NCBI RefSeq assembly: GCF_008974145.1 | Contig: NZ_BJKP01000002.1 | Location: 1 to 64,000, forward strand | Source: Microcystis aeruginosa NIES-4325 | GTDB lineage: Bacteria > Cyanobacteriota > Cyanobacteriia > Cyanobacteriales > Microcystaceae | Length of the DNA: 64,000 nucleotides | Reading direction: 5' to 3' | Shown: piece after piece, positions 1 through 64,000 of the stretch | How the letters are laid out: every line of letters starts with the position of its first letter | Numbering within the stretch: position 1 is the stretch's first letter | Program-made: the position numbers and the translations under genes | Notes under the pieces: model-generated | The model's input: the letters and a program-made list of their open reading frames with translations, nothing else | What the model was told of the DNA's origin: nothing | Database searches by the model: none

Positions 1-99
1 GATATCGAACATGATTTTAGTGCATTAAAGAGGGCAAGAATGTATGCTCCTGTGGGGACACCCCTTGATGAAATTATTCGTACTTATTGTGTCGCCTAG
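1..99 (+). pseudogene. C-terminal end of an IS630-type transposase (cut by window edge)
   Basis: The first 32 codons are open from base 1 and end at TAG 97-99. The peptide contains ALKRARMYAP followed by TPLDEIIRTYC, which I recognise as the C-terminal tail of IS630/Tc1-mariner-type transposases common in cyanobacteria. The catalytic DDE part lies outside the window, so I cannot say whether the gene is intact. Such elements insert at TA, as do the 98-bp elements found elsewhere here. Family assignment rests on a short tail only. Confidence 0.6.
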
Positions 100-232
100 T
101 GTCTCGTTCTTATTTGAAATAACTATATTTCTGAACCTCCCCCCTAGGAATATACTAGCTATGGCTAAAAGTCTTACAGAGCCTGAGTTAAAATTTAATT
201 TTTTAGTATTTCTGTAGGGAGGCAGACCCTAA

Positions 233-1873
233 CTATATATTGGCTTCAAAAACGGGACAATAGCCTTCGGCAACCACTTTAAAACCATAGAGGGGAGAAG
301 CGGGATTCAAACAGCGCTGACTTTTGTAGTGGACACAGACACGACAGCAATCCATCTCCTCTAAAGCTTTGGTGATGCGATTAGGACTCTCGCTTAATAA
401 TTCCCGTTGGGAGACTCCCCGCAATAATAATTCTTCCCCTTGCCAGCGCGCTTCCACCAGTCCCGTATCGGCGAAATTACTCCACCGGGGATCCCGGGTG
501 ATCGACTCTGGTAAAGTGATAGTGATGATCGAATCCGATTCATTTAATTCTCCCTCATAGTGACTAGGGGCCGGGGGTGTCGGTTGCAGAAAGCGATCGC
601 CAATAGGCAATTCCACCAGGGTTCCCACGGCCGGAGAATGGAGTTGATAACGGCTTTGTAATTCTTCTAAACTGGTCAAATCCGCTAGATATAGGGGCGA
701 GCCATGGACGAACATGATATGCTGCGGTCGCAGGTTATGGATCAGTTGGGTGGTGTTGCGACTATCGCTATGTTCGGCCAGTAGATAGGTTTCTTGGCTA
801 ATTAATTGCGAACGCTGTGCCGCTTTTAATCGGGGATTCTCCAGGGTGATATCGTGCAGGTGTTGGGGAACTAACATTAACCAAGGTTTATCCCCTTGTA
901 GATATGTACTCACCTCCTCTAGGCGATCGATTAGTAAAATTATCGGAGTGGTTCCCCCTAGAGGTGTCGGTTTTTCTGGCAACCTTCGCAACCGGGGACA
1001 GATGCGCTCATCCCAAAATAAGGGCTGATGTTTGGCAAAATTCTGGACAGATGCGGGAAATTGTGGTAAAATTTCCAGGTAGGCATCGCAAGCTTTAGCG
1101 ATCTTGCCTCCAACCCAGATATCAATGTCACGGCCCGTGAATTGGTGGTGCGATCGCAGTAATTTTAAAATTTCTTGACCCAATCCCAAAGCGGGGACGG
1201 GTAGTAGGACATTTTGTCCCTCAGCGATCGCATGATAGATGCGATTCATCAACTGTTTTTCCTGCTGTCGTCGGTGGGGATGGCGTTCTGTGCCGTAACT
1301 GCCCTCAATAATCAGCACATCGGGGGATACTCCCCGCAGCAGATCGATCGATAATCCTTCCACCAGTTGAAAATTAGACAGGGAAAAATCGCCAGTATAG
1401 AGGACTTTATAGGTGCGTTTGGGGGTTTTGTAGGTGAATAGGACCACGGCAGCCCCAGGCAGGTGGCCAGCCGGAAAAATCTCGACGGTGAGATCATCAA
1501 AGAGAGCGATCGGCGATCGCCATGGCCAACCCTGACAGAAACTGCCGATTTCCTCGGCAGAATCGGGCCATTGTAGGGGCAGCAGTTGCACTGTCACCTC
1601 ACTGGCATAAACTGGCAATTGGGGATAGGTCTGATGGAGAGCCATTAACCCACGGATGTGATCGCTGTGGGCATGACTACAGAACACCAGATCTACGGGG
1701 GGTTTTTTGTTTTGGGTGAGGGGTTGCATATCGGCCAAACCGCAATCTAAAAGAATGCGATAGGGACCGATTTTCAGTAGGAGACAAACTCCTTCTGATG
1801 CGTGACCAACACCAAAAGGTAAACAGGATAAAAGGGATTTCGACCCCCAGACAGCAGTAGAGCGTTGAACCAT
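233..1873 (-). CDS. MBL-fold beta-CASP metallo-hydrolase
   Basis: A 546-residue protein with a metallo-beta-lactamase fold. The zinc motif HAHSDH lies near residue 86, and further metal ligands are likely in GHLPGAA (near 137) and YTGDFS (near 160). The later stretch resembles beta-CASP proteins of the RNA- or DNA-processing nuclease group, including a C-terminal VHGSPLYL segment resembling the beta-CASP histidine motif. The last 100 residues form an extra domain with several cysteines near the end. It would act in the cytoplasm, probably on nucleic acid; substrate unknown. ATG start is preceded by CAGGG. It lies 24 bp downstream of the small ndhP-like gene on the same strand, so the two may be co-transcribed. 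Confidence 0.8.
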   Translation of the reverse strand: MVQRSTAVWGSKSLLSCLPFGVGHASEGVCLLLKIGPYRILLDCGLADMQPLTQNKKPPVDLVFCSHAHSDHIRGLMALHQTYPQLPVYASEVTVQLLPLQWPDSAEEIGSFCQGWPWRSPIALFDDLTVEIFPAGHLPGAAVVLFTYKTPKRTYKVLYTGDFSLSNFQLVEGLSIDLLRGVSPDVLIIEGSYGTERHPHRRQQEKQLMNRIYHAIAEGQNVLLPVPALGLGQEILKLLRSHHQFTGRDIDIWVGGKIAKACDAYLEILPQFPASVQNFAKHQPLFWDERICPRLRRLPEKPTPLGGTTPIILLIDRLEEVSTYLQGDKPWLMLVPQHLHDITLENPRLKAAQRSQLISQETYLLAEHSDSRNTTQLIHNLRPQHIMFVHGSPLYLADLTSLEELQSRYQLHSPAVGTLVELPIGDRFLQPTPPAPSHYEGELNESDSIITITLPESITRDPRWSNFADTGLVEARWQGEELLLRGVSQRELLSESPNRITKALEEMDCCRVCVHYKSQRCLNPASPLYGFKVVAEGYCPVFEANI

Positions 1874-1897
1874 GGCAACCCTGATTATGATGACTGG

Positions 1898-2020
1898 TTA
1901 GTGAGCCGAACCATTGCCATCGTAGTTATCGCTATCGTAAAAACCGTTGCGGGTGCCGAAAAAGAGACAAGATACGGTGAATACAGCCGTTAATGCCAAC
2001 AAGATTAATTTGATGTCCAT
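1898..2020 (-). CDS. ndhP: NdhP-like small subunit of NDH-1
   Basis: A 40-codon gene, ATG 2018-2020 to TAA 1898-1900, preceded by the ribosome site TGAGGAG. The peptide has one N-terminal membrane helix (LILLALTAVFTVSCLFF) followed by GTRNGFYDSDNYDGNGSAH. The single-helix layout and the polar NGFYD-GNGSAH tail match what I remember of NdhP, a single-span subunit that stabilises the photosynthetic NDH-1 complex in thylakoids. The identification is from memory of the family without alignment. An alternative is another small thylakoid peptide. It lies just upstream of the metallo-hydrolase gene. Confidence 0.6.
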   Translation of the reverse strand: MDIKLILLALTAVFTVSCLFFGTRNGFYDSDNYDGNGSAH

Positions 2021-2437
2021 ATAATTAGTGCAACTCCTCAGAGGGTATCTCCCCTCATACTAACCCAACTTTTTCGGTTCTTAGCAGCTAGGTTTCGGGT
2101 TTGACCATCGGCGCTCACCCTCTTTTAATAATTAAACTTGCCAGTAATTTGTGATGGTTTTAGCAAAAACTATTGGTAATTGTCCTAAAAATTAGCATCT
2201 TTTGTCATAATAGTCAAGAAAATTTTACAAAAATTTAGCCTGACTTTAAATGCTCCTTTTCTCAAGTGCGACGTAATGATAGGTGTAAATTTTCTCTTTT
2301 AGACGTGGGGCAAAAGCAAACAAGTTATTGATTTTGACTCAGATTAGCTCAATTCAATTATAGGGGAATTTTACTATGGGGTTTCGATTAAATTTGCTAT
2401 TTGCTCCCATTATAAACTTAATTAAGGTTGATTAAAA
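2021..2437. other. 417-bp intergenic region with a possible tiny ORF
   Basis: AT-rich spacer between the ndhP-like gene and the HNH cassette, both on the minus strand. The right end of the region (2021 side) holds the ndhP ribosome site. On the plus strand a 19-codon ORF (ATG 2376 to TAA 2435) follows an AGGGGAA motif and encodes a mostly hydrophobic peptide beginning MGFRLNLLF. It is too short to trust. Nothing else recognised. Confidence 0.4.
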
Positions 2438-2968
2438 TTAAAGTTTGTTAAACTCGGCTAAGTCATTAGTCTTTCCAAGAAGAGGATAACGAAGTGCTGT
2501 TTCATCGACTAGGCTAGATAAATACTCATAAGTCTGACGAAGTTCATAGGCATTATCATCACTTTTTGCTTGGTTACACTGCCAGCATACCAGTTGTAAA
2601 TTGTCGAAATCAAACAATTTTTCGGGACAGCGAACCTTATTAATTATATGATCGATAGTGACATAATTGGGATGAAAAAATATATAATTGATTTGATTAA
2701 TAACTTTTTTCCCTTGATAATTATTATATTCGTAACCCCTTTTGATAGCTTCTGACTGAGAAGAAGTTTTAAATTCTTCGCCATGTTTCATCTTTTTACC
2801 ACAAAAAGGACAGGGGTTTTCTTTGGCCATTGTTCGATATTGATTCGGGCTAATTAATCCTTTTTCGGGATGTTCGATAACTGCTAGATGTTGATTAGAA
2901 TTCCAGATTTCTGCAATTTCATCGGAGCTATATAATTGAGATAACTTTGATTTTGATATTTTATTCAT
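2438..2968 (-). CDS. HNH endonuclease domain protein
   Basis: From ATG 2966-2968 this gives 176 residues; a TTG start 15 bases upstream is possible but less likely. The HNH core is visible as TIDHIINKV, then FDFDNLQLVCWQCNQAKSDD. Two zinc-knuckle pairs, CPFCGKK and CWQCN, probably hold the structural zinc. This is a metal-dependent nuclease fold found in homing, restriction and phage-defence enzymes. It is the last gene of a minus-strand trio, 15 bp after the stop of the preceding gene, so almost certainly co-transcribed with it. Substrate unknown. Confidence 0.75.
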   Translation of the reverse strand: MNKISKSKLSQLYSSDEIAEIWNSNQHLAVIEHPEKGLISPNQYRTMAKENPCPFCGKKMKHGEEFKTSSQSEAIKRGYEYNNYQGKKVINQINYIFFHPNYVTIDHIINKVRCPEKLFDFDNLQLVCWQCNQAKSDDNAYELRQTYEYLSSLVDETALRYPLLGKTNDLAEFNKL

Positions 2969-2983
2969 GGCAGTACATATCAA

Positions 2984-3346
2984 TCATAATAAAGGATATT
3001 TAGACAAAGCTTTAGCCGCTATTTCATGCAAATTGTTAGAGATTTTTTCTAAACCTTGTTTTCCTTCTTCAGACATTTTTTTAGCTTTTTCAGACTCAAT
3101 AATTGCTAAATCAATGGCTTTGTCGAGATTTCCCTTATTTAATTCATGCTGGAATAAACTGACAACTTTATAAGTATTATTTTTAAAATCCTGAAGAAGC
3201 TCCCAAGAGCTTTTAACCTTTCCCCATCCGCTATTATAATAGCCCTTTTTTCTCGCTTGTCTTTGTTGCTCTAGGGAAAGGCCATGAAATACTTCACTAT
3301 TTCTTTTTTGCCATTGGCGATAGCTCATTTCTTCTAGTAAATTCAT
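2984..3346 (-). CDS. small helical protein of an HNH cassette, unknown
   Basis: A 120-residue protein, charged and predicted mostly helical by eye, with no signal peptide or membrane segment. I do not recognise the family. The first half carries RQWQKRNSEVFHGLS and many basic residues. The second half is rich in Lys and Glu (IIESEKAKKMSEEGKQGLEK). Its ATG overlaps the stop of the upstream coiled-coil gene by four bases (ATGA), a sign of translational coupling. The HNH nuclease gene follows directly. An accessory or antitoxin-like partner of the nuclease is conceivable but is inference. Confidence 0.6.
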   Translation of the reverse strand: MNLLEEMSYRQWQKRNSEVFHGLSLEQQRQARKKGYYNSGWGKVKSSWELLQDFKNNTYKVVSLFQHELNKGNLDKAIDLAIIESEKAKKMSEEGKQGLEKISNNLHEIAAKALSKYPLL

Positions 3347-4038
3347 TGCTTGAGTTCCTGGTCATCTGCAAAGTAACGACTGATTTCTTGCCACTTTTTA
3401 TCGCCATAGTTATTAATAATATACTTTTTAATATCCCCCAGTTGTCTTCGTAGTTTATCATTAGTTTTTTCCAGAGATTCAACTGTAGAGATGGCTCGCT
3501 CTTTTATTTGTGTAATCCCATCCTGTTGTTCCTGAATAGTATTTTTTAGATCGCTCACCGCTAGATTATAACTGTCTTTATGAACTAATTCCTTTTCTAG
3601 TAAAGCCTGTTGACGTTCCCAGCCAGTTTTAGATAAACTAGCCTTTAACCATTGACCTAAACGATAAACCTCAGATTGATCAAAGTCTAATAAATCTTGA
3701 CGTAACCGCTCTAACTTTTGTAGCAACTCATTAACTTTTTCTTGCCAATAACTGACTTCTTGTTTAAGCTCAACATTCTCGTTGGATAAATTCTGATTAC
3801 TTTTTCCTAACTGTTCAATTTTGCCCTCGTGTCTGGATATTTGCAAGGACTGATTTGAATTAACTTTGGCTCGATCATTTCGTTCTTGTATGATAATCTG
3901 GAACAATTCCGCCGCTACAGGATCATCAAGATGTTCTACAATCCATTCTAGATGACGTGCTTTTAACCTATCGCTCAAATAGCCCTTAATTTCTATGTGT
4001 TGTTCTTTCAATAGGGCTAGATTAGATTTAATGGTCAT
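3343..4038 (-). CDS. coiled-coil protein of an HNH cassette, unknown
   Basis: A 231-residue protein with no signal peptide. The N-terminal 55 residues look globular (YLSDRLKARHLEWIVEHLDD). Residues about 65-115 and 150-205 have heptad-rich Leu/Glu/Gln/Lys stretches typical of coiled coils, separated by a short segment with LGQWLKASLSKTGWERQ. First gene of a coupled trio ending in an HNH nuclease; four-base overlap with the next gene. Divergent from cysK across 287 bp. The family is not recognised. A structural or sensor subunit that positions the nuclease is plausible but unproven. Confidence 0.6.
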   Translation of the reverse strand: MTIKSNLALLKEQHIEIKGYLSDRLKARHLEWIVEHLDDPVAAELFQIIIQERNDRAKVNSNQSLQISRHEGKIEQLGKSNQNLSNENVELKQEVSYWQEKVNELLQKLERLRQDLLDFDQSEVYRLGQWLKASLSKTGWERQQALLEKELVHKDSYNLAVSDLKNTIQEQQDGITQIKERAISTVESLEKTNDKLRRQLGDIKKYIINNYGDKKWQEISRYFADDQELKQ

Positions 4039-4325
4039 GACCGTAATTCTGACTTTAGTAAACTATCCATAGTTATTTTAGTACAAGTATAAGCTTTTGG
4101 AAAAAAGCAATCTTATCGGTCATGGTAGTTTTGCCTGTCTCTGGGAATCAACTCGGACTGACTAAAGAAACAAAGGAAAATGGAAATTTTGCCGATCTAG
4201 GGCTGGCCTTTGCTATAAGTGAGCTATATAGCGCCTCCTTGGCTAGTGAGGAAATTCTCAAACGCTAAAGCTGAGAGCTTACCGCTATAACTAAGCACAC
4301 GAATCACCCAGACTGAGAAAATATC
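4039..4325. promoter_or_regulatory. divergent promoter region before cysK with structured leader
   Basis: This 287-bp gap separates the minus-strand HNH cassette from plus-strand cysK and must hold promoters in both directions. Near cysK there are nested small inverted repeats, including GCTATATAGC at about 4223 and AGCTGAGAGCT at about 4270. A structured leader for cysK is possible. No known riboswitch was recognised. Confidence 0.3.
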
Positions 4326-5285
4326 ATGCGTATCGCTCACGATGTCACCGAATTGGTTGGCCGTACTCCTTTAGTACAATTGAATCGGATTCCCCAGGCG
4401 GAGGGCTGTCTTGGCCGAATTGTGATGAAATTAGAAGGGATGAATCCCGCTGCTTCCGTCAAAGACCGCATTGGCACTCACATGATTAATAGCGCCGAAA
4501 AAGCGGGTTTAATCAATCCAGAAACCACGGTTTTAGTGGAACCCACCTCTGGCAATACGGGAATTGCTCTAGCGATGACTGCGGCAGCTAAGGGTTATCG
4601 CTTGATTTTAACTATGCCGGAAACGATGAGTTTAGAGCGCCGGGCGATGTTAAACGCCTACGGTGCTACCCTAGAACTTACCCCCGGTTCCCAAGGTATG
4701 AAAGGGGCAATTTTACGCGCTCAGGAAATCGTTGATAGTATCCCCGGCGCTTATATGTTGCAACAATTTCGCAACCCTTCTAACCCAGAAATTCACCGTC
4801 TCACCACCGCTGAGGAAATTTGGCAAGATACGGAGGGACAGGTAGATTTTATTGTTGCGGGTGTGGGTACTGGCGGCACGATTACGGGAGTCGCTGAAGT
4901 GATTAAATCGCGTAAACCTAGTTTTCAAGTAGTCGCGGTGGAACCTTTCAATAGTCCGGTGATTTCTGGTGGTAATCCCGGTCCCCATAAAATTCAAGGT
5001 ATCGGTGCGGGTTTTATTCCGGAAGTTTTACGCACAGATCTGATTGATGAGGTAATTACTGTCAGTGATGAGGAAGCTTTTCAATTTGGTCGTCGTTTGG
5101 CAAAAGAAGAGGGTTTACTTTCGGGGATTTCTTCCGGTGCCAATCTTTGCGCTGCGATTCAACTGGCCCAACGACCGGAAAATGATGGTAAATTAATTGT
5201 GGTGATTCAGCCTAGTTTTGGAGAACGTTATCTGAGTACGCTGATGTTCCAAAATATCGAGGAGCGCGAGTTAACTTTGGTGTAA
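4326..5285 (+). CDS. cysK: cysteine synthase A (O-acetylserine sulfhydrylase)
   Basis: A 319-residue PLP enzyme that makes cysteine from O-acetylserine and sulfide in the cytoplasm. The PLP lysine is in [11 protein letters not shown] near residue 46, the substrate loop is [12 protein letters not shown] near 75, and the phosphate-binding glycine loop is [10 protein letters not shown] near 180. SGISSGANL near 270 and the C-terminal SFGERYLST match the CysK family. Length is standard. Starts at ATG 4326 and ends just before a hairpin. It is monocistronic here, and its downstream neighbour is convergent. Confidence 0.95.
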
Positions 5286-5307
5286 AAAAATATCCTCCTC
5301 AGCCTCT

Positions 5308-5338
5308 AGCAGTCAGCTTTAGTTGAGGGCTGATTGCT
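5308..5338 (+). terminator. possible terminator hairpin after cysK
   Basis: AGCAGTCAGC at 5308-5317 can pair with GCTGATTGCT at 5329-5338 over an 11-base loop, with one G-T pair. It sits between the convergent cysK and the next gene. There is only a short T stretch a few bases downstream, so the call is weak. Confidence 0.35.
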
Positions 5339-5354
5339 AATAGCAGAGAGCTTT

Positions 5355-6071
5355 TTAATCATATTTCAAGAGGGATTTTTTCACCTGTAGGGGTATTTGT
5401 AAAGGTTGCGGTTTGATTGCTTCTTTGCCAGAAAAATTATCCAATAAAGCTGATCGCACTTGCGTATCGGTTTCTCGCGAGAGAAGATAACGGAAGTATT
5501 CTTGGCATTGTTCTCGACGACTGGGGGAAAGTTCCATTTCACTTAAACGTCGGACTGCCATTAAGCGCATTAAGGGATCATTGACTGTTAATTTTTCTAA
5601 CCAGCGATCAAAGTTTTTTGACTCATTTTGACCGCGATGGTCGAGAAAATGCCATCCTAGCAGGATTAAAGTCAAAACCGTGCCAAATCCTTGCAAAATT
5701 GAGGCCAGGGCCAACCAGCGATTTTCGGCATAGGTCCAAATTGCCACAGCGAGATAGGTGGCTAAACTGCCTAAACCGCCACAGACTACCGCTAAAGTTA
5801 ACTTACCGCTGTCGGCGCTGAAAAAAGCACGCCACCACAGCCACAGCGATCGCCAGTTTTGCACCTGGAGATGGTAAACTCCAATCATCGCCCCCACCCC
5901 GGTTGAAGTGGCCAAAACTAACTGCCAATTCCACGCCCAGAGGATCAAAAAACTAGCACAAGCTGCCGCCCATGTCAAGAATTGACGGGTTTTTTTTGCC
6001 GCGAGAGTTTTCATGACTCGACGCTGCAGAGCGGGAGAAAAATAGCGAGGAAGGCGGAATACTGAAGACAC
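5355..6071 (-). CDS. cyanobacterial membrane protein with C-terminal armadillo-like segment
   Basis: A 238-residue protein. Four hydrophobic helices lie roughly at residues 32-50, 52-66, 92-115 and 118-142. A soluble C-terminal segment follows (DPLMRLMAVRRLSEMELSPSRREQCQEYF) that looks like a short HEAT/ARM helical unit. I recognise this as a conserved cyanobacterial hypothetical family without known function. The ATG start gives a basic N-terminus before the first helix. Convergent with cysK. Nothing in context indicates a role. Confidence 0.65.
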   Translation of the reverse strand: MSSVFRLPRYFSPALQRRVMKTLAAKKTRQFLTWAAACASFLILWAWNWQLVLATSTGVGAMIGVYHLQVQNWRSLWLWWRAFFSADSGKLTLAVVCGGLGSLATYLAVAIWTYAENRWLALASILQGFGTVLTLILLGWHFLDHRGQNESKNFDRWLEKLTVNDPLMRLMAVRRLSEMELSPSRREQCQEYFRYLLSRETDTQVRSALLDNFSGKEAIKPQPLQIPLQVKKSLLKYD

Positions 6072-6487
6072 GGGAAGTTTTTCACTGAGGGTTTGATGAT
6101 CACTATAGCCTGTTCTCAGGCAGACAGATCATTTTTCTTGGTAAAAATCTTCGTGGGAAAAGAGGGAAGTGTTAGGGTGGGCTAAAATTGCGATCGAGAA
6201 TCGGCTAAAGTTCAGATTGGCGAGCTTAGGTGTTAAGATTGTTTGCAATCAAACTCAACTTTTTTTATTAATAAATAGCTCAACAATATTCTGTAAACTT
6301 ATATATAGAAACCTCAAGAAATATATTAATTTGCAGTTTTTAGGGTAACAAGTTCCGATAGACGATCTAAAGTATTAAGTATAAATACCGCATCTGATTT
6401 TACCTAGTCACGCCAGCTATCTAACTCATCTATTTCACTTCCGAACAGAGTTGAAACGTCCTTTGTTACGTTCTGAGAGGCAAAAAA
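6072..6487. promoter_or_regulatory. 416-bp upstream region of the lytic-enzyme block
   Basis: AT-rich spacer between a minus-strand membrane protein gene and the plus-strand accessory block beginning at 6488. It should hold promoters in both directions. The end carries GAGAGGCAAAAAA just before the ATG, a reasonable ribosome site. No operator, repeat or RNA gene was recognised. Confidence 0.3.
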
Positions 6488-7171
6488 ATGACTACTCAAC
6501 TACAACAAAAAGCCGAACTTGAAATCGTCACCTTGAACCCTGTTTACGGAGTTAACTATAACAAGGGTTACATCGGTTTTACCTATGACGGAACACATCC
6601 AGTCGGTCGAGGAATTGCTTATTTTACTAAGTGGGATAAAATGAGCAATATTTATGCTACTCACGCTCTCATCGTTACGGGTGAAAATACCTGTATTGAA
6701 GCGAATGCTGGCACGAATATGGTAGAAGAAAATCCTCTAGAACCCTATTTTCAACCTTCTAATTGCCAAATTTTCTTCCGCAAACCCAAAGATTTAACTG
6801 ATGAGATTGCAGAACGTATTGTTAAGATTCTCAAACCAGAAGTAGGTAAAAAATATGACTATAAACTAATCCTAGCTCATGCCTTTTCTGGAAGTTTACC
6901 CGGTCAGATACTCAATCTTTTATCACGGCAAAAAGTCAAAAAATTACTGTCTGAAGCTCTCAATTGTCCTGATAAATGGATTTGTAGTGAGTTAGCGGCT
7001 TACGCTTTGGATGAGCAACCTGAATACCGAGATATCGGAGTTCTGATCAATCCTAATTCTACCATTAATCCTCAAAAATTATTTGAAGATGATATGATTT
7101 TTCAGGCTTGGGAAAATCAGGTTGCAGCAAAGTTTAAAGATTTAATCACCGGGACAACAGTAATTGCTTAG
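6488..7171 (+). CDS. permuted NlpC/P60 (YiiX-like) papain-fold hydrolase
   Basis: A 227-residue protein without signal peptide. The pattern of an early His (YATHALIVTGE, near residue 58) and Glu (IEANAG), with a late Cys (KWICSELAAYAL, near 162), is the order expected for circularly permuted NlpC/P60 enzymes such as YiiX. These cleave amide or ester bonds, often in cell-wall peptides or lipids. First gene of a block of wall-active enzymes on the plus strand; the next gene starts 41 bp downstream. Exact substrate unknown. Ribosome site GAGAGG precedes the ATG. Confidence 0.65.
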   Translation: MTTQLQQKAELEIVTLNPVYGVNYNKGYIGFTYDGTHPVGRGIAYFTKWDKMSNIYATHALIVTGENTCIEANAGTNMVEENPLEPYFQPSNCQIFFRKPKDLTDEIAERIVKILKPEVGKKYDYKLILAHAFSGSLPGQILNLLSRQKVKKLLSEALNCPDKWICSELAAYALDEQPEYRDIGVLINPNSTINPQKLFEDDMIFQAWENQVAAKFKDLITGTTVIA

Positions 7172-7212
7172 ATGTATTAACTGCATTATTGATGCCATCA
7201 GGAGAATATCAA

Positions 7213-8244
7213 ATGACCACGACAACTATTGCTAGAGTTCCTCTTCACGAACCGGGAAAATTACTTGATCCCTATATCAAGGATAATGATGCTTTAATTG
7301 CTCCTGCGGAGGATTTTACTATTTCGATCAATACAGTTTCACTGCAACTATACACTAAATACAAAGGTGATTATTTAGCAGGACAGTGGGATAATAACTA
7401 TTTCGCCCTTGTCAGTCAGATAGGATTAGGAGATCAAGAAACCCCTATTTTAAAGGTTCACTATCTTAATCACATCTCTGGAATGACTTTAGATGTAACA
7501 GATATTTGGGCTGAAAATGTTGCTGTCATTGAAGACTTTCAAAAAGATGAAAAATCTCAGCGATTGTATTTATCATTTAGTAGTTTTTGTCAAGGATTAG
7601 GACGTTCTACTTTAGAACAAGTTACCAATTCATTGAAGCAAGTTGTGGGAACTGTAGGGGCGGCTTTTCCTAGTTTAATACCTTATACAACACTGGGAAG
7701 TACAGCCTTACAGGGCATTAATAATATTCTAGCCACTGTTCTTGAAGCTAGATTTCAACCCCAAGTGAAAACATCAACTTTTGGTCTTTATCCTGCTAAC
7801 GTTGAGCAAAGACCTGTGATTGGAGAAGCTCCCTTACAAACAGGAGCTTATGCCTTTTTCTTTGAACCCGTTGAGATAGAAACCTTGAAAATGGGCTCAG
7901 ACGGAATTGTGACTGCAACTAATAATAAACCCGTGAGTCCTTACATTGTAGTTAACATCAAAAAAGGGATTACTTTAGCCCCCAGTCAAATCGAGAAAAA
8001 CTTAGCCACTGAAGTATTAGAAGCTTACCACAGAACTACTAACTATCCTCTAACCACTTCTAATACTGTGATTCCCTACTTCAATGCTTTAGAAGAATTG
8101 GGTAAAACTATTCGTTTAGCTAGTTCTACTAAGCGGTATTTTGAGTTAAAACAAAAAGGTGAACGAGTGACTGAAGCGGAAGCAAAACGTCTAGAGATTC
8201 TCTTGGCTTACTTAAAGGAAAATCTTAAGAATTTTGAGCAGTAA
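7213..8244 (+). CDS. unknown protein of the lytic-enzyme block
   Basis: From ATG 7213, preceded by CAGGAG, this gives 343 residues; an in-frame ATG 24 bases upstream lacks a good ribosome site. I do not recognise the family. The middle contains a Gly/Thr/Pro-rich segment (GTVGAAFPSLIPYTTLGSTA, about 158-177) that may be amphipathic or membrane-associated. The N-terminal half looks beta-rich, and the C-terminal 60 residues are helical and charged. No signal peptide. It sits between the NlpC/P60-like gene and the multidomain amidase, so a role with them (scaffold, pore, inhibitor or substrate) is possible but is pure inference. Confidence 0.55.
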   Translation: MTTTTIARVPLHEPGKLLDPYIKDNDALIAPAEDFTISINTVSLQLYTKYKGDYLAGQWDNNYFALVSQIGLGDQETPILKVHYLNHISGMTLDVTDIWAENVAVIEDFQKDEKSQRLYLSFSSFCQGLGRSTLEQVTNSLKQVVGTVGAAFPSLIPYTTLGSTALQGINNILATVLEARFQPQVKTSTFGLYPANVEQRPVIGEAPLQTGAYAFFFEPVEIETLKMGSDGIVTATNNKPVSPYIVVNIKKGITLAPSQIEKNLATEVLEAYHRTTNYPLTTSNTVIPYFNALEELGKTIRLASSTKRYFELKQKGERVTEAEAKRLEILLAYLKENLKNFEQ

Positions 8245-8309
8245 TCAATTAATTTACATTCCCTAACTTTTAGTATTTGGAAACTGTTTAATAATAGGAG
8301 GAAACGATT

Positions 8310-10589
8310 ATGATCTTCTCATGGACTGATTATGTGCGTGCCGTTGCTACCACCGAACAAATTCCCACTCGGTATCGCAAATTACGGGTTGTTCAATTAG
8401 CACAAGCAATCGTTGAATCTGCACGAGGTACGAGTAAACTTTTTCAAGAAGCGGGAAACCCCGGTGGACTCAAATGGCGAGATAAAATTGACGACAATTA
8501 CACCGAAAAAATCACCCATCAAATTTGGTTAGTTACCCCTAGCGAACCCAATGGTTGTTATTGGTGTCATTGGAAAACCGCAGAACAGGCCGCAATGGGA
8601 TATTGGCGGTTTATCGGTCGTCCGAATTCCCCCTATCAGGGATGGGAAGCCTATGATAATGATCCCGAAGGCTATTTACAATATATTTGGGAAAAGGGCT
8701 ATGCCACCGACCCAAACTATGTCAGTAAGGTCAAAAATGTTTTCCCTGAAGCTCAAAACTTGCTAGATGAATATGGTGGAGAACAACCTCCTCCATCACG
8801 GATTTTCAAAGTTGCTATTATGCCAGGACATGGAGGGACAGATTCAGGGGCAGTCAACCATACGTTAAATTTACGGGAAAAAGACTACAACTGGAAAGAA
8901 GCAGTGGAAATTAAAGCCCGTTTAGAAGCGGAAGGCAATTATCAAGTGATTATCTGTCGTCAAGAAAATGAATTAGCTTCCCTTTCCACCTTGCAACAAC
9001 GAGCTAATGACAGTGGTGCAAATGTTTGTTTGTGTCTGCATCATAATGCTTGTAACCGACAGGCAAAAGGTTGGTGGTTATTTTATGTGAATCGGAGTCC
9101 AGAATTTGAGAAATTTATCAAAATCATGGATAAACACTTCCGAGGACTGCCTTTACAAGCACGGGGTTATGAATATGCTGGAACGCCCTTTGCCCATGAC
9201 TGGTATAGTCGTGTCTGGAATTGTACCCATGATTGTACTATGCCCACCATCTTGCTTGAAAGTTGCTTCATTGACAATGATGAAGATGCTCGTTGGTTGA
9301 GAGATGGCGGTTATCAGCAAATTGTTGAGAAAATTTGTGCGGGAGTTAAGGAATATTTAGGAAGTCAACCACCCATCGTTAATCCACCTCAGTCCGAAAA
9401 ATTCGTCTTTGTCTGTGATGCCAATCCGCCTTTAAATGTGCGGAAAGGTGCAGGAAGTAATTATGATCCTGTGGGGCGTTTAGATAACGGGACACGATTA
9501 ACGGTTGTAGGTGAAGAGGGCAATTGGCTGAAAATTAGTAAACCGATTGAAGGTTATGTTCATCGTGACTTGACAAAATCTTCCTATTGCGTGTTTGTCA
9601 ATGACCCAAATCCGCCCTTAAAAGTCCGTTCAGGAGCAGGAACAAACTTTTCAGTGGTGACAGAACTGACTAATGGCACACCCTTAAACGTGATAGGGAC
9701 GGATGACAATTGGCTCCGCATTGATAAACCTGTGGAAGGTTATGTCTTTACTTCTTTAACTTCCTCGCTGCATCGAGTCTTTGCTGCTGATGCCAATCCT
9801 CCCTTAAATGTGCGCTCTGGACCTGGAACTACCTATGAAAAAGTGGGTCAATTAGACAATAACACGGCTTTAACTGTCGTAGATGCTGGTTTGGATAGTC
9901 AAGGTGCGAGATGGCTTCGTATTAGTTCACCTTGTTCCGGTTGGGTTCTAGAAAGTTTAACCTCTGATCGCCTGATGGGTTCGGGAATCAACCCTCCTGC
10001 TTCTAATCTATCGGAAAGTGAGCAATACGATTATTGTGCCGAGATTATCACCCATAATGGCGGAACATTGCGTAAACGCAACTTAATCTCTTTCCGGAAG
10101 GAAACCAGTACAAAAGTCAATCAAGGGAAAGGTCTTTATGATGATGTAACTTTCATGATCTGGAAAGACAATTCAGGAAAGAAATGTGTCAAGCGGTACA
10201 CCTCTAATACAGAACCTTCCTATCAATATACAGGTCGCTATGGAGTTGATGCAAATGGGGATGGACGGAAGGATTTAGGGCGTTTACCAGAGGGTTATTA
10301 CGAATATAAAACAGGAACAAGTGCCACCTTGGGTAAAGTATTGTGTCCTACCGCATCAGCCATGGCGGAACGAGATACCAGTCACGATGGCCTATTTCAA
10401 CCTAATGAACCTCGTGCTTCTGCTGGAACTTCAATGTTATTCCATAAAGGAGGCGTAGAGAATACGGGTAGTGCGGGCTGTCAAACCATGCCTCCTAATG
10501 AATACACCAGATTCTGGACTGATTTAAATAGCAACGGTGATCCCGGTGTTATTGGTTACACCATTGTCCGTTGGTGTTCAATTGCTTAA
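8310..10589 (+). CDS. glucosaminidase - amidase_3 - triple SH3 - LDT-like peptidoglycan hydrolase
   Basis: A 759-residue multidomain enzyme. Residues 1-155 look like a GH73 glucosaminidase (QLAQAIVESARGTSKLF). Residues 165-350 are an N-acetylmuramoyl-L-alanine amidase_3 with zinc ligands in PGHGGTDSGA, LREKDYN and LHHNAC, and catalytic Glu in ILLESCF. Three bacterial SH3 repeats follow at about 363-560, each with PPLNVR or PPLKVR. The last 180 residues end in HKGGVENTGSAGCQTMP near 720, resembling the His/Cys active site of L,D-transpeptidases. No signal peptide is visible although the substrates are outside the cytoplasm. Strong ribosome site AGGAGG. Domain calls are by motif only. Confidence 0.8.
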   Translation: MIFSWTDYVRAVATTEQIPTRYRKLRVVQLAQAIVESARGTSKLFQEAGNPGGLKWRDKIDDNYTEKITHQIWLVTPSEPNGCYWCHWKTAEQAAMGYWRFIGRPNSPYQGWEAYDNDPEGYLQYIWEKGYATDPNYVSKVKNVFPEAQNLLDEYGGEQPPPSRIFKVAIMPGHGGTDSGAVNHTLNLREKDYNWKEAVEIKARLEAEGNYQVIICRQENELASLSTLQQRANDSGANVCLCLHHNACNRQAKGWWLFYVNRSPEFEKFIKIMDKHFRGLPLQARGYEYAGTPFAHDWYSRVWNCTHDCTMPTILLESCFIDNDEDARWLRDGGYQQIVEKICAGVKEYLGSQPPIVNPPQSEKFVFVCDANPPLNVRKGAGSNYDPVGRLDNGTRLTVVGEEGNWLKISKPIEGYVHRDLTKSSYCVFVNDPNPPLKVRSGAGTNFSVVTELTNGTPLNVIGTDDNWLRIDKPVEGYVFTSLTSSLHRVFAADANPPLNVRSGPGTTYEKVGQLDNNTALTVVDAGLDSQGARWLRISSPCSGWVLESLTSDRLMGSGINPPASNLSESEQYDYCAEIITHNGGTLRKRNLISFRKETSTKVNQGKGLYDDVTFMIWKDNSGKKCVKRYTSNTEPSYQYTGRYGVDANGDGRKDLGRLPEGYYEYKTGTSATLGKVLCPTASAMAERDTSHDGLFQPNEPRASAGTSMLFHKGGVENTGSAGCQTMPPNEYTRFWTDLNSNGDPGVIGYTIVRWCSIA

Positions 10590-10846
10590 TTCCTTGTCCA
10601 AAAATTCACGTCAAGTTAAGCAATCACAGATAAAATATTGTCGGCATTGACTTAACTTGATTACCAAGGATGGCAACACTATTGGCTGAAATGGCTAGAT
10701 AAAAGTCAAGGCGATCGAGACATTCATTTTGTCTTTGACGAATACGCAGAAGTCAAAGAAACTTAAACTTTTTGTTAGGTAGGGCAAAGTGAATCTAATG
10801 CTCTCCTAGTTTTAATAATTATGATCACTTATTTGAGGACTTAATT
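10590..10846. other. intergenic region with inverted repeat and gene relic
   Basis: TCAAGTTAAG at 10611-10620 is exactly complementary to CTTAACTTGA at 10651-10660, enclosing 30 bases. Directly after it an open frame (10656-10766) reads YQGWQHYWLKWLD and ends EYAEVKET before TAA. It has no start codon, so it looks like the tail of a lost gene; I do not recognise the family. The inverted repeat could be a terminator for the upstream amidase gene, but it has no T run. Confidence 0.4.
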
Positions 10847-12154
10847 ATGATATCAATCCCTGGAGAACTCAATCCCAACCAAGGCATCCCTGGATGGCTA
10901 GAACTCGATGATTTAAGCCTTCATGGAGACATGGTAGCACGCATCCCTAAAGGAGCTTATATCAAAGGAATAATCGGTGGAGAAAAACCTTTTTTTCCCG
11001 TCTCTGAAATTCTTGGTACAGCTATCTCTAAACCTGAAGGAGTAAATAGCAATTGTGGATGGGTTGAATTAGAAACTCTGACCTTTCATCGTGACATAGA
11101 AGCTGTTGCACCCCTTGCTCCTTATGTGCGGGGAGAGATGGATAAAGACCACAATTTTTATCCCGATAAACCTTATACTATTGTGCGCTCAAATGATTTT
11201 ATTGGCAATGGAGAAGAAAAGTTTATGACGACTCAAGCTATCGAAGCATTGGTAAATACTGTCATTAAAAAATACCCCATTGATAGTACACAGATAACCG
11301 ATCCAAGACAAAAATTTACTTTATTAGCTGGATCGAAACTTGAGATTCAACAGTATGACAGGGTGGATCATAATCATTGGAAATTGCTTTTATCTTCCCC
11401 TGTCAATGGTTCAGTCATCTGGTTTGCTTATAGTCCTCATGTCAATATCATTCGCCCAAATATTAACCGAAGCACGGTGATTACTTACCAAATCTTAAAC
11501 GATGACAATGGGAAGCTGAAAGCAACCGCTAAATTAGCCTGTAACTTTTGGAATCGTTTTGTCATTCCTCAGTCTAATATTGTGATCCGACTAGGAACAT
11601 TTTATAGTCCTGGTTCTGTGATTGCTAGAGCCTATAAACCTTATCAACAAGGCAATACCGTCTATGGCAAGATTGAGTTTAATACTAAGTATCTTGGAAC
11701 GTTTACTAATTATGGTATTGCTGGCACAATTATTCACGAAATTGGACATACATTAGGATTTGGTTGGGATCAATGGATGAATTTGTTTTATCAAAATACG
11801 GGTGCTTTTAAACCCGAAACAATCAAGAAGATTCCCGAACTACAATATATGTTTGTTGAAACCGATTATGGTCCAGGAACAGCATATTCCCACTGGGACG
11901 AAGAACGATTTGATCAGGAATTAATGACGGGATTCAAAGATACCTATGAATATGTCTTACCTGTGACGATTAAAGTGATGGCACTTCTCGGTCATGTTAT
12001 TGCTGAGGAATTAATCCAAAAAACGAATTTAGAAACCTTGATTCGTGAGATTGAAGATGTTTTATTCACCATGACAGAAACAGTCCAAGAAATTAACTTT
12101 GAATACTATAAAGATACCGAAATATCGGAGGAAATTTACACCGCATTGACCTAA
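10847..12154 (+). CDS. leishmanolysin-like (M8-type) zinc metalloprotease
   Basis: A 435-residue protein. The zinc site HEIGHTLGFG lies near residue 296. The third ligand position of metzincins is Trp here, but a distant His in AYSHWDEERF (near 348) followed by QELMTG matches the leishmanolysin arrangement, where the third His is displaced and a Met-turn follows. The N-terminus holds two copies of a roughly 45-residue unit (GWLELDDLSLHGD and GWVELETLTFHRD). Next is a 75-residue module (about 127-200) also present in the DUF4127-like protein of this block. No signal peptide. Likely degrades protein targets at or outside the envelope. Confidence 0.7.
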   Translation: MISIPGELNPNQGIPGWLELDDLSLHGDMVARIPKGAYIKGIIGGEKPFFPVSEILGTAISKPEGVNSNCGWVELETLTFHRDIEAVAPLAPYVRGEMDKDHNFYPDKPYTIVRSNDFIGNGEEKFMTTQAIEALVNTVIKKYPIDSTQITDPRQKFTLLAGSKLEIQQYDRVDHNHWKLLLSSPVNGSVIWFAYSPHVNIIRPNINRSTVITYQILNDDNGKLKATAKLACNFWNRFVIPQSNIVIRLGTFYSPGSVIARAYKPYQQGNTVYGKIEFNTKYLGTFTNYGIAGTIIHEIGHTLGFGWDQWMNLFYQNTGAFKPETIKKIPELQYMFVETDYGPGTAYSHWDEERFDQELMTGFKDTYEYVLPVTIKVMALLGHVIAEELIQKTNLETLIREIEDVLFTMTETVQEINFEYYKDTEISEEIYTALT

Positions 12155-12245
12155 AATTGTCAACATAAATATGGGGGGAGTTATTACTATTTTCCTGAAT
12201 TAAGCTTCCCCCGATCGAGTGTTTCATAATTTAAGGACTGTTTCT

Positions 12246-13301
12246 ATGAAAATTACCCACCTTTTCAAGCTATTATCAGCACTTAGTTTGGCTCTTCTTC
12301 TCGGTTGGCTTTTCCCGATGGCTCATATTAAGGCTGACAATGTATCAACACTGGGAAAATATCCTGTCTGTGAACCATCTGCTGTCGTAAAAGTAACCTG
12401 TCCAGAATCAGAAGGAAATTGCCTTTTAGTAGCAGATAATGAACAAAAAGACGCTCTCTTTCTCTATTCTGTGAGTTCTAAGCAATTAGACTCAACTCGT
12501 CAAAGTCAGTTAGCCTTAGAGAAAAAAATAAGTGACATTGAAGCGATCGCAAAATTAGATGATAATAAAGTTCTTCTCTTCGGTTCTCACAGTCGTAACA
12601 ATAAATGTGAGATCAAAGCAAATAGACAACGGTTTGTACAGGCTCAATTGTCGGGAAATCAATTAAAAATTATTGGTGAACTGATCCAAAGTCCTCAAAT
12701 CGATTCTAAAGTTCTCTTTCAAGGTCTAGATGTGAATTCTAACAAGATTATCAGTGCCGTGAGTCGTACTATTGATGAGGCGGAAACCAAGGCTAATCAA
12801 TCATTAGGAGATAAAGTGGCGTGTGAACAAGCCAATGCTTTTAATGCGGAAGGAGCAGTAGCCATTCCTGAGCCTTTATCCCTCGAAAAATTCAAGATTT
12901 GGATTGGCTTACGTTCTCCCGTTGTCACATTAGACGCTAAGAATTATGCTGTTTTACTATCAATGGCTAATCTGGATAACTATCAATTCGATGGTGCAAC
13001 ACTTCTAGATTTAGGGGGACGGGGAATCAGAGAAATTACCTTTGATAATAACCAGATTTGGGGAATTGCTGGCGGGCCGAAAGATGGTCAAGATAATTTC
13101 GTTTTTTGGAAACTATCGGCTGAGGATCTCAAACCCAATACGATTCTTAAACCTGAAATCCTTCGAGAATTACCCCAGTCATCAGAAGGATTAGCGATCG
13201 TTGATGGAACAGCCTATATTTTGATTGATGGCAATAGTGGGGATTCTGGAAATCAGTGTGCAATACCTGCCAAGTTTATGCAATTTACTGTCCCTAATTA
13301 G
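12246..13301 (+). CDS. secreted DUF3616-like protein
   Basis: Starts at ATG 12246 after TTTAAGGA (an in-frame ATG 27 bases upstream has no ribosome site), giving 351 residues. Residues 1-30 form a clear signal peptide: a basic start, LLSALSLALLLGWLF, then a polar cut region. The mature part has repeated short beta-strand blocks and ends with SEGLAIVDGTAYILIDG, which suggests a DUF3616-type beta-propeller. Several cysteines (CEPSA, CPESEGNCLL, NQCAIP) may form disulfides. One of only two genes in this block with an obvious export signal. Function unknown. Confidence 0.55.
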   Translation: MKITHLFKLLSALSLALLLGWLFPMAHIKADNVSTLGKYPVCEPSAVVKVTCPESEGNCLLVADNEQKDALFLYSVSSKQLDSTRQSQLALEKKISDIEAIAKLDDNKVLLFGSHSRNNKCEIKANRQRFVQAQLSGNQLKIIGELIQSPQIDSKVLFQGLDVNSNKIISAVSRTIDEAETKANQSLGDKVACEQANAFNAEGAVAIPEPLSLEKFKIWIGLRSPVVTLDAKNYAVLLSMANLDNYQFDGATLLDLGGRGIREITFDNNQIWGIAGGPKDGQDNFVFWKLSAEDLKPNTILKPEILRELPQSSEGLAIVDGTAYILIDGNSGDSGNQCAIPAKFMQFTVPN

Positions 13302-13371
13302 GGTTATGTCCTCAAATTTTGCTAGTTTTGAGACTTAGATAATCCTCTGATATTGAAAAAAAGGAGAATCA

Positions 13372-15048
13372 ATGATGACTACCCAAAAACTGAAAGCTCT
13401 AGTCAATACTGTTATCAAACAATCTACCCTAGATAGCAGTCAGATTACTGATCTTACTCAAAAATTTTCCTTGACAGCAGGAGATAAAATTGAGATTAAT
13501 AATTACAAATCTGCGAACAATAATCACTGGGAATTAGAATTAACAACTCCTGTTAATCAGATGACGAAATGGTTCGCTTATATGCCCCATGTCGAAATTA
13601 AAAGTAATGACCCTGTGGCCAAGATATTGCAAGATATTAAGCACTCTCAATTTAAGGTGTATCATCGACCAACAGAACAAGATGGAGATGGAGTGGGGAT
13701 TCCCCCTAATGGACAAGACAACCGTTCAGAAAGAATTTGTCCTGTGTACGTTCTTAGTCCAAGAAGACAAACAGATTCTTTAGTCAGACAACTGATTACA
13801 CTGCTTCGGGTCAAGGATACAGCGTTCATTATTGCAGAACGATTGCTACAATATCCCGAAGATTATCTCCCCACTATTTCTCAATTTGAAAAAGCGGTCA
13901 TCGTCCAATCTTTTGTTGGTGTCGGTCCTCCTCAACCGGATCCAACTCCTTATCCGGATTGGGCAAAAGAAAGACACGACAAAGAGTTATGGAGACTCGA
14001 ACAATCTATCCGTCTATTACAGTCGATAAATCGAAAAATCTCAGCTGTCGTTTGTGCGATGGGAGATTCTCAAAAACATTCATCCAAAGATGTGCGAGAA
14101 ACAATGCAAACGAGATTAGACAAGCTTTTGGATAAGTATAATCTCTCGGCTCTCAAACAGCCAATTACTTGGGGAGCAGATGAATTAGTAGCAATGGGAA
14201 TTGCTCAAACTCTTCCTAAAACTAAAGTGCGTGTTCGCATCTCTAATAAGGAGACTGAAATGTGGTACGACGGGAGACGACCACCGAGAGAACTTGTGAC
14301 CGAAAAATTACAAGCAGTTGGGTTAGAAGAATCAGAAACTGGCTGGGATTTCGAGGTCGCTATCCTAACTCGTCGTCAAAATGGTAGTATTAATGATTAT
14401 CAGAAAGACGACCAGAAACAAGCCCAATTAGATGAGCAATTTCTGGCTAAATACAAGAACTATTCTTCCGAGCAGCGCGCTAAATTAGTTATCATTGATG
14501 GCCGACTTTTTAATGGAGCTTGGAATGCCACTTCTGTGTTACCTTATGATGATTTATTAGCCTTCGGTAGTTGGGGAACATTTGGCAATTGTGTTGGCTC
14601 AACTTTGGCGGTGGCAAAAATTCTTTTCTACGCTAAAAATCCCGCCGCTCAAAGACAACTTTATTTAGAAGCCATTGCTCATGATGTTTTTGCTAATGGC
14701 TATAAAGAAGTTCAAAGACTCGAAGAACCTAAAAGCTTCTGTAATCAGCTAAAAAATCAAACAGGAATCACTTTCAATCATTACGACGGATATGATAATC
14801 CTGCTACGGTCAAAAAAGTCTTTGAGGTCTTAAATCGGCACGTTAATGCCAGAATGCAGGAACATTTTACAGGACTTCCCCTTGTTAATAACCGAGTCTT
14901 CCGAATTACCCCGCAATTTTGGCGCACTTTTGAGAGTGAAATCCACATCTGGCCAAGATTACCAGAGGAAATTCATAAAGTTGGTATCTATCGTACCGAT
15001 CTGGAAGCGATCGCTTTTAATCCTTCATTGGGCGATCAATTCGTCTAA
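13372..15048 (+). CDS. DUF4127-like protein with cluster-specific N-terminal module
   Basis: A 558-residue protein. Residues 1-80 (TTQKLKALVNTVIKQ to WFAYMPHVEIK) closely resemble residues 127-205 of the metalloprotease upstream. The rest contains LVIIDGRLFNGAWN and YDDLLAFGSWGTFGNCVGST, which match the conserved core I remember for DUF4127 (YDDLLA-GW-T-GN-G-ALA). Those proteins are of unknown enzymatic role. No signal peptide. Ribosome site AAGGAG before a double ATG. The shared N-terminal module suggests that both proteins are directed to the same place, such as the cell wall. Confidence 0.6.
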   Translation: MMTTQKLKALVNTVIKQSTLDSSQITDLTQKFSLTAGDKIEINNYKSANNNHWELELTTPVNQMTKWFAYMPHVEIKSNDPVAKILQDIKHSQFKVYHRPTEQDGDGVGIPPNGQDNRSERICPVYVLSPRRQTDSLVRQLITLLRVKDTAFIIAERLLQYPEDYLPTISQFEKAVIVQSFVGVGPPQPDPTPYPDWAKERHDKELWRLEQSIRLLQSINRKISAVVCAMGDSQKHSSKDVRETMQTRLDKLLDKYNLSALKQPITWGADELVAMGIAQTLPKTKVRVRISNKETEMWYDGRRPPRELVTEKLQAVGLEESETGWDFEVAILTRRQNGSINDYQKDDQKQAQLDEQFLAKYKNYSSEQRAKLVIIDGRLFNGAWNATSVLPYDDLLAFGSWGTFGNCVGSTLAVAKILFYAKNPAAQRQLYLEAIAHDVFANGYKEVQRLEEPKSFCNQLKNQTGITFNHYDGYDNPATVKKVFEVLNRHVNARMQEHFTGLPLVNNRVFRITPQFWRTFESEIHIWPRLPEEIHKVGIYRTDLEAIAFNPSLGDQFV

Positions 15049-15084
15049 CAGTAAATTTTTCAACAATCCCATAGGAGAAATGCC

Positions 15085-16101
15085 ATGACTTCCTTACAAA
15101 TTATCAATCCTACCAATCATGCTCGATTTGAATGTCTAAAACCTGTTACTTTTACAGGCAAAGTCCCCACTGAAATGGTCACTGTAGAACTCAAAGCAGA
15201 CGAAAAATATCCCCTGGGCAGTGGTCAGGTTAAAGCGGATGGTTCTTGGTCGATTACTTATTCAGGATTTACCAATATCGGTGGGCGCAAAATTACCGCC
15301 ATCGGTTTTGATCAAGGAAATCAAAAAAAGGCAGAAACCAGTATCTATATTAATGTTGTTTCCGCCACGGATGGACTTGATAAAATTATCCAGATTGCCG
15401 CTAATTCCCAAATAGCCCGTTATCACTGGCTCGATCGAGGAGTTGCCCCCAAAGGTTACATTAAAGGCATGGCAGTTATCTACACTAAGGTTTATTGCCA
15501 GCTGAAAGCAGGTAATCCCTTTGCCAAAGAAATGGCGAAAGCTAATACAGGAAACTCCGATAAAGATGCCTTAGCACACTACGCTCAGAAATTCCGTGAT
15601 TTAGGGATGAATAATAGCGTGGCAGGGGTTGATACCCTCAGACATTTATTTGTCTTGCTGATAGGTTTAGGAATGCGGGAAAGTTCTGGAAAATACTGTG
15701 AAGGACGTGATCGTTCAGCCAGCAATACCAGTGCTGAAACGGCGGAAGCTGGATTATTTCAAACAAGCTATAATGCCCGCAGTGCTAGTCCATTATTACC
15801 ACAGTTATTCGAGCAGTATTTAGCCAATTCATCAGGGTTTATCGAAATCTTTAAGGAAGGGGTTACTTGTCCTCCTCAAGACTGGGAAAACTATGGAGAA
15901 GGGAAAGGAAAAGAATTTCAACGCTTGTCGAAAGCTTGTCCGGCTTTTGCCGCCGAATTTGCTGCTATTGGCTTAAGAAATCTCCGAAAACATTGGGGGC
16001 CAATTAACCGCCTAGAAGCGGAAATTCGTCCTGAAGCTGATGCTATGTTACAGGAGGTTCAGAAGATTGTTGATCAATTGAATCTTTGTTCATTGTTTTA
16101 A
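15085..16101 (+). CDS. lysozyme-like protein with N-terminal Ig-like domain
   Basis: A 338-residue protein. Residues 1-95 form a beta-rich Ig-like or carbohydrate-binding unit (LKPVTFTGKVP, DGSWSITYSG). The C-terminal part contains GLGMRESSGKYCEGRD and AGLFQTSYNARS, where the Glu in MRESSG resembles the catalytic Glu of SLT/lysozyme-fold transglycosylases. It would cut the glycan strand of peptidoglycan or a related polysaccharide. No signal peptide. It lies 36 bp after the DUF4127-like gene, with TAGGAG before the ATG. The catalytic family is an estimate. Confidence 0.6.
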   Translation: MTSLQIINPTNHARFECLKPVTFTGKVPTEMVTVELKADEKYPLGSGQVKADGSWSITYSGFTNIGGRKITAIGFDQGNQKKAETSIYINVVSATDGLDKIIQIAANSQIARYHWLDRGVAPKGYIKGMAVIYTKVYCQLKAGNPFAKEMAKANTGNSDKDALAHYAQKFRDLGMNNSVAGVDTLRHLFVLLIGLGMRESSGKYCEGRDRSASNTSAETAEAGLFQTSYNARSASPLLPQLFEQYLANSSGFIEIFKEGVTCPPQDWENYGEGKGKEFQRLSKACPAFAAEFAAIGLRNLRKHWGPINRLEAEIRPEADAMLQEVQKIVDQLNLCSLF

Positions 16102-16628
16102 TTATCTTTTTTTCTATCTCTCAAATAAGGGAAAGGAGGGAGTTATGAAACTGTTCAATACTCTAATTGCTGGTGGATTATTAACTATTAGCTTTTTAGT
16201 CATTCCTGTGGCAACCAAAGCTCAGAACTTTCAAGAAAAAGTGGCTGAAAACGCTGTTAAAGAATGGCAAAATTTTCATAATCCACCCATTGTTGTCAGA
16301 GCTAAAGCAGATACTGAAATACGCAGAGATACAGGAACAGCTGAAAGACCTCTAGAATATGCTCAATGTAACATAGTTAATCGTTACTGGCGCAGTGTAC
16401 AAACACCCCCTAGAGGTGACTTTTGTAGATTACCTAAAATAGCAGATAAAACCCGAGGCGGTTGGGATAATCATCCTTGGTCAGCCGCTTTTATTTCTTT
16501 TATTATGGAACAATCAGGGGCAGGTGATCAGTTTAAATATAGTGTCCGTCACGCTACTTACATCGTTGATGCTGTCAGAAATCGGGACAATCCTCATGCT
16601 TCTTTTCGAGGCTATCCCATTGATTGGA

Positions 16629-16761
16629 GGCTCTTCTGGTTTCTGTGTGGAAACGGGGTCTATACTGATAGTTTCTTTAGCAAAATAGTCCTAAAAGTCT
16701 TTCCCAGTAAACATTTCACGATTCTATAAGCAAAAATTATCACACAAAGTCGAGAAGAGCC
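16629..16761 (+). mobile_element. 133-bp MITE with ISL3-like ends, copy 1
   Basis: Terminal inverted repeats GGCTCTTCT (16629-16637) and AGAAGAGCC (16753-16761) match over nine bases. It is flanked by the direct repeat GATTGGA at 16622-16628 and 16762-16768. Ends starting GGCTCTT resemble those of ISL3-family elements, though that family usually makes 8-bp duplications. It encodes nothing of its own and supplies the false tail and stop of the interrupted DUF2272 frame. A same-length copy lies at 16924-17056 in the opposite orientation. Confidence 0.85.
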
Positions 16762-16923
16762 GATTGGATTCGTCCATCTGTTGGCGATCTAATCTGTGCG
16801 CCGCGAGGAAAAAATGCGGGTTTAACCTATCCACAGATTATTGATAAAGGAGATTTTGAATCTCATTGTGATATTGTGGTTGCCAAAAATAACAATCAAT
16901 TAGAAGTCATCGGTGGGAATGTA

Positions 16924-17056
16924 GGCTCTTCTCGACTTTGTGTGATAATTTTTGCTTATGAAATCGTGAAATGTTTACTGGAAAACACTTTTAGGACTAT
17001 TTTTTTAAATAAACTATCAGTATAGACCTCGTTTCCACACAGAAACCAGAAGAGCC
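16924..17056 (-). mobile_element. 133-bp MITE with ISL3-like ends, copy 2 (inverted)
   Basis: Same length and same nine-base ends as copy 1, in the opposite orientation. It is flanked by GAATGTA at 16917-16923 and 17057-17063. The interior is nearly identical to copy 1: the accidental peptides RLFWFLCGNGVYTDS and RLFWFLCGNEVYTDS encoded at one end differ by one residue over that stretch. Inserted in the same DUF2272 gene. The different target duplication shows an independent insertion, not a local duplication. Confidence 0.85.
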
Positions 17057-17070
17057 GAATGTAGGAGATA

Positions 17071-17168
17071 TAGCAAAGATCGGGGTGGTTAGGACAATCA
17101 ATCGCTGAAACCCTTGACCGATAAGAGTTTGAAAATTGAAAGCGTCCTAAATAACCCATTTTTTGCTA
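17071..17168 (+). mobile_element. 98-bp MITE with TA target, copy 1
   Basis: Ends TAGCAAA (17071-17077) and TTTGCTA (17162-17168), flanked by TA at 17069-17070 and 17169-17170, as for IS630/Tc1-type elements. A second copy in the opposite orientation lies at 28866-28963. Comparing the two by eye shows a single difference over 98 bases. Third insertion in the DUF2272 gene. Confidence 0.85.
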
Positions 17169-17274
17169 TAGTGTGGCAAAAACGATTGTTTCTCTAGACG
17201 CTCAGGGACACATCAAAGTCACCAAACCTGATTTCAGACCTTGGTTTGTGGTTATCAAAAATAATCTCAGATAA

Positions 17275-17755
17275 GGTGCAACTCTTGAAGTGATGGCAAA
17301 CTTGAAATCTTTCAGGAGAAAAGGCGATACAAATGGGAGAATCCTGCGCTTTTCCTACCCCACAGAATTTAAACGTATTGTCGCTGGATAAGACTATTAT
17401 TTCCCAGCGATAGCTCAATGGATTGAGGGAAATATTCCTGCTGCCATTGTCTAGCAATAACAACAGGGGTAAGAACATCCCCTCATGCGATCGCCAGTGG
17501 CAGAGAAAATATTATCTTTAACGATCCCAACCAAAACGATAACAGGGGCTATATTAACGACAAAATCAGCGATAAAAGTCCCAATCGCCAAAATTAGGCG
17601 ATAATAGTCCCCCAAACTCCCTAGCCATGCCAGTCTTATCGAGAGGATCTGCATAAAAATTTAAGAATGATCCCCGTCTGGTGATAGACTTTTGACTGTT
17701 AAGGAAACAAACTCACTAGATAAATCATAGATTCAGTTGTAGGGAGGATCATCGA
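17275..17755. other. 481-bp intergenic region with a decayed frame
   Basis: After the DUF2272 stop a frame at 17278-17454 reads ATLEVMANLKSFRRKGDTNG, then FSYPTEFKRIVAG, an in-frame TAA at 17389, and DYYFPAIAQWIEGN before TAG. It has no start and one internal stop, so it looks like a gene relic; the family is not recognised. The last 100 bases should hold the glpX promoter, and GGGAGGAT at about 17741 is its ribosome site. Confidence 0.4.
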
Positions 17756-18793
17756 GTGGAAAGTACGCTAGGGTTAGAAATTATCGAAGTGGTCGAACAG
17801 GCTGCCATTGCCTCCTCGAAGTGGATGGGTAAAGGTGAAAAAAATACCGCCGATCACGTCGCGGTGGAAGCGATGCGCGAACGGATGAATAAAATCCATA
17901 TGCGCGGTCGCATAGTTATTGGAGAAGGGGAAAGAGACGAAGCTCCCATGCTCTATATTGGCGAAGAAGTGGGTATCTGTACCCAAGTTGATGCCAAACA
18001 ATATTGTAATCCCGACGAATTAGTCGAAATCGATATCGCCGTCGATCCCTGCGAAGGCACTAACTTGGTCGCCTACGGTCAAAATGGTTCTATGGCCGTG
18101 TTAGCGATCTCCGAAAAAGGCGGATTATTCGCCGCTCCTGACTTTTATATGAAAAAATTAGCGGCTCCCCCAGCAGCTAAAGGTCATGTGGATATTAATA
18201 AATCGGCGACGGAAAACCTGAAAGTTCTTTCCGATTGTCTCAATCGTTCGATCGAAGAACTGGTAGTAGTAGTTATGGATCGTCCCCGTCACAAGGAATT
18301 AATCCAAGAAATCCGCAACGCTGGGGCCAGAGTTCGTCTGATCAGCGATGGTGACGTATCGGCCGCTATTTCCTGCGCTTTTTCGGGAACTAATATTCAT
18401 GCTCTCATGGGTATCGGTGCTGCTCCAGAAGGGGTAATCTCGGCGGCGGCTATGCGTTGTCTGGGGGGTCACTTCCAGGGACAATTAATCTATGATCCGG
18501 AAGTGGTCAAAACCGGTTTAATCGGCGAAAGCCGCGAGGGTAATATCGCTCGTCTGCAAGAAATGGGCATCACTGATCCCGATCGCGTTTACGGTTGCGA
18601 AGAATTAGCCAGTGGCCAAACCGTTCTCTTTGCCGCCTGTGGTATCACCCCCGGCACCCTGATGGAAGGGGTACGCTTCTTCCATGGTGGTGCTCGTACC
18701 CAAAGCTTGGTTATCTCCACCCAATCGAAAACCGCTCGCTTTGTCGATACCGTTCACCTGTTCGACCAACCCAAATACATTCAACTGAGATAA
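17756..18793 (+). CDS. glpX: class II fructose-1,6-/sedoheptulose-1,7-bisphosphatase
   Basis: A 345-residue GlpX-type enzyme. Cyanobacterial members hydrolyse both fructose- and sedoheptulose-bisphosphate in the Calvin cycle and gluconeogenesis. Diagnostic stretches are [20 protein letters not shown] at the N-terminus, [15 protein letters not shown] (metal site), [20 protein letters not shown], and [20 protein letters not shown]. Start is GTG 17756, chosen because the family begins at this point and GGGAGG lies upstream. Length is standard. Stand-alone transcription unit on the plus strand. Confidence 0.95.
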
Positions 18794-18977
18794 TTCTCTG
18801 ACCGGGTGGGGTGGGCATGGCTCACCTCGCCCCCATTGGTAAAAATATATAAAGTTTTTTTTCAAACATCTTTTATTTGCATCCCGATTGGGACTAAATT
18901 GCAACAATTAGAGACATAACGCACTGATCTTTATCAATAATTTTTGTAGCCTGAGCAACATTTGTAGGAGAACATAA

Positions 18978-20264
18978 ATGAATATTGCTGTAGTGGGCTT
19001 GAGTCACAAGACAGCCCCTGTGGAAATTCGCGAAAAATTGAGTATTCCGGAAGCGAAAATCGAGTCCGCTCTTACCCACCTCAAGGGTTATCCCCACATC
19101 CAAGAGGTGGCTATCATCAGCACCTGTAACCGTTTGGAGATCTACGCCGTGGTTACGGATACGGAAAAGGGTGTGGTGGAAATTACCCAGTTTCTCGCTG
19201 AAATCGGGCATATTCCCCTTAATGTCCTGCGTCGTTATCTGTTTACCCTACTGCATCAGGATGCTGTCCGTCATCTGCTGCGGGTGTCGGCCGGTTTAGA
19301 AAGTCTTGTCCTCGGTGAAGGGCAAATTCTCGCTCAAGTTAAAAATACCCATAAATTAGCTCAGAAGTACAATACTATTAGCCAGTTACTCGATCGCCTG
19401 TTTAAACAAGCGATGACTGCCGGTAAGCGCGTCCGCACGGAAACCAGCATCGGCACGGGAGCCGTATCGATCAGTTCGGCGGCGGTGGAGTTAGCCCATG
19501 CTAAGGTGACAGACCTCAGCAGCAAGAAAATCGCTATTATCGGGGCAGGGAAAATGTCCCGATTATTAGTTACTCACCTTCTGGCTAAGGGTTCTCAGCA
19601 AATTGCGATCATCAATCGCTCCCAAAGACGGGCCCAGGAGTTGGCCCGTGAATTTCCTAACCTACCGCTGCAACTATATGGCTTAGAAGAGATGATGGCC
19701 ATCGTAGCGGCATCGGATATCGTCTTTACCAGTACCGGAGCCACGGAACCGATTTTAACTAAAAATTTATTGACAGAAGTGACGATTACTGCTAACTCGC
19801 TGATGTTAATCGATATTTCCGTTCCCCGCAACGTCCACACCGACGTGAAGGAATTGGCACAAGTGCAAGCTTTTAACGTCGATGATCTTAAAGCGGTGGT
19901 TGCCGCCAATCAGGAAAGTCGCCGTCAGATGGCTAGGGAAGCAGAGGCACTCCTAGAGCAGGAAGTGGAAGCTTTCGAGCTTTGGTGGCGTTCTTTGGAC
20001 ACTGTACCGACAATTAGCTGTTTAAGAAGCAAAATTGAAGATATTCGCGAACAGGAATTAGAAAAAGCCCTCTCCCGTCTGGGGACGGAATTCGCCGAAA
20101 AACACCAAGAAGTTATCGAAGCAATGACCCGCGGTATCGTCAATAAAATCCTTCACGAACCCATGGTACAACTACGCGCCCAACAGGATATCGAAGCGCG
20201 TAAGCGCTGTTTACAATCCCTGCAAATGCTCTTTAATCTCAGTGTCGGAGAAGAATATAGTTAG
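18978..20264 (+). CDS. hemA: glutamyl-tRNA reductase
   Basis: A 428-residue enzyme that reduces glutamyl-tRNA to glutamate-1-semialdehyde, the first committed step of heme and chlorophyll synthesis. [17 protein letters not shown] at the N-terminus and the catalytic Cys in [12 protein letters not shown] near residue 50 are diagnostic. The NADPH-binding part is [13 protein letters not shown] near 190, and [12 protein letters not shown] marks the dimerisation region. ATG 18978 follows GTAGGAGA. Length is standard. Confidence 0.96.
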
Positions 20265-20602
20265 GGACCGACAATTGACAAAAATTAAGGGCGATTCTAT
20301 TGGTCTGTCAAGGTTATTTTGAGGGATTGGGATCCGATAATTTTGCCTGATTCCCCTATCCACAATTTCAAGATTGACAGACCAATAGACGTTTGGCTGT
20401 AGAAATGCGGTAATTATGCCCAAATTGAGGGGGTGTTTAACTGATGGAAGTGGGATAGTAGGACAGAGGAGGGTGCGAGACAGCAGGGAGCGATATGATT
20501 AATAGTTAGACTGCCAAAAACTGAGTTCTCTCTTTCACAGAGTCGTCATCAATTTCATTGTTAGCTCGTTATACTTGGAAAAGCATACTAAGCCTGAGTA
20601 AT
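20265..20602. other. 338-bp intergenic region with an inverted-repeat element
   Basis: The first part contains the 92-bp inverted-repeat element described separately. The remainder (about 20390-20602) shows no gene or recognised regulatory site. The DUF262 gene is preceded only by a weak ribosome site (CTGAGTAAT), so its expression is uncertain. Confidence 0.4.
20297..20388. mobile_element. 92-bp inverted-repeat element (MITE-like)
   Basis: CTATTGGTCTGTCAA at 20297-20311 is exactly complementary to the 15 bases at 20374-20388. Read as TA plus TTGGTCTGTCAA on the left and its complement plus TA on the right, it has the form of a TA-flanked non-autonomous element. No coding sequence inside. 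No second copy was seen in the window, so the mobile nature is inferred from symmetry. Confidence 0.55.
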
Positions 20603-21397
20603 ATGGAAAACCTTGCAGAAAAAGTAGCCTTACTCGAAAAAGCAGTCTCAGATGAGAGAAAAAGGCTGTCGTCTGATAGGCTTGACATTTCTTTTGGGGA
20701 GTTGATCAACCTATACAAAAATAATCAATTAATAATTAGACCAGAGTATCAGAGATTATTCCGATGGTCAGAAGCACAAAAAACTCCACTTATAGAATCA
20801 ATTCTACTCTCGATTCCAATTCCTCCAATATTTGTGGACGAGGATAAAAATGGTGTATGGGAATTAGTCGATGGATTGCAACGTGTTTCTACTTTCATAA
20901 GTTTTTTTGGTGAACTAAAAGGTAGTGGATGGACAATTGACTATCAAGAAGTTCTAGACAGATCAGGAGTCGAAGAAGAAGAAGAAATTGATGAGAAAAG
21001 CGGGGAAGAAACTGGAGGGATAAAAACTACAAATAAATGGACTTTGCAAGAAGGAGGATTGGTCACAAGCTTGCAAGGCTTTAATGTTGATAATCTTCCA
21101 CCAAATCTAAAAATAAACTTGAAAAGGGCTGTTTGTAGAGTTGAAATTCTGAGAGGAGAAAGTATTACTTCCATGAAGTATGAGTTGTTCAAAAGACTCA
21201 ACTCTGGAGGTTCAAAATTAACTCCACAGGAGATAAGAAATGCAATTTGTCGAGGGGTTAATCCTAGACTTAACGAGCTTTTACTAACTTTTAGTAAAAG
21301 CGAAGTTTTCAGATCTCTTACTCAATTAAGTAGTGTCAAACTTAATGAATTATATGATCAAGAATTAGTTTTTAGGTTTTTTGCTTTGACAAAGTAA
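20603..21397 (+). CDS. DUF262 (GmrSD N-domain-like) protein, probably truncated
   Basis: From ATG 20603 this gives 264 residues; a TTG start 45 bases upstream is possible. The core RPEYQRLFRWSEAQKTPLIE, then LVDGLQRVSTFISFF and LFKRLNSGGSKLTPQEIRNA, match DUF262, a ParB/Srx-like fold found in GmrS of type IV restriction enzymes and in other defence proteins. DUF262 proteins usually extend well past this point. Here the frame stops at FFALTK, 14 bp before an inverted-repeat element, so the C-terminal part seems lost. It is a stand-alone gene without a partner nuclease. An acidic EEEEEIDEKSGEE linker lies near residue 125. Confidence 0.65.
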   Translation: MENLAEKVALLEKAVSDERKRLSSDRLDISFGELINLYKNNQLIIRPEYQRLFRWSEAQKTPLIESILLSIPIPPIFVDEDKNGVWELVDGLQRVSTFISFFGELKGSGWTIDYQEVLDRSGVEEEEEIDEKSGEETGGIKTTNKWTLQEGGLVTSLQGFNVDNLPPNLKINLKRAVCRVEILRGESITSMKYELFKRLNSGGSKLTPQEIRNAICRGVNPRLNELLLTFSKSEVFRSLTQLSSVKLNELYDQELVFRFFALTK

Positions 21398-21410
21398 AGT
21401 AACTCTATAG

Positions 21411-21531
21411 GGCGGCGCTGCTGAATCAAGGTATGAATGCCAACTGTGCAAGTTCCAGGGTAAAAGTTAGTTGGGGTCTAGGTTTGAAGAAATTCCACCA
21501 AAGAAGATTCAGACCTCAAATCAGCAACGCC
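21411..21531. mobile_element. 121-bp MITE-like element after the DUF262 gene
   Basis: The left end GGCGGCGCTGCTGAATCAAG (21411-21430) and the right end, which reads GGCGTTGCTGATTTGAGG on the opposite strand from 21531, form imperfect inverted repeats of about 25 bases. The interior does not code. Position directly after the premature stop of the DUF262 gene suggests it is linked to that truncation. The target duplication is not clear. Confidence 0.5.
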
Positions 21532-21583
21532 TTTGATTTTTAACTTGACGTAAGCGGTCAGGGATTGAGATAATCTAACAAGT

Positions 21584-22327
21584 ATGTACGACAATGAAAT
21601 CCTAGACTCCAGCAACTCCTTAAATAATCCTCTCGATGGGAGCGATCCAGATCAAGCAGCGGAAATCCCCCCCGATCCAGAGGAAATGCTGTCATTGCTT
21701 ACTTCTGCTCATGTCAGCGAGAGAATGATCGCCGCCCGCGCCTTTTGTGAATTGCGTGACGAAAGAGCGATCGCTCCTTTACTAGAGATGTTAAACGATG
21801 TCTGTCCCCTAGTGCGTGTCAGTGTCGCCTACGCTTTGGGCAGAAATCCCAGTCTTAACTCTGCGGAACCCTTAATCGATTTACTGGCCAGAGATTGGAA
21901 TGGTTACGTCAGAAAAGGGGTAGTTTGGGCCCTAGGTAACTGTGGCGATCGCAGAGCGATCGAGCCTTTGGTTCATGCCCTCAAAACTGATATTTCGGCG
22001 GTGCGATTATGGGCTGCTAGTAGTTTGGCCCAGATTGCCAAGGTCAATTATGAAGATATCATCACCGTGTTGCCGCCTTTAATTGAAGGATTGCGCCGGG
22101 ATTTAATCGCAGCGGTGCGGAGTAATTGTGCTTGGTCGATCGGTCAATTATGCCGAGAATTGCCCTTAAATGTGATTTATGCCACGTCGATCGATGCTTT
22201 GATCGAGGCCTTGGTGGAAGATGAGGATTTAGGTGTCAAGGAAGATGCCAGAGGTGCTTTATTAAAAGTAGGCGACCCAAGAGGATTACAATTGATCGAG
22301 GAATTAGAGATTGAAGGAATTATCTAA
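21584..22327 (+). CDS. HEAT-repeat protein (phycobilisome lyase / NblB-like)
   Basis: A 247-residue soluble protein built of HEAT repeats, visible as recurring units such as DERAIAPLLEMLND, VRVSVAYALGR, VRKGVVWALGNCGDRRAIEPL and VRLWAASSLAQIA. This matches the CpcE/NblB-like family of cyanobacterial helical scaffold proteins, some of which handle phycobilin chromophores. Whether this one acts on phycobiliproteins is not shown by the sequence. Its last 17 bases overlap the next gene, so the two are probably translationally coupled. Confidence 0.75.
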   Translation: MYDNEILDSSNSLNNPLDGSDPDQAAEIPPDPEEMLSLLTSAHVSERMIAARAFCELRDERAIAPLLEMLNDVCPLVRVSVAYALGRNPSLNSAEPLIDLLARDWNGYVRKGVVWALGNCGDRRAIEPLVHALKTDISAVRLWAASSLAQIAKVNYEDIITVLPPLIEGLRRDLIAAVRSNCAWSIGQLCRELPLNVIYATSIDALIEALVEDEDLGVKEDARGALLKVGDPRGLQLIEELEIEGII

Positions 22328-22928
22328 ACCGCTAATTTTGGGCGTTACGGGGGCATCAGGGCTGATTTATGCCGTCCGCACCCTCAAATATCTACTTTTA
22401 GCCGACTACACGATCGATCTAGTGGCCTCCAAATCAGCTTACACTGTCTGGCAAGCGGAAGATAAAACGCGTATGCCTCCAGAACCAGAGCTGCAAGAAC
22501 AATTTTGGCGCAGCCAATGCGGGGTGATCGAAAAGGGAAAATTACGCTGTCATCGTTGGGGTGATGTGGGGGCAACGATCGCCAGTGGTTCCTATCGCAC
22601 CCTTGGTATGATAATTATTCCCTGTAGCATGAGTACAGTGGCCAAATTAGCGGGGGGATTAAGTTCCGATTTGCTAGAAAGGGCGGCCGATGTGCAGATC
22701 AAGGAGGGCAGAAAATTGGTTGTAGTACCTCGAGAAACCCCTTTTAGTTTAATTCATCTGCGTAATTTAACTACTTTGTCCGAGGCAGGCGTTAGAATTG
22801 TGCCAGCAATACCGGCATGGTATCACCATCCCCAATCGATCGAGGATTTGGTCGATTTTGTCATCGCTCGTACTCTCGATCAGTTAGATATCGATTGTGT
22901 GACAATTAATCGCTGGCAAGGACATTAA
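22311..22928 (+). CDS. ubiX: UbiX-type flavin prenyltransferase
   Basis: A 205-residue protein making prenylated FMN, the cofactor of UbiD-type decarboxylases. ILGVTGASGLIYAVRTL at the N-terminus is the FMN loop, and IIIPCSMSTVAKLAGGLSSD and LVVVPRETPFSLIHLRNL are UbiX signatures. The likely start is TTG 22311, inside the end of the HEAT gene (17-base overlap); no ATG is available near the N-terminal motif. Length fits the family. The partner decarboxylase is not in this window. Confidence 0.9.
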   Translation: MKELSKPLILGVTGASGLIYAVRTLKYLLLADYTIDLVASKSAYTVWQAEDKTRMPPEPELQEQFWRSQCGVIEKGKLRCHRWGDVGATIASGSYRTLGMIIIPCSMSTVAKLAGGLSSDLLERAADVQIKEGRKLVVVPRETPFSLIHLRNLTTLSEAGVRIVPAIPAWYHHPQSIEDLVDFVIARTLDQLDIDCVTINRWQGH

Positions 22929-22929
22929 C

Positions 22930-23177
22930 AGTTATCAGTTATCAGTTATCAGTTATCAGTGGGTAAGTTATCAGTTATCAGTGGGTAAGTTATCAGTTAT
23001 CAGTGGGTAAGTTATCAGTTATCAGTGGGTAAGTTATCAGTGGGTAAGTTATCAGTTATCAGATGTAAGTTTTAAGTTAATTAGTTAGTTAGTTATCTTT
23101 ATCTTTATACCTGTTTACTGTTTACTGATCACTGTTTACTGATCACTGTTTACTGATCACTGTTTACTGATCACTGA
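22930..23177. repeat. two STRR arrays (AGTTATC and TGTTTACTGATCAC units)
   Basis: From 22930 to about 23062 the heptamer AGTTATC recurs, mostly as AGTTATCAGTTATCAGTGGGTA units of 22 bases (positions 22956-23049 are the clearest, with some shorter variants). From about 23112 to 23177 a 14-base unit, TGTTTACTGATCAC, repeats about four times. Both are classic heptanucleotide-based STRRs of cyanobacteria. They lie between ubiX and the next gene and end just before its ribosome site. Confidence 0.9.
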
Positions 23178-23193
23178 GTCAAGGGAGGTAAAA

Positions 23194-23832
23194 ATGGGCT
23201 GGATTATGGTCTTATTTGCGATCGCTGTGGGCGGATTACTGATCTGGCAGAATCTGGGGGTGATCACTTTGGTCTTTTTTGGCGGTATTATGACAGTAAA
23301 ACTGCCCCTAGCTGTCTGGGTGTTACTTTTCACCCTAGTGGGAATTATCAGTGGTTTAACCCTGCAATTTCTCTATAGTTTTGGTCGTCCTTTGGCTGCC
23401 CCAAAAACTTCCCCTCCGATAGCCAATAATCCTAGAGTTCCACCCCCATCTCCCCGACCCACCTATATTCAGGATTCTGCTGCGTCTCCACCGGGTAACG
23501 ATTGGGAAAGAGATAGCGGTGATGATTGGAATTTTGATACACCCCCCCTTCAACGTAGCTCAGGGCAAGCCGAAAAACCGACGACCATTCAGGATCGGCA
23601 AGAATTCACGCCTAGGGTGGCCGATGAGGAAAAAGTTGATTTTGTCAAGCCTCCAAGTGACAGTTCTAAAACTGGCACGGTTTATTCCTATAGTTACCGC
23701 ACAGCCAAACAGACTCGCGGGGAAAAAGTCGATCAAGTTTACGATGTCAATTATCGGATTATTACGCCACCTACCCAGGATCAAAACCAAGATCGGGAGG
23801 TAAACAAAGGGGATGAGGAAGAGTGGATTTAA
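23194..23832 (+). CDS. two-helix membrane protein with disordered tail (LapA-like start)
   Basis: A 212-residue protein. Two hydrophobic segments (about 1-32 and 40-65, with VWVLLFTLVGIISGLTLQFLY) resemble the LapA/DUF1049 two-helix unit. The rest is Pro-, Asp- and Gln-rich and looks disordered apart from YSYSYRTAKQTRG and VYDVNYRIITPP near the end, a short motif I have seen in cyanobacterial homologues. A 20-bp dispersed repeat (23546-23565) lies in frame in the tail. Strong ribosome site GGGAGG. Function unknown. Confidence 0.6.
   Translation: MGWIMVLFAIAVGGLLIWQNLGVITLVFFGGIMTVKLPLAVWVLLFTLVGIISGLTLQFLYSFGRPLAAPKTSPPIANNPRVPPPSPRPTYIQDSAASPPGNDWERDSGDDWNFDTPPLQRSSGQAEKPTTIQDRQEFTPRVADEEKVDFVKPPSDSSKTGTVYSYSYRTAKQTRGEKVDQVYDVNYRIITPPTQDQNQDREVNKGDEEEWI
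23546..23565 (+). repeat. 20-bp palindromic repeat inside a coding region
   Basis: CCCTTCAACGTAGCTCAGGG lies in frame in the preceding gene (encoding PLQRSSG). It differs by one base from the copy at 23837-23856. It appears to be a small dispersed repeat tolerated in the disordered tail. Confidence 0.6.
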
Positions 23833-23860
23833 CTAGCCCTTCGACGTAGCTCAGGGCTAG
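23833..23860 (+). terminator. palindromic repeat / possible terminator
   Basis: CTAGCCCT (23833-23840) and AGGGCTAG (23853-23860) form a perfect eight-base stem directly after the stop codon of the membrane protein gene. The core is the same 20-bp repeat found inside that gene. No T run follows, so it may be a repeat that doubles as a hairpin. Confidence 0.45.
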
Positions 23861-23968
23861 GATAGAGTAGAGGTTCCTTCCTGCCCAAATCCCTCCGAGA
23901 AGACAAACTGTTGTGGCCTTGCTTCCTGTCTTACAATGGGGAAATCTAGGTTGTGCAGACAGAGCGCC

Positions 23969-24493
23969 ATGAAACACACATTATCCGTATTAGTTGAAGA
24001 TGAAGCAGGAGTCTTAACCCGTATTGCTGGATTGTTTGCCCGTCGGGGCTTTAATATTGAAAGTCTAGCCGTGGGTCCGGCCGAACAAATGGGCGTTTCT
24101 CGGATTACGATGGTAGTACCCGGGGACGAGGACAGCATCGAACAGTTAACCAAACAACTTTACAAACTAATTAACGTCCTCAAGGTACAGGATATCACCC
24201 AAACCCCTTGCGTGGAAAGGGAATTAATGCTGATTAAAGTTAATGCTACCGCCGATCGCCGAGCGGAAGTGATCGAATTAGCGCAGGTATTCCGAGCGCG
24301 GATTGTGGATATTTCCGAGGAAACCCTGACCATCGAAGTGGTGGGGGATCCAGGTAAAATGGTGGCGATTATGCAAATGCTAAATAAATTTGGCGTTCGC
24401 GAGGTGGCGCGTACCGGTAAAATCGCTCTGATTCGCGAGTCGGGAGTCAATACGGAATACCTCAAAGCTTTAGAGGCTAAAATGGCAATTTAG
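23969..24493 (+). CDS. ilvH: acetolactate synthase small (regulatory) subunit
   Basis: From ATG 23969 this gives 174 residues, the usual size; an ATG 33 bases upstream would add an unlike extension. The N-terminal ACT domain is [20 protein letters not shown], followed by [16 protein letters not shown], the valine-binding part. The C-terminal half includes ELMLIKVNA and [13 protein letters not shown]. It binds the large subunit IlvB and gives feedback inhibition in branched-chain amino acid synthesis. The large subunit gene is not adjacent. Confidence 0.95.
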
Positions 24494-24607
24494 GCATATT
24501 GGCTATGAATTGGGGTGTTGGGGTTTTAGGGTGTTAGGGTGTTAGTTGAAATTCCCCACTTCCCCACTTCCCCTATTGCCTTCAGAAGCTGATAACTGAT
24601 AAAAACT

Positions 24608-26860
24608 ATGTCTAACCAGTCGCCGAAAACCCAAATTAGTCAACTTGTCACCGTTGCCGTGCAGAAATTGCAAGGAAAGGTGAATTTTCAGGCGGTAAAT
24701 CTCAAAAAAGGGGCAAGGGTTCCCGAATTACGCATTAAAAACGAGAATGGCAGTGGGGAAAGCAAATATCCCCTCATTGGCGATCGCTATTTGTTAGGCC
24801 GCAGTTCCAGTTCCTGTGATATTACTATCCGTAATACCGTGGTTAGTCAGATTCATTGTTCACTACAGCGTGACCCAAAAAATCCCCATAATTTCCTGCT
24901 CACAGATGAAAACTCCACTAACGGGGTTTATATAGGTAAACGTCGTCTGAAAAGCGTTTCCCTGCGTCATGGTGATACCTTTACCCTAGCCCCCCCAGAC
25001 TTAGCCAATTGTGTCACCATCTCCTATTACTGTCCCCCTCCTCTGTGGGCGCGACTTTTGCGCTATGGTTTCTACGGTGCGGGTGGTATTTTCGGTTTAT
25101 TAGTTTTAGCGGTTATCTGGGAAAGTCGCAAAGTTAGTGTTTATCCACTCCCTTCCGGGGTAAGCGGTCCGGTGGTCGTCTATGCTAGGGATGGTCAAAC
25201 TCCCCTCAATCCCATTCGACAGGAAACTCACCAAGAATTAGATAATCTGGGCGATTTTTCTCCCTATTTGCCCAAGGCGGTCGTCGCTTCCGAAGATAGT
25301 CGTTTTTACTGGCATTTTGGCGTTGATCCGTTGGGGATTGTCCGGGCTGTTATGATTAATTGGCAAGGTCGGGGCATTCGTCAAGGGGCCAGCACCCTAA
25401 CTCAACAGTTGGCCCGTAGTTTATTCCCCGAAGTCGGTCGCCAAAATACTGCCGATCGCAAACTCCGGGAGATGGTTGTCGCTTTACAATTAGAAGCGGT
25501 CTATAGTAAGGATACAATCCTCAAAACCTATCTCAATCGAGTTTATCTCGGTCTGGGCGGTTACGGTTTTGAAGATGCGGCCCGCTTTTATTTCGATAAA
25601 TCCGCTAGAGATTTAGATATCTCCGAGGCTGCCACCCTTGTGGCTATGTTACCCGCCCCGAATCTATTTAATCCCATTCAAGATTACGACACTTCCGTGC
25701 AATTACGCAATCGTGTCATCGATCGCATGGCCCAATTAGGCATGATTTCCCCAGAAGCGGCCGCCAGCGCCCGCAGATCCCGCATTGAAATCAGTCCCCA
25801 AGCCAAAAAATCCCTATCTAGTACGATTGCACCATATTTTTATAGTTACGTTTTCGAGGAATTACAGGACCTTTTAGGGGAAGAAGTGGCGAAAGAAGGC
25901 AATTTTATCGTTGAAACCAGTTTAGACCGCCAGATGCAGGCGATCGCAGAAAAAAGCTTAAAAAATAATGTCTTAAACCAAGGCCCCCGCTATCGTTACT
26001 CCCAAGGTGCTTTAGTCACCCTAAACAGTCAAACTGGGGAAATTCTCGCTTTAGTCGGGGGAGTTGATTATCAAAAAAGCCAATTTAACCGCGCTATCCA
26101 AGCGAAACGTCAACCCGGTTCCACTTTTAAGGTATTTGCTTATGCTGCCGCCCTAGAAAAGGGAATATCCCCCTATAAAACCTATAGCTGCGCTGGACTC
26201 TCTTGGCAAGGACAAGCTTATTCTCCCTGTGAACGTAGTAGCGGGGGGGTCAATATGTTTCAAGGTTTAGCGCGATCAGAAAATAGCGTCGCCCTTCGCA
26301 TTGCTCGCGAGGCAGGATTAAGTAATGTGGTCAATGTGGCGGAACGTTTGGGGGTGAAATCACCTTTAAATCCCGTACCGGGGCTAATTTTAGGGCAAAG
26401 CGAGGTAAATGTCTTGGAAATGACTGGCGCTTATGCGGTTTTTGACCATGGCGGGCGCTGGAATCGTCCCCACGCCATTAAACGCATTCTCGACGCTTCC
26501 GACTGTGAAAATGTGGAGGATTTGAGTACCTGTCGGGTTATTTATGACTATGGCGAAGATAGCGAGAGAAATCAGCAGGTAATCTCCCCTAAAACCGCCG
26601 AAACGATGAATAGCCTATTGCGGGGGGTGATAACTAATGGTACAGGAGGCGCTGCCAGTATTGGCATGGGAGAAGCGGGTAAAACGGGAACTACGGATAA
26701 TTATGTAGACCTCTGGTTTATCGGTTATCTTCCCCGTCGCGACTGGGTGACGGGCATTTGGTTGGGTAATGATAATAATTCCCCCACTTCCGGCAGTAGT
26801 CAACAGGCAGCGAGGTTATGGGGCGATTATCACCGTCAGTTAATCACTACACAAAACTAA
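24608..26860 (+). CDS. class A penicillin-binding protein with N-terminal FHA domain
   Basis: A 750-residue protein. Residues about 55-140 form an FHA phosphothreonine-binding domain (YLLGRSSSSCDITI, VSQIHCSLQRD, DENSTNGVYIG). A single membrane helix follows near 150-172. The GT51 glycosyltransferase shows EDSRFYWHFGVDP, GASTLTQQLARSLF and TYLNRVYLG. The transpeptidase has active-site Ser in QPGSTFKVFAY near 505, SEN near 560 and KTGTT near 690. It would polymerise and crosslink peptidoglycan outside the membrane, while the FHA domain faces the cytoplasm, so the fusion may tie wall synthesis to Ser/Thr kinase signalling. Confidence 0.92.
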   Translation: MSNQSPKTQISQLVTVAVQKLQGKVNFQAVNLKKGARVPELRIKNENGSGESKYPLIGDRYLLGRSSSSCDITIRNTVVSQIHCSLQRDPKNPHNFLLTDENSTNGVYIGKRRLKSVSLRHGDTFTLAPPDLANCVTISYYCPPPLWARLLRYGFYGAGGIFGLLVLAVIWESRKVSVYPLPSGVSGPVVVYARDGQTPLNPIRQETHQELDNLGDFSPYLPKAVVASEDSRFYWHFGVDPLGIVRAVMINWQGRGIRQGASTLTQQLARSLFPEVGRQNTADRKLREMVVALQLEAVYSKDTILKTYLNRVYLGLGGYGFEDAARFYFDKSARDLDISEAATLVAMLPAPNLFNPIQDYDTSVQLRNRVIDRMAQLGMISPEAAASARRSRIEISPQAKKSLSSTIAPYFYSYVFEELQDLLGEEVAKEGNFIVETSLDRQMQAIAEKSLKNNVLNQGPRYRYSQGALVTLNSQTGEILALVGGVDYQKSQFNRAIQAKRQPGSTFKVFAYAAALEKGISPYKTYSCAGLSWQGQAYSPCERSSGGVNMFQGLARSENSVALRIAREAGLSNVVNVAERLGVKSPLNPVPGLILGQSEVNVLEMTGAYAVFDHGGRWNRPHAIKRILDASDCENVEDLSTCRVIYDYGEDSERNQQVISPKTAETMNSLLRGVITNGTGGAASIGMGEAGKTGTTDNYVDLWFIGYLPRRDWVTGIWLGNDNNSPTSGSSQQAARLWGDYHRQLITTQN

Positions 26861-26911
26861 TCCCAATGACTCTCAAGCTCAGACCGATTTTAACCGTCTA
26901 TCCTTAAGATT

Positions 26912-26999
26912 AGTGGAAGGAACCACAGAAACACAAAAGACACGAAGATCGATCGCTTCTATAGTAAGTTAAACTGATCACACAAAGAGTTAGAGAGCC
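26912..26999 (+). repeat. dispersed repeat related to the 29670-29812 element
   Basis: Shares a long gapped match with 29726-29812: both run GGAA-GAACCACAGA, then GACAC-AAGATCGA, TAAGTTAAACT and ATCACACAAAG, ending AGAGAGCC here. The right end also resembles that of the 133-bp MITEs (ATCACACAAAG then AGAGCC). A left end was not identified, so it is probably an older or partial copy. Lies between the PBP and RTX genes. Confidence 0.6.
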
Positions 27000-27043
27000 G
27001 CTGAATCTCCCCCACTTCCCACTTCCCACTTCCCAAATAATAA

Positions 27044-27071
27044 GGGTGTGTTAGCCCTAGCTAACACACCC
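27044..27071 (-). terminator. 12-bp stem terminator of the RTX gene
   Basis: GGGTGTGTTAGC at 27044-27055 pairs perfectly with 27060-27071 over a four-base loop. Read on the minus strand it is followed by TTATTATTT, which fits termination of the RTX gene transcript coming from the right. It may also stop transcripts from the PBP gene. Confidence 0.7.
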
Positions 27072-27153
27072 GCAGAGATTATTTCTGGTGGCCTAATTTT
27101 AGCCCAAAAATCCACAACTGCTAGACCCACCTGAGTGGAGGGACAGGGATAGA

Positions 27154-28845
27154 TTAGATAACGACAATATTAGTATTGGCGATAGATGCCAAGTTACTGA
27201 GAGTTGCGATTTGAATCGCAGCAGTAGCACCATTACCATCTACGTCAAACCGTAAAGCGCCATCAGTGGTATTGTAGATGAATCTTTGCGTTGCATTATT
27301 GGCGCTAGTAACTCCCGCACCAGATCGGAATTGTGTAGCCAACAAAGTACCAACAACCAGTCCACCAGCAAAACCAGCGGCAGAAACTAGGATAGAATCG
27401 GCATTTCCGCCACTGGTGGCAAAATCGGTGATGGTGTCAACGCCTTCGCTGGGATTGTTGAAAACAAAGCTATCACTATTACCAGAACCGGTTAGGGTAT
27501 CGGTTCCCGCGCCGCCAATTAGGGTATCGTTTTGCCCGGCACCGGTTAGACTATCATTGCCATCGCCACCGATTAGGCTATCGGTTCCCTGCCCACCATC
27601 TAGGGTATCGTTGCCATCACCACCGATTAGGGTATCGGCTCCCTGCCCACCGTTTAGGATGTCGTTTCCATCACCACCGATTAAGGTATCGTTTCCATTA
27701 TCACCACTTAGGGTGTCATTGCCCGTACCGCCATCGAGTAGGTTCGCACTATTATTCCCGGTAAGGTTGTCGTTGCCAGCGCCGCCAAAGAGGTTTTCGA
27801 TATTGCTGAGGGTGTCCGTACCCTCGCCAGTGTCCTGGGATCCGCCAGCACCCAGGTTGACGGTGTTGTCGGCTTCGCCAAATATTGCCGTGTCGAGACC
27901 TGCGCCACCGTTTAGGCTATCGTCCCCCAGACCACCAGTTAGGCTATCGGCGCCACCGTTACCATTTAGGGTATCGTTGCCAGTACCACCAATGAGAGTG
28001 TCTGCGTTAGCGCCGCCGGTCAGGGTGACAGCAGTGGCATTTCCGCTATTGGTGAGCGTCCATCCCGATGTACCAGTCGCTGAAGCAACGTTGATGTTAA
28101 AGCCGCTCGCCGTGACCGATGCAGTGCCTGCGTTGCTGGTCGATCCAGTGGCAGTCCAGGCTGCTGCCGCCGTGGCATTCGCCGTGGCACCAGCGGCGAC
28201 AAGCAGGATGTCGGTGCCGTTTCCAAGATCGGAAATGGTGTCGGTGCCAGCGGCGACGTTGAAGGTATCGTTGCCATCGCCACCGATTAGGCTATCGTCC
28301 CCTAGGCCACCATTTAGGCTATCGTCCCCTAGGCCACCGATTATGGTATCCGCTGCACTGCCACCGGTTAGAGTATCGTTGAAAGCACTACCTGTAATGA
28401 AATAGGGAACGTTGGCGGGGAGTGGTGCGATCGTAGTTTGACCAGGTGTGGGTATGCCCAGATTTATTGGTACCGTATTTGCCGCTTTCGTGTACGAAGG
28501 ACCGTTGGGGTTGATTTTTAGTGTATGAGTGCCGCCAGCCGTAGCCGTAGATCTAACAAAGGTATTGGTATTTGCTGGCAGAACAAGGGTTTTAGAAAAG
28601 CCTCCACCGTAGCGAGAAAGGGTTGAGCTAACATCACTGCCAGTTCCGTTGAATAATCTCCAAGCCGTATTGCCGCCAGCAAAAACGCCAATGGAAGTAA
28701 GATTATAGGTACCAGTGGCTGTTGTCGGCAGGGAAATAGGGGTATCAGTAAAGGTGTTCAGGAACTGGGCAACTGTTGCAAATTGACCAACAGCGAAATT
28801 AACACCAGTGGTGGAGTTAGCGAAAGATATAATGATAGCGGACAT
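27154..28845 (-). CDS. RTX-type calcium-binding repeat protein
   Basis: From ATG 28843-28845, preceded by CAAAGGAAAA, this gives 563 residues; the longer frame starts inside a transposon. Nonapeptide repeats of the GGxGxDxLx type ([22 protein letters not shown]) fill about 165-215 and 295-465. The final 95 residues resemble the C-terminal unit ([18 protein letters not shown]) seen in exported cyanobacterial RTX proteins, probably a type I secretion signal. The first 165 residues are a beta-rich unit I do not recognise. No N-terminal signal peptide. Folds on binding calcium outside the cell. Confidence 0.85.
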
Positions 28846-28865
28846 AGTTTTTCCTTTGAGTGATA

Positions 28866-28963
28866 TAGCAAAAAATGGGTTATTTAGGACGCTTTCAATT
28901 TTCAAACTCTTATTGGTCAAGGGTTTCAGCGATTGATTGTCCTAACCACCCCGATCTTTGCTA
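28866..28963 (-). mobile_element. 98-bp MITE with TA target, copy 2, in the RTX leader
   Basis: Inverted copy of 17071-17168: same length, ends TAGCAAA and TTTGCTA, flanked by TA at 28864-28865 and 28964-28965. It sits 20 bp upstream of the RTX start codon, so it lies in the untranslated leader or promoter of that gene and may have changed its expression. Confidence 0.85.
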
Positions 28964-29080
28964 TATGTTTGAACTTTAAGAGTTTAACAGGCTTCCCCCG
29001 ATAATTATATACCGAGAAAAAAAATGCAATCATGTTCGCGAGGCTTGTTTCCTGAATTATTGCTAATGGTTAAGTTTTTA

Positions 29081-29614
29081 TCAATTTTGGGTTAATTTTG
29101 GGCTGGGTGTGATATAAATCAGACCAGAAATTAAAGTTAATGTCACCGATAGCCAAAAGGCAATCTGAGAAATTAAGTTATATTCAGAAGGCAAGGGAGC
29201 AATTAAAAGAGCGATAGCGATAATTTGGCTGACTGTTTTGCTTTTTCCCCACCAATTAGCCCCTTTTATGTCGCTATTTCCTGTTAAATTCGGATTAATG
29301 CGCCAACCAGCGATCGCTAATTCCCGAGCTAGAATCAAAAATACTCCCCAAGCAGCAATTAAATCCATTTCAATCAGAGCTAAGAGGGGAGCGAGAACCA
29401 GCAATTTATCGACCAAAGGATCGAGAAATTTCCCTAATTCGGTGATTTGATTCAATTTTCGCGCTAGATAACCATCGAGCCAATCGGTGCTGGCAGCAAT
29501 CAGAAAGACAATTAAACTTAACCAGCGATCGATTTCTGTGCCTTGGTGCAACCAGTATAAAATTAATGGCAGTCCCAAGAGTCGCGATAGGGTAATCGAG
29601 TTGGGTAGGTTCAT
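29081..29614 (-). CDS. pgsA: CDP-diacylglycerol-glycerol-3-phosphate 3-phosphatidyltransferase
   Basis: A 177-residue membrane enzyme of the CDP-alcohol phosphatidyltransferase family, making phosphatidylglycerophosphate, the precursor of phosphatidylglycerol needed in thylakoids. The metal-binding motif DGYLARKLNQITELGKFLDP near residues 46-65 fits the DG-AR-G-D-D pattern. Several membrane helices are clear. MNLPNSITLSRL is the usual N-terminus. Length is near the family norm. An STRR array begins five bases upstream of its start codon. Confidence 0.92.
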   Translation of the reverse strand: MNLPNSITLSRLLGLPLILYWLHQGTEIDRWLSLIVFLIAASTDWLDGYLARKLNQITELGKFLDPLVDKLLVLAPLLALIEMDLIAAWGVFLILARELAIAGWRINPNLTGNSDIKGANWWGKSKTVSQIIAIALLIAPLPSEYNLISQIAFWLSVTLTLISGLIYITPSPKLTQN

Positions 29615-29669
29615 TTTTCAGTGATCAGTAATCAGTAATCAGTAATCAGTCAACAGTAATCAGTAATCA

Positions 29670-29812
29670 GGCTCTCTTAGGTTTGGTGGGTAAAATGTAT
29701 TCTAAGATACAGTCTTGGGGCAGTGAGTGGAAAGAACCACAGAGACACAGAGGACACAAAGATCGAACACTACTATATAAGTTAAACTTATCACACAAAG
29801 AATAAGAGATCC
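29670..29812 (+). mobile_element. 143-bp MITE inserted in an STRR array
   Basis: Ends GGCTCTCTT (29670-29678) and AAGAGATCC (29804-29812) are inverted repeats with one mismatch. The flanks GTAATCA at 29663-29669 and 29813-29819 match, which fits a 7-bp duplication, though the flanking repeat array makes chance matches easier. The ends and the ATCACACAAAG stretch relate it to the 133-bp MITEs. Its right part is shared with 26912-26999. Confidence 0.65.
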
Positions 29813-29849
29813 GTAATCAGTAAACATTAAACAGTCAACAGTAATCAGT

Positions 29850-29895
29850 AAAAAGGCAGCTCCGAGCTTGTCCCTTAATACTATTCACTGAAAAC
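29850..29895 (-). repeat. 46-bp dispersed repeat, copy 1
   Basis: On the minus strand this reads GTTTTCAGTGAATAGTATTA, continuing AGGGACAAGCTCGGAGCTGC and ending CTTTTT. The copy at 39569-39614 in the other orientation differs by one base. Both sit among STRR heptamers. Contains no reading frame. Confidence 0.75.
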
Positions 29896-29935
29896 TTAAA
29901 ACTGATAACTGATAACTGATAACTGATCACTGATT

Positions 29936-31030
29936 TTAGCTGGCTAATTTGAGATCGAAATTACTTTGTTTATTGCCTAATTGTCTGAGCCAACGATAAT
30001 TATAAGCTAAAGCCCCGCGCAGGGTGGGATAAACAGCATAATTAACGCCAAATTCTTGGCAAACTTCCGCTAAAATTGGGGCTATCTTAGGGTAGTGAAT
30101 ATGACAAATCTGCGGGAAAAGATGGTGAACAACTTGATAATTTAATCCACCTAAATACCAATTTAGAAAAGCATTTTTAGGAGCAAAATCTACGGTAGTT
30201 CGCACTTGAAAGATTGCCCATTCGTCTTCGATTTGGTTAGCTACCGAGGGTTGAATAAATTCGGCGGGTTCCAAAACGTGAGCTAACATAAATACATGAC
30301 AGGCAAGCACTCCATAGGTCATAAAAGCAATGAGAAAACCGATCGCTATTTCTAGAAGACTATAACCAACTAAGAGAGGAATGCCAATAAACCAAAAGAG
30401 ATAAACAACTTTTCCGCTTAATAAAACGAATAGATCGATCGGTTTAGGATTGGGAATTTTAATCTCGCCAAAACGATTACGAAAGAGGATAGAGCGCACA
30501 TCAGAGAATGACCAATATATAGGAATTATAGCGTAGAGAATCGGGATGAATAAATGTTGATAACGATGATACCATTTATGCTCGGCATGGGGAGTCATTC
30601 GCACCACACCATCGCCGTGAATTTCCACATCATACCCTAAAACATTGGTGTAGGTATGATGGAGATAATTATGACGAAAACGCCAGAGATAACTGGAAGT
30701 ACCGATGATATAATCGTAGCTCATGCCAAGGAGAGAATTAACCCATTTTTTACTAGAATAGCCGCCATGGTTGGCATCATGACCGATACTAAAACCAATT
30801 CCCGCTAATCCTCCTCCTAAAACCATACAACCGATAATTTTTAGCCACCAGATATCCGGACCAAAAAGCACAAACAGCCAAGCGGCAATTACCCAAGTTA
30901 AAATCGTGATCGTCTTCAGGTACATGGCCAAATTATCTCTGGTGGGGATGCCGTTTTCGGTAAAATAAGCATCAACCCGTTTATTCAATTCCTTTCTAAA
31001 ACCCTGATTTTCGGTAAAAGTTACTCGCAT
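29936..31030 (-). CDS. desD: acyl-lipid delta-6 desaturase (DesD-like)
   Basis: A 364-residue membrane desaturase with three histidine boxes: HDANHGG near residue 88, RHNYLHHTYTN near 125 and QVVHHLFPQ near 303. The Gln at the start of the third box marks front-end desaturases. N-terminal sequence (FRKELNKRVDAYF) and the tail (CQEFGVNYAVYPTLR, NYRWLRQLG) agree with cyanobacterial DesD as I recall it, giving gamma-linolenic acyl lipids. Acts in thylakoid and plasma membranes with ferredoxin. ATG is preceded by TAGGA. Cytochrome b5 fusion is absent, as in cyanobacterial members. Confidence 0.88.
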   Translation of the reverse strand: MRVTFTENQGFRKELNKRVDAYFTENGIPTRDNLAMYLKTITILTWVIAAWLFVLFGPDIWWLKIIGCMVLGGGLAGIGFSIGHDANHGGYSSKKWVNSLLGMSYDYIIGTSSYLWRFRHNYLHHTYTNVLGYDVEIHGDGVVRMTPHAEHKWYHRYQHLFIPILYAIIPIYWSFSDVRSILFRNRFGEIKIPNPKPIDLFVLLSGKVVYLFWFIGIPLLVGYSLLEIAIGFLIAFMTYGVLACHVFMLAHVLEPAEFIQPSVANQIEDEWAIFQVRTTVDFAPKNAFLNWYLGGLNYQVVHHLFPQICHIHYPKIAPILAEVCQEFGVNYAVYPTLRGALAYNYRWLRQLGNKQSNFDLKLAS

Positions 31031-31274
31031 TCCTATTTTTGTCCTAGAAGTTGGTATGACGGCAATTTGTGGCAGCTCAGAGTGAATTTATGAGTCTTTT
31101 ACTGGTTTGCTAAGGCTGTCTCACTATAACTGATAGTTTCTCATCAGTCTCTCATCTATTGTCAGAGAAAGAGGTGCGCTTGGCAAGGGAATCGCTCAAT
31201 TTATTTGCCACTCTTGCAAAAAATCCTCTGATTTTACCTAATCAGATAGTAGATACCTGTAGCCGGTGATAGAG

Positions 31275-32417
31275 ATGCGCGTTAGGTGCTTTTGTACTAC
31301 TATTAAATCCATTGAAGGCGATCGAGTTTTCTGGTGCGAAGTGCCACAATTAAGAAGATCGATCGATGCGATCGCTGGAAGCGTGGCAAATGACGAAGCA
31401 GTGTATCTTGATCTGTGGCAATGGTTACAGAATGATCCTAATAACCAATTAGTCAAGTCTCATTGGATGGTTTTTTTACAATATCGCTCCTGTATAGTAA
31501 CGCAAAGGGTCTATCAAAATGTTGGCCATCGGATCGATGCTGATTATGAAACCCTATTCTACTATTTGCTGAACTTGCTTGCCACGGCAATCACCAACAA
31601 TCCTAGCAATTTTTACAGTAACTTTCAGGATAAAAAGACCAAACCGGTATTTTTTCGCTTAATCTTAGAAAAATGGACAGATAAAAAATTAAGAAATACT
31701 CTCTATAATTTCCTGCGAGGAGAGTATAAAACTATTGGCAGGACTAATCTCGGTATAGTCAGTCTTTTTAGTGCGAATAAAATTCAAAAAGTTTTACGAG
31801 CATCGGGTATCTTTACCGAGAATCATCTGCTAATATTTAACTGTTTTCGAGAGGTAAAAAAAGCTTCTCCTAGATCATTGGATAAGTGGCAAGAGGAGGA
31901 TTGGCAACAAGTAATCGATCGCTTGCATCAGTTACAACCGCAAGTTATTCTCACCGTGGAGGAAGTACAAGCAAAACTCAATCAAATAGGGGAGATAATG
32001 CGTAATCATATCGATCCTCCTTACTCTAAATTTGAGCCGACTAATTATGACCATGATAGCAATTACTTTTGGGAAAATCTCCCCAGCAAGAGGACAAATC
32101 AAGACTTACTACAACAGCAAGAAATCCAGGAAGATATCAATAAGTTATTAATCACTCAAGAGGAGGAAGTTAAACAGATTGTATATTGTTACTATCATCA
32201 AAAGATGACGCAGGCACAGATATCTAATCGATTGGGAGTTCATCCATCTACTATTAGTCGAGAAATAACCCAATTATGTAAAAAAGTTTATCAGCTACTC
32301 TGTGCAAGGGAAGGCAAATATTGTCCTAAGTTGTTAAATGAGATTAAATTACAATCTCGGCAAAAACAAGAGATCGATGCTTATCTAGAATATTTTTGTC
32401 AGTCCTACTTAACTTAA
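31275..32417 (+). CDS. sigma-70-like regulator linked to CHAT/DUF1822 genes
   Basis: From ATG 31275 this gives 380 residues; a GTG nine bases upstream is possible. The C-terminal part EEEVKQIVYCYYHQKMTQAQ, then ISNRLGVHPSTISREITQL, is a helix-turn-helix like sigma region 4. The N-terminal 250 residues are helical and poorly conserved with standard sigma factors; no clear region 2 was seen. Proteins of this type commonly sit beside DUF1822 and CHAT genes in cyanobacteria. It probably controls the cluster it heads; the next gene starts 22 bp downstream. DNA targets are unknown. Confidence 0.65.
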   Translation: MRVRCFCTTIKSIEGDRVFWCEVPQLRRSIDAIAGSVANDEAVYLDLWQWLQNDPNNQLVKSHWMVFLQYRSCIVTQRVYQNVGHRIDADYETLFYYLLNLLATAITNNPSNFYSNFQDKKTKPVFFRLILEKWTDKKLRNTLYNFLRGEYKTIGRTNLGIVSLFSANKIQKVLRASGIFTENHLLIFNCFREVKKASPRSLDKWQEEDWQQVIDRLHQLQPQVILTVEEVQAKLNQIGEIMRNHIDPPYSKFEPTNYDHDSNYFWENLPSKRTNQDLLQQQEIQEDINKLLITQEEEVKQIVYCYYHQKMTQAQISNRLGVHPSTISREITQLCKKVYQLLCAREGKYCPKLLNEIKLQSRQKQEIDAYLEYFCQSYLT

Positions 32418-32439
32418 ATCTAATCTGTTAGGAGATACC

Positions 32440-33795
32440 ATGAAAGTCAACCTCGATATTTTGCAACAAATTAACCCAAAATCCCTTTGGCTAACTTTTT
32501 CGGAAACAGAGATTAAACAAGCTCGATCGATTCTCGGTCAATACTCTAATCAAACCGCCAAAAATCAGGCTTTGATTAATTACTTAGTGCAAATATGCTT
32601 AAGCAATTGGCTGAAAGATCATCTTGATTCTTCTCTTCAAATAATACCTGAAAACCCTCAGTATCTTTGGGAGTTTATTAACGGGGTTACTTGGCAAGTC
32701 CAAGATAAAAAAGTGACTACTATTCCCAGTCAAACTATTGACATTGAGGGATTGATAATAGAGCAAGAATGGGTTGATATTCCCGATTTAGCGGCGGATT
32801 TTTATCTAGGGGTACAGGTAGATTTAGCAGAAAAATTTCTCAATATCTGGGGTTTTATATCCAGAGAAGATGTTAAAAATCTCGCAGAATACGATCCAAT
32901 TTACCATCAATATTATTTAGATAGTGAGCAAATAATTGATGATTTAGATATTCTTTGGCAGAGTTGTTTAGAGGGAGAGAGTGAAAAAGGAAAGCTGGAA
33001 TCTCTAGCAAATTTATCGCCAGCAACAGCAGAAAATTTAATTAAAAAGTTAAGTCAAGTTTCACCCTATTCTCCAAGATTAGATATTAATTTTCAGCAGT
33101 GGTTAGCTTTGTTGAATAATCAACAATGGCGAGAAAAACTTTATCAGCAGCGTTTAGAGGTAATCCCCACCAAACTTAGTCAATGGTTGCAGGGAATTAT
33201 TACAGAGAAATGGCAGGAAATCCTCGACAATTATCGTCCAATTAATCCAGGGTTTTTGTTGGCTGCTGAAAAAATCAGCAGTCGAGAATCTCCAGCAGAT
33301 ATTCAGCGAGGAATTAGACAACTGTATGCTAGTCAAAAAGGGGTGGAATTTTCGGAACATTTAACCCCAGAGGAAGCTTTAGCAAAACTACAACATCAAA
33401 CCCAAGATGAAACTATTCGCTGGCAAGCGGCCGAATATCTCTGGAATATCGATCCCCATTATCCCAATGCTGCTATCCGCAAAATGCTCGATGTGGGTAG
33501 TCAATTAATGGGTTATAAAATCGCTTTAATGGTGGGAGTTTTATCGACCAGTCACCAGAGAATTGCTGTCTTAATTCGTGCCTATGCCATGGACAATTTT
33601 GCCAAGCTACCCCCCGGTTTATCTTTGCAAATTAGCGATGAAATAGGCCAATTAATCCCCAGTTTAGAAGCAATAGCAAGGGAGAAACCCTTAGATAGCT
33701 ATCTACAACTTTATTTTCTAGCTGATGCCGACGATCGCTTTAATGTTAACCTAAGTTTAGGGGATAGTAGCATTACCGAACAGTTTAGGATTTAA
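32440..33795 (+). CDS. DUF1822 family protein
   Basis: A 451-residue soluble protein without signal peptide. The N-terminal half (ALINYLVQICLSNWLKDHL, EFINGVTWQVQ, DFYLGVQVDLAEKFLNIWGF) fits what I remember of DUF1822, a cyanobacterial family of unknown function. The C-terminal 180 residues are helical, with EALAKLQHQTQDETIRWQAA and YKIALMVGVLSTSHQRIAV, perhaps a degenerate HEAT-like unit. ATG follows TTAGGAGA. Lies between the sigma-like gene and the CHAT receptor, 32 bp before the latter. It may link the two, but that is inference. Confidence 0.7.
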   Translation: MKVNLDILQQINPKSLWLTFSETEIKQARSILGQYSNQTAKNQALINYLVQICLSNWLKDHLDSSLQIIPENPQYLWEFINGVTWQVQDKKVTTIPSQTIDIEGLIIEQEWVDIPDLAADFYLGVQVDLAEKFLNIWGFISREDVKNLAEYDPIYHQYYLDSEQIIDDLDILWQSCLEGESEKGKLESLANLSPATAENLIKKLSQVSPYSPRLDINFQQWLALLNNQQWREKLYQQRLEVIPTKLSQWLQGIITEKWQEILDNYRPINPGFLLAAEKISSRESPADIQRGIRQLYASQKGVEFSEHLTPEEALAKLQHQTQDETIRWQAAEYLWNIDPHYPNAAIRKMLDVGSQLMGYKIALMVGVLSTSHQRIAVLIRAYAMDNFAKLPPGLSLQISDEIGQLIPSLEAIAREKPLDSYLQLYFLADADDRFNVNLSLGDSSITEQFRI

Positions 33796-33827
33796 TAGAG
33801 ATAGCAGAAAATGTCAAGGATAAAGAC

Positions 33828-36437
33828 ATGAGCAGAGTTGTGATTCTGAAAATTGGGGAGGGAAATTTTGCAACGGGATTCTCCGTCACTCTAGAAATTC
33901 GTGACAATCATCGCTTGATAGCGCCTTTTGCCGAGGGTAAATTAGTCCCTAACCTTGACATTGCTGACGCTTTGCAAAATTATCGTCGAGCTTATTATCA
34001 TTGGGTAAAAAGTCAACCCAGTTTAGGAATTACCGTTCCTCATAGTATGATCACCCATGCAGCGTTAGGTGATCCTAGAGACAACCTCAGAAAAGCCACT
34101 AAAACTTTAAAAGATAGCTTAAATGAATGGCTAAATTCCAGTTCTCTGAGTTCGATACAAAATCATATCTTGTTCCATATAAATACTAAGTCAGAAGTCA
34201 GATTTTTTATCCAAACTACCCACTTTGATCTACAACAAATTCCCTGGGAGTGTTGGAATTTTTTACACCAATGGTGTCCCGATGTGGAAATTGCTCTTAC
34301 TATCCAGAGAAATCCCCCGATAATTAACCTTACTCCTCCAATTAAGGTTTTAGTAATTTTGGGCAATATTGACATCAAAAACGATCATAATTACCTGTGT
34401 TTATCCAGTTTACAAATGTTACTAGGAAACCCAAATCAGGTTTCTATGCAAATATTGAGTCCCAGTTCAAAAGTTCCTATTTCAACAAAAAATATTCACA
34501 ATGAGTTGATCAAAAATCAATGGGATATTGTAGTTTATTTAGGTCATAGTCAAACCAGTAGCGACGGTCACGATGGAGTTTTTATCATTGATAATGATAC
34601 GGCTTTATCTCCTGATCATAACTTAAGAAATTCCCTAGAAATAGCTGTTAAAAAAGGATTAAAACTTGTTATCTGTAACTCCTGCGATGGGTTAGGTATT
34701 GGTCGTCAGTTGGCTAATATTGGAGTACCGCATATTATTGTTATGAAAGAACCGATCGCCGTGCGGGTTGCTTTGAGATTTCTAGAAGTTTTTCTTCCCA
34801 ATTTTCTTGGACATAAATCCCTACAGGAATCCTTAACAATTGCTCGACAAGAATTAAGATTACATGAATTTGAGGTGGATGCTGCTAGTTCTTCTTTGCT
34901 GCCTCGTTTGATAGAAAATCCTGAAGAATCACCGTTAATTCTACCTTTACCCCCTGAAAATACGGAGGAAAATCACCAAAATAATGATGAGCAAAGTTGG
35001 CCTTTCCGTCTATCTAGTCGCTGGAAACAAGCTCTGTTATTTATTTTAAGTCTTCTGGTAACTTTATCGGTTTTATATTGGGGAGGAGTATTTTCCGGTG
35101 ATGCTAGTAAATACCCAGAAATTAGCTTAGGTGAAGAAATATTATTAAAGACAAATCGACAAGATAACATTATTGAACGGGGAAGACAAGCTTTTAAAAA
35201 CCAAGAATATAAACAAGCAGTTCAGCTTTTTAAAAAATCCCTTGATCGCTTGCCCAATAATCCAGAAATTCGCATCTATTATAATAACGCTCGTGCGGCC
35301 TATCAAGACAAAAATCCCTTAAAAATTGCCACCAGTGTTCCGCTTGGTAATAATCCAGAAATAGCTCAAGAAATTTTACGAGGTATTGCTTTATTGCAAC
35401 AGGAGTTAAATGATGAACAGGCCAACAACCCCGATTTTCACTTTCTACAGGTAGTGGTCGCTAATGATAATAATAGTGCCGCAGATGCCAAAGATCGAGC
35501 CGAAAAATTTGTTAAAGATCCGTCAATCATAGCAGTGGTTGGTCATAATGCTTCTGCTGCTAGTGAAGCGGCCAAAGATATTTATGTACAAGGGAAAATT
35601 GTGGCCCTATCTCCCACCAGCTTTTCCCTGAAAATATCTGGTAATGGCTATATATATAAAATGGTTCCCGATCTGGAAACTTTTGCCACAAGCTTAACTG
35701 AATATATCCGCGAACAAACTGACAAGCTAATTATCCAAAACCCCACTAATTTAATTTGTTACGATAGTCGCTCTGGGGATAATTATAACTTTGCTCAAAA
35801 ATATAGAAACATTCTTCTCGGTCAGCAGTTTCAAAAATTCGTCAAAGATGAAGATTTTGACTGCAATATCGAACCAAAAATTAATTTAGATAAACAAGAA
35901 ATTTATCAAAAAATCGCTCAATATCAAGTAAATATTCTCATGGTTGCTCCCTATATTAACGATCTGAAAAGAGCCGTCAGTATCTTTAAGCAACGTCCCG
36001 CACAACAGTTAAACTTAGTAATTTTGGGTTCCCCCTCTTTTCAAAGTTATCTCACCCTTGCAGAAGGTAAACAGGGGGTAGAAAATTTAGTTATCGCCGT
36101 GCCTTGGTATGATCTCACACAAGATAATTATATCCACAGTTTTTGGCAAAATAAGATCAATGTTTGGCGCACTCCCATGGCCTACGATGCGACCAAAGTT
36201 ATCCTCAACGCTTTGCGACAGTTATCCCAACAAGGACAAAAATTCGATCGAGAATCATTAAATCAAGTTTTAAGAGAGGATTTTTCTATCGAAGGAATGA
36301 CTGGCACGGTTAGATTCGATGAGAATGGTGTCCGCAACATGAATAATAATCCTGATGATCGCCGCTACTTGATTCTACAGGTCAAAAATGGTCAATTTGT
36401 CCCCCTCGCTCCCATTAAATCTGCCGGTCTACTCTAA
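33828..36437 (+). CDS. transmembrane CHAT protease with TPR and periplasmic-binding ectodomain
   Basis: An 869-residue protein. Residues 1-380 hold a CHAT caspase-like domain with His in VVYLGHSQTS near 241 and Cys in LVICNSCDGLGIGRQL near 286, so the dyad is present. A single helix (ALLFILSLLVTLSVLYWGG, about 401-419) follows. A TPR-like pair comes next (GRQAFKNQEYKQAVQLFKKS near 450). Residues about 500-865 resemble a Leu/Ile/Val-type periplasmic binding protein (FVKDPSIIAVVGHNASAASE, VALSPTSFS, PMAYDATKVILNAL). With the N-terminus inside, an external ligand-binding domain would control an internal protease. ATG follows AAGGATAAAG. Confidence 0.85.
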   Translation: MSRVVILKIGEGNFATGFSVTLEIRDNHRLIAPFAEGKLVPNLDIADALQNYRRAYYHWVKSQPSLGITVPHSMITHAALGDPRDNLRKATKTLKDSLNEWLNSSSLSSIQNHILFHINTKSEVRFFIQTTHFDLQQIPWECWNFLHQWCPDVEIALTIQRNPPIINLTPPIKVLVILGNIDIKNDHNYLCLSSLQMLLGNPNQVSMQILSPSSKVPISTKNIHNELIKNQWDIVVYLGHSQTSSDGHDGVFIIDNDTALSPDHNLRNSLEIAVKKGLKLVICNSCDGLGIGRQLANIGVPHIIVMKEPIAVRVALRFLEVFLPNFLGHKSLQESLTIARQELRLHEFEVDAASSSLLPRLIENPEESPLILPLPPENTEENHQNNDEQSWPFRLSSRWKQALLFILSLLVTLSVLYWGGVFSGDASKYPEISLGEEILLKTNRQDNIIERGRQAFKNQEYKQAVQLFKKSLDRLPNNPEIRIYYNNARAAYQDKNPLKIATSVPLGNNPEIAQEILRGIALLQQELNDEQANNPDFHFLQVVVANDNNSAADAKDRAEKFVKDPSIIAVVGHNASAASEAAKDIYVQGKIVALSPTSFSLKISGNGYIYKMVPDLETFATSLTEYIREQTDKLIIQNPTNLICYDSRSGDNYNFAQKYRNILLGQQFQKFVKDEDFDCNIEPKINLDKQEIYQKIAQYQVNILMVAPYINDLKRAVSIFKQRPAQQLNLVILGSPSFQSYLTLAEGKQGVENLVIAVPWYDLTQDNYIHSFWQNKINVWRTPMAYDATKVILNALRQLSQQGQKFDRESLNQVLREDFSIEGMTGTVRFDENGVRNMNNNPDDRRYLILQVKNGQFVPLAPIKSAGLL

Positions 36438-36544
36438 ACCTTCCTATCCTTGTCAAGACTTTTTACAAAACTTAACCTTACCCACTGCATTAAAGTTGGC
36501 CATCACTCCTAATTAACAGGTAACACCTCTAGGAGACAAACGGC

Positions 36545-37264
36545 ATGAAATTGTTAAAAAAATTAACCCCAAAGGCCTTGATTTTTTGGCTGATCGGTGA
36601 TAAGGCAGGAAATTCTCTCGTTGCGATCTGGAATTGGTTGTGGGGTATTCCCATCGAATCCGGCGGAAAAATTGCCGTAGAATCGGCCAAAGAATCCCTA
36701 GAATCGATGCAAAAATCCCTAGCGGAATTGACAGAATCGGTGGCGCAAGTAGTAGCCGCCCAGCAATCGGCTCAAGCACAATACGAGGCAAAAAAACAGG
36801 AACACACAAACTACTTGCAGCAGGCTGTCACCGCTCAAAAAAAAGGACTTCAAGAAGCGGCAAGACTGGCTATGGTTAAGGTTATCTCCCTAGAAAAAAT
36901 TCTACCCGCCATGAAAGATCGGGTCGATAATGCCGAAAAAGTGGTCATTGCTGCTAAGGAAAAACTTCGTAAAGAGCAGGAAAAAATCGAGCATTATAAG
37001 TTAGAAATGAGCAACTTAAAAGCGATTAGTTCCATGAATGAGGCTTTAGGTAAAATAAACGAATTTGATAGTAGTCTCAACCTCAATACCTCCCGCGATC
37101 GCTTTGAGGATGCCAATGAAGCGATTAAAGACCGTTATCGAAAAGAAAACGCCTATAGTGAATTAAGCGAGAACTATAGCGAGAAATTAGCTCAAGAAAT
37201 CGATTTCTTAAGCCTTGATGACGAAATTAACCGCCGTTTAGCCGAATTCAATCAGCAAAGTTAA
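36545..37264 (+). CDS. PspA/IM30-like coiled-coil protein
   Basis: A 239-residue, mostly helical protein. After a hydrophobic amphipathic N-terminus (ALIFWLIGDKAGNSLVAIWN) come long heptad stretches from residue 50 to 165 (QAQYEAKKQEHTNYLQQAVT, AAKEKLRKEQEKIEHYKLE). A further helix region follows, with SRDRFEDANEAIKDRYRKEN. The arrangement resembles PspA/IM30 proteins, which belong to the ESCRT-III superfamily and protect membranes, but identity is by pattern only. Strong ribosome site TAGGAG. Sits between two membrane receptor genes, 11 bp before the second, so it is probably part of the same operon. Confidence 0.55.
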   Translation: MKLLKKLTPKALIFWLIGDKAGNSLVAIWNWLWGIPIESGGKIAVESAKESLESMQKSLAELTESVAQVVAAQQSAQAQYEAKKQEHTNYLQQAVTAQKKGLQEAARLAMVKVISLEKILPAMKDRVDNAEKVVIAAKEKLRKEQEKIEHYKLEMSNLKAISSMNEALGKINEFDSSLNLNTSRDRFEDANEAIKDRYRKENAYSELSENYSEKLAQEIDFLSLDDEINRRLAEFNQQS

Positions 37265-37275
37265 GGAGTAAAGCG

Positions 37276-38625
37276 ATGACAAAGACTGGCAAAAAAGCGA
37301 GCTTACCGCCAATTTTCTATATTTTACTGGGGTTGATCGGTTGGTTTCTTTTTCCCCAAATATTGGCAATATTTGCCCCAAAAGCCGATAATAATCCCCG
37401 CATCAGTTACGGCAATCATCTCCTGATCAAAACTAATTCTAACACCATCAAAGAATCAGCGATCGCTGCCATTGCTCAAGGTGATCACCAAGAAGCAGAG
37501 CAACTCCTGCAAAAATCCCTCGCTCAACATCCCAACGATCCCGAAAGCATAATTTATCTCAGCAACCTGCAAACTGGCTCAAATCCCTTTAAAATCGCCG
37601 TTGTTGTGCCAGCTACAACTAATCCCAACGTCGCTCAGGAAATATTGCGAGGAGTCGCCAGCGCACAAACCCAGATCAATCAACAGGGAGGGATCAACGG
37701 CAGAAAACTGATGGTTATCGTGGTTAATGACGATAATCAGCCGCAGATATCGAAAGAGGTAGCCAGTGAATTAGTCAAAAATCCTGATATTATCGCTGTT
37801 ATCGGTCATAATGCCTCCGATGCCAGTTTAGCCGCCGCTCCCATCTACGAAAAAGGTGGTTTGGTGATGATTTCTCCCACCTCCCTGGCTAATAATCTCT
37901 CCGGTGCGGGAAATTATATCTTTCGTCTGGTGGCTTCTAACGGCAAAATTACGGAAATCTTAGCAAATTACATAGTAAATACTGCTAAAGTCCGGAAAAT
38001 TGCTTTTTGCTACGATTCTCAAGCTCCCGATAATATTTCCTTTAAAGATGAGTTGATGGCTAATGTGGCGAAAAAAGGCGGTCAAATTGTGCCGATTGTC
38101 TGCGATCTGAGCGTCCCCAATTTTAAGGCCGATCAAGCTCTTAATCAGGCGATTTCTGGGGGTGCTAACGGCCTATTTGTCGTCGCTCATGTTGATCGTC
38201 TCGATCCCGTTTTTGAGGTTATTCGCTCCAATCGTCAGCGTTTGCCTCTGTTTAGTAGTCCCACCCTCTACAATATTCGCACCCTCGAAGATGGCGGCAA
38301 AAACGCCCAAGGTTTAACCCTTGCCGCACCCTGGCACCCATCGCTTAACCAGACTTTTGCCAATCTTATGCAGGAACAGTGGCGCGGTCCGGTTAGTTGG
38401 CGCACAGCCACCAGTTTTGACGCTACACGGGTGATTATTGCCGGTTTAAGGGAAAATCCTCATCGTCAGGGCCTACAATCCCTGCTGCGCTCCGGCAATT
38501 TTCAACAAACAGGGGCCACCGGAAAAATTAGCTTTGATCCTAATACTGGCGATCGCATCGGTCAACCGGTGTTAATTCAAGTGCGATCGACTCCCTCCGG
38601 TGAGCAGTTTGTCCCTTTACCTTGA
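37276..38625 (+). CDS. membrane-anchored TPR and periplasmic-binding receptor
   Basis: A 449-residue protein. One N-terminal helix (IFYILLGLIGWFLFPQILAI) anchors it. A short TPR-like pair follows (AIAQGDHQEAEQLLQKSLAQ), then a Leu/Ile/Val-type binding domain (INQQGGINGRKLMVIVVNDD, IIAVIGHNASDASLAA, SPTSLANNLSG, TSFDATRVIIAGL). It parallels the outer half of the CHAT protein, including the segment GNHLLIKTN against GEEILLKTN, so the two are paralogues and this one lacks the protease. It may share or compete for the ligand. AAGGAG precedes the ATG. Last gene of the cluster. Confidence 0.8.
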   Translation: MTKTGKKASLPPIFYILLGLIGWFLFPQILAIFAPKADNNPRISYGNHLLIKTNSNTIKESAIAAIAQGDHQEAEQLLQKSLAQHPNDPESIIYLSNLQTGSNPFKIAVVVPATTNPNVAQEILRGVASAQTQINQQGGINGRKLMVIVVNDDNQPQISKEVASELVKNPDIIAVIGHNASDASLAAAPIYEKGGLVMISPTSLANNLSGAGNYIFRLVASNGKITEILANYIVNTAKVRKIAFCYDSQAPDNISFKDELMANVAKKGGQIVPIVCDLSVPNFKADQALNQAISGGANGLFVVAHVDRLDPVFEVIRSNRQRLPLFSSPTLYNIRTLEDGGKNAQGLTLAAPWHPSLNQTFANLMQEQWRGPVSWRTATSFDATRVIIAGLRENPHRQGLQSLLRSGNFQQTGATGKISFDPNTGDRIGQPVLIQVRSTPSGEQFVPLP

Positions 38626-38648
38626 AAAGTCCCCAGTCCACCAAAGTC

Positions 38649-38669
38649 GGGAGAGTTGGCAACTCTCCC
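38649..38669 (+). terminator. hairpin after the receptor-protease cluster
   Basis: GGGAGAGTT (38649-38657) pairs exactly with AACTCTCCC (38661-38669) over a three-base loop, 24 bp after the stop codon. The run that follows is C then A, not T, so it may stop or stabilise the transcript without being a classic terminator. Confidence 0.5.
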
Positions 38670-38778
38670 CCCCAAAAAATCTCAAAAATTACAATTATTT
38701 CAATGTTCAAGCTTGAGTGAGAAATGAATGGCTAATATGTTAAAATATGCCTAGATATTTGTAAAAATTTTCCCTTGT

Positions 38779-39489
38779 ATGGATATCGTTATTATCGAGG
38801 ATGAAATTGAAATCGCCCATTTGATTCAGCAAACTTTAGAGAGGGAGTCCTTTACTTGTCATCTGGCTTATAATGGTAGGGTAGGACTAGAACTATTTTA
38901 TCAAAAGCAACCAGAATTAGTTATTTTAGATTTAATGTTACCCGAATTAGACGGACTAGAATTGTGTGCTAGAATTCGGCAAAAACCCGGTGCAAAAGAT
39001 CCCTATATTTTAATGTTAACCGCTAGGGGAGAAGAAATTGATCGCATTATCGGTCTATCTACGGGAGCCGATGATTATATGGTCAAACCCTTTAGTCCCC
39101 GGGAATTAACCGCTCGCGTAAGAGCCTTATTAAGACGTAGTTTAAGACACGATAGTCAACCCCAGCAACTCCATCGCAGCCGTCATTTTATTATCGACTT
39201 AGATCAACATTCTGCTCTTCGTAAATTAGAGGGAATGCCGGAGGAAACCCTCGATTTAACCACCTTAGAATTTAATTTATTAGCTACCTTTGTCAGTTAT
39301 CCTAATCGCGTCTGGAGTCGCACCCAATTAATCGATAATCTCTGGGGAAATGATTTTTTTGGCGATGAAAGGGTAGTAGATACCCATATCCGACGCTTAC
39401 GCAAAAAAGTAGAACCCGATCCTGCTAATCCCATCTTTATCAAAACTGTAGTCGGTGTCGGTTATAAATTTGAGGATGACATTGTTTAG
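38779..39489 (+). CDS. OmpR/PhoB-type response regulator
   Basis: A 236-residue two-component regulator. Receiver domain: acidic pair in IIEDEIE, phosphorylation Asp in LVILDLMLPELDG near residue 52, Thr in LMLTARGEE and Lys in DDYMVKPFSPREL. The C-terminal winged helix includes LTTLEFNLLATFVSYPNRVW and RVVDTHIRRLRKKVE. Binds promoter DNA when phosphorylated. No histidine kinase gene is adjacent, so the partner is unknown. It follows the receptor-protease cluster by 153 bp with a hairpin between, so it is probably a separate unit. Confidence 0.92.
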   Translation: MDIVIIEDEIEIAHLIQQTLERESFTCHLAYNGRVGLELFYQKQPELVILDLMLPELDGLELCARIRQKPGAKDPYILMLTARGEEIDRIIGLSTGADDYMVKPFSPRELTARVRALLRRSLRHDSQPQQLHRSRHFIIDLDQHSALRKLEGMPEETLDLTTLEFNLLATFVSYPNRVWSRTQLIDNLWGNDFFGDERVVDTHIRRLRKKVEPDPANPIFIKTVVGVGYKFEDDIV

Positions 39490-41706
<2,217 letters not shown>

Positions 41707-41717
41707 ACCGTAACTTT

Positions 41718-41746
41718 GGGCTGTGTTAGTCTAGGCTAATACAGCC
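41718..41746 (+). terminator. gyrB terminator hairpin
   Basis: GGGCTGTGTTAG (41718-41729) pairs with CTAATACAGCCC (41735-41746) with one G-T pair and a five-base loop, 12 bp after the gyrB stop. It resembles the hairpin at 27044-27071 in length and sequence (a TGTTAG-loop-CTAA core), so a shared repeat family may supply terminators. Confidence 0.6.
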
Positions 41747-42358
41747 CCCGATAAAATCCCTAAATCCAGTTACTAAAGATCGATTATTCATTACCGATTC
41801 GACTGACTTCAAATATAGCTTACAAGCTTTTTTGCCCAACCCTAGTTAATCAGCCTCTGGCAATAAGTAAAAGTTCTAATTTTATAGATAAATAATTAAA
41901 ATATTTAAATATTTTAGCCAATCAGTTAAATGTAACAATGAAGTTACGATATCTAAGTTTTCCCAGAATTTGCCAAAATTTGGCTGTAAATCGGGATTGC
42001 CTACATTTATTAATATGGTATGATCGTGGTATGCTGTGGGCTTAGTTTAAGCGTTAAACCTCAAATCAACGGAAAACCGAGACAATCAGGGGACTGTATC
42101 GATTCCCTTCCCCAAAAAAAGCCGCTAAAGGTGACATTTTTTTGTGAGGCAATTTTTGAAGTTTTGTAAAGGGTATTGACTTAAAGCCAGAATTGTGTTA
42201 GCTGTACTGTATTGAAACTGTGGATTGAGAATTTTAGTACAAACGCTCAAACTTCCTCTCCCTGCTCCCAAATCCGGCACCCCGGCGCAGTCTTAACGAG
42301 TAATTTAGATAGTCAACAGCTTAGAGAGTTTTCCTACTAATTAGCCTGATGACGAGAA
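41747..42358. other. long convergent gap with promoter-like sites
   Basis: More than 600 bp between convergent genes (gyrB and the dCMP deaminase) without an ORF of note. On the plus strand TTGCCT (41997-42002), a 16-bp spacer and TATGAT (42019-42024) look like a promoter, followed by TGGTATGCT. A further TTGACT lies at 42176-42181 with weak -10 matches. A T run (ATTTTTTTG) lies at about 42137. Convergent gaps do not need promoters, so a small RNA is possible. No known RNA family was recognised. Confidence 0.35.
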
Positions 42359-42895
42359 CTACCTGAGATCGAGCGAAATGGGATTTAATAAAAATAAGGC
42401 CGCATGACTAGCCATTTCTTCTGATAAATAAATCTTTTTATACTTAATAATCCCCGTTTCTAGAAAAGAATCCCTTAACATGGCTTTTGTCCCACTATTA
42501 AAGTCCGCCTCATAAAAAACTTCTTTAATTCCCGAAGAAATAATTAGTTTCAAGCAGGAAATACAGGGTTCTAAAGTAACGTAAATACTAGCTCCTTGGG
42601 TAGAAATACCGTGTTTGGCCGCTTGAGCGATCGCATTAGCTTCGGCATGAATTGCCCGAGAGGGAATTTCTCCAGATTCTCGACAGGTTCCCAAACCGGG
42701 ATAACAAAAACCCTGGGCAGTACAATGAACTGTTCCTGATGGAGAACCATTGTAACCCGTGGCTAAAACCTGCCGATCTTTGACAATTACCGCACCGACG
42801 GGAAAAGCTAAACAGGTGGATCTGGTGGCGGCTAATTTAGCGATCATTAAAAAATATTCATCCCAAGTCGGTCTTTTTTCTTCAGAGTTGATCAC
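42359..42895 (-). CDS. deoxycytidylate deaminase (ComEB-like)
   Basis: Zinc-dependent deaminase converting dCMP to dUMP. Zinc site HAEANAIAQAA and PCISCLKL; KRPTWDEYFLMIAKLAATRS is the usual family N-terminus, and GYNGSPSGTVHC is the substrate loop. I chose GTG 42893-42895 (178 residues) because family members begin just before KRPTWDEYF. A TTG at 42971-42973 would add 26 unlike residues. Neither start has a clear ribosome site. Family length is about 150-180 residues. Confidence 0.85.
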   Translation of the reverse strand: MINSEEKRPTWDEYFLMIAKLAATRSTCLAFPVGAVIVKDRQVLATGYNGSPSGTVHCTAQGFCYPGLGTCRESGEIPSRAIHAEANAIAQAAKHGISTQGASIYVTLEPCISCLKLIISSGIKEVFYEADFNSGTKAMLRDSFLETGIIKYKKIYLSEEMASHAALFLLNPISLDLR

Positions 42896-42973
42896 GGTTT
42901 TATACCAAGCTAGAAAAAGCGAAAAAGAGGGGGTTATCTCTGATAGCTTATCATTAGATGACCTGTAAACCAA

Positions 42974-43407
42974 TTACAATTAAAGCACCAACCTGACCAC
43001 CGATCGCTTGGCAATAGCCACAATTAAACCAGCTAGTAAACCGAATCAAGCAAAAGTTTTAAGCTGATTCATCTTTATTTATCTTAACTGGTTAATAGTC
43101 ACCAGCCTCTTCTAACTGATCACTGCTCACTGATTAAGGACTAGCATAAAAACTGAAAAAAACTGGAAAAATTAATAATAATTTAAAAAGTTTGAAGCTG
43201 GAGAATAATTGAGATTTTGGCTGATAGCTAAACCCTGACGGCCAGAAAAATAACAGAAATTCTTAAGAAGCTAAAGGGTTTAAATCCCCAGAGAGAGCAT
43301 TGTAGAATAAAGCGGTTAGTTATCTACTAGAAGATAGGACTTTTACGTCCCAGCGAAACAATTCTATTGAAATCTTTAACCCAAATTGCCAAGGAGACTG
43401 AGTTTTA
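42974..43407. promoter_or_regulatory. upstream region of the cobalt/nickel transporter
   Basis: This gap of more than 430 bp between divergent genes holds the promoter of the CbiM operon. A few STRR heptamers occur at about 43120-43135 (CTGATCACTGCTCACTGATT). The last bases carry CAAGGAGACTGAG before the ATG. I looked for cobalamin and NiCo riboswitch boxes and found none I could support. The control of the operon is therefore not visible. Confidence 0.35.
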
Positions 43408-44151
43408 ATGTCTATTAATTTTCTAGGAGTGGGTTGGTTTCACCCTCTCCTGACCCCTTATCTCGCCCTCCATATTCCCGACGGCTTTTTGAGTCCATCG
43501 GTGAGTCTATTTACTTGGATAATTGCCCTTGTCCTGATTGGCTTTTCTCTCAAAAAAGTGCGCGGTCACTACGCTGAACGGGCTGTACCTTTGATGGGAG
43601 TTTGTGCCGCCTTTATTTTTGCCGCCCAGATGATTAATTTTCCCATTCCGGGGGGAACCTCCGGACATTTATTAGGGGGGACTCTGGCGGGGGTTTTACT
43701 CGGTCCCTGGGCGGGTTCTCTGGTGATGGCGGTGGTTTTTATCGTTCAGGCTTTATTTTTTCAAGATGGCGGTTTAACGGTTTTGGGGGCGAATATCGTC
43801 AATATGGGTCTGATCGGGACTTTTGGCGGTTATTATCTCTATCTGGGGATGAGAAAAGCCCTTGGTTTTAATAGTTGGCGCAGTATGGCGATCGCTGTTG
43901 CCGTGGCTGCTTGGACAAGTGTAGTGGTGGCGGCGTTAGCTTGCGCCCTGCAATTGGCTTTATCTGGCACTGTACCGCCTTTAGTCGCCCTTTTTGCCAT
44001 GTTATCTTGGCATATCCTCATCGGCATCGGGGAAGCGGTGATTACGGTTTTCGCTGTCGGTTATATCTGGCGAACTCGTCCCGATCTCCTCTACGATCCG
44101 CCCCATTCCGTTAATACTTCTGTTCCCCCTGCCTACGCTTCTCGTCAATAA
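43408..44151 (+). CDS. cbiM: CbiM/NikM-type substrate-capture subunit of a Co/Ni ECF importer
   Basis: A 247-residue membrane protein with about seven hydrophobic helices. LHIPDGFLSPSVSLFTW begins the mature part and carries the metal-binding His close to the N-terminus; a leader of about 20 residues precedes it, as in other CbiM/NikM proteins that are processed. SGHLLGGTLAGVLLGPW holds the second conserved His. It captures Co2+ or Ni2+ for CbiQ/CbiO. The sequence alone does not settle cobalt or nickel. First gene of the operon; AAGGAG precedes the ATG. Confidence 0.88.
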   Translation: MSINFLGVGWFHPLLTPYLALHIPDGFLSPSVSLFTWIIALVLIGFSLKKVRGHYAERAVPLMGVCAAFIFAAQMINFPIPGGTSGHLLGGTLAGVLLGPWAGSLVMAVVFIVQALFFQDGGLTVLGANIVNMGLIGTFGGYYLYLGMRKALGFNSWRSMAIAVAVAAWTSVVVAALACALQLALSGTVPPLVALFAMLSWHILIGIGEAVITVFAVGYIWRTRPDLLYDPPHSVNTSVPPAYASRQ

Positions 44152-44161
44152 AGATTAGCCC

Positions 44162-44485
44162 ATGAATATTCGCAGAAATAGCCAATTTTTTCTGATTGGC
44201 CTAGTATGTTCCCTCATTATCGCCGTTTTTCTCTCTCCCTTTGCCAGTCCCGATCCCGATGGACTCGATCGAGTGGCGGAAGACTTGCAATTTAGCCAAA
44301 AAGAAGACCCTAACGCCCTCGGCGGTCAATTACCCTTCGCCCGAATTTTTGATGGTTATGCCCTCAAAGGTGTTCCCCAAGGTGTCGCCACTCCCCTCGC
44401 CGGTTTTCTGGGAACTCTTGCCACTTTCGGTATCGCTTGGGGTATCGGTAAATTAGTCATTCCAAAATCCCAAAATCAGGAGTAA
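44162..44485 (+). CDS. PDGLE-domain (CbiN/NikN-like) subunit
   Basis: A 107-residue protein with two membrane helices (about 9-27 and 80-98) and a periplasmic loop containing SPDPDGLDRVAEDLQF, the PDGLE motif. These small proteins work with CbiM/NikM in cobalt or nickel uptake. It starts 10 bp after cbiM, so the two are surely co-transcribed. The symbol is left open because PDGLE proteins accompany both nickel and cobalt systems. Confidence 0.85.
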   Translation: MNIRRNSQFFLIGLVCSLIIAVFLSPFASPDPDGLDRVAEDLQFSQKEDPNALGGQLPFARIFDGYALKGVPQGVATPLAGFLGTLATFGIAWGIGKLVIPKSQNQE

Positions 44486-44591
44486 GGAATCAGGAGTCGA
44501 GAAGTGGGGTAGTGGGGCATTGAGCTGAAATTTCCCTCAACCCCTAAACCCCTATATCCCTATATCCCCTTTCTAACTGATCACTGAATAA

Positions 44592-45365
44592 ATGCTACAC
44601 ATTGCCACTTTTTCTCCCGAAAATGATTGCCAAAATTTCGTTTTTTGGCAAAAACTTGCGCCCCATACCAGGGTTTTAGTTACTCTTTTGTTAGTTTTTG
44701 CCACAGCCTTAACTCCCAATGGTAGCTGGGAAACTTGGGGGATTTACGGATTAGGATTAATTATTTTAATTCTGATCAGTCGTGTGACTATTCCCGTGCT
44801 TTTACAAAGAGTAGCGATCGAATTTGTCTTTATCGGTGTGGTTTTATTGGGAACCCTTTTTCGCGATGGCGGCGAAATTCTTTGGTCTTGGGGATTTTTG
44901 CGGATAACTAGCGAGGGATTGCTGGTGTTAGGCAGTGTCGCCCTAAAAGCTTTTCTCTGTCTTTGTACGGTCAATATTCTGGTTTTAACGACAGCGATTC
45001 CCGACCTGTTGCAAGCATTAGTTACTCTGAAAACTCCCCCGTTATTGGTGGCAATTTTGGCTTCTATGTACCGTTATCTAGCTGTTTTGATCGCTGAATT
45101 TAATTCCATGCGAAGGGCAGCAATTGCGCGTAACTTAATGAGTAGTCCCCGATGGCAACGGCTGCTAGTGGGACACATGATCGGCTCTTTATTTATCCGT
45201 ACCTACGAACGTGGCGATCGCATTTATCAAGCCATGTTATCGAGGGGTTACACTGGTTCCTTACTTTCTGTACAGGTTCCCCAAAGCAAACTGAACGATT
45301 ATCTCGCTATAATTGGCATAGTAATTCTGATCCTCTGGGGTCAAATGGTACATCTACTCAGGTAA
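44592..45365 (+). CDS. cbiQ: CbiQ-type transmembrane coupling subunit
   Basis: A 257-residue membrane protein with about five helices. The coupling helices show MRRAAIARNLMSSPRWQ, and GDRIYQAMLSRGYTG near residue 210 matches the ARG-type motif that contacts the ATPase in ECF importers. It joins the metal-binding CbiM to CbiO. Starts 106 bp after the PDGLE gene. The weak upstream ribosome site and intervening short repeats (CAGGAGT, CACTGA) leave the possibility of a second promoter. Confidence 0.9.
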   Translation: MLHIATFSPENDCQNFVFWQKLAPHTRVLVTLLLVFATALTPNGSWETWGIYGLGLIILILISRVTIPVLLQRVAIEFVFIGVVLLGTLFRDGGEILWSWGFLRITSEGLLVLGSVALKAFLCLCTVNILVLTTAIPDLLQALVTLKTPPLLVAILASMYRYLAVLIAEFNSMRRAAIARNLMSSPRWQRLLVGHMIGSLFIRTYERGDRIYQAMLSRGYTGSLLSVQVPQSKLNDYLAIIGIVILILWGQMVHLLR

Positions 45366-45379
45366 AAGTCTCGTTTTTC

Positions 45380-46156
45380 ATGCACCACAACCCGATTTTT
45401 ATTGAAAACCTAGTTTATACCTATCCTGACGGTACAGAAGCGTTAAAGGGTATTAATTTAGCCATTGAAGCTACGGAAAAGGTGGCTTTGGTAGGGGCCA
45501 ATGGATCGGGAAAATCCACCTTATTACTGCATTTTAACGGTATTCTCCCGCCGCAAACCGGTAGAATCACCGTCGGTCCCTACCAAGTTAAACCGGAGAA
45601 TTTAGAAAATATCCGCAATTTTGTCGGTTTAGTCTTCCAAAACCCCGACGATCAGCTATTTATGCCCACTGTCTGGGAAGATGTGACTTTTGGCCCGATG
45701 AATCAGGGAATTCGGGGAGAGGATTTAAACCATCGCTGTCATCATGCTTTACACGCGGTGGGATTGGATTCCCAGCATTACGGTAAGAGAAACAGTCAGA
45801 ATCTATCGGGGGGTGAAAAAAAACGCGTGGCCATTGCGGGGGTTTTAGCTATGTTGCCGCAGGTCTTAGTTTTTGATGAACCTAGCGCCCAACTGGACCC
45901 CCGATCCCGTCGGCAATTAATACAACTGTTGGCCACTTTACCCCAAACCCAGGTGATCGCCACCCACGATCTCGATCTGGCTTTAGAATTATGCGATCGC
46001 ACAGTGGTGTTAAGTCGTGGTCAGGTGGTGGGAGAGGGAGAAACCGCTAAGATTTTAAGTAATCGGGAATTTTTGGAACAACACGACCTGGAAACACCCC
46101 TTTGTTATAGTCGTCCCTACTGTGCGATCGCTGATGCGCCCTCTACTGAAGTCTGA
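45380..46156 (+). CDS. cbiO: CbiO-type ATPase of the Co/Ni ECF importer
   Basis: A 258-residue ABC ATPase starting at ATG 45380, 14 bp after cbiQ. The upstream in-frame extension lies inside cbiQ and is not used. Walker A GANGSGKSTLLLHFNG, Q loop FQNPDDQLFMPTV, signature LSGGEKKRVAIAGVLA, Walker B VLVFDEPSAQLDP and the switch His in IATHDLDLAL are all present, so it is catalytically complete. It drives metal import through CbiM and CbiQ. Confidence 0.93.
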   Translation: MHHNPIFIENLVYTYPDGTEALKGINLAIEATEKVALVGANGSGKSTLLLHFNGILPPQTGRITVGPYQVKPENLENIRNFVGLVFQNPDDQLFMPTVWEDVTFGPMNQGIRGEDLNHRCHHALHAVGLDSQHYGKRNSQNLSGGEKKRVAIAGVLAMLPQVLVFDEPSAQLDPRSRRQLIQLLATLPQTQVIATHDLDLALELCDRTVVLSRGQVVGEGETAKILSNREFLEQHDLETPLCYSRPYCAIADAPSTEV

Positions 46157-46266
46157 TGCACAATTTTGAGATTTATTATCGGTTTCCTGCATAGGGGAGA
46201 AGACAAAAGCGAGAAAGTCTGACATTCTTGGGATAGGTAGCACGAAAATCGAGGCCATTTCTGACG

Positions 46267-47457
46267 ATGCAAGCTCTGCTAGAAAAAGCTCAGATAGCGT
46301 TGAATAAAAAAGACTGGGAGACAGTAAACACCAGCATACAGCGACTTTTAAACCAAAAAGATGCGATTGAACCGATTATTAACGATGAAATCCTCGATTT
46401 AGCCCTAGAAGCTTTACAAAAATGCGATTTTCAACAGCGATGGGAGATAGCGAAACTATTTCCCCAAATCGGCCAACCAGCGATCGCTCCTTTAATTGCC
46501 CTGTTAGAATCCGAGGAACAAGATGGGGAAATGCGCTGGTTTCTGGCAAGAATTCTCAGTCAATTTGACGATCGAGCCTGTATTCTCGCTCTCAGTCAAT
46601 TATTGCAAAGATCGGAGGAGGAGGAACTCAGCCAAATGGCTGCGGCTGCTTTAGCCAATATCGGCAGTTCTGCAATCTCCAGTTTAGAACAATTACTGTC
46701 CGACTCGAACAGGCGTTTTTTAGCCGTACAAGCTTTATCACAAATTCGCCGGCCGGAAATTATCGAACCACTTTTAACCGTAGTTAAGGATCAATCTAGC
46801 ACCATTCGGGCCATGGCGATCGAAGCTTTAAGCAGTTTTCACCATCCCCAGATTACTGCGATGATCCTCGATGCTTTACAGGATCCGGCCATCGAGGTGC
46901 GACGGGAAGCAATTAAAGCTAGTAGTTACCTAGGGCCAAATTATCCCCAAGCAGATTTAGTTAACCATCTGCAACCGCTGTTATTCGATATCCACCTCGA
47001 TATCTGTCAAGAAACGGCGATCGCTCTCGGCCGTATCGGCACAGCAACCTCAGCCAAAGCTTTAAATCCACTGCTGCAATCTTCCTTAACTCCCGATAGT
47101 TTAAAATTAACTGTAGTGCGAGCATTAGGCTGGATCGGAGATGAGGAAGCTTTAAATTACCTAGAAAAGGCGTTATATAGCGAAAATATCTTGATTTGTC
47201 GGGAAATTATCGCTATTCTCGGCCGGCAAACAGGCCAGAAATTACGCCGACAAGCAGGGGAAATTCTCAGTAATTTTTATCACTCTCGTCCGGCGATCCT
47301 CGCTGATACGGGAGTTAAACAGTCTCTAGCGATCGCTTTAGGAGAATTAGATCGGGATAATAAAAGTATTTTGCTGACTTTAGCAGCCGACGGGGAGGCG
47401 ATCGTCCGTCTCCATGCTCTCAGCGCCCTGAAAAAGCTAGATCATGGGACTATCTAG
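46267..47457 (+). CDS. HEAT-repeat protein
   Basis: A 396-residue soluble protein made of HEAT/PBS-lyase-type repeats, seen as recurring units such as GQPAIAPLIALLES, MAAAALANIGSSAISSLEQL, VQALSQIRRPEIIEPLLTVV and ALGRIGTATSAKALNPLLQ. No catalytic motif. Cyanobacteria have many such scaffold proteins, some in phycobilisome assembly or breakdown; the role here is not shown. It lies 110 bp after cbiO and may be a separate unit. Confidence 0.75.
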   Translation: MQALLEKAQIALNKKDWETVNTSIQRLLNQKDAIEPIINDEILDLALEALQKCDFQQRWEIAKLFPQIGQPAIAPLIALLESEEQDGEMRWFLARILSQFDDRACILALSQLLQRSEEEELSQMAAAALANIGSSAISSLEQLLSDSNRRFLAVQALSQIRRPEIIEPLLTVVKDQSSTIRAMAIEALSSFHHPQITAMILDALQDPAIEVRREAIKASSYLGPNYPQADLVNHLQPLLFDIHLDICQETAIALGRIGTATSAKALNPLLQSSLTPDSLKLTVVRALGWIGDEEALNYLEKALYSENILICREIIAILGRQTGQKLRRQAGEILSNFYHSRPAILADTGVKQSLAIALGELDRDNKSILLTLAADGEAIVRLHALSALKKLDHGTI

Positions 47458-47608
47458 GGTTGGCTGAATATCGGTGAAAACTTTGTCAGCACTTTCAAAA
47501 CCCCCATCTGTCAAGTTTTCGAGCAGATGTTGCAATCTAATAGAAGTCACCGAAAATTAACCCCAGAAAAAATAAAGCACCCGACCAGATGATCGGTGTA
47601 CTGTTACG

Positions 47609-47626
47609 GGGTGTCTTCGGCACCGC
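47609..47626. terminator. hairpin between convergent genes
   Basis: GGGTGTC and GCACC can pair around a TTCG loop with one bulged base at about 47609-47626, between the HEAT gene and the radical SAM gene, which point towards each other. A UUCG-capped hairpin is a common terminator form, but no T run is present. Confidence 0.4.
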
Positions 47627-47648
47627 CCTAAGTTTCAGGTTAGCCTAT

Positions 47649-49691
47649 TCAAGTCTGTGCTAGAAAGGCGTATTTGGGATCGAGCCGAACATCAATAGCA
47701 TAGAAATAATAGTGTAATAGTGTCACTTGTTTAAGAGAGAATTCCTGCTGCACCACCTCAAACACTGAAGTTTCGCTAGTATAGAATTTAATTAATTTAG
47801 AAACCGTAAGGTAGGATGATGGGGGTGGATATCCTTCGGGGTCAACAGGCAATTTCAGCTTCTCAAAAACAGGTATCATTTCTTGGCGATTGACTGAGAA
47901 AACTGTGTGCAAGATAAAGGCAAGGATGGCATTGCCATCATCTTGGTCTAATTCAGTTTCCTTGATTAACTGTTTTAACTTGGAGCTTTCCTGATGTAAC
48001 AAGGCGTATGCCTGTTCCTGCCAGTAAATTGGGTTGAGCGTTCCTAGATCTGGGTGTTCTACCCAGGGAGGCAGTGGAACTCCTTCTAAGCTAATACCCT
48101 TGAGGCAAGACATCAATTCCTCTAGCTGTGAGAAATCTATGCTTTGGACAAATAAACGCCAGTTGCGTGTTAGCCTGTAGTATCTAGAGAGAAAAGTTTC
48201 CCGCGCATATTGCATGAAATTGTGGACTTCGGCAATCCCCCCAAAATGATGTAAGAGTTTGGAATTGTAGTAATAGGATGGGTGAAATAGCGTTTTAGGA
48301 GTCTCCTCATTTTGAGTAATCGTAATCACTTGTTGTCTGGCCTCTTCGGGAAGATTATCAAGGCATTCATAAACCCTTAAAGCGGGATAACTATCGGCCT
48401 CATCAAACTTTAGATCAAGCTGATTTTTGGTAAAAGTTTCTAAGGTGGTGCGAATAGAGTCCAGTGTTGCGTATGGATTTCCTAGCCATGACCAAAGTAC
48501 CCAACGGGGTTGTCGTCTTTCGGCGAACTCTGGTTCTTCATTGAGTTCCATCAGATTGTTGATATGCTCTAGAGCGTGCCTAACCCGATAGGGTTCCCGC
48601 ATCTGTTTTAGGTTTTCATCGCTCAAGGTTGAAAAGGGTGCGCTCTGTTCAATCAACAGCCCCGATCTCAAAAGCAGTCGAAATTCATCTTTATTGAATT
48701 TCACAGGTAGAAAGTAAGAACGCCAGAATATTGGATTGGCTAATGTTTCGTTAATGCGAATCACTCTTTCAGCCAACTCTAGAACATGATCCTTGGCAAA
48801 ATTCAGTTCAGAGCAAATAAACCAGTAATACCTGAGACCATAGCGCAGTAAGTTGTGAATTTCAGCCTCGATAACATCGAGATTTCGTAACTGGACAGTA
48901 GTTCCCTTTACCTTTGGTTCACAACAAAAGACACAAGCGCAAGGACAACCGCGAGCTATTTCAATGGCAATGGAAATTCCTGTGTCTTTATAGGAACCGA
49001 GACCTGGAACACTTTCAAGATGGGCGTTTCGCAGGGTGCGTTCGCCATGAAAGCGGAATATTTCGTCAATAATGTCTTCGGAGTATTCTATATCGTCTAA
49101 AGGCCCCCAGAATACCCGTTGATTCTGCTGCCACTTACCATTAGCACGATAGACTAAGTTGGATATTCCCTCAGTTGTACCCTGGAGAACTTCGTCAAAG
49201 TGCCGGAAAAACTCGTCAGGTTCACCAAGAATACCAAAATCAGGTTGTAAATACTCGGCGGCCGATACAGAGTTAACAGTGAAATTAAAGCCCCCAACAA
49301 AAATCTTGGCATCGGTTAGTTGACGCACGTGTAAAATCGCCGCACGAGTTTCTTCTACTGGAAACCAAGGATTTTTGGCAGGAGTTTTGGCATCAATGCT
49401 GATGTAATTATCAGCCGCAACGGAATCTGCTTGTCGAATCGTGAAAGCAACGGCACGGGGTTGGTGGTTCCTGATCAGTTGGGCAATACAATCAAGCTTG
49501 TGTTGTAGGCTCAACTCCAACCCATCCCACCGAACAACAGATAGCCCCACCCGTCGAGCAAGTGCAGATACTTGAACAAAAGCGTAAGGATAAACTGGCC
49601 GACCAGGCAGATTGCTCAAGTTAATAAAGAGAATATCAACAGGTTTTCGGGGTCGAATGCCTGTATATGCAGGTAGCGCACAGTTAGTCAT
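47649..49691 (-). CDS. B12-binding-type radical SAM protein
   Basis: A 680-residue protein. The N-terminal 180 residues look like a cobalamin-binding-type Rossmann domain (PVDILFINLSNLPG, AKIFVGGFNFTVN, LQPDFGILGEPDEFF). The Fe-S cluster motif CPCACVFC near residue 253 has the CxxxCxxC spacing of radical SAM enzymes. The last 250 residues are helical and not recognised. The product is unknown. No RiPP-like precursor gene is visible on either side. It lies about 1.5 kb from the Co/Ni importer, which could be relevant if the enzyme uses cobalamin, but the two are convergent, not co-transcribed. Confidence 0.75.
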   Translation of the reverse strand: MTNCALPAYTGIRPRKPVDILFINLSNLPGRPVYPYAFVQVSALARRVGLSVVRWDGLELSLQHKLDCIAQLIRNHQPRAVAFTIRQADSVAADNYISIDAKTPAKNPWFPVEETRAAILHVRQLTDAKIFVGGFNFTVNSVSAAEYLQPDFGILGEPDEFFRHFDEVLQGTTEGISNLVYRANGKWQQNQRVFWGPLDDIEYSEDIIDEIFRFHGERTLRNAHLESVPGLGSYKDTGISIAIEIARGCPCACVFCCEPKVKGTTVQLRNLDVIEAEIHNLLRYGLRYYWFICSELNFAKDHVLELAERVIRINETLANPIFWRSYFLPVKFNKDEFRLLLRSGLLIEQSAPFSTLSDENLKQMREPYRVRHALEHINNLMELNEEPEFAERRQPRWVLWSWLGNPYATLDSIRTTLETFTKNQLDLKFDEADSYPALRVYECLDNLPEEARQQVITITQNEETPKTLFHPSYYYNSKLLHHFGGIAEVHNFMQYARETFLSRYYRLTRNWRLFVQSIDFSQLEELMSCLKGISLEGVPLPPWVEHPDLGTLNPIYWQEQAYALLHQESSKLKQLIKETELDQDDGNAILAFILHTVFSVNRQEMIPVFEKLKLPVDPEGYPPPSSYLTVSKLIKFYTSETSVFEVVQQEFSLKQVTLLHYYFYAIDVRLDPKYAFLAQT

Positions 49692-49797
49692 ACTTAGACA
49701 ATTTCAATTTATTTTTCCTATAGAAATCTATCACGAGTAGCCCCAGTAAGACCGCTCTAATACTGGATTCTTTAGATGGATCATCGATCTGTCTTTT

Positions 49798-49840
49798 CAC
49801 TGATTACTGATTACTGATCACTGATCACTGATCACTGATT
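49798..49840. repeat. STRR heptamers before the GH57 stop codon
   Basis: CACTGATTACTGATTACTGA continuing with ACTGATC units runs into the end of the GH57 gene. The same heptamer families occur near 29900 and 39620. Confidence 0.85.
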
Positions 49841-52080
49841 TAAGGTCTTTGCAGGAAGATTAATTCTTCAACGGGTAGGAAATCATAGTATTGACCTTGA
49901 TTAGCTAAAACTGCGATTAAATGGAGACGAGCATCGGGTTCAATGTGTAATCCTTCCCAGGGGACAGCAATTTCCAAACATTGATTAAAAGAAGCTTTGG
50001 CACTACTAGGAACTCGTTGCCAAGTAAAATACTCTTGAGCGACTTCTAACCAAGTAAATTCCGTGATTAAATTAACTCCTAGATGATGATGATAACCGTA
50101 ATCGAGGGGCGATCGATGGGGAATATCTGTTAGGGGAATTGGACTTTGCAGACGATGCACTTCATCATAATACCAATATAAATGCACTTCAGGCGGGATA
50201 TCTTTGCCTAATTCCGCCCCCGGTTTCCAATCGAAACGCAAATAAAAATTGAGGTGATCCCAACCGAAAAAGAGCCTTTGTACTAAGGAAGTCCGGTGCA
50301 TCGTACCACTGGCGCCGCCAATTTCGACCCGTCCAGCTTTATCCCAATCCTGTTCGTCACCAAAACCGTCGATAATGGGGTGAATAAAAGCCAGCGGACG
50401 ATTACTTTGTTTATCCCCGTGTTCTTCCACCGGTTCGAGCAAATAGGAGGGAATTGGCTCATTTAAAGCTTGATAAATAGCGATCAGGTGTTCGCGGAAA
50501 AGTTGGTCAAAAATTGCGTCATGATTGGAAGAATGGCCATAACCAAACCACCAAAACCAATCGGAACCTTCCGCTGCATACAATGCTTCCCAGGCGTCAG
50601 GGTTATTATCTTCCGTCGCTTCTGGGTGATTAGCCAGGGTTTGACGGGCTAAAATTAGATATTCCCACGCTTTATTTTTAGCGGGGTCGCCGATCCAAGT
50701 GGTAAAATTGGCATCGATCCAAGAGCCGCTATGAAGTTGATTGACGGGGATTTTGGCATTAGCGGGAAAGCGATCGAGATATTCGGAGACGGTGACTAAT
50801 TCGATCGCTTGGTGGTCGCTTAAAAGTTGATAAAGGTTCTCTAGGAAGGGTAAACCGTCTTGATGATAGTTTTCCCAACAGTTTTCGCCATCTAGCGCAA
50901 TGGTAACTAACCAGGGTTTTTCTAGGGTCGTGGTTTCTGCGTTGGTTTTCAGTTGTTCGGCGATCGCTTCTAGGTGTTTAACTAAGTCTGTAGCGGCCTC
51001 GGTTGCTTTCATGCCACTATAGCTAAATCCGATCAGATCCGAGAGACGATGATCGCGGAAAACCATGGATAAATTGCCGTTGCTAGTTTCCAGACGGTAG
51101 GGACGATAAAGCAATTCTGGTTCGCTAATATTGCCCTTTTCGTCGCGATGAAAGTAATGTCCCAGAGACCAACCTAACACCCCCTCATCGGAACATAACC
51201 ACTGAAAACCCTGTTTAGCGACTGCGGGGAGAATCGCGGGACTAACGGATTGTTCCGAGGGCCAAAGTCCTCGAGGATGCTTATCAAAGCGATCGATATA
51301 GATTTGCCAAGCTTTCTGGAGATGGCGGTAAATATCTTCAGGATAGTGGAAATATTGGCGAGGAAGGGTCATATTCGGCACTGCTACCCGGCCGGCTTCC
51401 GAGTTGGCCAGCAGGGGTAAAATCGGATGGGTGTAGGGACTGGTAATGATTTCTAGTTGTCCAGTTTCCTGCATTAACCGGTGTTGCGGCAAGATACGAC
51501 GCAGAATTTGACGCTGTTTGGAGATAATTCGCTGGCGATCGCTTAAAGTGAAGTTTTTTCCCTGTTCTAACCAGGCTGTGATTTCTGGGTCACTGTGAAA
51601 GATAGGATCGATCCAAGCGAGGTTATGCCAAGCCAAGAGATCGCTATAATCCTGTAGATGCCAATGGTTAATACACCAACTATGACCGTTTTCTTGACGC
51701 TGTGCGTATAATTGGGCGTAACGGGGGTGCGGATCGATGAGAGTACGATGATTTGCGTCGAAAAAATGTTCGATGATAAAGTGTTTTTGTGCCAGGGTTA
51801 ACTGCGCTTCTGAGGTGACGGTGAGAGCAAGATAGGGGTCCATAGCTAGTCCGTTGACGTAATCCTCTAATTGCAGGATTAAAGAGGGGACAAGGTTGAC
51901 AGTTTGGTGTAATTTGGGAAAACGTTCTAGAATTAGGATTAAATCGAGATAATCTTTCACTCCATGCAGTCGCACCCAGGGTAAGCGATATTGTCCCGAA
52001 GCATCCGCGCGAGTTTGACAGGATTTGTAAAGGGGTTGGTGTTGATGCCAAATAAAAGCGACGTAGAGAGGATAGGCCAT
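49840..52080 (-). CDS. glycoside hydrolase family 57 protein
   Basis: From ATG 52078-52080 this gives 746 residues; a TTG 30 bases upstream is less likely. The N-terminal YVAFIWHQHQPLY is the GH57 opening motif. The catalytic Glu is probably in GLWPSEQSVSPAIL near residue 263, and TIALDGENCWENY near 403 is a second conserved motif with an Asp. GH57 enzymes act on alpha-glucans (amylase, branching or transferase activity). The C-terminal 180 residues (HLNFYLRFDWKPG) look like an added beta-sandwich. It could take part in glycogen handling; exact activity is not determined. Confidence 0.9.
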   Translation of the reverse strand: MAYPLYVAFIWHQHQPLYKSCQTRADASGQYRLPWVRLHGVKDYLDLILILERFPKLHQTVNLVPSLILQLEDYVNGLAMDPYLALTVTSEAQLTLAQKHFIIEHFFDANHRTLIDPHPRYAQLYAQRQENGHSWCINHWHLQDYSDLLAWHNLAWIDPIFHSDPEITAWLEQGKNFTLSDRQRIISKQRQILRRILPQHRLMQETGQLEIITSPYTHPILPLLANSEAGRVAVPNMTLPRQYFHYPEDIYRHLQKAWQIYIDRFDKHPRGLWPSEQSVSPAILPAVAKQGFQWLCSDEGVLGWSLGHYFHRDEKGNISEPELLYRPYRLETSNGNLSMVFRDHRLSDLIGFSYSGMKATEAATDLVKHLEAIAEQLKTNAETTTLEKPWLVTIALDGENCWENYHQDGLPFLENLYQLLSDHQAIELVTVSEYLDRFPANAKIPVNQLHSGSWIDANFTTWIGDPAKNKAWEYLILARQTLANHPEATEDNNPDAWEALYAAEGSDWFWWFGYGHSSNHDAIFDQLFREHLIAIYQALNEPIPSYLLEPVEEHGDKQSNRPLAFIHPIIDGFGDEQDWDKAGRVEIGGASGTMHRTSLVQRLFFGWDHLNFYLRFDWKPGAELGKDIPPEVHLYWYYDEVHRLQSPIPLTDIPHRSPLDYGYHHHLGVNLITEFTWLEVAQEYFTWQRVPSSAKASFNQCLEIAVPWEGLHIEPDARLHLIAVLANQGQYYDFLPVEELIFLQRP

Positions 52081-52339
52081 GATAATACCGAGAAAAAGTG
52101 CATATAACAAGCTATTGAGCCGTTATTTGGATGAGAATAGACAATAACGCCTATTCTAGATTCTTAAAAATTGATTTCGGTCACTACCATAATCCTATCA
52201 ACTGGTTTTGAAGGGGTATCGTCTCTTTGTCTTTGTTAAAGGATCGGATTCGGTTTAGCAGAGTGAGTTAGGCAAGAATAACTTAGGTGATATATCGACA
52301 AATTTAATCTTGTCCCTAACCCACCACAAGACTCAATAT

Positions 52340-53122
52340 CTAAAATCCAAAGGAATAACCAATTTTTAACTTTAATTGACTTTGATCATTGCTATTAGTA
52401 GAAATATCTCCCTCAATACCGAAATCGATCACACCTTGACGATTAATTTGTTGACGAATTCCCATTCCAGTGCGAATCAACGCCCCACCATTACTATTAT
52501 CACTGGTAATTACGCCCAATTCTGCTAAAAAAGTGCGATCAAAACGTTTCGGATAACCAATTGGTCGCGAATAACCAAGAATTGCAGCCGGTAAAAAAGC
52601 TCGATCGCCGTTATCGGGGTCAGTTTTTATGTTTAAATCGAGATTAAGATGCAAGCGATCGAATTGACCGACAGTTTTACTGGCAATTCCCCGCAGACGA
52701 AAATCTAATCCCCTAGCATTATTTCCCGTCGGTAATCCCACATCAGTACGAATAGCAAAAGCGGGAACATTATCGTATTCGCGATTGAAATTATAGAAAA
52801 AACCTACAGATAAATTTCCCACATCAAAATCCGTGTCATTACTATTAACTCGTCCTCCCACTTGTGGATCAATACCGATAATAATATGACCATTGCGAAT
52901 AATACCGTTGAGGTATTCAAGATCAAATTCACCACCGACATTGCTGTTTTCAGGAAAGACTAACCCAGTACCAAATTCTATCGATTGTTCCCCAAAACCG
53001 ATACTCTCAGCATCATCAAAAGAAAGGGGACGACCAGAATCCAGATTATTATGATCGTTGGCAAAAACTGGATTAGTAAAAATGGCAACTAAACCCACAG
53101 CAATTAATAAAAATCTTCTCAT
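52340..53122 (-). CDS. outer-membrane beta-barrel-like protein of a metal operon
   Basis: A 260-residue protein with a signal peptide (LLIAVGLVAIFTNPVFA) and alternating beta-strand patterns throughout, ending LKLKIGYSFGF; the terminal Phe is typical of outer-membrane barrels. I do not recognise a named family, though it recalls metal-resistance associated transporter-like proteins. Its ATG overlaps the stop of the His-rich gene by four bases, so the two are translationally coupled. Third gene of a MerR-controlled operon. A role in moving or binding metal at the outer membrane is inference. Confidence 0.6.
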   Translation of the reverse strand: MRRFLLIAVGLVAIFTNPVFANDHNNLDSGRPLSFDDAESIGFGEQSIEFGTGLVFPENSNVGGEFDLEYLNGIIRNGHIIIGIDPQVGGRVNSNDTDFDVGNLSVGFFYNFNREYDNVPAFAIRTDVGLPTGNNARGLDFRLRGIASKTVGQFDRLHLNLDLNIKTDPDNGDRAFLPAAILGYSRPIGYPKRFDRTFLAELGVITSDNSNGGALIRTGMGIRQQINRQGVIDFGIEGDISTNSNDQSQLKLKIGYSFGF

Positions 53123-54339
53123 TTTATCGGTTCCTGTTGCTCATTGCTGTTGTCAGGTTTTTTCTCCGTATTAGGAGGGTTTTCCGGAGAGTGATTTTCG
53201 TGGTTATGGTGTTGGTGATCTTCTTCCTCATGTCCCTGAGAATCATCAGGTTTTTTCTCAGAATTATCAGGATTGTCGTGATTATGACCTTCGTGAGAAA
53301 TATCTGCTGGCATTAATCCCATACCCGGAATTCCTGACTCAAAACGATGATCGTGTAGTCCTTCACCACCATAATTTTTTCCTGCTTCCATTTCCCGATG
53401 ATTAGCAGCCATGACTAACCAAATAGCGCGGGTAATTTGTTCGTCTTTTTGTTGGGGAGTTAGCCAATCGGAAGCCAGAATATCATTGACCATATCATGC
53501 AACATATGCAGGTTATCAAAGGTGTTAGATATTTCGGGAAAACGTCGGGCAAACTTGGGACTAAGTTCGGCAAACATGGGCATAAAAGCTCGATCGGTGC
53601 GATACAATTCCTTAGTATGGTATTGTTTTCCCACCTGTTTATAAGCTTGTTTTTGTTCTTCTAGCGTCTTTTCATAAAGCAAGTCATACATGGTTCCTTG
53701 TAACCAATGGTAGCCCCAAAATAAGCCATTTACTTTCGGATATTTTTGCCGAAAGGCTTTAGAATAGGGCTGGGAATCCAGATAGCCCATATTCATGGGT
53801 AATCCAGTAATAGCATAGGGAACTTTTGTCAAGTAAAATTGATATAATTTTTCAATTTCTGCTTCTTTTTCCTCGTTGGTTAATTTGCTGCTGGCTAAAA
53901 CATCAACGGTTTGATCATGGAAAATATGCGCCCACTCGAAAACCTGTTCTAAAACGCCATATTTTCTGCCAAAAGTTGGGGAAATATTACCCTCATCGGG
54001 CATAAATTTAGGCGGATTTTTTAAAACCCAATTAATTTTTTGGTATGTCTTAGTTTCTAAATCTTTCGCTTTTCCTGTTACAATATCTTCGTAAGCAAAA
54101 GCATGACCAACAGCGATCGCATTCAAGTCTAAAGCTAAATCTCTGACATTATAAATTGCATTGTTATAAACCCCTCTTTGGGGATAAATATGATTACGTT
54201 GCTTGTTATACATCCAAGCTGGTATATTGTCTGGAATTGCTTGTAAAGTCTGAGTTTGAGGTGACTGAGGATGTAGATGTTGAGCAATGACAGGAGTAGA
54301 AATCATTGCTAAAGTTGCCAATAAAATTAACTTGTTCAT
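53119..54339 (-). CDS. secreted His-rich metal-binding protein
   Basis: A 406-residue protein with signal peptide MNKLILLATLAMISTPVIAQ. The core (55-330) is helical and contains two similar segments: FGRKYGVLEQVFEWAHIFHD against FARRFPEISNTFDNLHMLHD, each followed by ILASDWLT- or VLASSKLT-type sequence and an E-K stretch. This suggests an internal duplication with His at matching places. The last 70 residues are rich in His, Asp and Glu (HEEEDHQHHNHENHSPEN), as in periplasmic zinc, copper or nickel chaperones. It lies between a MerR regulator and a barrel-like protein. Metal identity is not determined. Confidence 0.65.
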   Translation of the reverse strand: MNKLILLATLAMISTPVIAQHLHPQSPQTQTLQAIPDNIPAWMYNKQRNHIYPQRGVYNNAIYNVRDLALDLNAIAVGHAFAYEDIVTGKAKDLETKTYQKINWVLKNPPKFMPDEGNISPTFGRKYGVLEQVFEWAHIFHDQTVDVLASSKLTNEEKEAEIEKLYQFYLTKVPYAITGLPMNMGYLDSQPYSKAFRQKYPKVNGLFWGYHWLQGTMYDLLYEKTLEEQKQAYKQVGKQYHTKELYRTDRAFMPMFAELSPKFARRFPEISNTFDNLHMLHDMVNDILASDWLTPQQKDEQITRAIWLVMAANHREMEAGKNYGGEGLHDHRFESGIPGMGLMPADISHEGHNHDNPDNSEKKPDDSQGHEEEDHQHHNHENHSPENPPNTEKKPDNSNEQQEPIK

Positions 54340-54344
54340 GATAG

Positions 54345-54737
54345 TTAAACCTTGAGATTAGGGCAAATAAATTGATCGTCTTTTACAGGTGTATCCGTCC
54401 ATCCTTGCAGGGTTTCGGTTAATTGTTGACGCAATAAAAGCAATTGTTCCACTTGTTTATCGATCTCAGCAATATGTTTAATTAATTTTTCCTGAATATC
54501 TCCACAGGGTAATTCTCCATGGTCATGAATTACTAAACATTCGCGGATATCTTGCAGACTCAAACCCAAAGATTGCAATCTCTTGACAAATAGCAAGCGA
54601 TGGACAGTATCGGGAGTAAATAGGCGAAATTTTCCCTCTGTCCTCTCAGGAGACTGAATTAGTCCTAATTCCTCGTAATAACGAATCGTTTTAATTGAAA
54701 CGCCACTTTCTAGGGAAAGTTGACCGATTTTGAGCAT
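54345..54737 (-). CDS. MerR-family metal-responsive regulator
   Basis: A 130-residue regulator. The N-terminal winged helix is LKIGQLSLESGVSIKTIRYY, then EELGLIQSPERTEGKFRLF. A dimerisation helix (IQEKLIKHIAEIDKQVEQLL) follows. Cys residues in HDHGELPCGDIQ near 76 and in the tail FICPNLKV near 125, with nearby His, are placed like the metal ligands of ZntR/CueR-type sensors. Five bp upstream of the His-rich gene, so it probably regulates its own operon. The promoter just upstream has the long spacer typical of this family. Confidence 0.88.
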   Translation of the reverse strand: MLKIGQLSLESGVSIKTIRYYEELGLIQSPERTEGKFRLFTPDTVHRLLFVKRLQSLGLSLQDIRECLVIHDHGELPCGDIQEKLIKHIAEIDKQVEQLLLLRQQLTETLQGWTDTPVKDDQFICPNLKV

Positions 54738-54768
54738 TATTGTTGCTCCTTAATCCTATCGTTTCTCC

Positions 54769-54800
54769 ATGATAAAATCTCCCCTTGACTGGAGAATCAA
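54769..54800 (-). promoter_or_regulatory. MerR-type promoter with 20-bp spacer and dyad
   Basis: On the minus strand TTGATT (54800-54795), 20 bases and TATCAT (54774-54769) form a promoter whose spacer is longer than the usual 17. The spacer holds TCTCC and GGAGA arms of an inverted repeat around AGTCAAGG. Over-long spacers with a central dyad are the hallmark of MerR-activated promoters, where the regulator twists the DNA. It lies upstream of the MerR gene (starts at 54737), pointing towards it. Confidence 0.7.
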
Positions 54801-54823
54801 GGGGGGAGAAGAAATATTTTTTT

Positions 54824-55378
54824 TTAACTGACTTTACACTCAACCCCAAAACCCACCAAGAGAACTTTTTCTAAGGGTTCCCCCTCCTGGGGACGTTGAT
54901 AGTTAATAATTTTGCGAATTCGCAAGTCTGGATTAATTAAAGTAATTGAATCCACGGAAACACTGCGAGTATAATTGGTGGTCATTAATAACTCTCTGGT
55001 GGTGGAATCAAAGCGAAAAGCGGAGATAATTGGTCTTGCTTCTTCGTAAGCGCGATCACGAAGATAATCTCCTTCTAAATAACCGTTATTTTCTGCTTTA
55101 ACCACAAATAAAAGATTAAGATTTTGTCGCACTTCTTCCCCTTTTTCCGAGATGGTATAAAAACCTAAATTAAAACCAGGGATAGTTTCTAAATCCGCAA
55201 TATCGGGATAGTTATTATCTGTCAGAACTTTCTGTTTAATCTCCCTGGTGAGGGGTTGAATGAGGAACTCAGTACGGGAACGTTCCACTTCTTGAGCAGC
55301 TAGATAATGATAGGTTCTTTCGGTTTGCCAACTACCGACACAATAGGCAAAAAATTGCTGAAAAATTTTGGTATTCAT
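54824..55378 (-). CDS. cpcS: CpcS/CpeS-type phycobiliprotein lyase
   Basis: A 184-residue lipocalin-fold protein that attaches phycobilin to phycobiliprotein cysteines. The N-terminal FAYCVGSWQTERTYHYL and VERSRTEFLIQPLT match the conserved region of CpcS/CpeS lyases. LEGDYLRDRAYEEARPIISA and LLMTTNYTRSVSVDSITLIN follow the family layout. It supports a phycobilisome-bearing organism. Whether it is CpcS, CpcU or CpeS type needs alignment. Stands alone between the metal operon and the glycan cluster. Confidence 0.88.
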   Translation of the reverse strand: MNTKIFQQFFAYCVGSWQTERTYHYLAAQEVERSRTEFLIQPLTREIKQKVLTDNNYPDIADLETIPGFNLGFYTISEKGEEVRQNLNLLFVVKAENNGYLEGDYLRDRAYEEARPIISAFRFDSTTRELLMTTNYTRSVSVDSITLINPDLRIRKIINYQRPQEGEPLEKVLLVGFGVECKVS

Positions 55379-55411
55379 AGATGTAATTCTCCTCTCGTCA
55401 GTATCTCAATT

Positions 55412-56389
55412 TTAAGTTATTTTATCAGTAACTTGTTCCCTATTTTCAAAACCATAACAATCTCGAACCAGATAAAGTGGCCTCCCCTTAACTTCTTCAT
55501 AAACCCTGCCAATATATTCGCCAATAATACCAAGGGTGAGTAATTGAATTCCTCCTAAAAATAATACAGCAACCATCAGAGAAGCGTATCCGGGTAAATC
55601 GATTCCGAAGATAATAGTCCTGAGCATTAAAAAACTAGCATAAACAAGACTAACAAGTGCAATGATAAATCCTACATAAGTCCAGACTTTCAGAGGTAAA
55701 AAACTAAAAGAAGTAATACCATCGATGGCAAAATTCCATAATTTCCAGTAATTCCATTTAGTTTGTCCTTGATACCGGGGTTCTCGATCGAATAAAATTG
55801 ATGTCTGTTTATATCCCACCCAAGCAAATATTCCTTTCATAAATCTTTGACGTTCGGGCATCTTTTTAATTGATTCTACCACTCGGCGATCGATTAAGCG
55901 AAAATCTCCCGTATTAGGGGGAATAGGAACCCGACTTAATTTATTAATGACTTGATAGAAACCCCCAGCGGTGAAACGTTTAAACCAACTTTCGCCAATT
56001 CTAACCCGACGGGACGCATAAACCACATCATAACCCTCGTGCCATTTTTCGATCATCTCGGCAATTAATTCGGGGGGATCTTGTAAATCAGCATCAATAG
56101 GAATAACTGCCATTCCTTGACTGTAATCAATTCCTGCTGACATGGCGATATCTTTACCAAAATTACGGGATAAATTAACCACTTTAATTTGTGGGTAACG
56201 TTGATGATATTCCACGAGATTTTTGAGAGTATTATCACGACTACCATCATTAACGCAAACAATCTCATAACTGGTATTTATTGCATCTAAAACTGCTAAA
56301 AGTCGCTGAAAAAGAGCATCGATATTTTCTTCTTCATTATACAGAGGAACAACAACAGATATTTTCACTGGTATTTGATTTGATAGCAT
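55412..56389 (-). CDS. GtrB-type polyprenyl-phosphate glycosyltransferase (GT2)
   Basis: A 325-residue GT2 enzyme. ISVVVPLYNEEENIDALF opens the GT-A fold, with the metal-binding DADLQDPPELI near residue 97 and the QGQTKWNYWKLW segment near 205. Two C-terminal helices (FIIALVSLVYASFLMLRTII and MVAVLFLGGIQLLTLGIIGE) anchor it. Such proteins load a sugar onto undecaprenyl or similar phosphate for transfer outside. It is the last gene of a five-gene minus-strand glycan cluster. Confidence 0.88.
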   Translation of the reverse strand: MLSNQIPVKISVVVPLYNEEENIDALFQRLLAVLDAINTSYEIVCVNDGSRDNTLKNLVEYHQRYPQIKVVNLSRNFGKDIAMSAGIDYSQGMAVIPIDADLQDPPELIAEMIEKWHEGYDVVYASRRVRIGESWFKRFTAGGFYQVINKLSRVPIPPNTGDFRLIDRRVVESIKKMPERQRFMKGIFAWVGYKQTSILFDREPRYQGQTKWNYWKLWNFAIDGITSFSFLPLKVWTYVGFIIALVSLVYASFLMLRTIIFGIDLPGYASLMVAVLFLGGIQLLTLGIIGEYIGRVYEEVKGRPLYLVRDCYGFENREQVTDKIT

Positions 56390-56448
56390 ATTAATTTACA
56401 AAAAACTAGAGAAATTTTCTAATAAATGTCAGCAGTAAAAACTTGTTC

Positions 56449-57636
56449 TTACTTAGCAGCTACTTGCGGCCAAGTATAATTATCTTCGATTAACTTGCGA
56501 GCATTTCTAGATAATTTTTCTCGCAACTCTGCCGATTCAAAAAGACTACTAATCGCCCTACAATATTCCTCAATACTATTAGCCCTTAAGGCTGCTAAAG
56601 GAACATTATTTCCCTCCACTGTTAACCCTTCTAAACCTCGATCGCTGGCCACCACCGGCACCCCCGCAGCCATGGATTCTAGGGTTTTATTTTTAATTCC
56701 AAAACCCGAACGCATTGCCACAACACAGATAGTAGCATGATGAAGATACTCGGCCATAGATGGAACTCGACCCGTGACAGTGATTTGAGAATTTTTTGTC
56801 AATTCTATGACCGATGGAGCAGGATTGGAGCCAACGATCATCAGAGTAACCTCAGGATATTTTTGTTGTAAAATAGGGAAAACTTCTAAGCTAAAAAAGC
56901 GTACTGCGTCTATATTAGAACCGTAATCTAGGCCTCCCGTCATAATGATTTGATAACCACTGGGATCGGTTTCTCGATAGGGGAACATTTCCAAGTCAAC
57001 GCCGTTGGGAATTGCGACAACAGGGCGATTAATGTTCAACTCTTCCATCTGTTCCTTGTCTTCGGAAGTGGTGACAACTATAGTATTGAATTTCTGACAA
57101 AATCTCCGTTCGTAACGTTCGAGAAGTGGTAGATACAATGTATCTCGAATAGGATTAGTGCTAACTCCTATTTCTAATTGATTTTTGCAGGTTCTATAGG
57201 CTGAACTATGTATATTTACTATAGTTTTAAGCTTTTTTTGCCAATGGGGTCGGACAAAGATATCATTGACGCTATGCTCACAAGTAATAACATCAAATTT
57301 TTGACTATCAATGACACGATCAAGCCAAAATTGAATATCAGCACTATACACATATCTAACGTTGGGAGGAGTACCTTGCCTGATAAAATCATAAAAACGA
57401 TGTATTTTGCCTAAAATACTAGGGTTGGGAGAATTGGAATAGGGAAATACCTTTACCTCCTTAACAAATCTTTCCAAAGCTTCAATATCACTCCTACTAA
57501 CATCCGAATTTGGTCGAGTCATGATCGTGACTTCATGATTCTTACTCAGGTGTTTTAAAAGATTGAAGGTTCTAACTTGAGTTCCCCCTCTGGTGGGGGG
57601 ATAGGGAAAAGTAGAGGATAGAATTAAAATTTTCAT
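56449..57636 (-). CDS. family 4 glycosyltransferase
   Basis: A 395-residue GT-B enzyme. MKILILSSTFPYPPTRGGTQ gives the N-terminal glycine-rich start, and the donor side has TGRVPSMAEYLHHATICVVA and GFGIKNKTLESMAAGVPVVA, with the Glu of the family motif. Transfers a nucleotide-activated sugar to an unknown acceptor in the cytoplasm. It starts 13 bp after the upstream membrane glycosyltransferase gene ends, so it is co-transcribed. Confidence 0.88.
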   Translation of the reverse strand: MKILILSSTFPYPPTRGGTQVRTFNLLKHLSKNHEVTIMTRPNSDVSRSDIEALERFVKEVKVFPYSNSPNPSILGKIHRFYDFIRQGTPPNVRYVYSADIQFWLDRVIDSQKFDVITCEHSVNDIFVRPHWQKKLKTIVNIHSSAYRTCKNQLEIGVSTNPIRDTLYLPLLERYERRFCQKFNTIVVTTSEDKEQMEELNINRPVVAIPNGVDLEMFPYRETDPSGYQIIMTGGLDYGSNIDAVRFFSLEVFPILQQKYPEVTLMIVGSNPAPSVIELTKNSQITVTGRVPSMAEYLHHATICVVAMRSGFGIKNKTLESMAAGVPVVASDRGLEGLTVEGNNVPLAALRANSIEEYCRAISSLFESAELREKLSRNARKLIEDNYTWPQVAAK

Positions 57637-57649
57637 GGCTTGAGCAAAG

Positions 57650-59278
57650 TTAGCGTTTGATGACTTTCCATGCGTTGGGTTTACTAGGATAGTTTTCTTG
57701 GGATTTAAAAAGTGGTTCTAAGACAAAATTTTCTGTTGATTGTAACTTTTCCACAAGAGTTGATGATGGACGAAAAATGATAATATCAGTATATCCTCGG
57801 TAAATATCATTAGGTTGATTGGGATTATTTTCGAGATGAAATTCTGCTCTTCTAGTCAGATGAGAATAGACATTATGGTTAACTAAATAACTCATGGTTA
57901 AGGCATCAGCAAAATCATCATATAGAACTACAGGTTTCTCTAATTTGTTCAATTTTTGAGCTATTGCTGGGTAATCAGGTGCTCCAAATGCCCACCAAGA
58001 AGGAGAACTAGCTATGATCCAAGATGATAGCAATCCCAATAGTAAAAGGCTAGAAATGATGATTTTACTCAGTTGTCTTTGCCAGCTTAAACGAGAATAA
58101 AAAAGATAAGCTATCAAAGCAGTTGCTGCTAATTGCCAACCGATAGCGTAGGGCAACATATAACGTAATCGAACAGAAAACCCTGTTCCCGAGATAGCGT
58201 CTTTTATCATCAAAATCCCTCCCCCACCAATTAGCAAAGCGAGAATCATCCAGTTTTTATTTTTGCCAGCATTAAAAATTAAAAATACTACAGATGTCAA
58301 AAGAAAAACTAGAAGAAAAATCCAAGAAGTTCTTTGTAATAAGAGAAAAGAGTCAGTCTCCTTAATCCAGCCATCATTTAGATCGATAAAAATACGAAGC
58401 ACCCCTCTCATCCAATCTTTAATTAACCCAGTGATTGGGATATTTGCGGCAGCCGGTTGTCCCACAGAATACCCGACTAACCCTGGCTTGGTTAGAAACA
58501 GATAGAACCAGGGCATAAAAAGTGAAATTCCTAACAGCGATGATAGAATATAGTTCTTAACATTCTTAGTAATTCTGCCTCTGGAATCAATAATTATATA
58601 AAGAGCATGACTAATTATTACAAAAGCGAAAATAATATTAGAATATAACCCGAAAGCAACGGTAAATGTATAGAGCAACCAATTAATTTTTTTGGGAACT
58701 CGTAAGCTGTGAAGTAAAGTTGCACTAGATAATAGAGTAAAGGCTGTAATTAGACTATAAGTTCTGACGATCTGGGAATATTGGAGTTGTAATGGAGAAA
58801 TTGCGAAAATTGCCGTCCCTAACCAAGCGATAGATGCTGATTGAAATAATTCCCAACATAGCCAATACATAAAAGGGAGAGAAAACAAACTAATAAAAGC
58901 TGAACAACTTCGAGTGATTATCGCAGGCTCGGTAAGGAATAAGCTCCAGAATCTTGACCAAATTTGCACCATGAAAGCATATAAAGGCGGAAAGACGTAA
59001 GGTCGCTCAAGCAGGCGCTTAAAACTATCGAAAATACCTTCATCTGTGTTATATCTTTGATAGTTTTGTAATTCCGAGGCAGAGACAATTTTAACATCGA
59101 TAATGTTCGCTATATTTTGCCCGTAGATATAGGTTGTACTAAAAGCTTCATCATTAGAATATAATTTGCCATCTAAATTATAAAATCTCAGGAAAATCCC
59201 CAAAATTAAACTGATTAATACTAAAGCTTTTAACCAATTGGGAATTTTCAAGAATCCAGCTTTAAGTTCCATTAACAT
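57650..59278 (-). CDS. ArnT/PMT-like membrane glycosyltransferase (GT39 type)
   Basis: A 542-residue protein with about ten membrane helices. After the first helix the loop LRFYNLDGKLYSNDEAFSTT holds an acidic Asp-Glu pair, as in GT-C enzymes that use polyprenyl-phosphate sugars. The C-terminal 120 residues are soluble (PVVLYDDFADALTMSYLVN). ATG 59276-59278 follows GGAGGT, so the first of two nearby ATGs is favoured. Probably adds the sugar loaded by the GtrB-like enzyme to a protein or lipid outside the membrane. Confidence 0.82.
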   Translation of the reverse strand: MLMELKAGFLKIPNWLKALVLISLILGIFLRFYNLDGKLYSNDEAFSTTYIYGQNIANIIDVKIVSASELQNYQRYNTDEGIFDSFKRLLERPYVFPPLYAFMVQIWSRFWSLFLTEPAIITRSCSAFISLFSLPFMYWLCWELFQSASIAWLGTAIFAISPLQLQYSQIVRTYSLITAFTLLSSATLLHSLRVPKKINWLLYTFTVAFGLYSNIIFAFVIISHALYIIIDSRGRITKNVKNYILSSLLGISLFMPWFYLFLTKPGLVGYSVGQPAAANIPITGLIKDWMRGVLRIFIDLNDGWIKETDSFLLLQRTSWIFLLVFLLTSVVFLIFNAGKNKNWMILALLIGGGGILMIKDAISGTGFSVRLRYMLPYAIGWQLAATALIAYLFYSRLSWQRQLSKIIISSLLLLGLLSSWIIASSPSWWAFGAPDYPAIAQKLNKLEKPVVLYDDFADALTMSYLVNHNVYSHLTRRAEFHLENNPNQPNDIYRGYTDIIIFRPSSTLVEKLQSTENFVLEPLFKSQENYPSKPNAWKVIKR

Positions 59279-59310
59279 ATTTTACCTCCTTTTTTCTATG
59301 TTTTATTTAT

Positions 59311-60264
59311 TTACTGATTTTTTTCTACCATCATGCGGACAATATCAGTCATTTTGTATCGTGCTTGCCAACCTAATTTTTCCTTAGCTTTGCCTGGATT
59401 ACCACGACTAATGGCTAGATCTGTTGGTCTTAATAAACTTCGATCAGAAATTACATGATCTTGCCAATTTAAGCCAACAGTAGCAAAAGCTGTGGCGACA
59501 AAATCCTCTAGTTTTGAACTTTCTCCCGTGGCAATGACGTAATCATCGGGTTGCTCCTGTTGCAGCATTAAATACATCGCTTCAACGTACTCTGGCGCCC
59601 AGCCCCAATCCCTTTGAATACTCATATTTCCTAAGTGTAAAGTCTCGCTACTGCCCTGGGCAATTCTAGCCACGGCAGCGATAACTTTTTGGGTAACAAA
59701 GCGCTCGGGACGCAGGGGAGATTCATGATTAAAAAGTATGCCTGAACAGGCAAAAATTCCGTAGGCTTCTCGATAATTAGCCACTTCCCAAAAAGCCGCC
59801 GATTTGGCCACAGCGTAGGGACTGCGAGGACGAAAAGGGGTATTTTCATCGGCAGAATTATCGCCGATATCCCCGAAACATTCACTGGATCCAGCATTAT
59901 ATAATTTAATCTTTGCTCCAGTAAATCGAATTGCTTCTAAGAGATTTAAGGTTCCCGTGGCAATACTTTCTAAGGTTTCCACCGGCTGCTCGAAGGATAA
60001 ACCCACAGAACTTTGTCCAGCCAAATTATAGACCTCATCGGGCTGAATTTTAATTAAGACCTGTAGGACACTGCGAAAGTCGTTCAGTGCCATCGATTCT
60101 AGTTTTACCTGTTCCTTGATTCCCAAACGTTTCAGGTTACTAAAAGAGGACATTTGGGCATCCCGGGAGGTGCCACAAACTGTATAGCCAGCTTTTAACA
60201 GTAATTCGGCTAGGTAGGCCCCATCCTGCCCCGATATACCACAAATTAACGCTTTTTTACCCAT
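59311..60264 (-). CDS. gmd: GDP-mannose 4,6-dehydratase-like epimerase
   Basis: A 317-residue short-chain dehydrogenase. The N-terminal cofactor loop is ALICGISGQDGAYLAELLLK, characteristic of Gmd proteins, with the catalytic pair in SPYAVAKSAA near residue 145 and ESPLRPERFVTQKV near 200. NMSIQRDWGWAPEYVEAMYL also fits. It makes GDP-4-keto-6-deoxymannose, the precursor of fucose- or rhamnose-type sugars. Related paralogues with other specificity cannot be excluded. Next to two glycosyltransferase genes on the same strand. Confidence 0.85.
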   Translation of the reverse strand: MGKKALICGISGQDGAYLAELLLKAGYTVCGTSRDAQMSSFSNLKRLGIKEQVKLESMALNDFRSVLQVLIKIQPDEVYNLAGQSSVGLSFEQPVETLESIATGTLNLLEAIRFTGAKIKLYNAGSSECFGDIGDNSADENTPFRPRSPYAVAKSAAFWEVANYREAYGIFACSGILFNHESPLRPERFVTQKVIAAVARIAQGSSETLHLGNMSIQRDWGWAPEYVEAMYLMLQQEQPDDYVIATGESSKLEDFVATAFATVGLNWQDHVISDRSLLRPTDLAISRGNPGKAKEKLGWQARYKMTDIVRMMVEKNQ

Positions 60265-60278
60265 TTATTTACAATAAT

Positions 60279-61199
60279 TTACTTTTGAGGGGTTAACATC
60301 GCCTTGGCGGCTTCGCTTAAATAACCGATTTGTCCGTAGGCATAGAGAAGATTCTCAAACCTTTTAGCAGGATCATTGATAAATTTGACAGATTTAACCA
60401 ATCCTCTCACCAATCGCTCACCTCCTCGCCTAAATTGAGCCAATCCCGTCCTTCCTGCCACTTCTTCCCGGTAGTGTTCGCTGATGCCTTGCCACCAACT
60501 GCGACGCATAAACCATTGACGATTGATTCTTTCTGGGGCAACATTGTGTTCCACCAATGCCTCGGGAAAATAGCCCACTTGCCATCCCTGGGCGAGTGCC
60601 AGTTCTGTAGTGTATAATTCCTCGTTAGAGAGAAGTTTTTTGCCAATTCTTCCCAAATTAGGGTCAAAACCGCCAATCTTCTCCCAGAAATCCCGCCGGA
60701 TTGAGTAATTAACCCCTCGCGGAGTTAAATCCGCTTGGCTAATATATACCACATTGTCGCCCAAATCGAAAGCCCCTAAACCCCCTGCTAACTCATCGGA
60801 TAACCAATTGGGTTGACTGTAGCCTTGCGGCCAAATTAAGGTAACTTTTCCCCCAGCTACTGCCAGTTTTTGGTTATTTTCGTAGGCATTTAACAGAATT
60901 TGCAACCATTGAGGACTAGCGATCGCATCGTCATCCAAATAAGCTAAAATCGGCGCTCTAGTTTCCTTCGCCCCGCGATTTCTGGCGGTAGATAGCCCTA
61001 AAATAGGTTCGTAAACATATTTTAGGCGCCCATCTCCCAGACGCGACTCGGCCACTTGACGGGTTTTATCGGTAGATGCGTTATCAACCACTAAAATCTC
61101 ACAATCTGGGCAAGTTTGCGCCAAAAGACTATCGATCGCTCCTGCTAGGTAGTGATCGCGGTTGTGGGTACAGATAATCCCTGCTATCTTAGGAGCCAT
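60279..61199 (-). CDS. family 2 glycosyltransferase
   Basis: A 306-residue enzyme from ATG 61197-61199; a TTG nine bases upstream is possible. GIICTHNRDHYLAGAIDSLL starts the GT-A fold, LAYLDDDAIASPQWLQILL has the metal-binding acidic run near residue 95, and YSIRRDFWEKIGGFDPNLG is typical of the acceptor region. It probably extends a surface polysaccharide. First gene of the cluster, 14 bp before gmd. Confidence 0.88.
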   Translation of the reverse strand: MAPKIAGIICTHNRDHYLAGAIDSLLAQTCPDCEILVVDNASTDKTRQVAESRLGDGRLKYVYEPILGLSTARNRGAKETRAPILAYLDDDAIASPQWLQILLNAYENNQKLAVAGGKVTLIWPQGYSQPNWLSDELAGGLGAFDLGDNVVYISQADLTPRGVNYSIRRDFWEKIGGFDPNLGRIGKKLLSNEELYTTELALAQGWQVGYFPEALVEHNVAPERINRQWFMRRSWWQGISEHYREEVAGRTGLAQFRRGGERLVRGLVKSVKFINDPAKRFENLLYAYGQIGYLSEAAKAMLTPQK

Positions 61200-61269
61200 G
61201 GCTATCAAGGTTACTCATTTAATACCCTAAAACTTAACATTCCTTTGCAAAAATGTAAAAATACTTGAG

Positions 61270-61297
61270 GAGACTCCGAGACTCCGAGACTCCGAGA
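61270..61297 (+). repeat. GAGACTCC tandem repeat
   Basis: The 8-base unit GAGACTCC is repeated three times plus a partial copy, between the GT2 gene and folB. Short tandem arrays of this kind can vary in copy number, but it lies about 70 bp from either gene. Confidence 0.8.
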
Positions 61298-61366
61298 TTG
61301 CTTTTTACTTATAGAGTTTCTCGTAAATTTGTGACCAACGCTACCAGTTTTTTAATTTGACTATCT

Positions 61367-61723
61367 ATGGATACTATTCACGTTACAGGAATTCGTGCCT
61401 ACGGTTACACCGGATATCTGGCCGAAGAACAGGTTTTAGGTCAATGGTTTGAGGTGGATTTATCCCTAGAAGTTGATATCAGCATTGCTGGCAAAAGTGA
61501 CGCAATTGAAGATACTCTAGATTATCGACAGGCGATCGAAATTGTCAAACACCAGATTGAAACCAGCAAATTTGCCCTAGTGGAAAAATTGGCCACAGTT
61601 ATCGCTGAGGATATCCTACAACTCGATCGAGTGCGACAGGTAAGAGTACAATTATCGAAACCCGCCGCCCCAATTCCCCATTTCACCGGTAAAATCACCA
61701 TTGATATTACTAGATCCCGTTGA
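61367..61723 (+). CDS. folB: dihydroneopterin aldolase
   Basis: A 118-residue enzyme of folate synthesis converting dihydroneopterin to 6-hydroxymethyl-dihydropterin. IHVTGIRAYGYTGYLAEEQV is the family N-terminus with its active-site Tyr/Glu region. DTLDYRQAIEIVK and FALVEKLATVIAEDIL, with the catalytic Lys, are typical. Standard length. Its last 14 bases overlap the convergent FMN reductase gene. Confidence 0.93.
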   Translation: MDTIHVTGIRAYGYTGYLAEEQVLGQWFEVDLSLEVDISIAGKSDAIEDTLDYRQAIEIVKHQIETSKFALVEKLATVIAEDILQLDRVRQVRVQLSKPAAPIPHFTGKITIDITRSR

Positions 61724-62252
61724 GTTTACGGGTATTATCGACTAAACTTTGAGCAAAAGCGTCAAAACGCTGGGAAAGCTTCTCGTCAAGGATTTTTCCT
61801 TCTTCGTTGAAGACTTTCCACGCTTGTCCTAACCCAATTTGTTCGGGAATTACCCAAGCATGAACCCAACGGAGAATAATTCTTAAATCATTAAGGGCGT
61901 TACTATTGGATTGGCCGCCTAAAACACTGATTAACCCAGCAACCTTTCCCGATAACTCCTCAAAACTCATTAAATCTAGGGCATTCTTCATCACACCACT
62001 GACACTGCCATGATATTCCGGTGTCGCCAAAATTAATCCCGCTGCCGATTTAACCGTTTGCTGCATTTTGGCCACATCGGGATAGTCAGAATAGTCATCT
62101 CCCCCGTTACAGAAGGGTAAAGAGAGTCTTCTCAGGTCAATTATCTCCGTTTCTACTCCTAACGCCCCTACTCGACTGATAGCAACTTCTAACGCCATCG
62201 CACTATAGGAGCCGCTGCGTAAACTGCCATTAATACCAACGATTTTGACCAT
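61710..62252 (-). CDS. NADPH-dependent FMN reductase family protein
   Basis: A 180-residue flavodoxin-like enzyme. VKIVGINGSLRSGSYSAMA is the phosphate-binding loop for FMN. LATPEYHGSVSGVMKNALD near residue 80 is the flavin-contact signature, and VAGLISVLGGQSNSNALNDL follows. Reduces FMN or quinone-like substrates with NADPH in the cytoplasm; the exact substrate is unknown. Convergent and overlapping with folB at the 3' end. Confidence 0.88.
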   Translation of the reverse strand: MVKIVGINGSLRSGSYSAMALEVAISRVGALGVETEIIDLRRLSLPFCNGGDDYSDYPDVAKMQQTVKSAAGLILATPEYHGSVSGVMKNALDLMSFEELSGKVAGLISVLGGQSNSNALNDLRIILRWVHAWVIPEQIGLGQAWKVFNEEGKILDEKLSQRFDAFAQSLVDNTRKLNGI

Positions 62253-62412
62253 AGAACTTATACAAACTCATAACGACTACATATAAGCTAACAAAAAAAG
62301 AGACAATTGGGGAAGCTTAGTTAAAAAAATATGTCGATGGGGCGGAGGGAGCAATCGATCTAAGTTTAAATGGGAGTAGAAATAAAGATTTATACCATTT
62401 CCCCTGATTGCC

Positions 62413-62739
62413 ATGCCAGAATTTCTCGATTTTCTCAAACATAAATACGCCTATGTGGCTATTGGTGAATTCAAACCGGGGTGTTTTTCCGAGGCCCAAA
62501 AACTCTACGAAAAGGCCGTTTCCACCTATTCTACGGGATTCCAGGGGGCTTTTCTGCTGCAAAAACCCGGAACCGACGAAGGAATTGCCGTGATCATCTG
62601 GGATAAAATCGATGATATGGAGGCAAATAAAAGCGAAGCCCACGAATTATTGCTGAAATCCATGGCTCCTCTGTTTGCAAAACCGCCTGTCACCGATTTT
62701 TACGAAGTATGTAGCGAGATAGAAGCTTCCCCCATTTAG
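62413..62739 (+). CDS. small dimeric alpha-beta barrel (ABM-like) protein
   Basis: A 108-residue protein. VAIGEFKPGCFSEAQKLYEK, then FQGAFLLQKPGTDEGIAVII and WDKIDDMEANKSEAH, match the pattern of antibiotic-biosynthesis-monooxygenase-like domains (beta strand, helix, strand, with W near the middle). Such proteins can degrade heme or oxidise small molecules, but many are uncharacterised. Overlaps the convergent rhomboid gene by four bases. Function unknown. Confidence 0.65.
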   Translation: MPEFLDFLKHKYAYVAIGEFKPGCFSEAQKLYEKAVSTYSTGFQGAFLLQKPGTDEGIAVIIWDKIDDMEANKSEAHELLLKSMAPLFAKPPVTDFYEVCSEIEASPI

Positions 62740-63344
62740 GAATAATGTTTCTTTTCGGTGGCGATTAATTTGGCGGCTAAAACCCCGCCTAGGAAACCAA
62801 ATAAATGTCCTTGCCAAGAAATCCCCGGACGGGAAGGCAAAACGCCCCAAATTGTGCCACCGTAGAGTGAAAAGACTAGAATTGACAAGAGTATAGAAGG
62901 AATATTTCTCTGGAAATAGCCCCGCAGTAATAAAAAACCTAAATAGCCAAAAATCAAGATACTTGCCCCGATATGGATGGATCCGGGAGCAGCAAATAAC
63001 CAGACTCCTAACCCCCCCACTAGCATAGTCAACCCGGTCACAATAAAAAAGTCACTGGTTTCCTGTAACATTACCAACCAACCGAGAATTAGGAAAGGAA
63101 CCGTATTAGCAATAAGATGGGGAAAGTCACCGTGTAGGAAAGGTGCGAAAATAATACCCCGCAATCCGATGACTTGATGGGGAATAATCCCGAAAAAGTC
63201 TAAACTGCCCCGAAAAACAAATTGATCTAAAATCTCTAACAGCCAAAAAATCGCCACAAAGGTAGCGAGGATTATTGCTTGGGTTTTTATTTCTTGCCGT
63301 GATCCTTGACTCATAAGATTGATGGATGAGCTATTTTTTCTCAT
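62736..63344 (-). CDS. rhomboid-family intramembrane serine protease
   Basis: A 202-residue protein with about six helices. The catalytic Ser is in HIGASILIFGYLGFLL (GxS motif near residue 127) and the His in SWQGHLFGFLGGVLAAKL near 180. HLIANTVPFLILGW supplies the conserved oxyanion-side Asn. Cleaves membrane-spanning substrates; the target is unknown. ATG 63342-63344 follows a GGGGGG stretch; an ATG 30 bases further in is an alternative. Confidence 0.88.
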   Translation of the reverse strand: MRKNSSSINLMSQGSRQEIKTQAIILATFVAIFWLLEILDQFVFRGSLDFFGIIPHQVIGLRGIIFAPFLHGDFPHLIANTVPFLILGWLVMLQETSDFFIVTGLTMLVGGLGVWLFAAPGSIHIGASILIFGYLGFLLLRGYFQRNIPSILLSILVFSLYGGTIWGVLPSRPGISWQGHLFGFLGGVLAAKLIATEKKHYS

Positions 63345-63373
63345 TATAGCCCCCCAGATCAGTTATCAGTGAT

Positions 63374-64000
63374 TCAGTTATCAGGTGTGAGTTTACTGTT
63401 TGCTGCGGGACAAAGAGAGGCTAATTGACAGGAAAAACAAGCGGGATTTCTTGCTTTACAAACCGCCCGGCCGTGGTAAATAATACTAATAGAAAAAGTT
63501 TCCCAATCCGGTTGAGGTAGTAAAGCCATTAAATCCCGTTCAATTTTCACCGGATCGTTATTAGTAGTTAAACCCAAACGATTACTTAAGCGCTTAACAT
63601 GGGTATCTACTGTCACCCCCTCAATAATCCCGTAAGCGTGAGCAAGTACCACATTAGCCGTTTTTCTAGCTACTCCGGGTAAAGCTAATAATTCCGCCAT
63701 TGTCTTGGGTACTTCTCCCTGAAAATCCTTGAGGATTTTTTGACAAGCACCCTGAATATTTTTAGCTTTATTACGATAGAATCCCGTGGAACGAATCAGG
63801 GTTTCTAACTCCTCTCGCTCGGCAAAAGCTAAGGATTTAGCATCGGGAAAACGAGCAAATAAAGCAGGAGTCACCTTATTTACCCGCTCATCAGTGCATT
63901 GTGCCGAGAGAATCACTGCCACCAATAACTGCACGGGAGTTTGATAATTTAAGCTACAGGTTGCCTCTGGATATAATCGCTTTAAGTTGCTTAAAATCTC
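63374..64000 (-). CDS. nth: endonuclease III (5' end beyond window)
   Basis: The frame is open to base 64000, so the start lies outside; 208 residues are seen. It begins EILSNLKRLYPEATCSLNYQ, then TPVQLLVAVILSAQCTDERV. The HhH motif with catalytic Lys is LLALPGVARKTANVVL and the catalytic Asp is in VTVDTHVKRLSNRLG. The iron-sulfur loop CKARNPACFSCQLASLC has the C-x6-C-x2-C-x5-C spacing. Removes oxidised pyrimidines in base excision repair. Its last codons (encoding TPDN and the stop) come from an STRR-like AGTTATC stretch at the 3' end. Confidence 0.95.
   Translation of the reverse strand, partial: EILSNLKRLYPEATCSLNYQTPVQLLVAVILSAQCTDERVNKVTPALFARFPDAKSLAFAEREELETLIRSTGFYRNKAKNIQGACQKILKDFQGEVPKTMAELLALPGVARKTANVVLAHAYGIIEGVTVDTHVKRLSNRLGLTTNNDPVKIERDLMALLPQPDWETFSISIIYHGRAVCKARNPACFSCQLASLCPAANSKLTPDN

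Follow-up and report, generated by a model that had tools for sequence, protein, structure and literature searches.

A Microcystis gene cluster joining a predicted CHAT protease receptor to a PspA-like gene pair with a matched solute-binding ectodomain

Results

The stretch of DNA analysed here (64,000 nucleotides of Microcystis aeruginosa NIES-4325, hereafter the window) contains five neighbouring plus-strand genes separated by gaps of 22, 32, 107 and 11 bp (Table 1). Their number, order and spacing agree with the initial annotation, and Pfam bore out its names for four of the products: DUF1822 for gene 2 (3.4e-67), CHAT (5.7e-8) and Peripla_BP_6 (1.5e-13) in gene 3, PspA_IM30 (3.3e-12) in gene 4 and Peripla_BP_6 again in gene 5 (1.8e-33). 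By hydropathy, a single transmembrane (TM)-like segment is present in protein 3 (from residue 403) and in protein 5 (from residue 16), and none in the PspA-like protein 4. The window contained no Rfam match at the gathering score and no tRNA. A promoter/terminator scan, which we did not count as evidence, gave scattered promoter-like matches and nothing resembling a plus-strand terminator within the 107 bp that separate gene 3 from gene 4. The cluster is intact in six of the seven same-genus genomes of our phylum sample (its own genome counted), and is therefore more than a chance arrangement. In the seventh, G235, neither gene 1 nor gene 4 found a match, and the sequence homologous to the window ends at 31299 and restarts at 38733. 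We rejected G235 as a clean empty site, because its flanks lie on two contigs and would fit deletion and rearrangement alike.

Table 1. Features of the five-gene cluster (positions in the window).
Feature	Position	Strand	Remarks
Sigma-like regulator, 380 aa	31275..32417	+	Alternative GTG start 31266; helix-turn-helix (HTH) near residues 299-337
DUF1822 protein, 451 aa	32440..33795	+	PF08852 3.4e-67
CHAT receptor (P0003), 869 aa	33828..36437	+	CHAT region, one TM, TPR-like linker, LivK-type ectodomain
CHAT region, residues 1-375	33828..34952	+	Predicted intracellular, separase-like
Catalytic His240 codon (predicted)	34545..34547	+	H in 71/71 distinct family members
Catalytic Cys286 codon (predicted)	34683..34685	+	C in 71/71 distinct family members
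TM helix of CHAT receptor, ~residues 403-421	35034..35090	+	Hydropathy 2.17; AF2 helix 398-409, low pLDDT
LivK-type ectodomain of CHAT receptor, residues 496-861	35313..36410	+	
PspA-like protein, 239 aa	36545..37264	+	PF04012 46.9 bits, gathering cut-off 33.9
Partner receptor (P0005), 449 aa	37276..38625	+	PF13458 1.8e-33; PPI tail, TM, TPR-like linker, LivK-type ectodomain
PPI tail motif of partner receptor, residues 11-13	37306..37314	+	

The weakest of the earlier labels was "sigma-70-like" for gene 1. HTH_38, a helix-turn-helix model, was the only model to exceed its cut-off; the sigma models stayed below their curated cut-offs (Sigma70_r4, 22.3 vs 24.1; TIGR02937, 36.6 vs 42.9). In most relatives gene 1 is replaced by a different gene of 214-247 aa, termed ECF here; three of these ECF-like genes matched no NCBIfam model at E 0.01, and one is annotated as sigma-70 family. 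The DUF1822 gene lies at most three genes upstream of 54 of the 75 CHAT receptors in fetched loci (23/28 of LivK type and 12/12 of PstS type), counts that include near-copies and some loci picked via the sigma-like gene. The structure model of the DUF1822 protein is poor (pLDDT 54.7), and a fold search with this low-confidence model found no match at E 0.001. We regard it as a candidate anti-sigma factor or protease substrate.

The CHAT receptor exceeds the cut-off of PF12770, and the predicted catalytic pair is invariant in the 71 distinct sequences (window included) among the 75 long ones of 81 profile matches, so that the dyad passed the conservation test attached to the original proposal. 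Structure prediction, which that proposal had also called for, gave a model of the CHAT half resembling separase and Craspase; the likeness came from fold comparison alone; when searched by sequence against the PDB, the CHAT profile had no match at E 0.1. An outside ligand switching an inside protease, as first suggested, is consistent with the predicted topology and this fold match. Of 148 genomes sampled from the order, 133 carry receptors of the CHAT family, at 1-15 matches per genome, and one N-terminal family precedes LivK, PstS, CHASE2 or other C-terminal parts. The conserved alpha+beta N-terminus of the window receptor recurs in a CHAT-CHASE2 paralogue of its own genome, which sits behind a DUF1822 gene.

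Gene 4 is PspA-like and, judged by profile scores, not PspA proper, since the PspA equivalog TIGR02977 scored 22.4 vs 242.95 bits. It belongs to a subfamily of its own with a W-rich N-terminal signature in the alignment, set apart by a gap in E from 6.4e-33 to 1.2e-9, and most Vipp1/PspA structures match its profile only from position 36-43 onward. Of the 38 PspA-like genes in the sampled-genome loci plus the window, 36 have a readable neighbour. In 32 of these 36 a same-strand gene for a solute-binding protein comes next, 10 being of LivK type and 22 of PstS type as assigned by profile, with Pfam run on one PstS-type partner. The partner protein has a short PPI tail, a single TM segment and a solute-binding ectodomain that is PstS-like in some cases and TPR-LivK-like in the others; in the window it shares 33% identity with the CHAT receptor across their common part. 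PPI occurs within the first 45 aa of 91 of 94 distinct PspA-adjacent partners, compared with 11/30 other stand-alone LivK-type and 1/7 other PstS-type proteins, and is thus kept although two different ectodomain folds come after it.

A neighbourhood search of the kind first proposed showed that the five families recur together, in several gene orders. The earlier reading of a single five-gene unit holds as to co-occurrence; it overlooked that genes 4 and 5 form a unit of their own, commoner without CHAT, and that the ectodomains match. Of 79 PspA-like loci (from the best 79 of 117 relatives), 56 include the solute-binding partner but lack a CHAT gene in the examined flanks. Where the PspA pair does lie beside a CHAT gene, the two receptors agree in ectodomain type at 16 of 16 readable loci (LivK+LivK 9, PstS+PstS 7, mixed 0 among these 79 loci; L263, with its CHAT gene cut by the contig end, was left out), the PstS/PstS matches coming from one lineage. 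A LivK-versus-PstS test that counted lineages alone would therefore be weak. The examined PspA-like flanks held 25 CHAT-profile genes against about 0.8 expected at a density of 3.3 per genome, with genome size taken as 5.7 Mb, the 25 including near-copies and one unrelated CHAT gene.

Lineages with a PspA-linked CHAT gene also differed in receptor type: solute-binding ectodomains were found in 9 of 10, compared with 5 of 40 sampled receptors (Fisher p 7e-6). The 40 receptors (CHASE2 20, other 15, LivK 4, PstS 1) were hand-picked before their type was known, in roughly even steps through the best-scoring part of 493 matches and mostly from new genomes. Ten lineages were distinguished by our own grouping (Microcystis, Microseira, UBA11372, UBA11371, Cyanosarcina, Snowella, G197, a Planktothrix plasmid, Nostoc and kin, and Argonema), genomes present both among the sampled genomes and among the named records, such as Snowella ULC335bin1 and Microseira, being counted once as lineages. 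Leaving out the two PspA-linked LivK members of the sample (Microseira and G397, which entered via the 40-receptor sample and lies outside the ten lineages) gave 3/38 vs 9/10 (p 1e-6). Argonema, whose CHAT protein is short, of another kind and encoded about 5 kb away, was kept as the one miss of the ten, and in Cyanosarcina a CHAT-LivK gene adjoins the PspA-like gene without a partner gene. Three of four further solute-binding-type CHAT receptors (two from one genus) came from genomes without a PspA-like match at E 1e-15. Each arm is thus found without the other, and coupling is therefore optional.

Matching ectodomains could stem from recombination between neighbours. The CHAT ectodomains of G197 and UBA11372 join the PspA partners of their own cluster kind, with support of 98/98 and 99/93 in the first LivK tree and of 98/96 and 100/92 in the second, from which fused rows had been removed along with five that were long or uncertain. 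The groups joining the window's CHAT ectodomain with others in the second tree (93/92 and 90/91) fell under the star limit. In the PstS tree (45 of 75 PspA-partner rows, all 12 CHAT rows and 7 others), the CHAT ectodomains form one clade on a long branch, apart from the adjoining PstS partners, so recent recombination does not explain the PstS-type match.

Discussion

The core of the cluster (sigma-like gene, DUF1822 gene and CHAT receptor) fits the predicted EACC2-caspase / ECF sigma / DUF1822 systems and is not new. As set out in PMC8195603 (eLife 2021), these combine a sigma factor, DUF1822 and an EACC2-caspase, which has the alpha+beta EACC2 domain at its N-terminus and a C-terminus that varies and is in some cases extracellular; they are predicted to act as signal-induced proteases with sigma output. 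Like the genes here, they join a constant N-terminal domain and a caspase-superfamily protease to a variable sensor (CHASE2 and others) and have a DUF1822 neighbour; their sigma-factor neighbour has a sigma-like counterpart here. Unlike here, the paper's section on these systems describes no second receptor with a matched ectodomain, and its main text makes no mention of PspA, periplasmic, PBP, VIPP or ESCRT. The initial annotation had called the whole system not described as such, which fails for the core and holds for the PspA-like and partner half, for which we found no description. Other precedents are partial. A CHAT-substrate-sigma chain is reported for Csx29-Csx30-CASP-sigma of type III-E CRISPR (PMC10028731), and the window's CHAT model shares the Csx29 fold; by that account Csx29 is triggered by target RNA via Cas7-11, whereas the window encodes a predicted membrane receptor, and DUF1822 is likened to Csx30 by proposed role, not by structure. 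HetF of Anabaena is likewise a cyanobacterial membrane protein of CHAT, one TM and TPR, but its domain scheme in PMC8406250 lacks a solute-binding ectodomain; the NCBIfam HetF model did not match P0003 at E 0.1 and scored 34.6 vs 1200 for one relative's CHAT receptor. Gene 4 shares with PspA/Vipp1/IM30, a peripheral membrane family of the ESCRT-III superfamily, a PspA_IM30 domain over cut-off, and differs in its N-terminus and partner. The survey in PMC11237479 gives thioredoxin, Toastrack, AAA+ and other partners for the PspA family and a PBPB-OmpA protein in ABC operons; in the portion considered here, it names neither a PPI-TM-PBP receptor nor a CHAT partner.

Taken together, these observations are best explained, with a probability of about 0.42, by a membrane receptor system with two arms, in which a protease arm leads to sigma output and a ligand controls a PspA-like assembly. 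In the first arm, the ectodomain of the CHAT receptor would lie outside the plasma membrane and bind a small ligand there, probably one resembling an amino acid. The TPR-like linker and the TM helix would relay this binding and so change the oligomeric state of the CHAT protease inside. The protease may then cleave DUF1822, in the manner of the anti-sigma substrate Csx30, and perhaps also itself, which would free the sigma-like protein for transcription. In the second arm, the partner receptor, whose ectodomain is of the type found in the CHAT receptor and whose PPI tail would lie inside the cell, would control assembly of the PspA-like protein on the membrane. Clusters with both arms would read the same ligand class or form mixed receptors. 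The sequences themselves show the gene content, the order of the domains, the invariant dyad, the link between PspA-like and partner genes and the agreement of ectodomain types, and the pairing of the two receptors is a pattern read from genomes. Topology, the class of ligand, cleavage of DUF1822, assembly of the PspA-like protein, mixed receptors and the physiological outcome are inferred.

Three other accounts have to be weighed against this one. The same parts could serve cell death or defence against invaders, ligand or envelope damage causing CHAT to kill or arrest the cell and the PspA-like arm acting as immunity, brake or membrane executor. PMC8195603 places EACC2-caspase systems among counter-invader conflict systems, and the variable sensors and the number of family members per genome given above would suit this, as would the whole cluster carried on a Planktothrix plasmid, close to genes for an integrase, a relaxase and a VapC toxin. 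A search with PADLOC at E 0.1 was blank for proteins 2, 3 and 5 and weak for 1 and 4, so we rejected a known defence system; P0003 had no match in 50,697 phage records (E 1e-5), and a sigma-like gene with a solute receptor would suit signalling better. We regard cell death as an option rather than a result, and a rather unlikely one.

Somewhat less probable still are two independent units that merely lie 107 bp apart, with no joint function and with their likeness due to recombining copies. The CHAT and PspA-like units are indeed commonly apart, and two clusters show ectodomain kinship across receptor kinds, but co-location in about nine lineages with several gene orders, the excess of CHAT-profile genes in the flanks and the separate PstS-type CHAT clade argue against it. 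Nutrient uptake or chemosensing by substrate-binding parts of ABC importers, as database names imply, seems very improbable. It has in its favour the LivK/PstS-type domains and the annotation of the Planktothrix CHAT receptor as "ABC transporter substrate-binding protein"; we rejected it, since none of the five genes gave a Pfam match to a permease or an ATPase (genes outside the cluster being assessed from ORF translations only), the solute-binding domain is fused via a TM helix to CHAT, and elsewhere it is fused to a caspase domain (Pfam) or to kinase- or ATPase-like parts (sequence reading).

Within the two-armed system, a heteromeric receptor is a more specific and distinctly unlikely form, in which a protease subunit would join a subunit recruiting an ESCRT-III-like PspA filament, one ligand gating both and the ectodomains being exchanged in step (LivK to LivK, PstS to PstS). 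It would parallel eukaryotic death signalling, where membrane repair by ESCRT-III counters the lysis that caspases drive. Foldseek placed mGluR and GABA-B ectodomains, of the type I periplasmic-binding fold, among the matches. Class C GPCR and ANF-type receptors resemble the window receptors in using a LivK-like fold as extracellular sensor; their ectodomains are dimeric and sometimes heteromeric, while their intracellular parts are unrelated and heteromers are here a proposal only. A GABA-B style division, with the ligand pocket lost in the CHAT arm and kept in the partner, was not supported by conservation: the CHAT arm retains many positions conserved in other LivK-type proteins, and H354, G371, V373 and S248 (P0005 numbering) are mostly altered there, in a comparison based on sequence conservation rather than on pocket positions mapped to a structure.

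In the literature searched, we found no report of what triggers the CHAT receptors of this family, what they act on or what output they have. A solute-binding ectodomain can be purified and screened for ligands, which could make the logic of the family testable. For the PspA-family protein, the partner is a candidate membrane receptor of its own, which bears on the question of what cues ESCRT-III-like assembly. The CHAT receptor and the PspA-like pair stand joined in one cluster in a bloom-forming cyanobacterium, and the cluster is also plasmid-borne.

Conservation of the cluster within the genus

The window is from a Microcystis-like cyanobacterium, its closest named relatives being Microcystis. 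The five genes lie between a putative fatty-acid desaturase gene (-) and a putative response regulator gene (+), both identified by reading. Of the seven genomes of this genus in the phylum sample, the window's own included, six have the five genes in unchanged order, with neighbours alike in size and strand (matched via DNA in genome G310). In the seventh, G235, genes 1 and 4 are both without a match, and homology to the window is interrupted at 31299 and 38733. The sigma-like label of gene 1 reflects scores below curated cut-offs, and the structure model of the DUF1822 protein is of low confidence. Near the cluster we also noted a 588-aa RTX-like ORF (27154-28920, -; identity by reading) with many GGxGxD-type nonapeptide repeats.

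Genes of the cluster in the window
Feature	Position	Strand	Product or remark
five-gene cluster	31275-38625	+	gaps 22, 32, 107, 11 bp
gene 1		+	HTH/sigma-like
gene 2		+	DUF1822
gene 3		+	CHAT + TM + TPR-like linker + LivK-type solute-binding domain
gene 4 (P0004)		+	PspA-like
gene 5		+	TM + TPR-like linker + LivK-type domain

A PspA-like subfamily is paired with a PPI-tailed receptor

P0004 belongs to a separate PspA-like subfamily, found at 38 places in 37 of 386 phylum genomes at E <=6.4e-33; the next matches, true Vipp1/PspA by reading, begin at E 1.2e-9. A W-rich signature at the N-terminus is common to 17 members, and most Vipp1/PspA structures align to the subfamily profile only from about position 36-43 onward. 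A same-strand solute-binding gene follows the PspA-like gene in 32 of the 36 cases (out of 38) with a readable neighbour, and these partners comprise 10 LivK-type and 22 PstS-type proteins, the latter type 287-324 aa long. Across both locus sets, the short PPI motif occurs in the first 45 residues of 91 of 94 distinct PspA-adjacent partners (PstS-like, 73/75; LivK-like, 18/19). Where no PspA-like gene is adjacent, 11 of 30 LivK-type proteins have it; of other PstS-type proteins, 1 of 7 does. Conservation of the tail despite swapped ectodomains points to joint action of the PspA-like protein with the partner's tail and transmembrane part. In one genome (L169:9441-10841) a PspA-like part and a PPI-TM-PstS part form a single 466-aa ORF, which could be a genuine fusion or an error of the assembly.

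We found no description of this pair, nor of its link to CHAT receptors, in searches of openly accessible literature or in the main text consulted of the two closest surveys (PMC8195603, PMC11237479); given that scope, either may have been published earlier.

Optional coupling to CHAT receptors with matched ectodomains

Among the best 79 of 117 relatives scanned as named PspA-like loci, 19 had a CHAT-profile match in their flanks, giving 25 genes against about 0.8 expected (at a rate of 3.3 per genome, with genome size assumed to be 5.7 Mb); among the 19, the match in L225 is a short CHAT protein of an unrelated kind, and that in L263 is truncated at the contig end. A further 56 of these 79 had a solute-binding partner and no CHAT gene in the flanks examined. 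Four additional CHAT receptors of the solute-binding type were traced, and three of them are in genomes from which the PspA-like family was absent at E 1e-15. Because each half is common alone, the coupling is optional. PspA-linked CHAT receptors were solute-binding-type in 9 of 10 lineages (our own grouping), compared with 5 of 40 receptors hand-picked before their ectodomain type was known (Fisher p 7e-6).

Both ectodomains were readable in 16 named loci, of which nine were LivK/LivK, seven PstS/PstS and none mixed, counts swollen by near-copies (five Microcystis, seven Nostoc). Outside the 79-locus scan, LivK/LivK was also found in G197 (L048), G397 (L316) and a Planktothrix pseudagardhii plasmid (NZ_LR882968, L273). 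PstS/PstS was also found in G380, G068 and G276; the CHAT-PstS proteins of these three genomes cluster with the Nostoc ones.

In the LivK trees, the window's two receptors fall in two separate groups (support for that with the CHAT ectodomain, 96/88 and 93/92 in the first and second tree). As each group recurs in Microseira and both UBA genomes, their pairing is probably old. The G197 CHAT ectodomain falls instead with the PspA partner encoded in the same gene cluster (98/98; 98/96), and one CHAT ectodomain from UBA11372 sits with PspA partners from UBA11372 itself and from Microseira (99/93; 100/92). In these two cases, copying within a cluster seems to have re-established the match. In the PstS tree, CHAT-PstS ectodomains form one long-branched clade (100/100) apart from the adjacent PstS partners; judged from this tree, the Nostoc match is thus one of fold type, not recent copying.

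A possible signalling relay

The nearest worked-out relay to the CHAT/DUF1822/sigma-like arm, to our knowledge, is Csx29-Csx30-CASP-sigma, in which, according to the available text of PMC10028731, a CHAT protease cuts the inhibitor of an ECF-like sigma factor. By analogy, DUF1822 would be the CHAT substrate and the brake on the sigma-like protein; we consider it the likeliest candidate since its gene lies between the sigma-like and CHAT genes. The available text of PMC8406250 describes HetF as a CHAT-TM-TPR protein that is functional in a cyanobacterium and whose active site is important. The PspA arm, responding to the same cue as the CHAT arm, would control how the PspA-like protein assembles at the membrane. 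We favour adaptation rather than death as the outcome, because the output gene resembles a regulator and the sensor a solute receptor.

Gene order and related receptors

The Microcystis order is sigma-DUF1822-CHAT-PspA-PBP, where PBP is the solute-binding gene. Snowella, G197, G397 and the Planktothrix plasmid have PspA-PBP-(others)-ECF-DUF1822-CHAT; UBA11371 has DUF1822-CHAT-CHAT...PspA-PBP, with Microseira and UBA11372 similar but cut by flank or contig end; and Nostoc has divergent PspA-PstS / ECF-DUF1822-CHAT-PstS. In Microseira wollei (L191:3-6971), the PspA-LivK pair is preceded by a tandem run of three CHAT-LivK receptors, the first of them incomplete at the edge of the flank; we read this run as an array of diverged sensors. 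Between the two halves, G197 has a gene for a 491-aa protein that is protein-kinase-like by reading (L048:3374-4849), and G397 a 463-aa gene at the corresponding place (L316). Plasmid p1 of P. pseudagardhii, a 53-kb record, carries a complete PspA-PBP-ECF-DUF1822-CHAT cluster (L273:773-7552), with genes for an integrase, a VapC toxin and a relaxase nearby; no other of 72,556 plasmid records matched the PspA-like family at E 1e-15.

The TM-TPR-LivK module also stands behind a caspase domain (Pfam) in locus L050, with which L051 and L053 group, and, by reading, behind ATPase-like (L092, L052) and kinase-like (L052, L072) domains; L093 and L095, grouped with L092, are further loci with other N-terminal parts.
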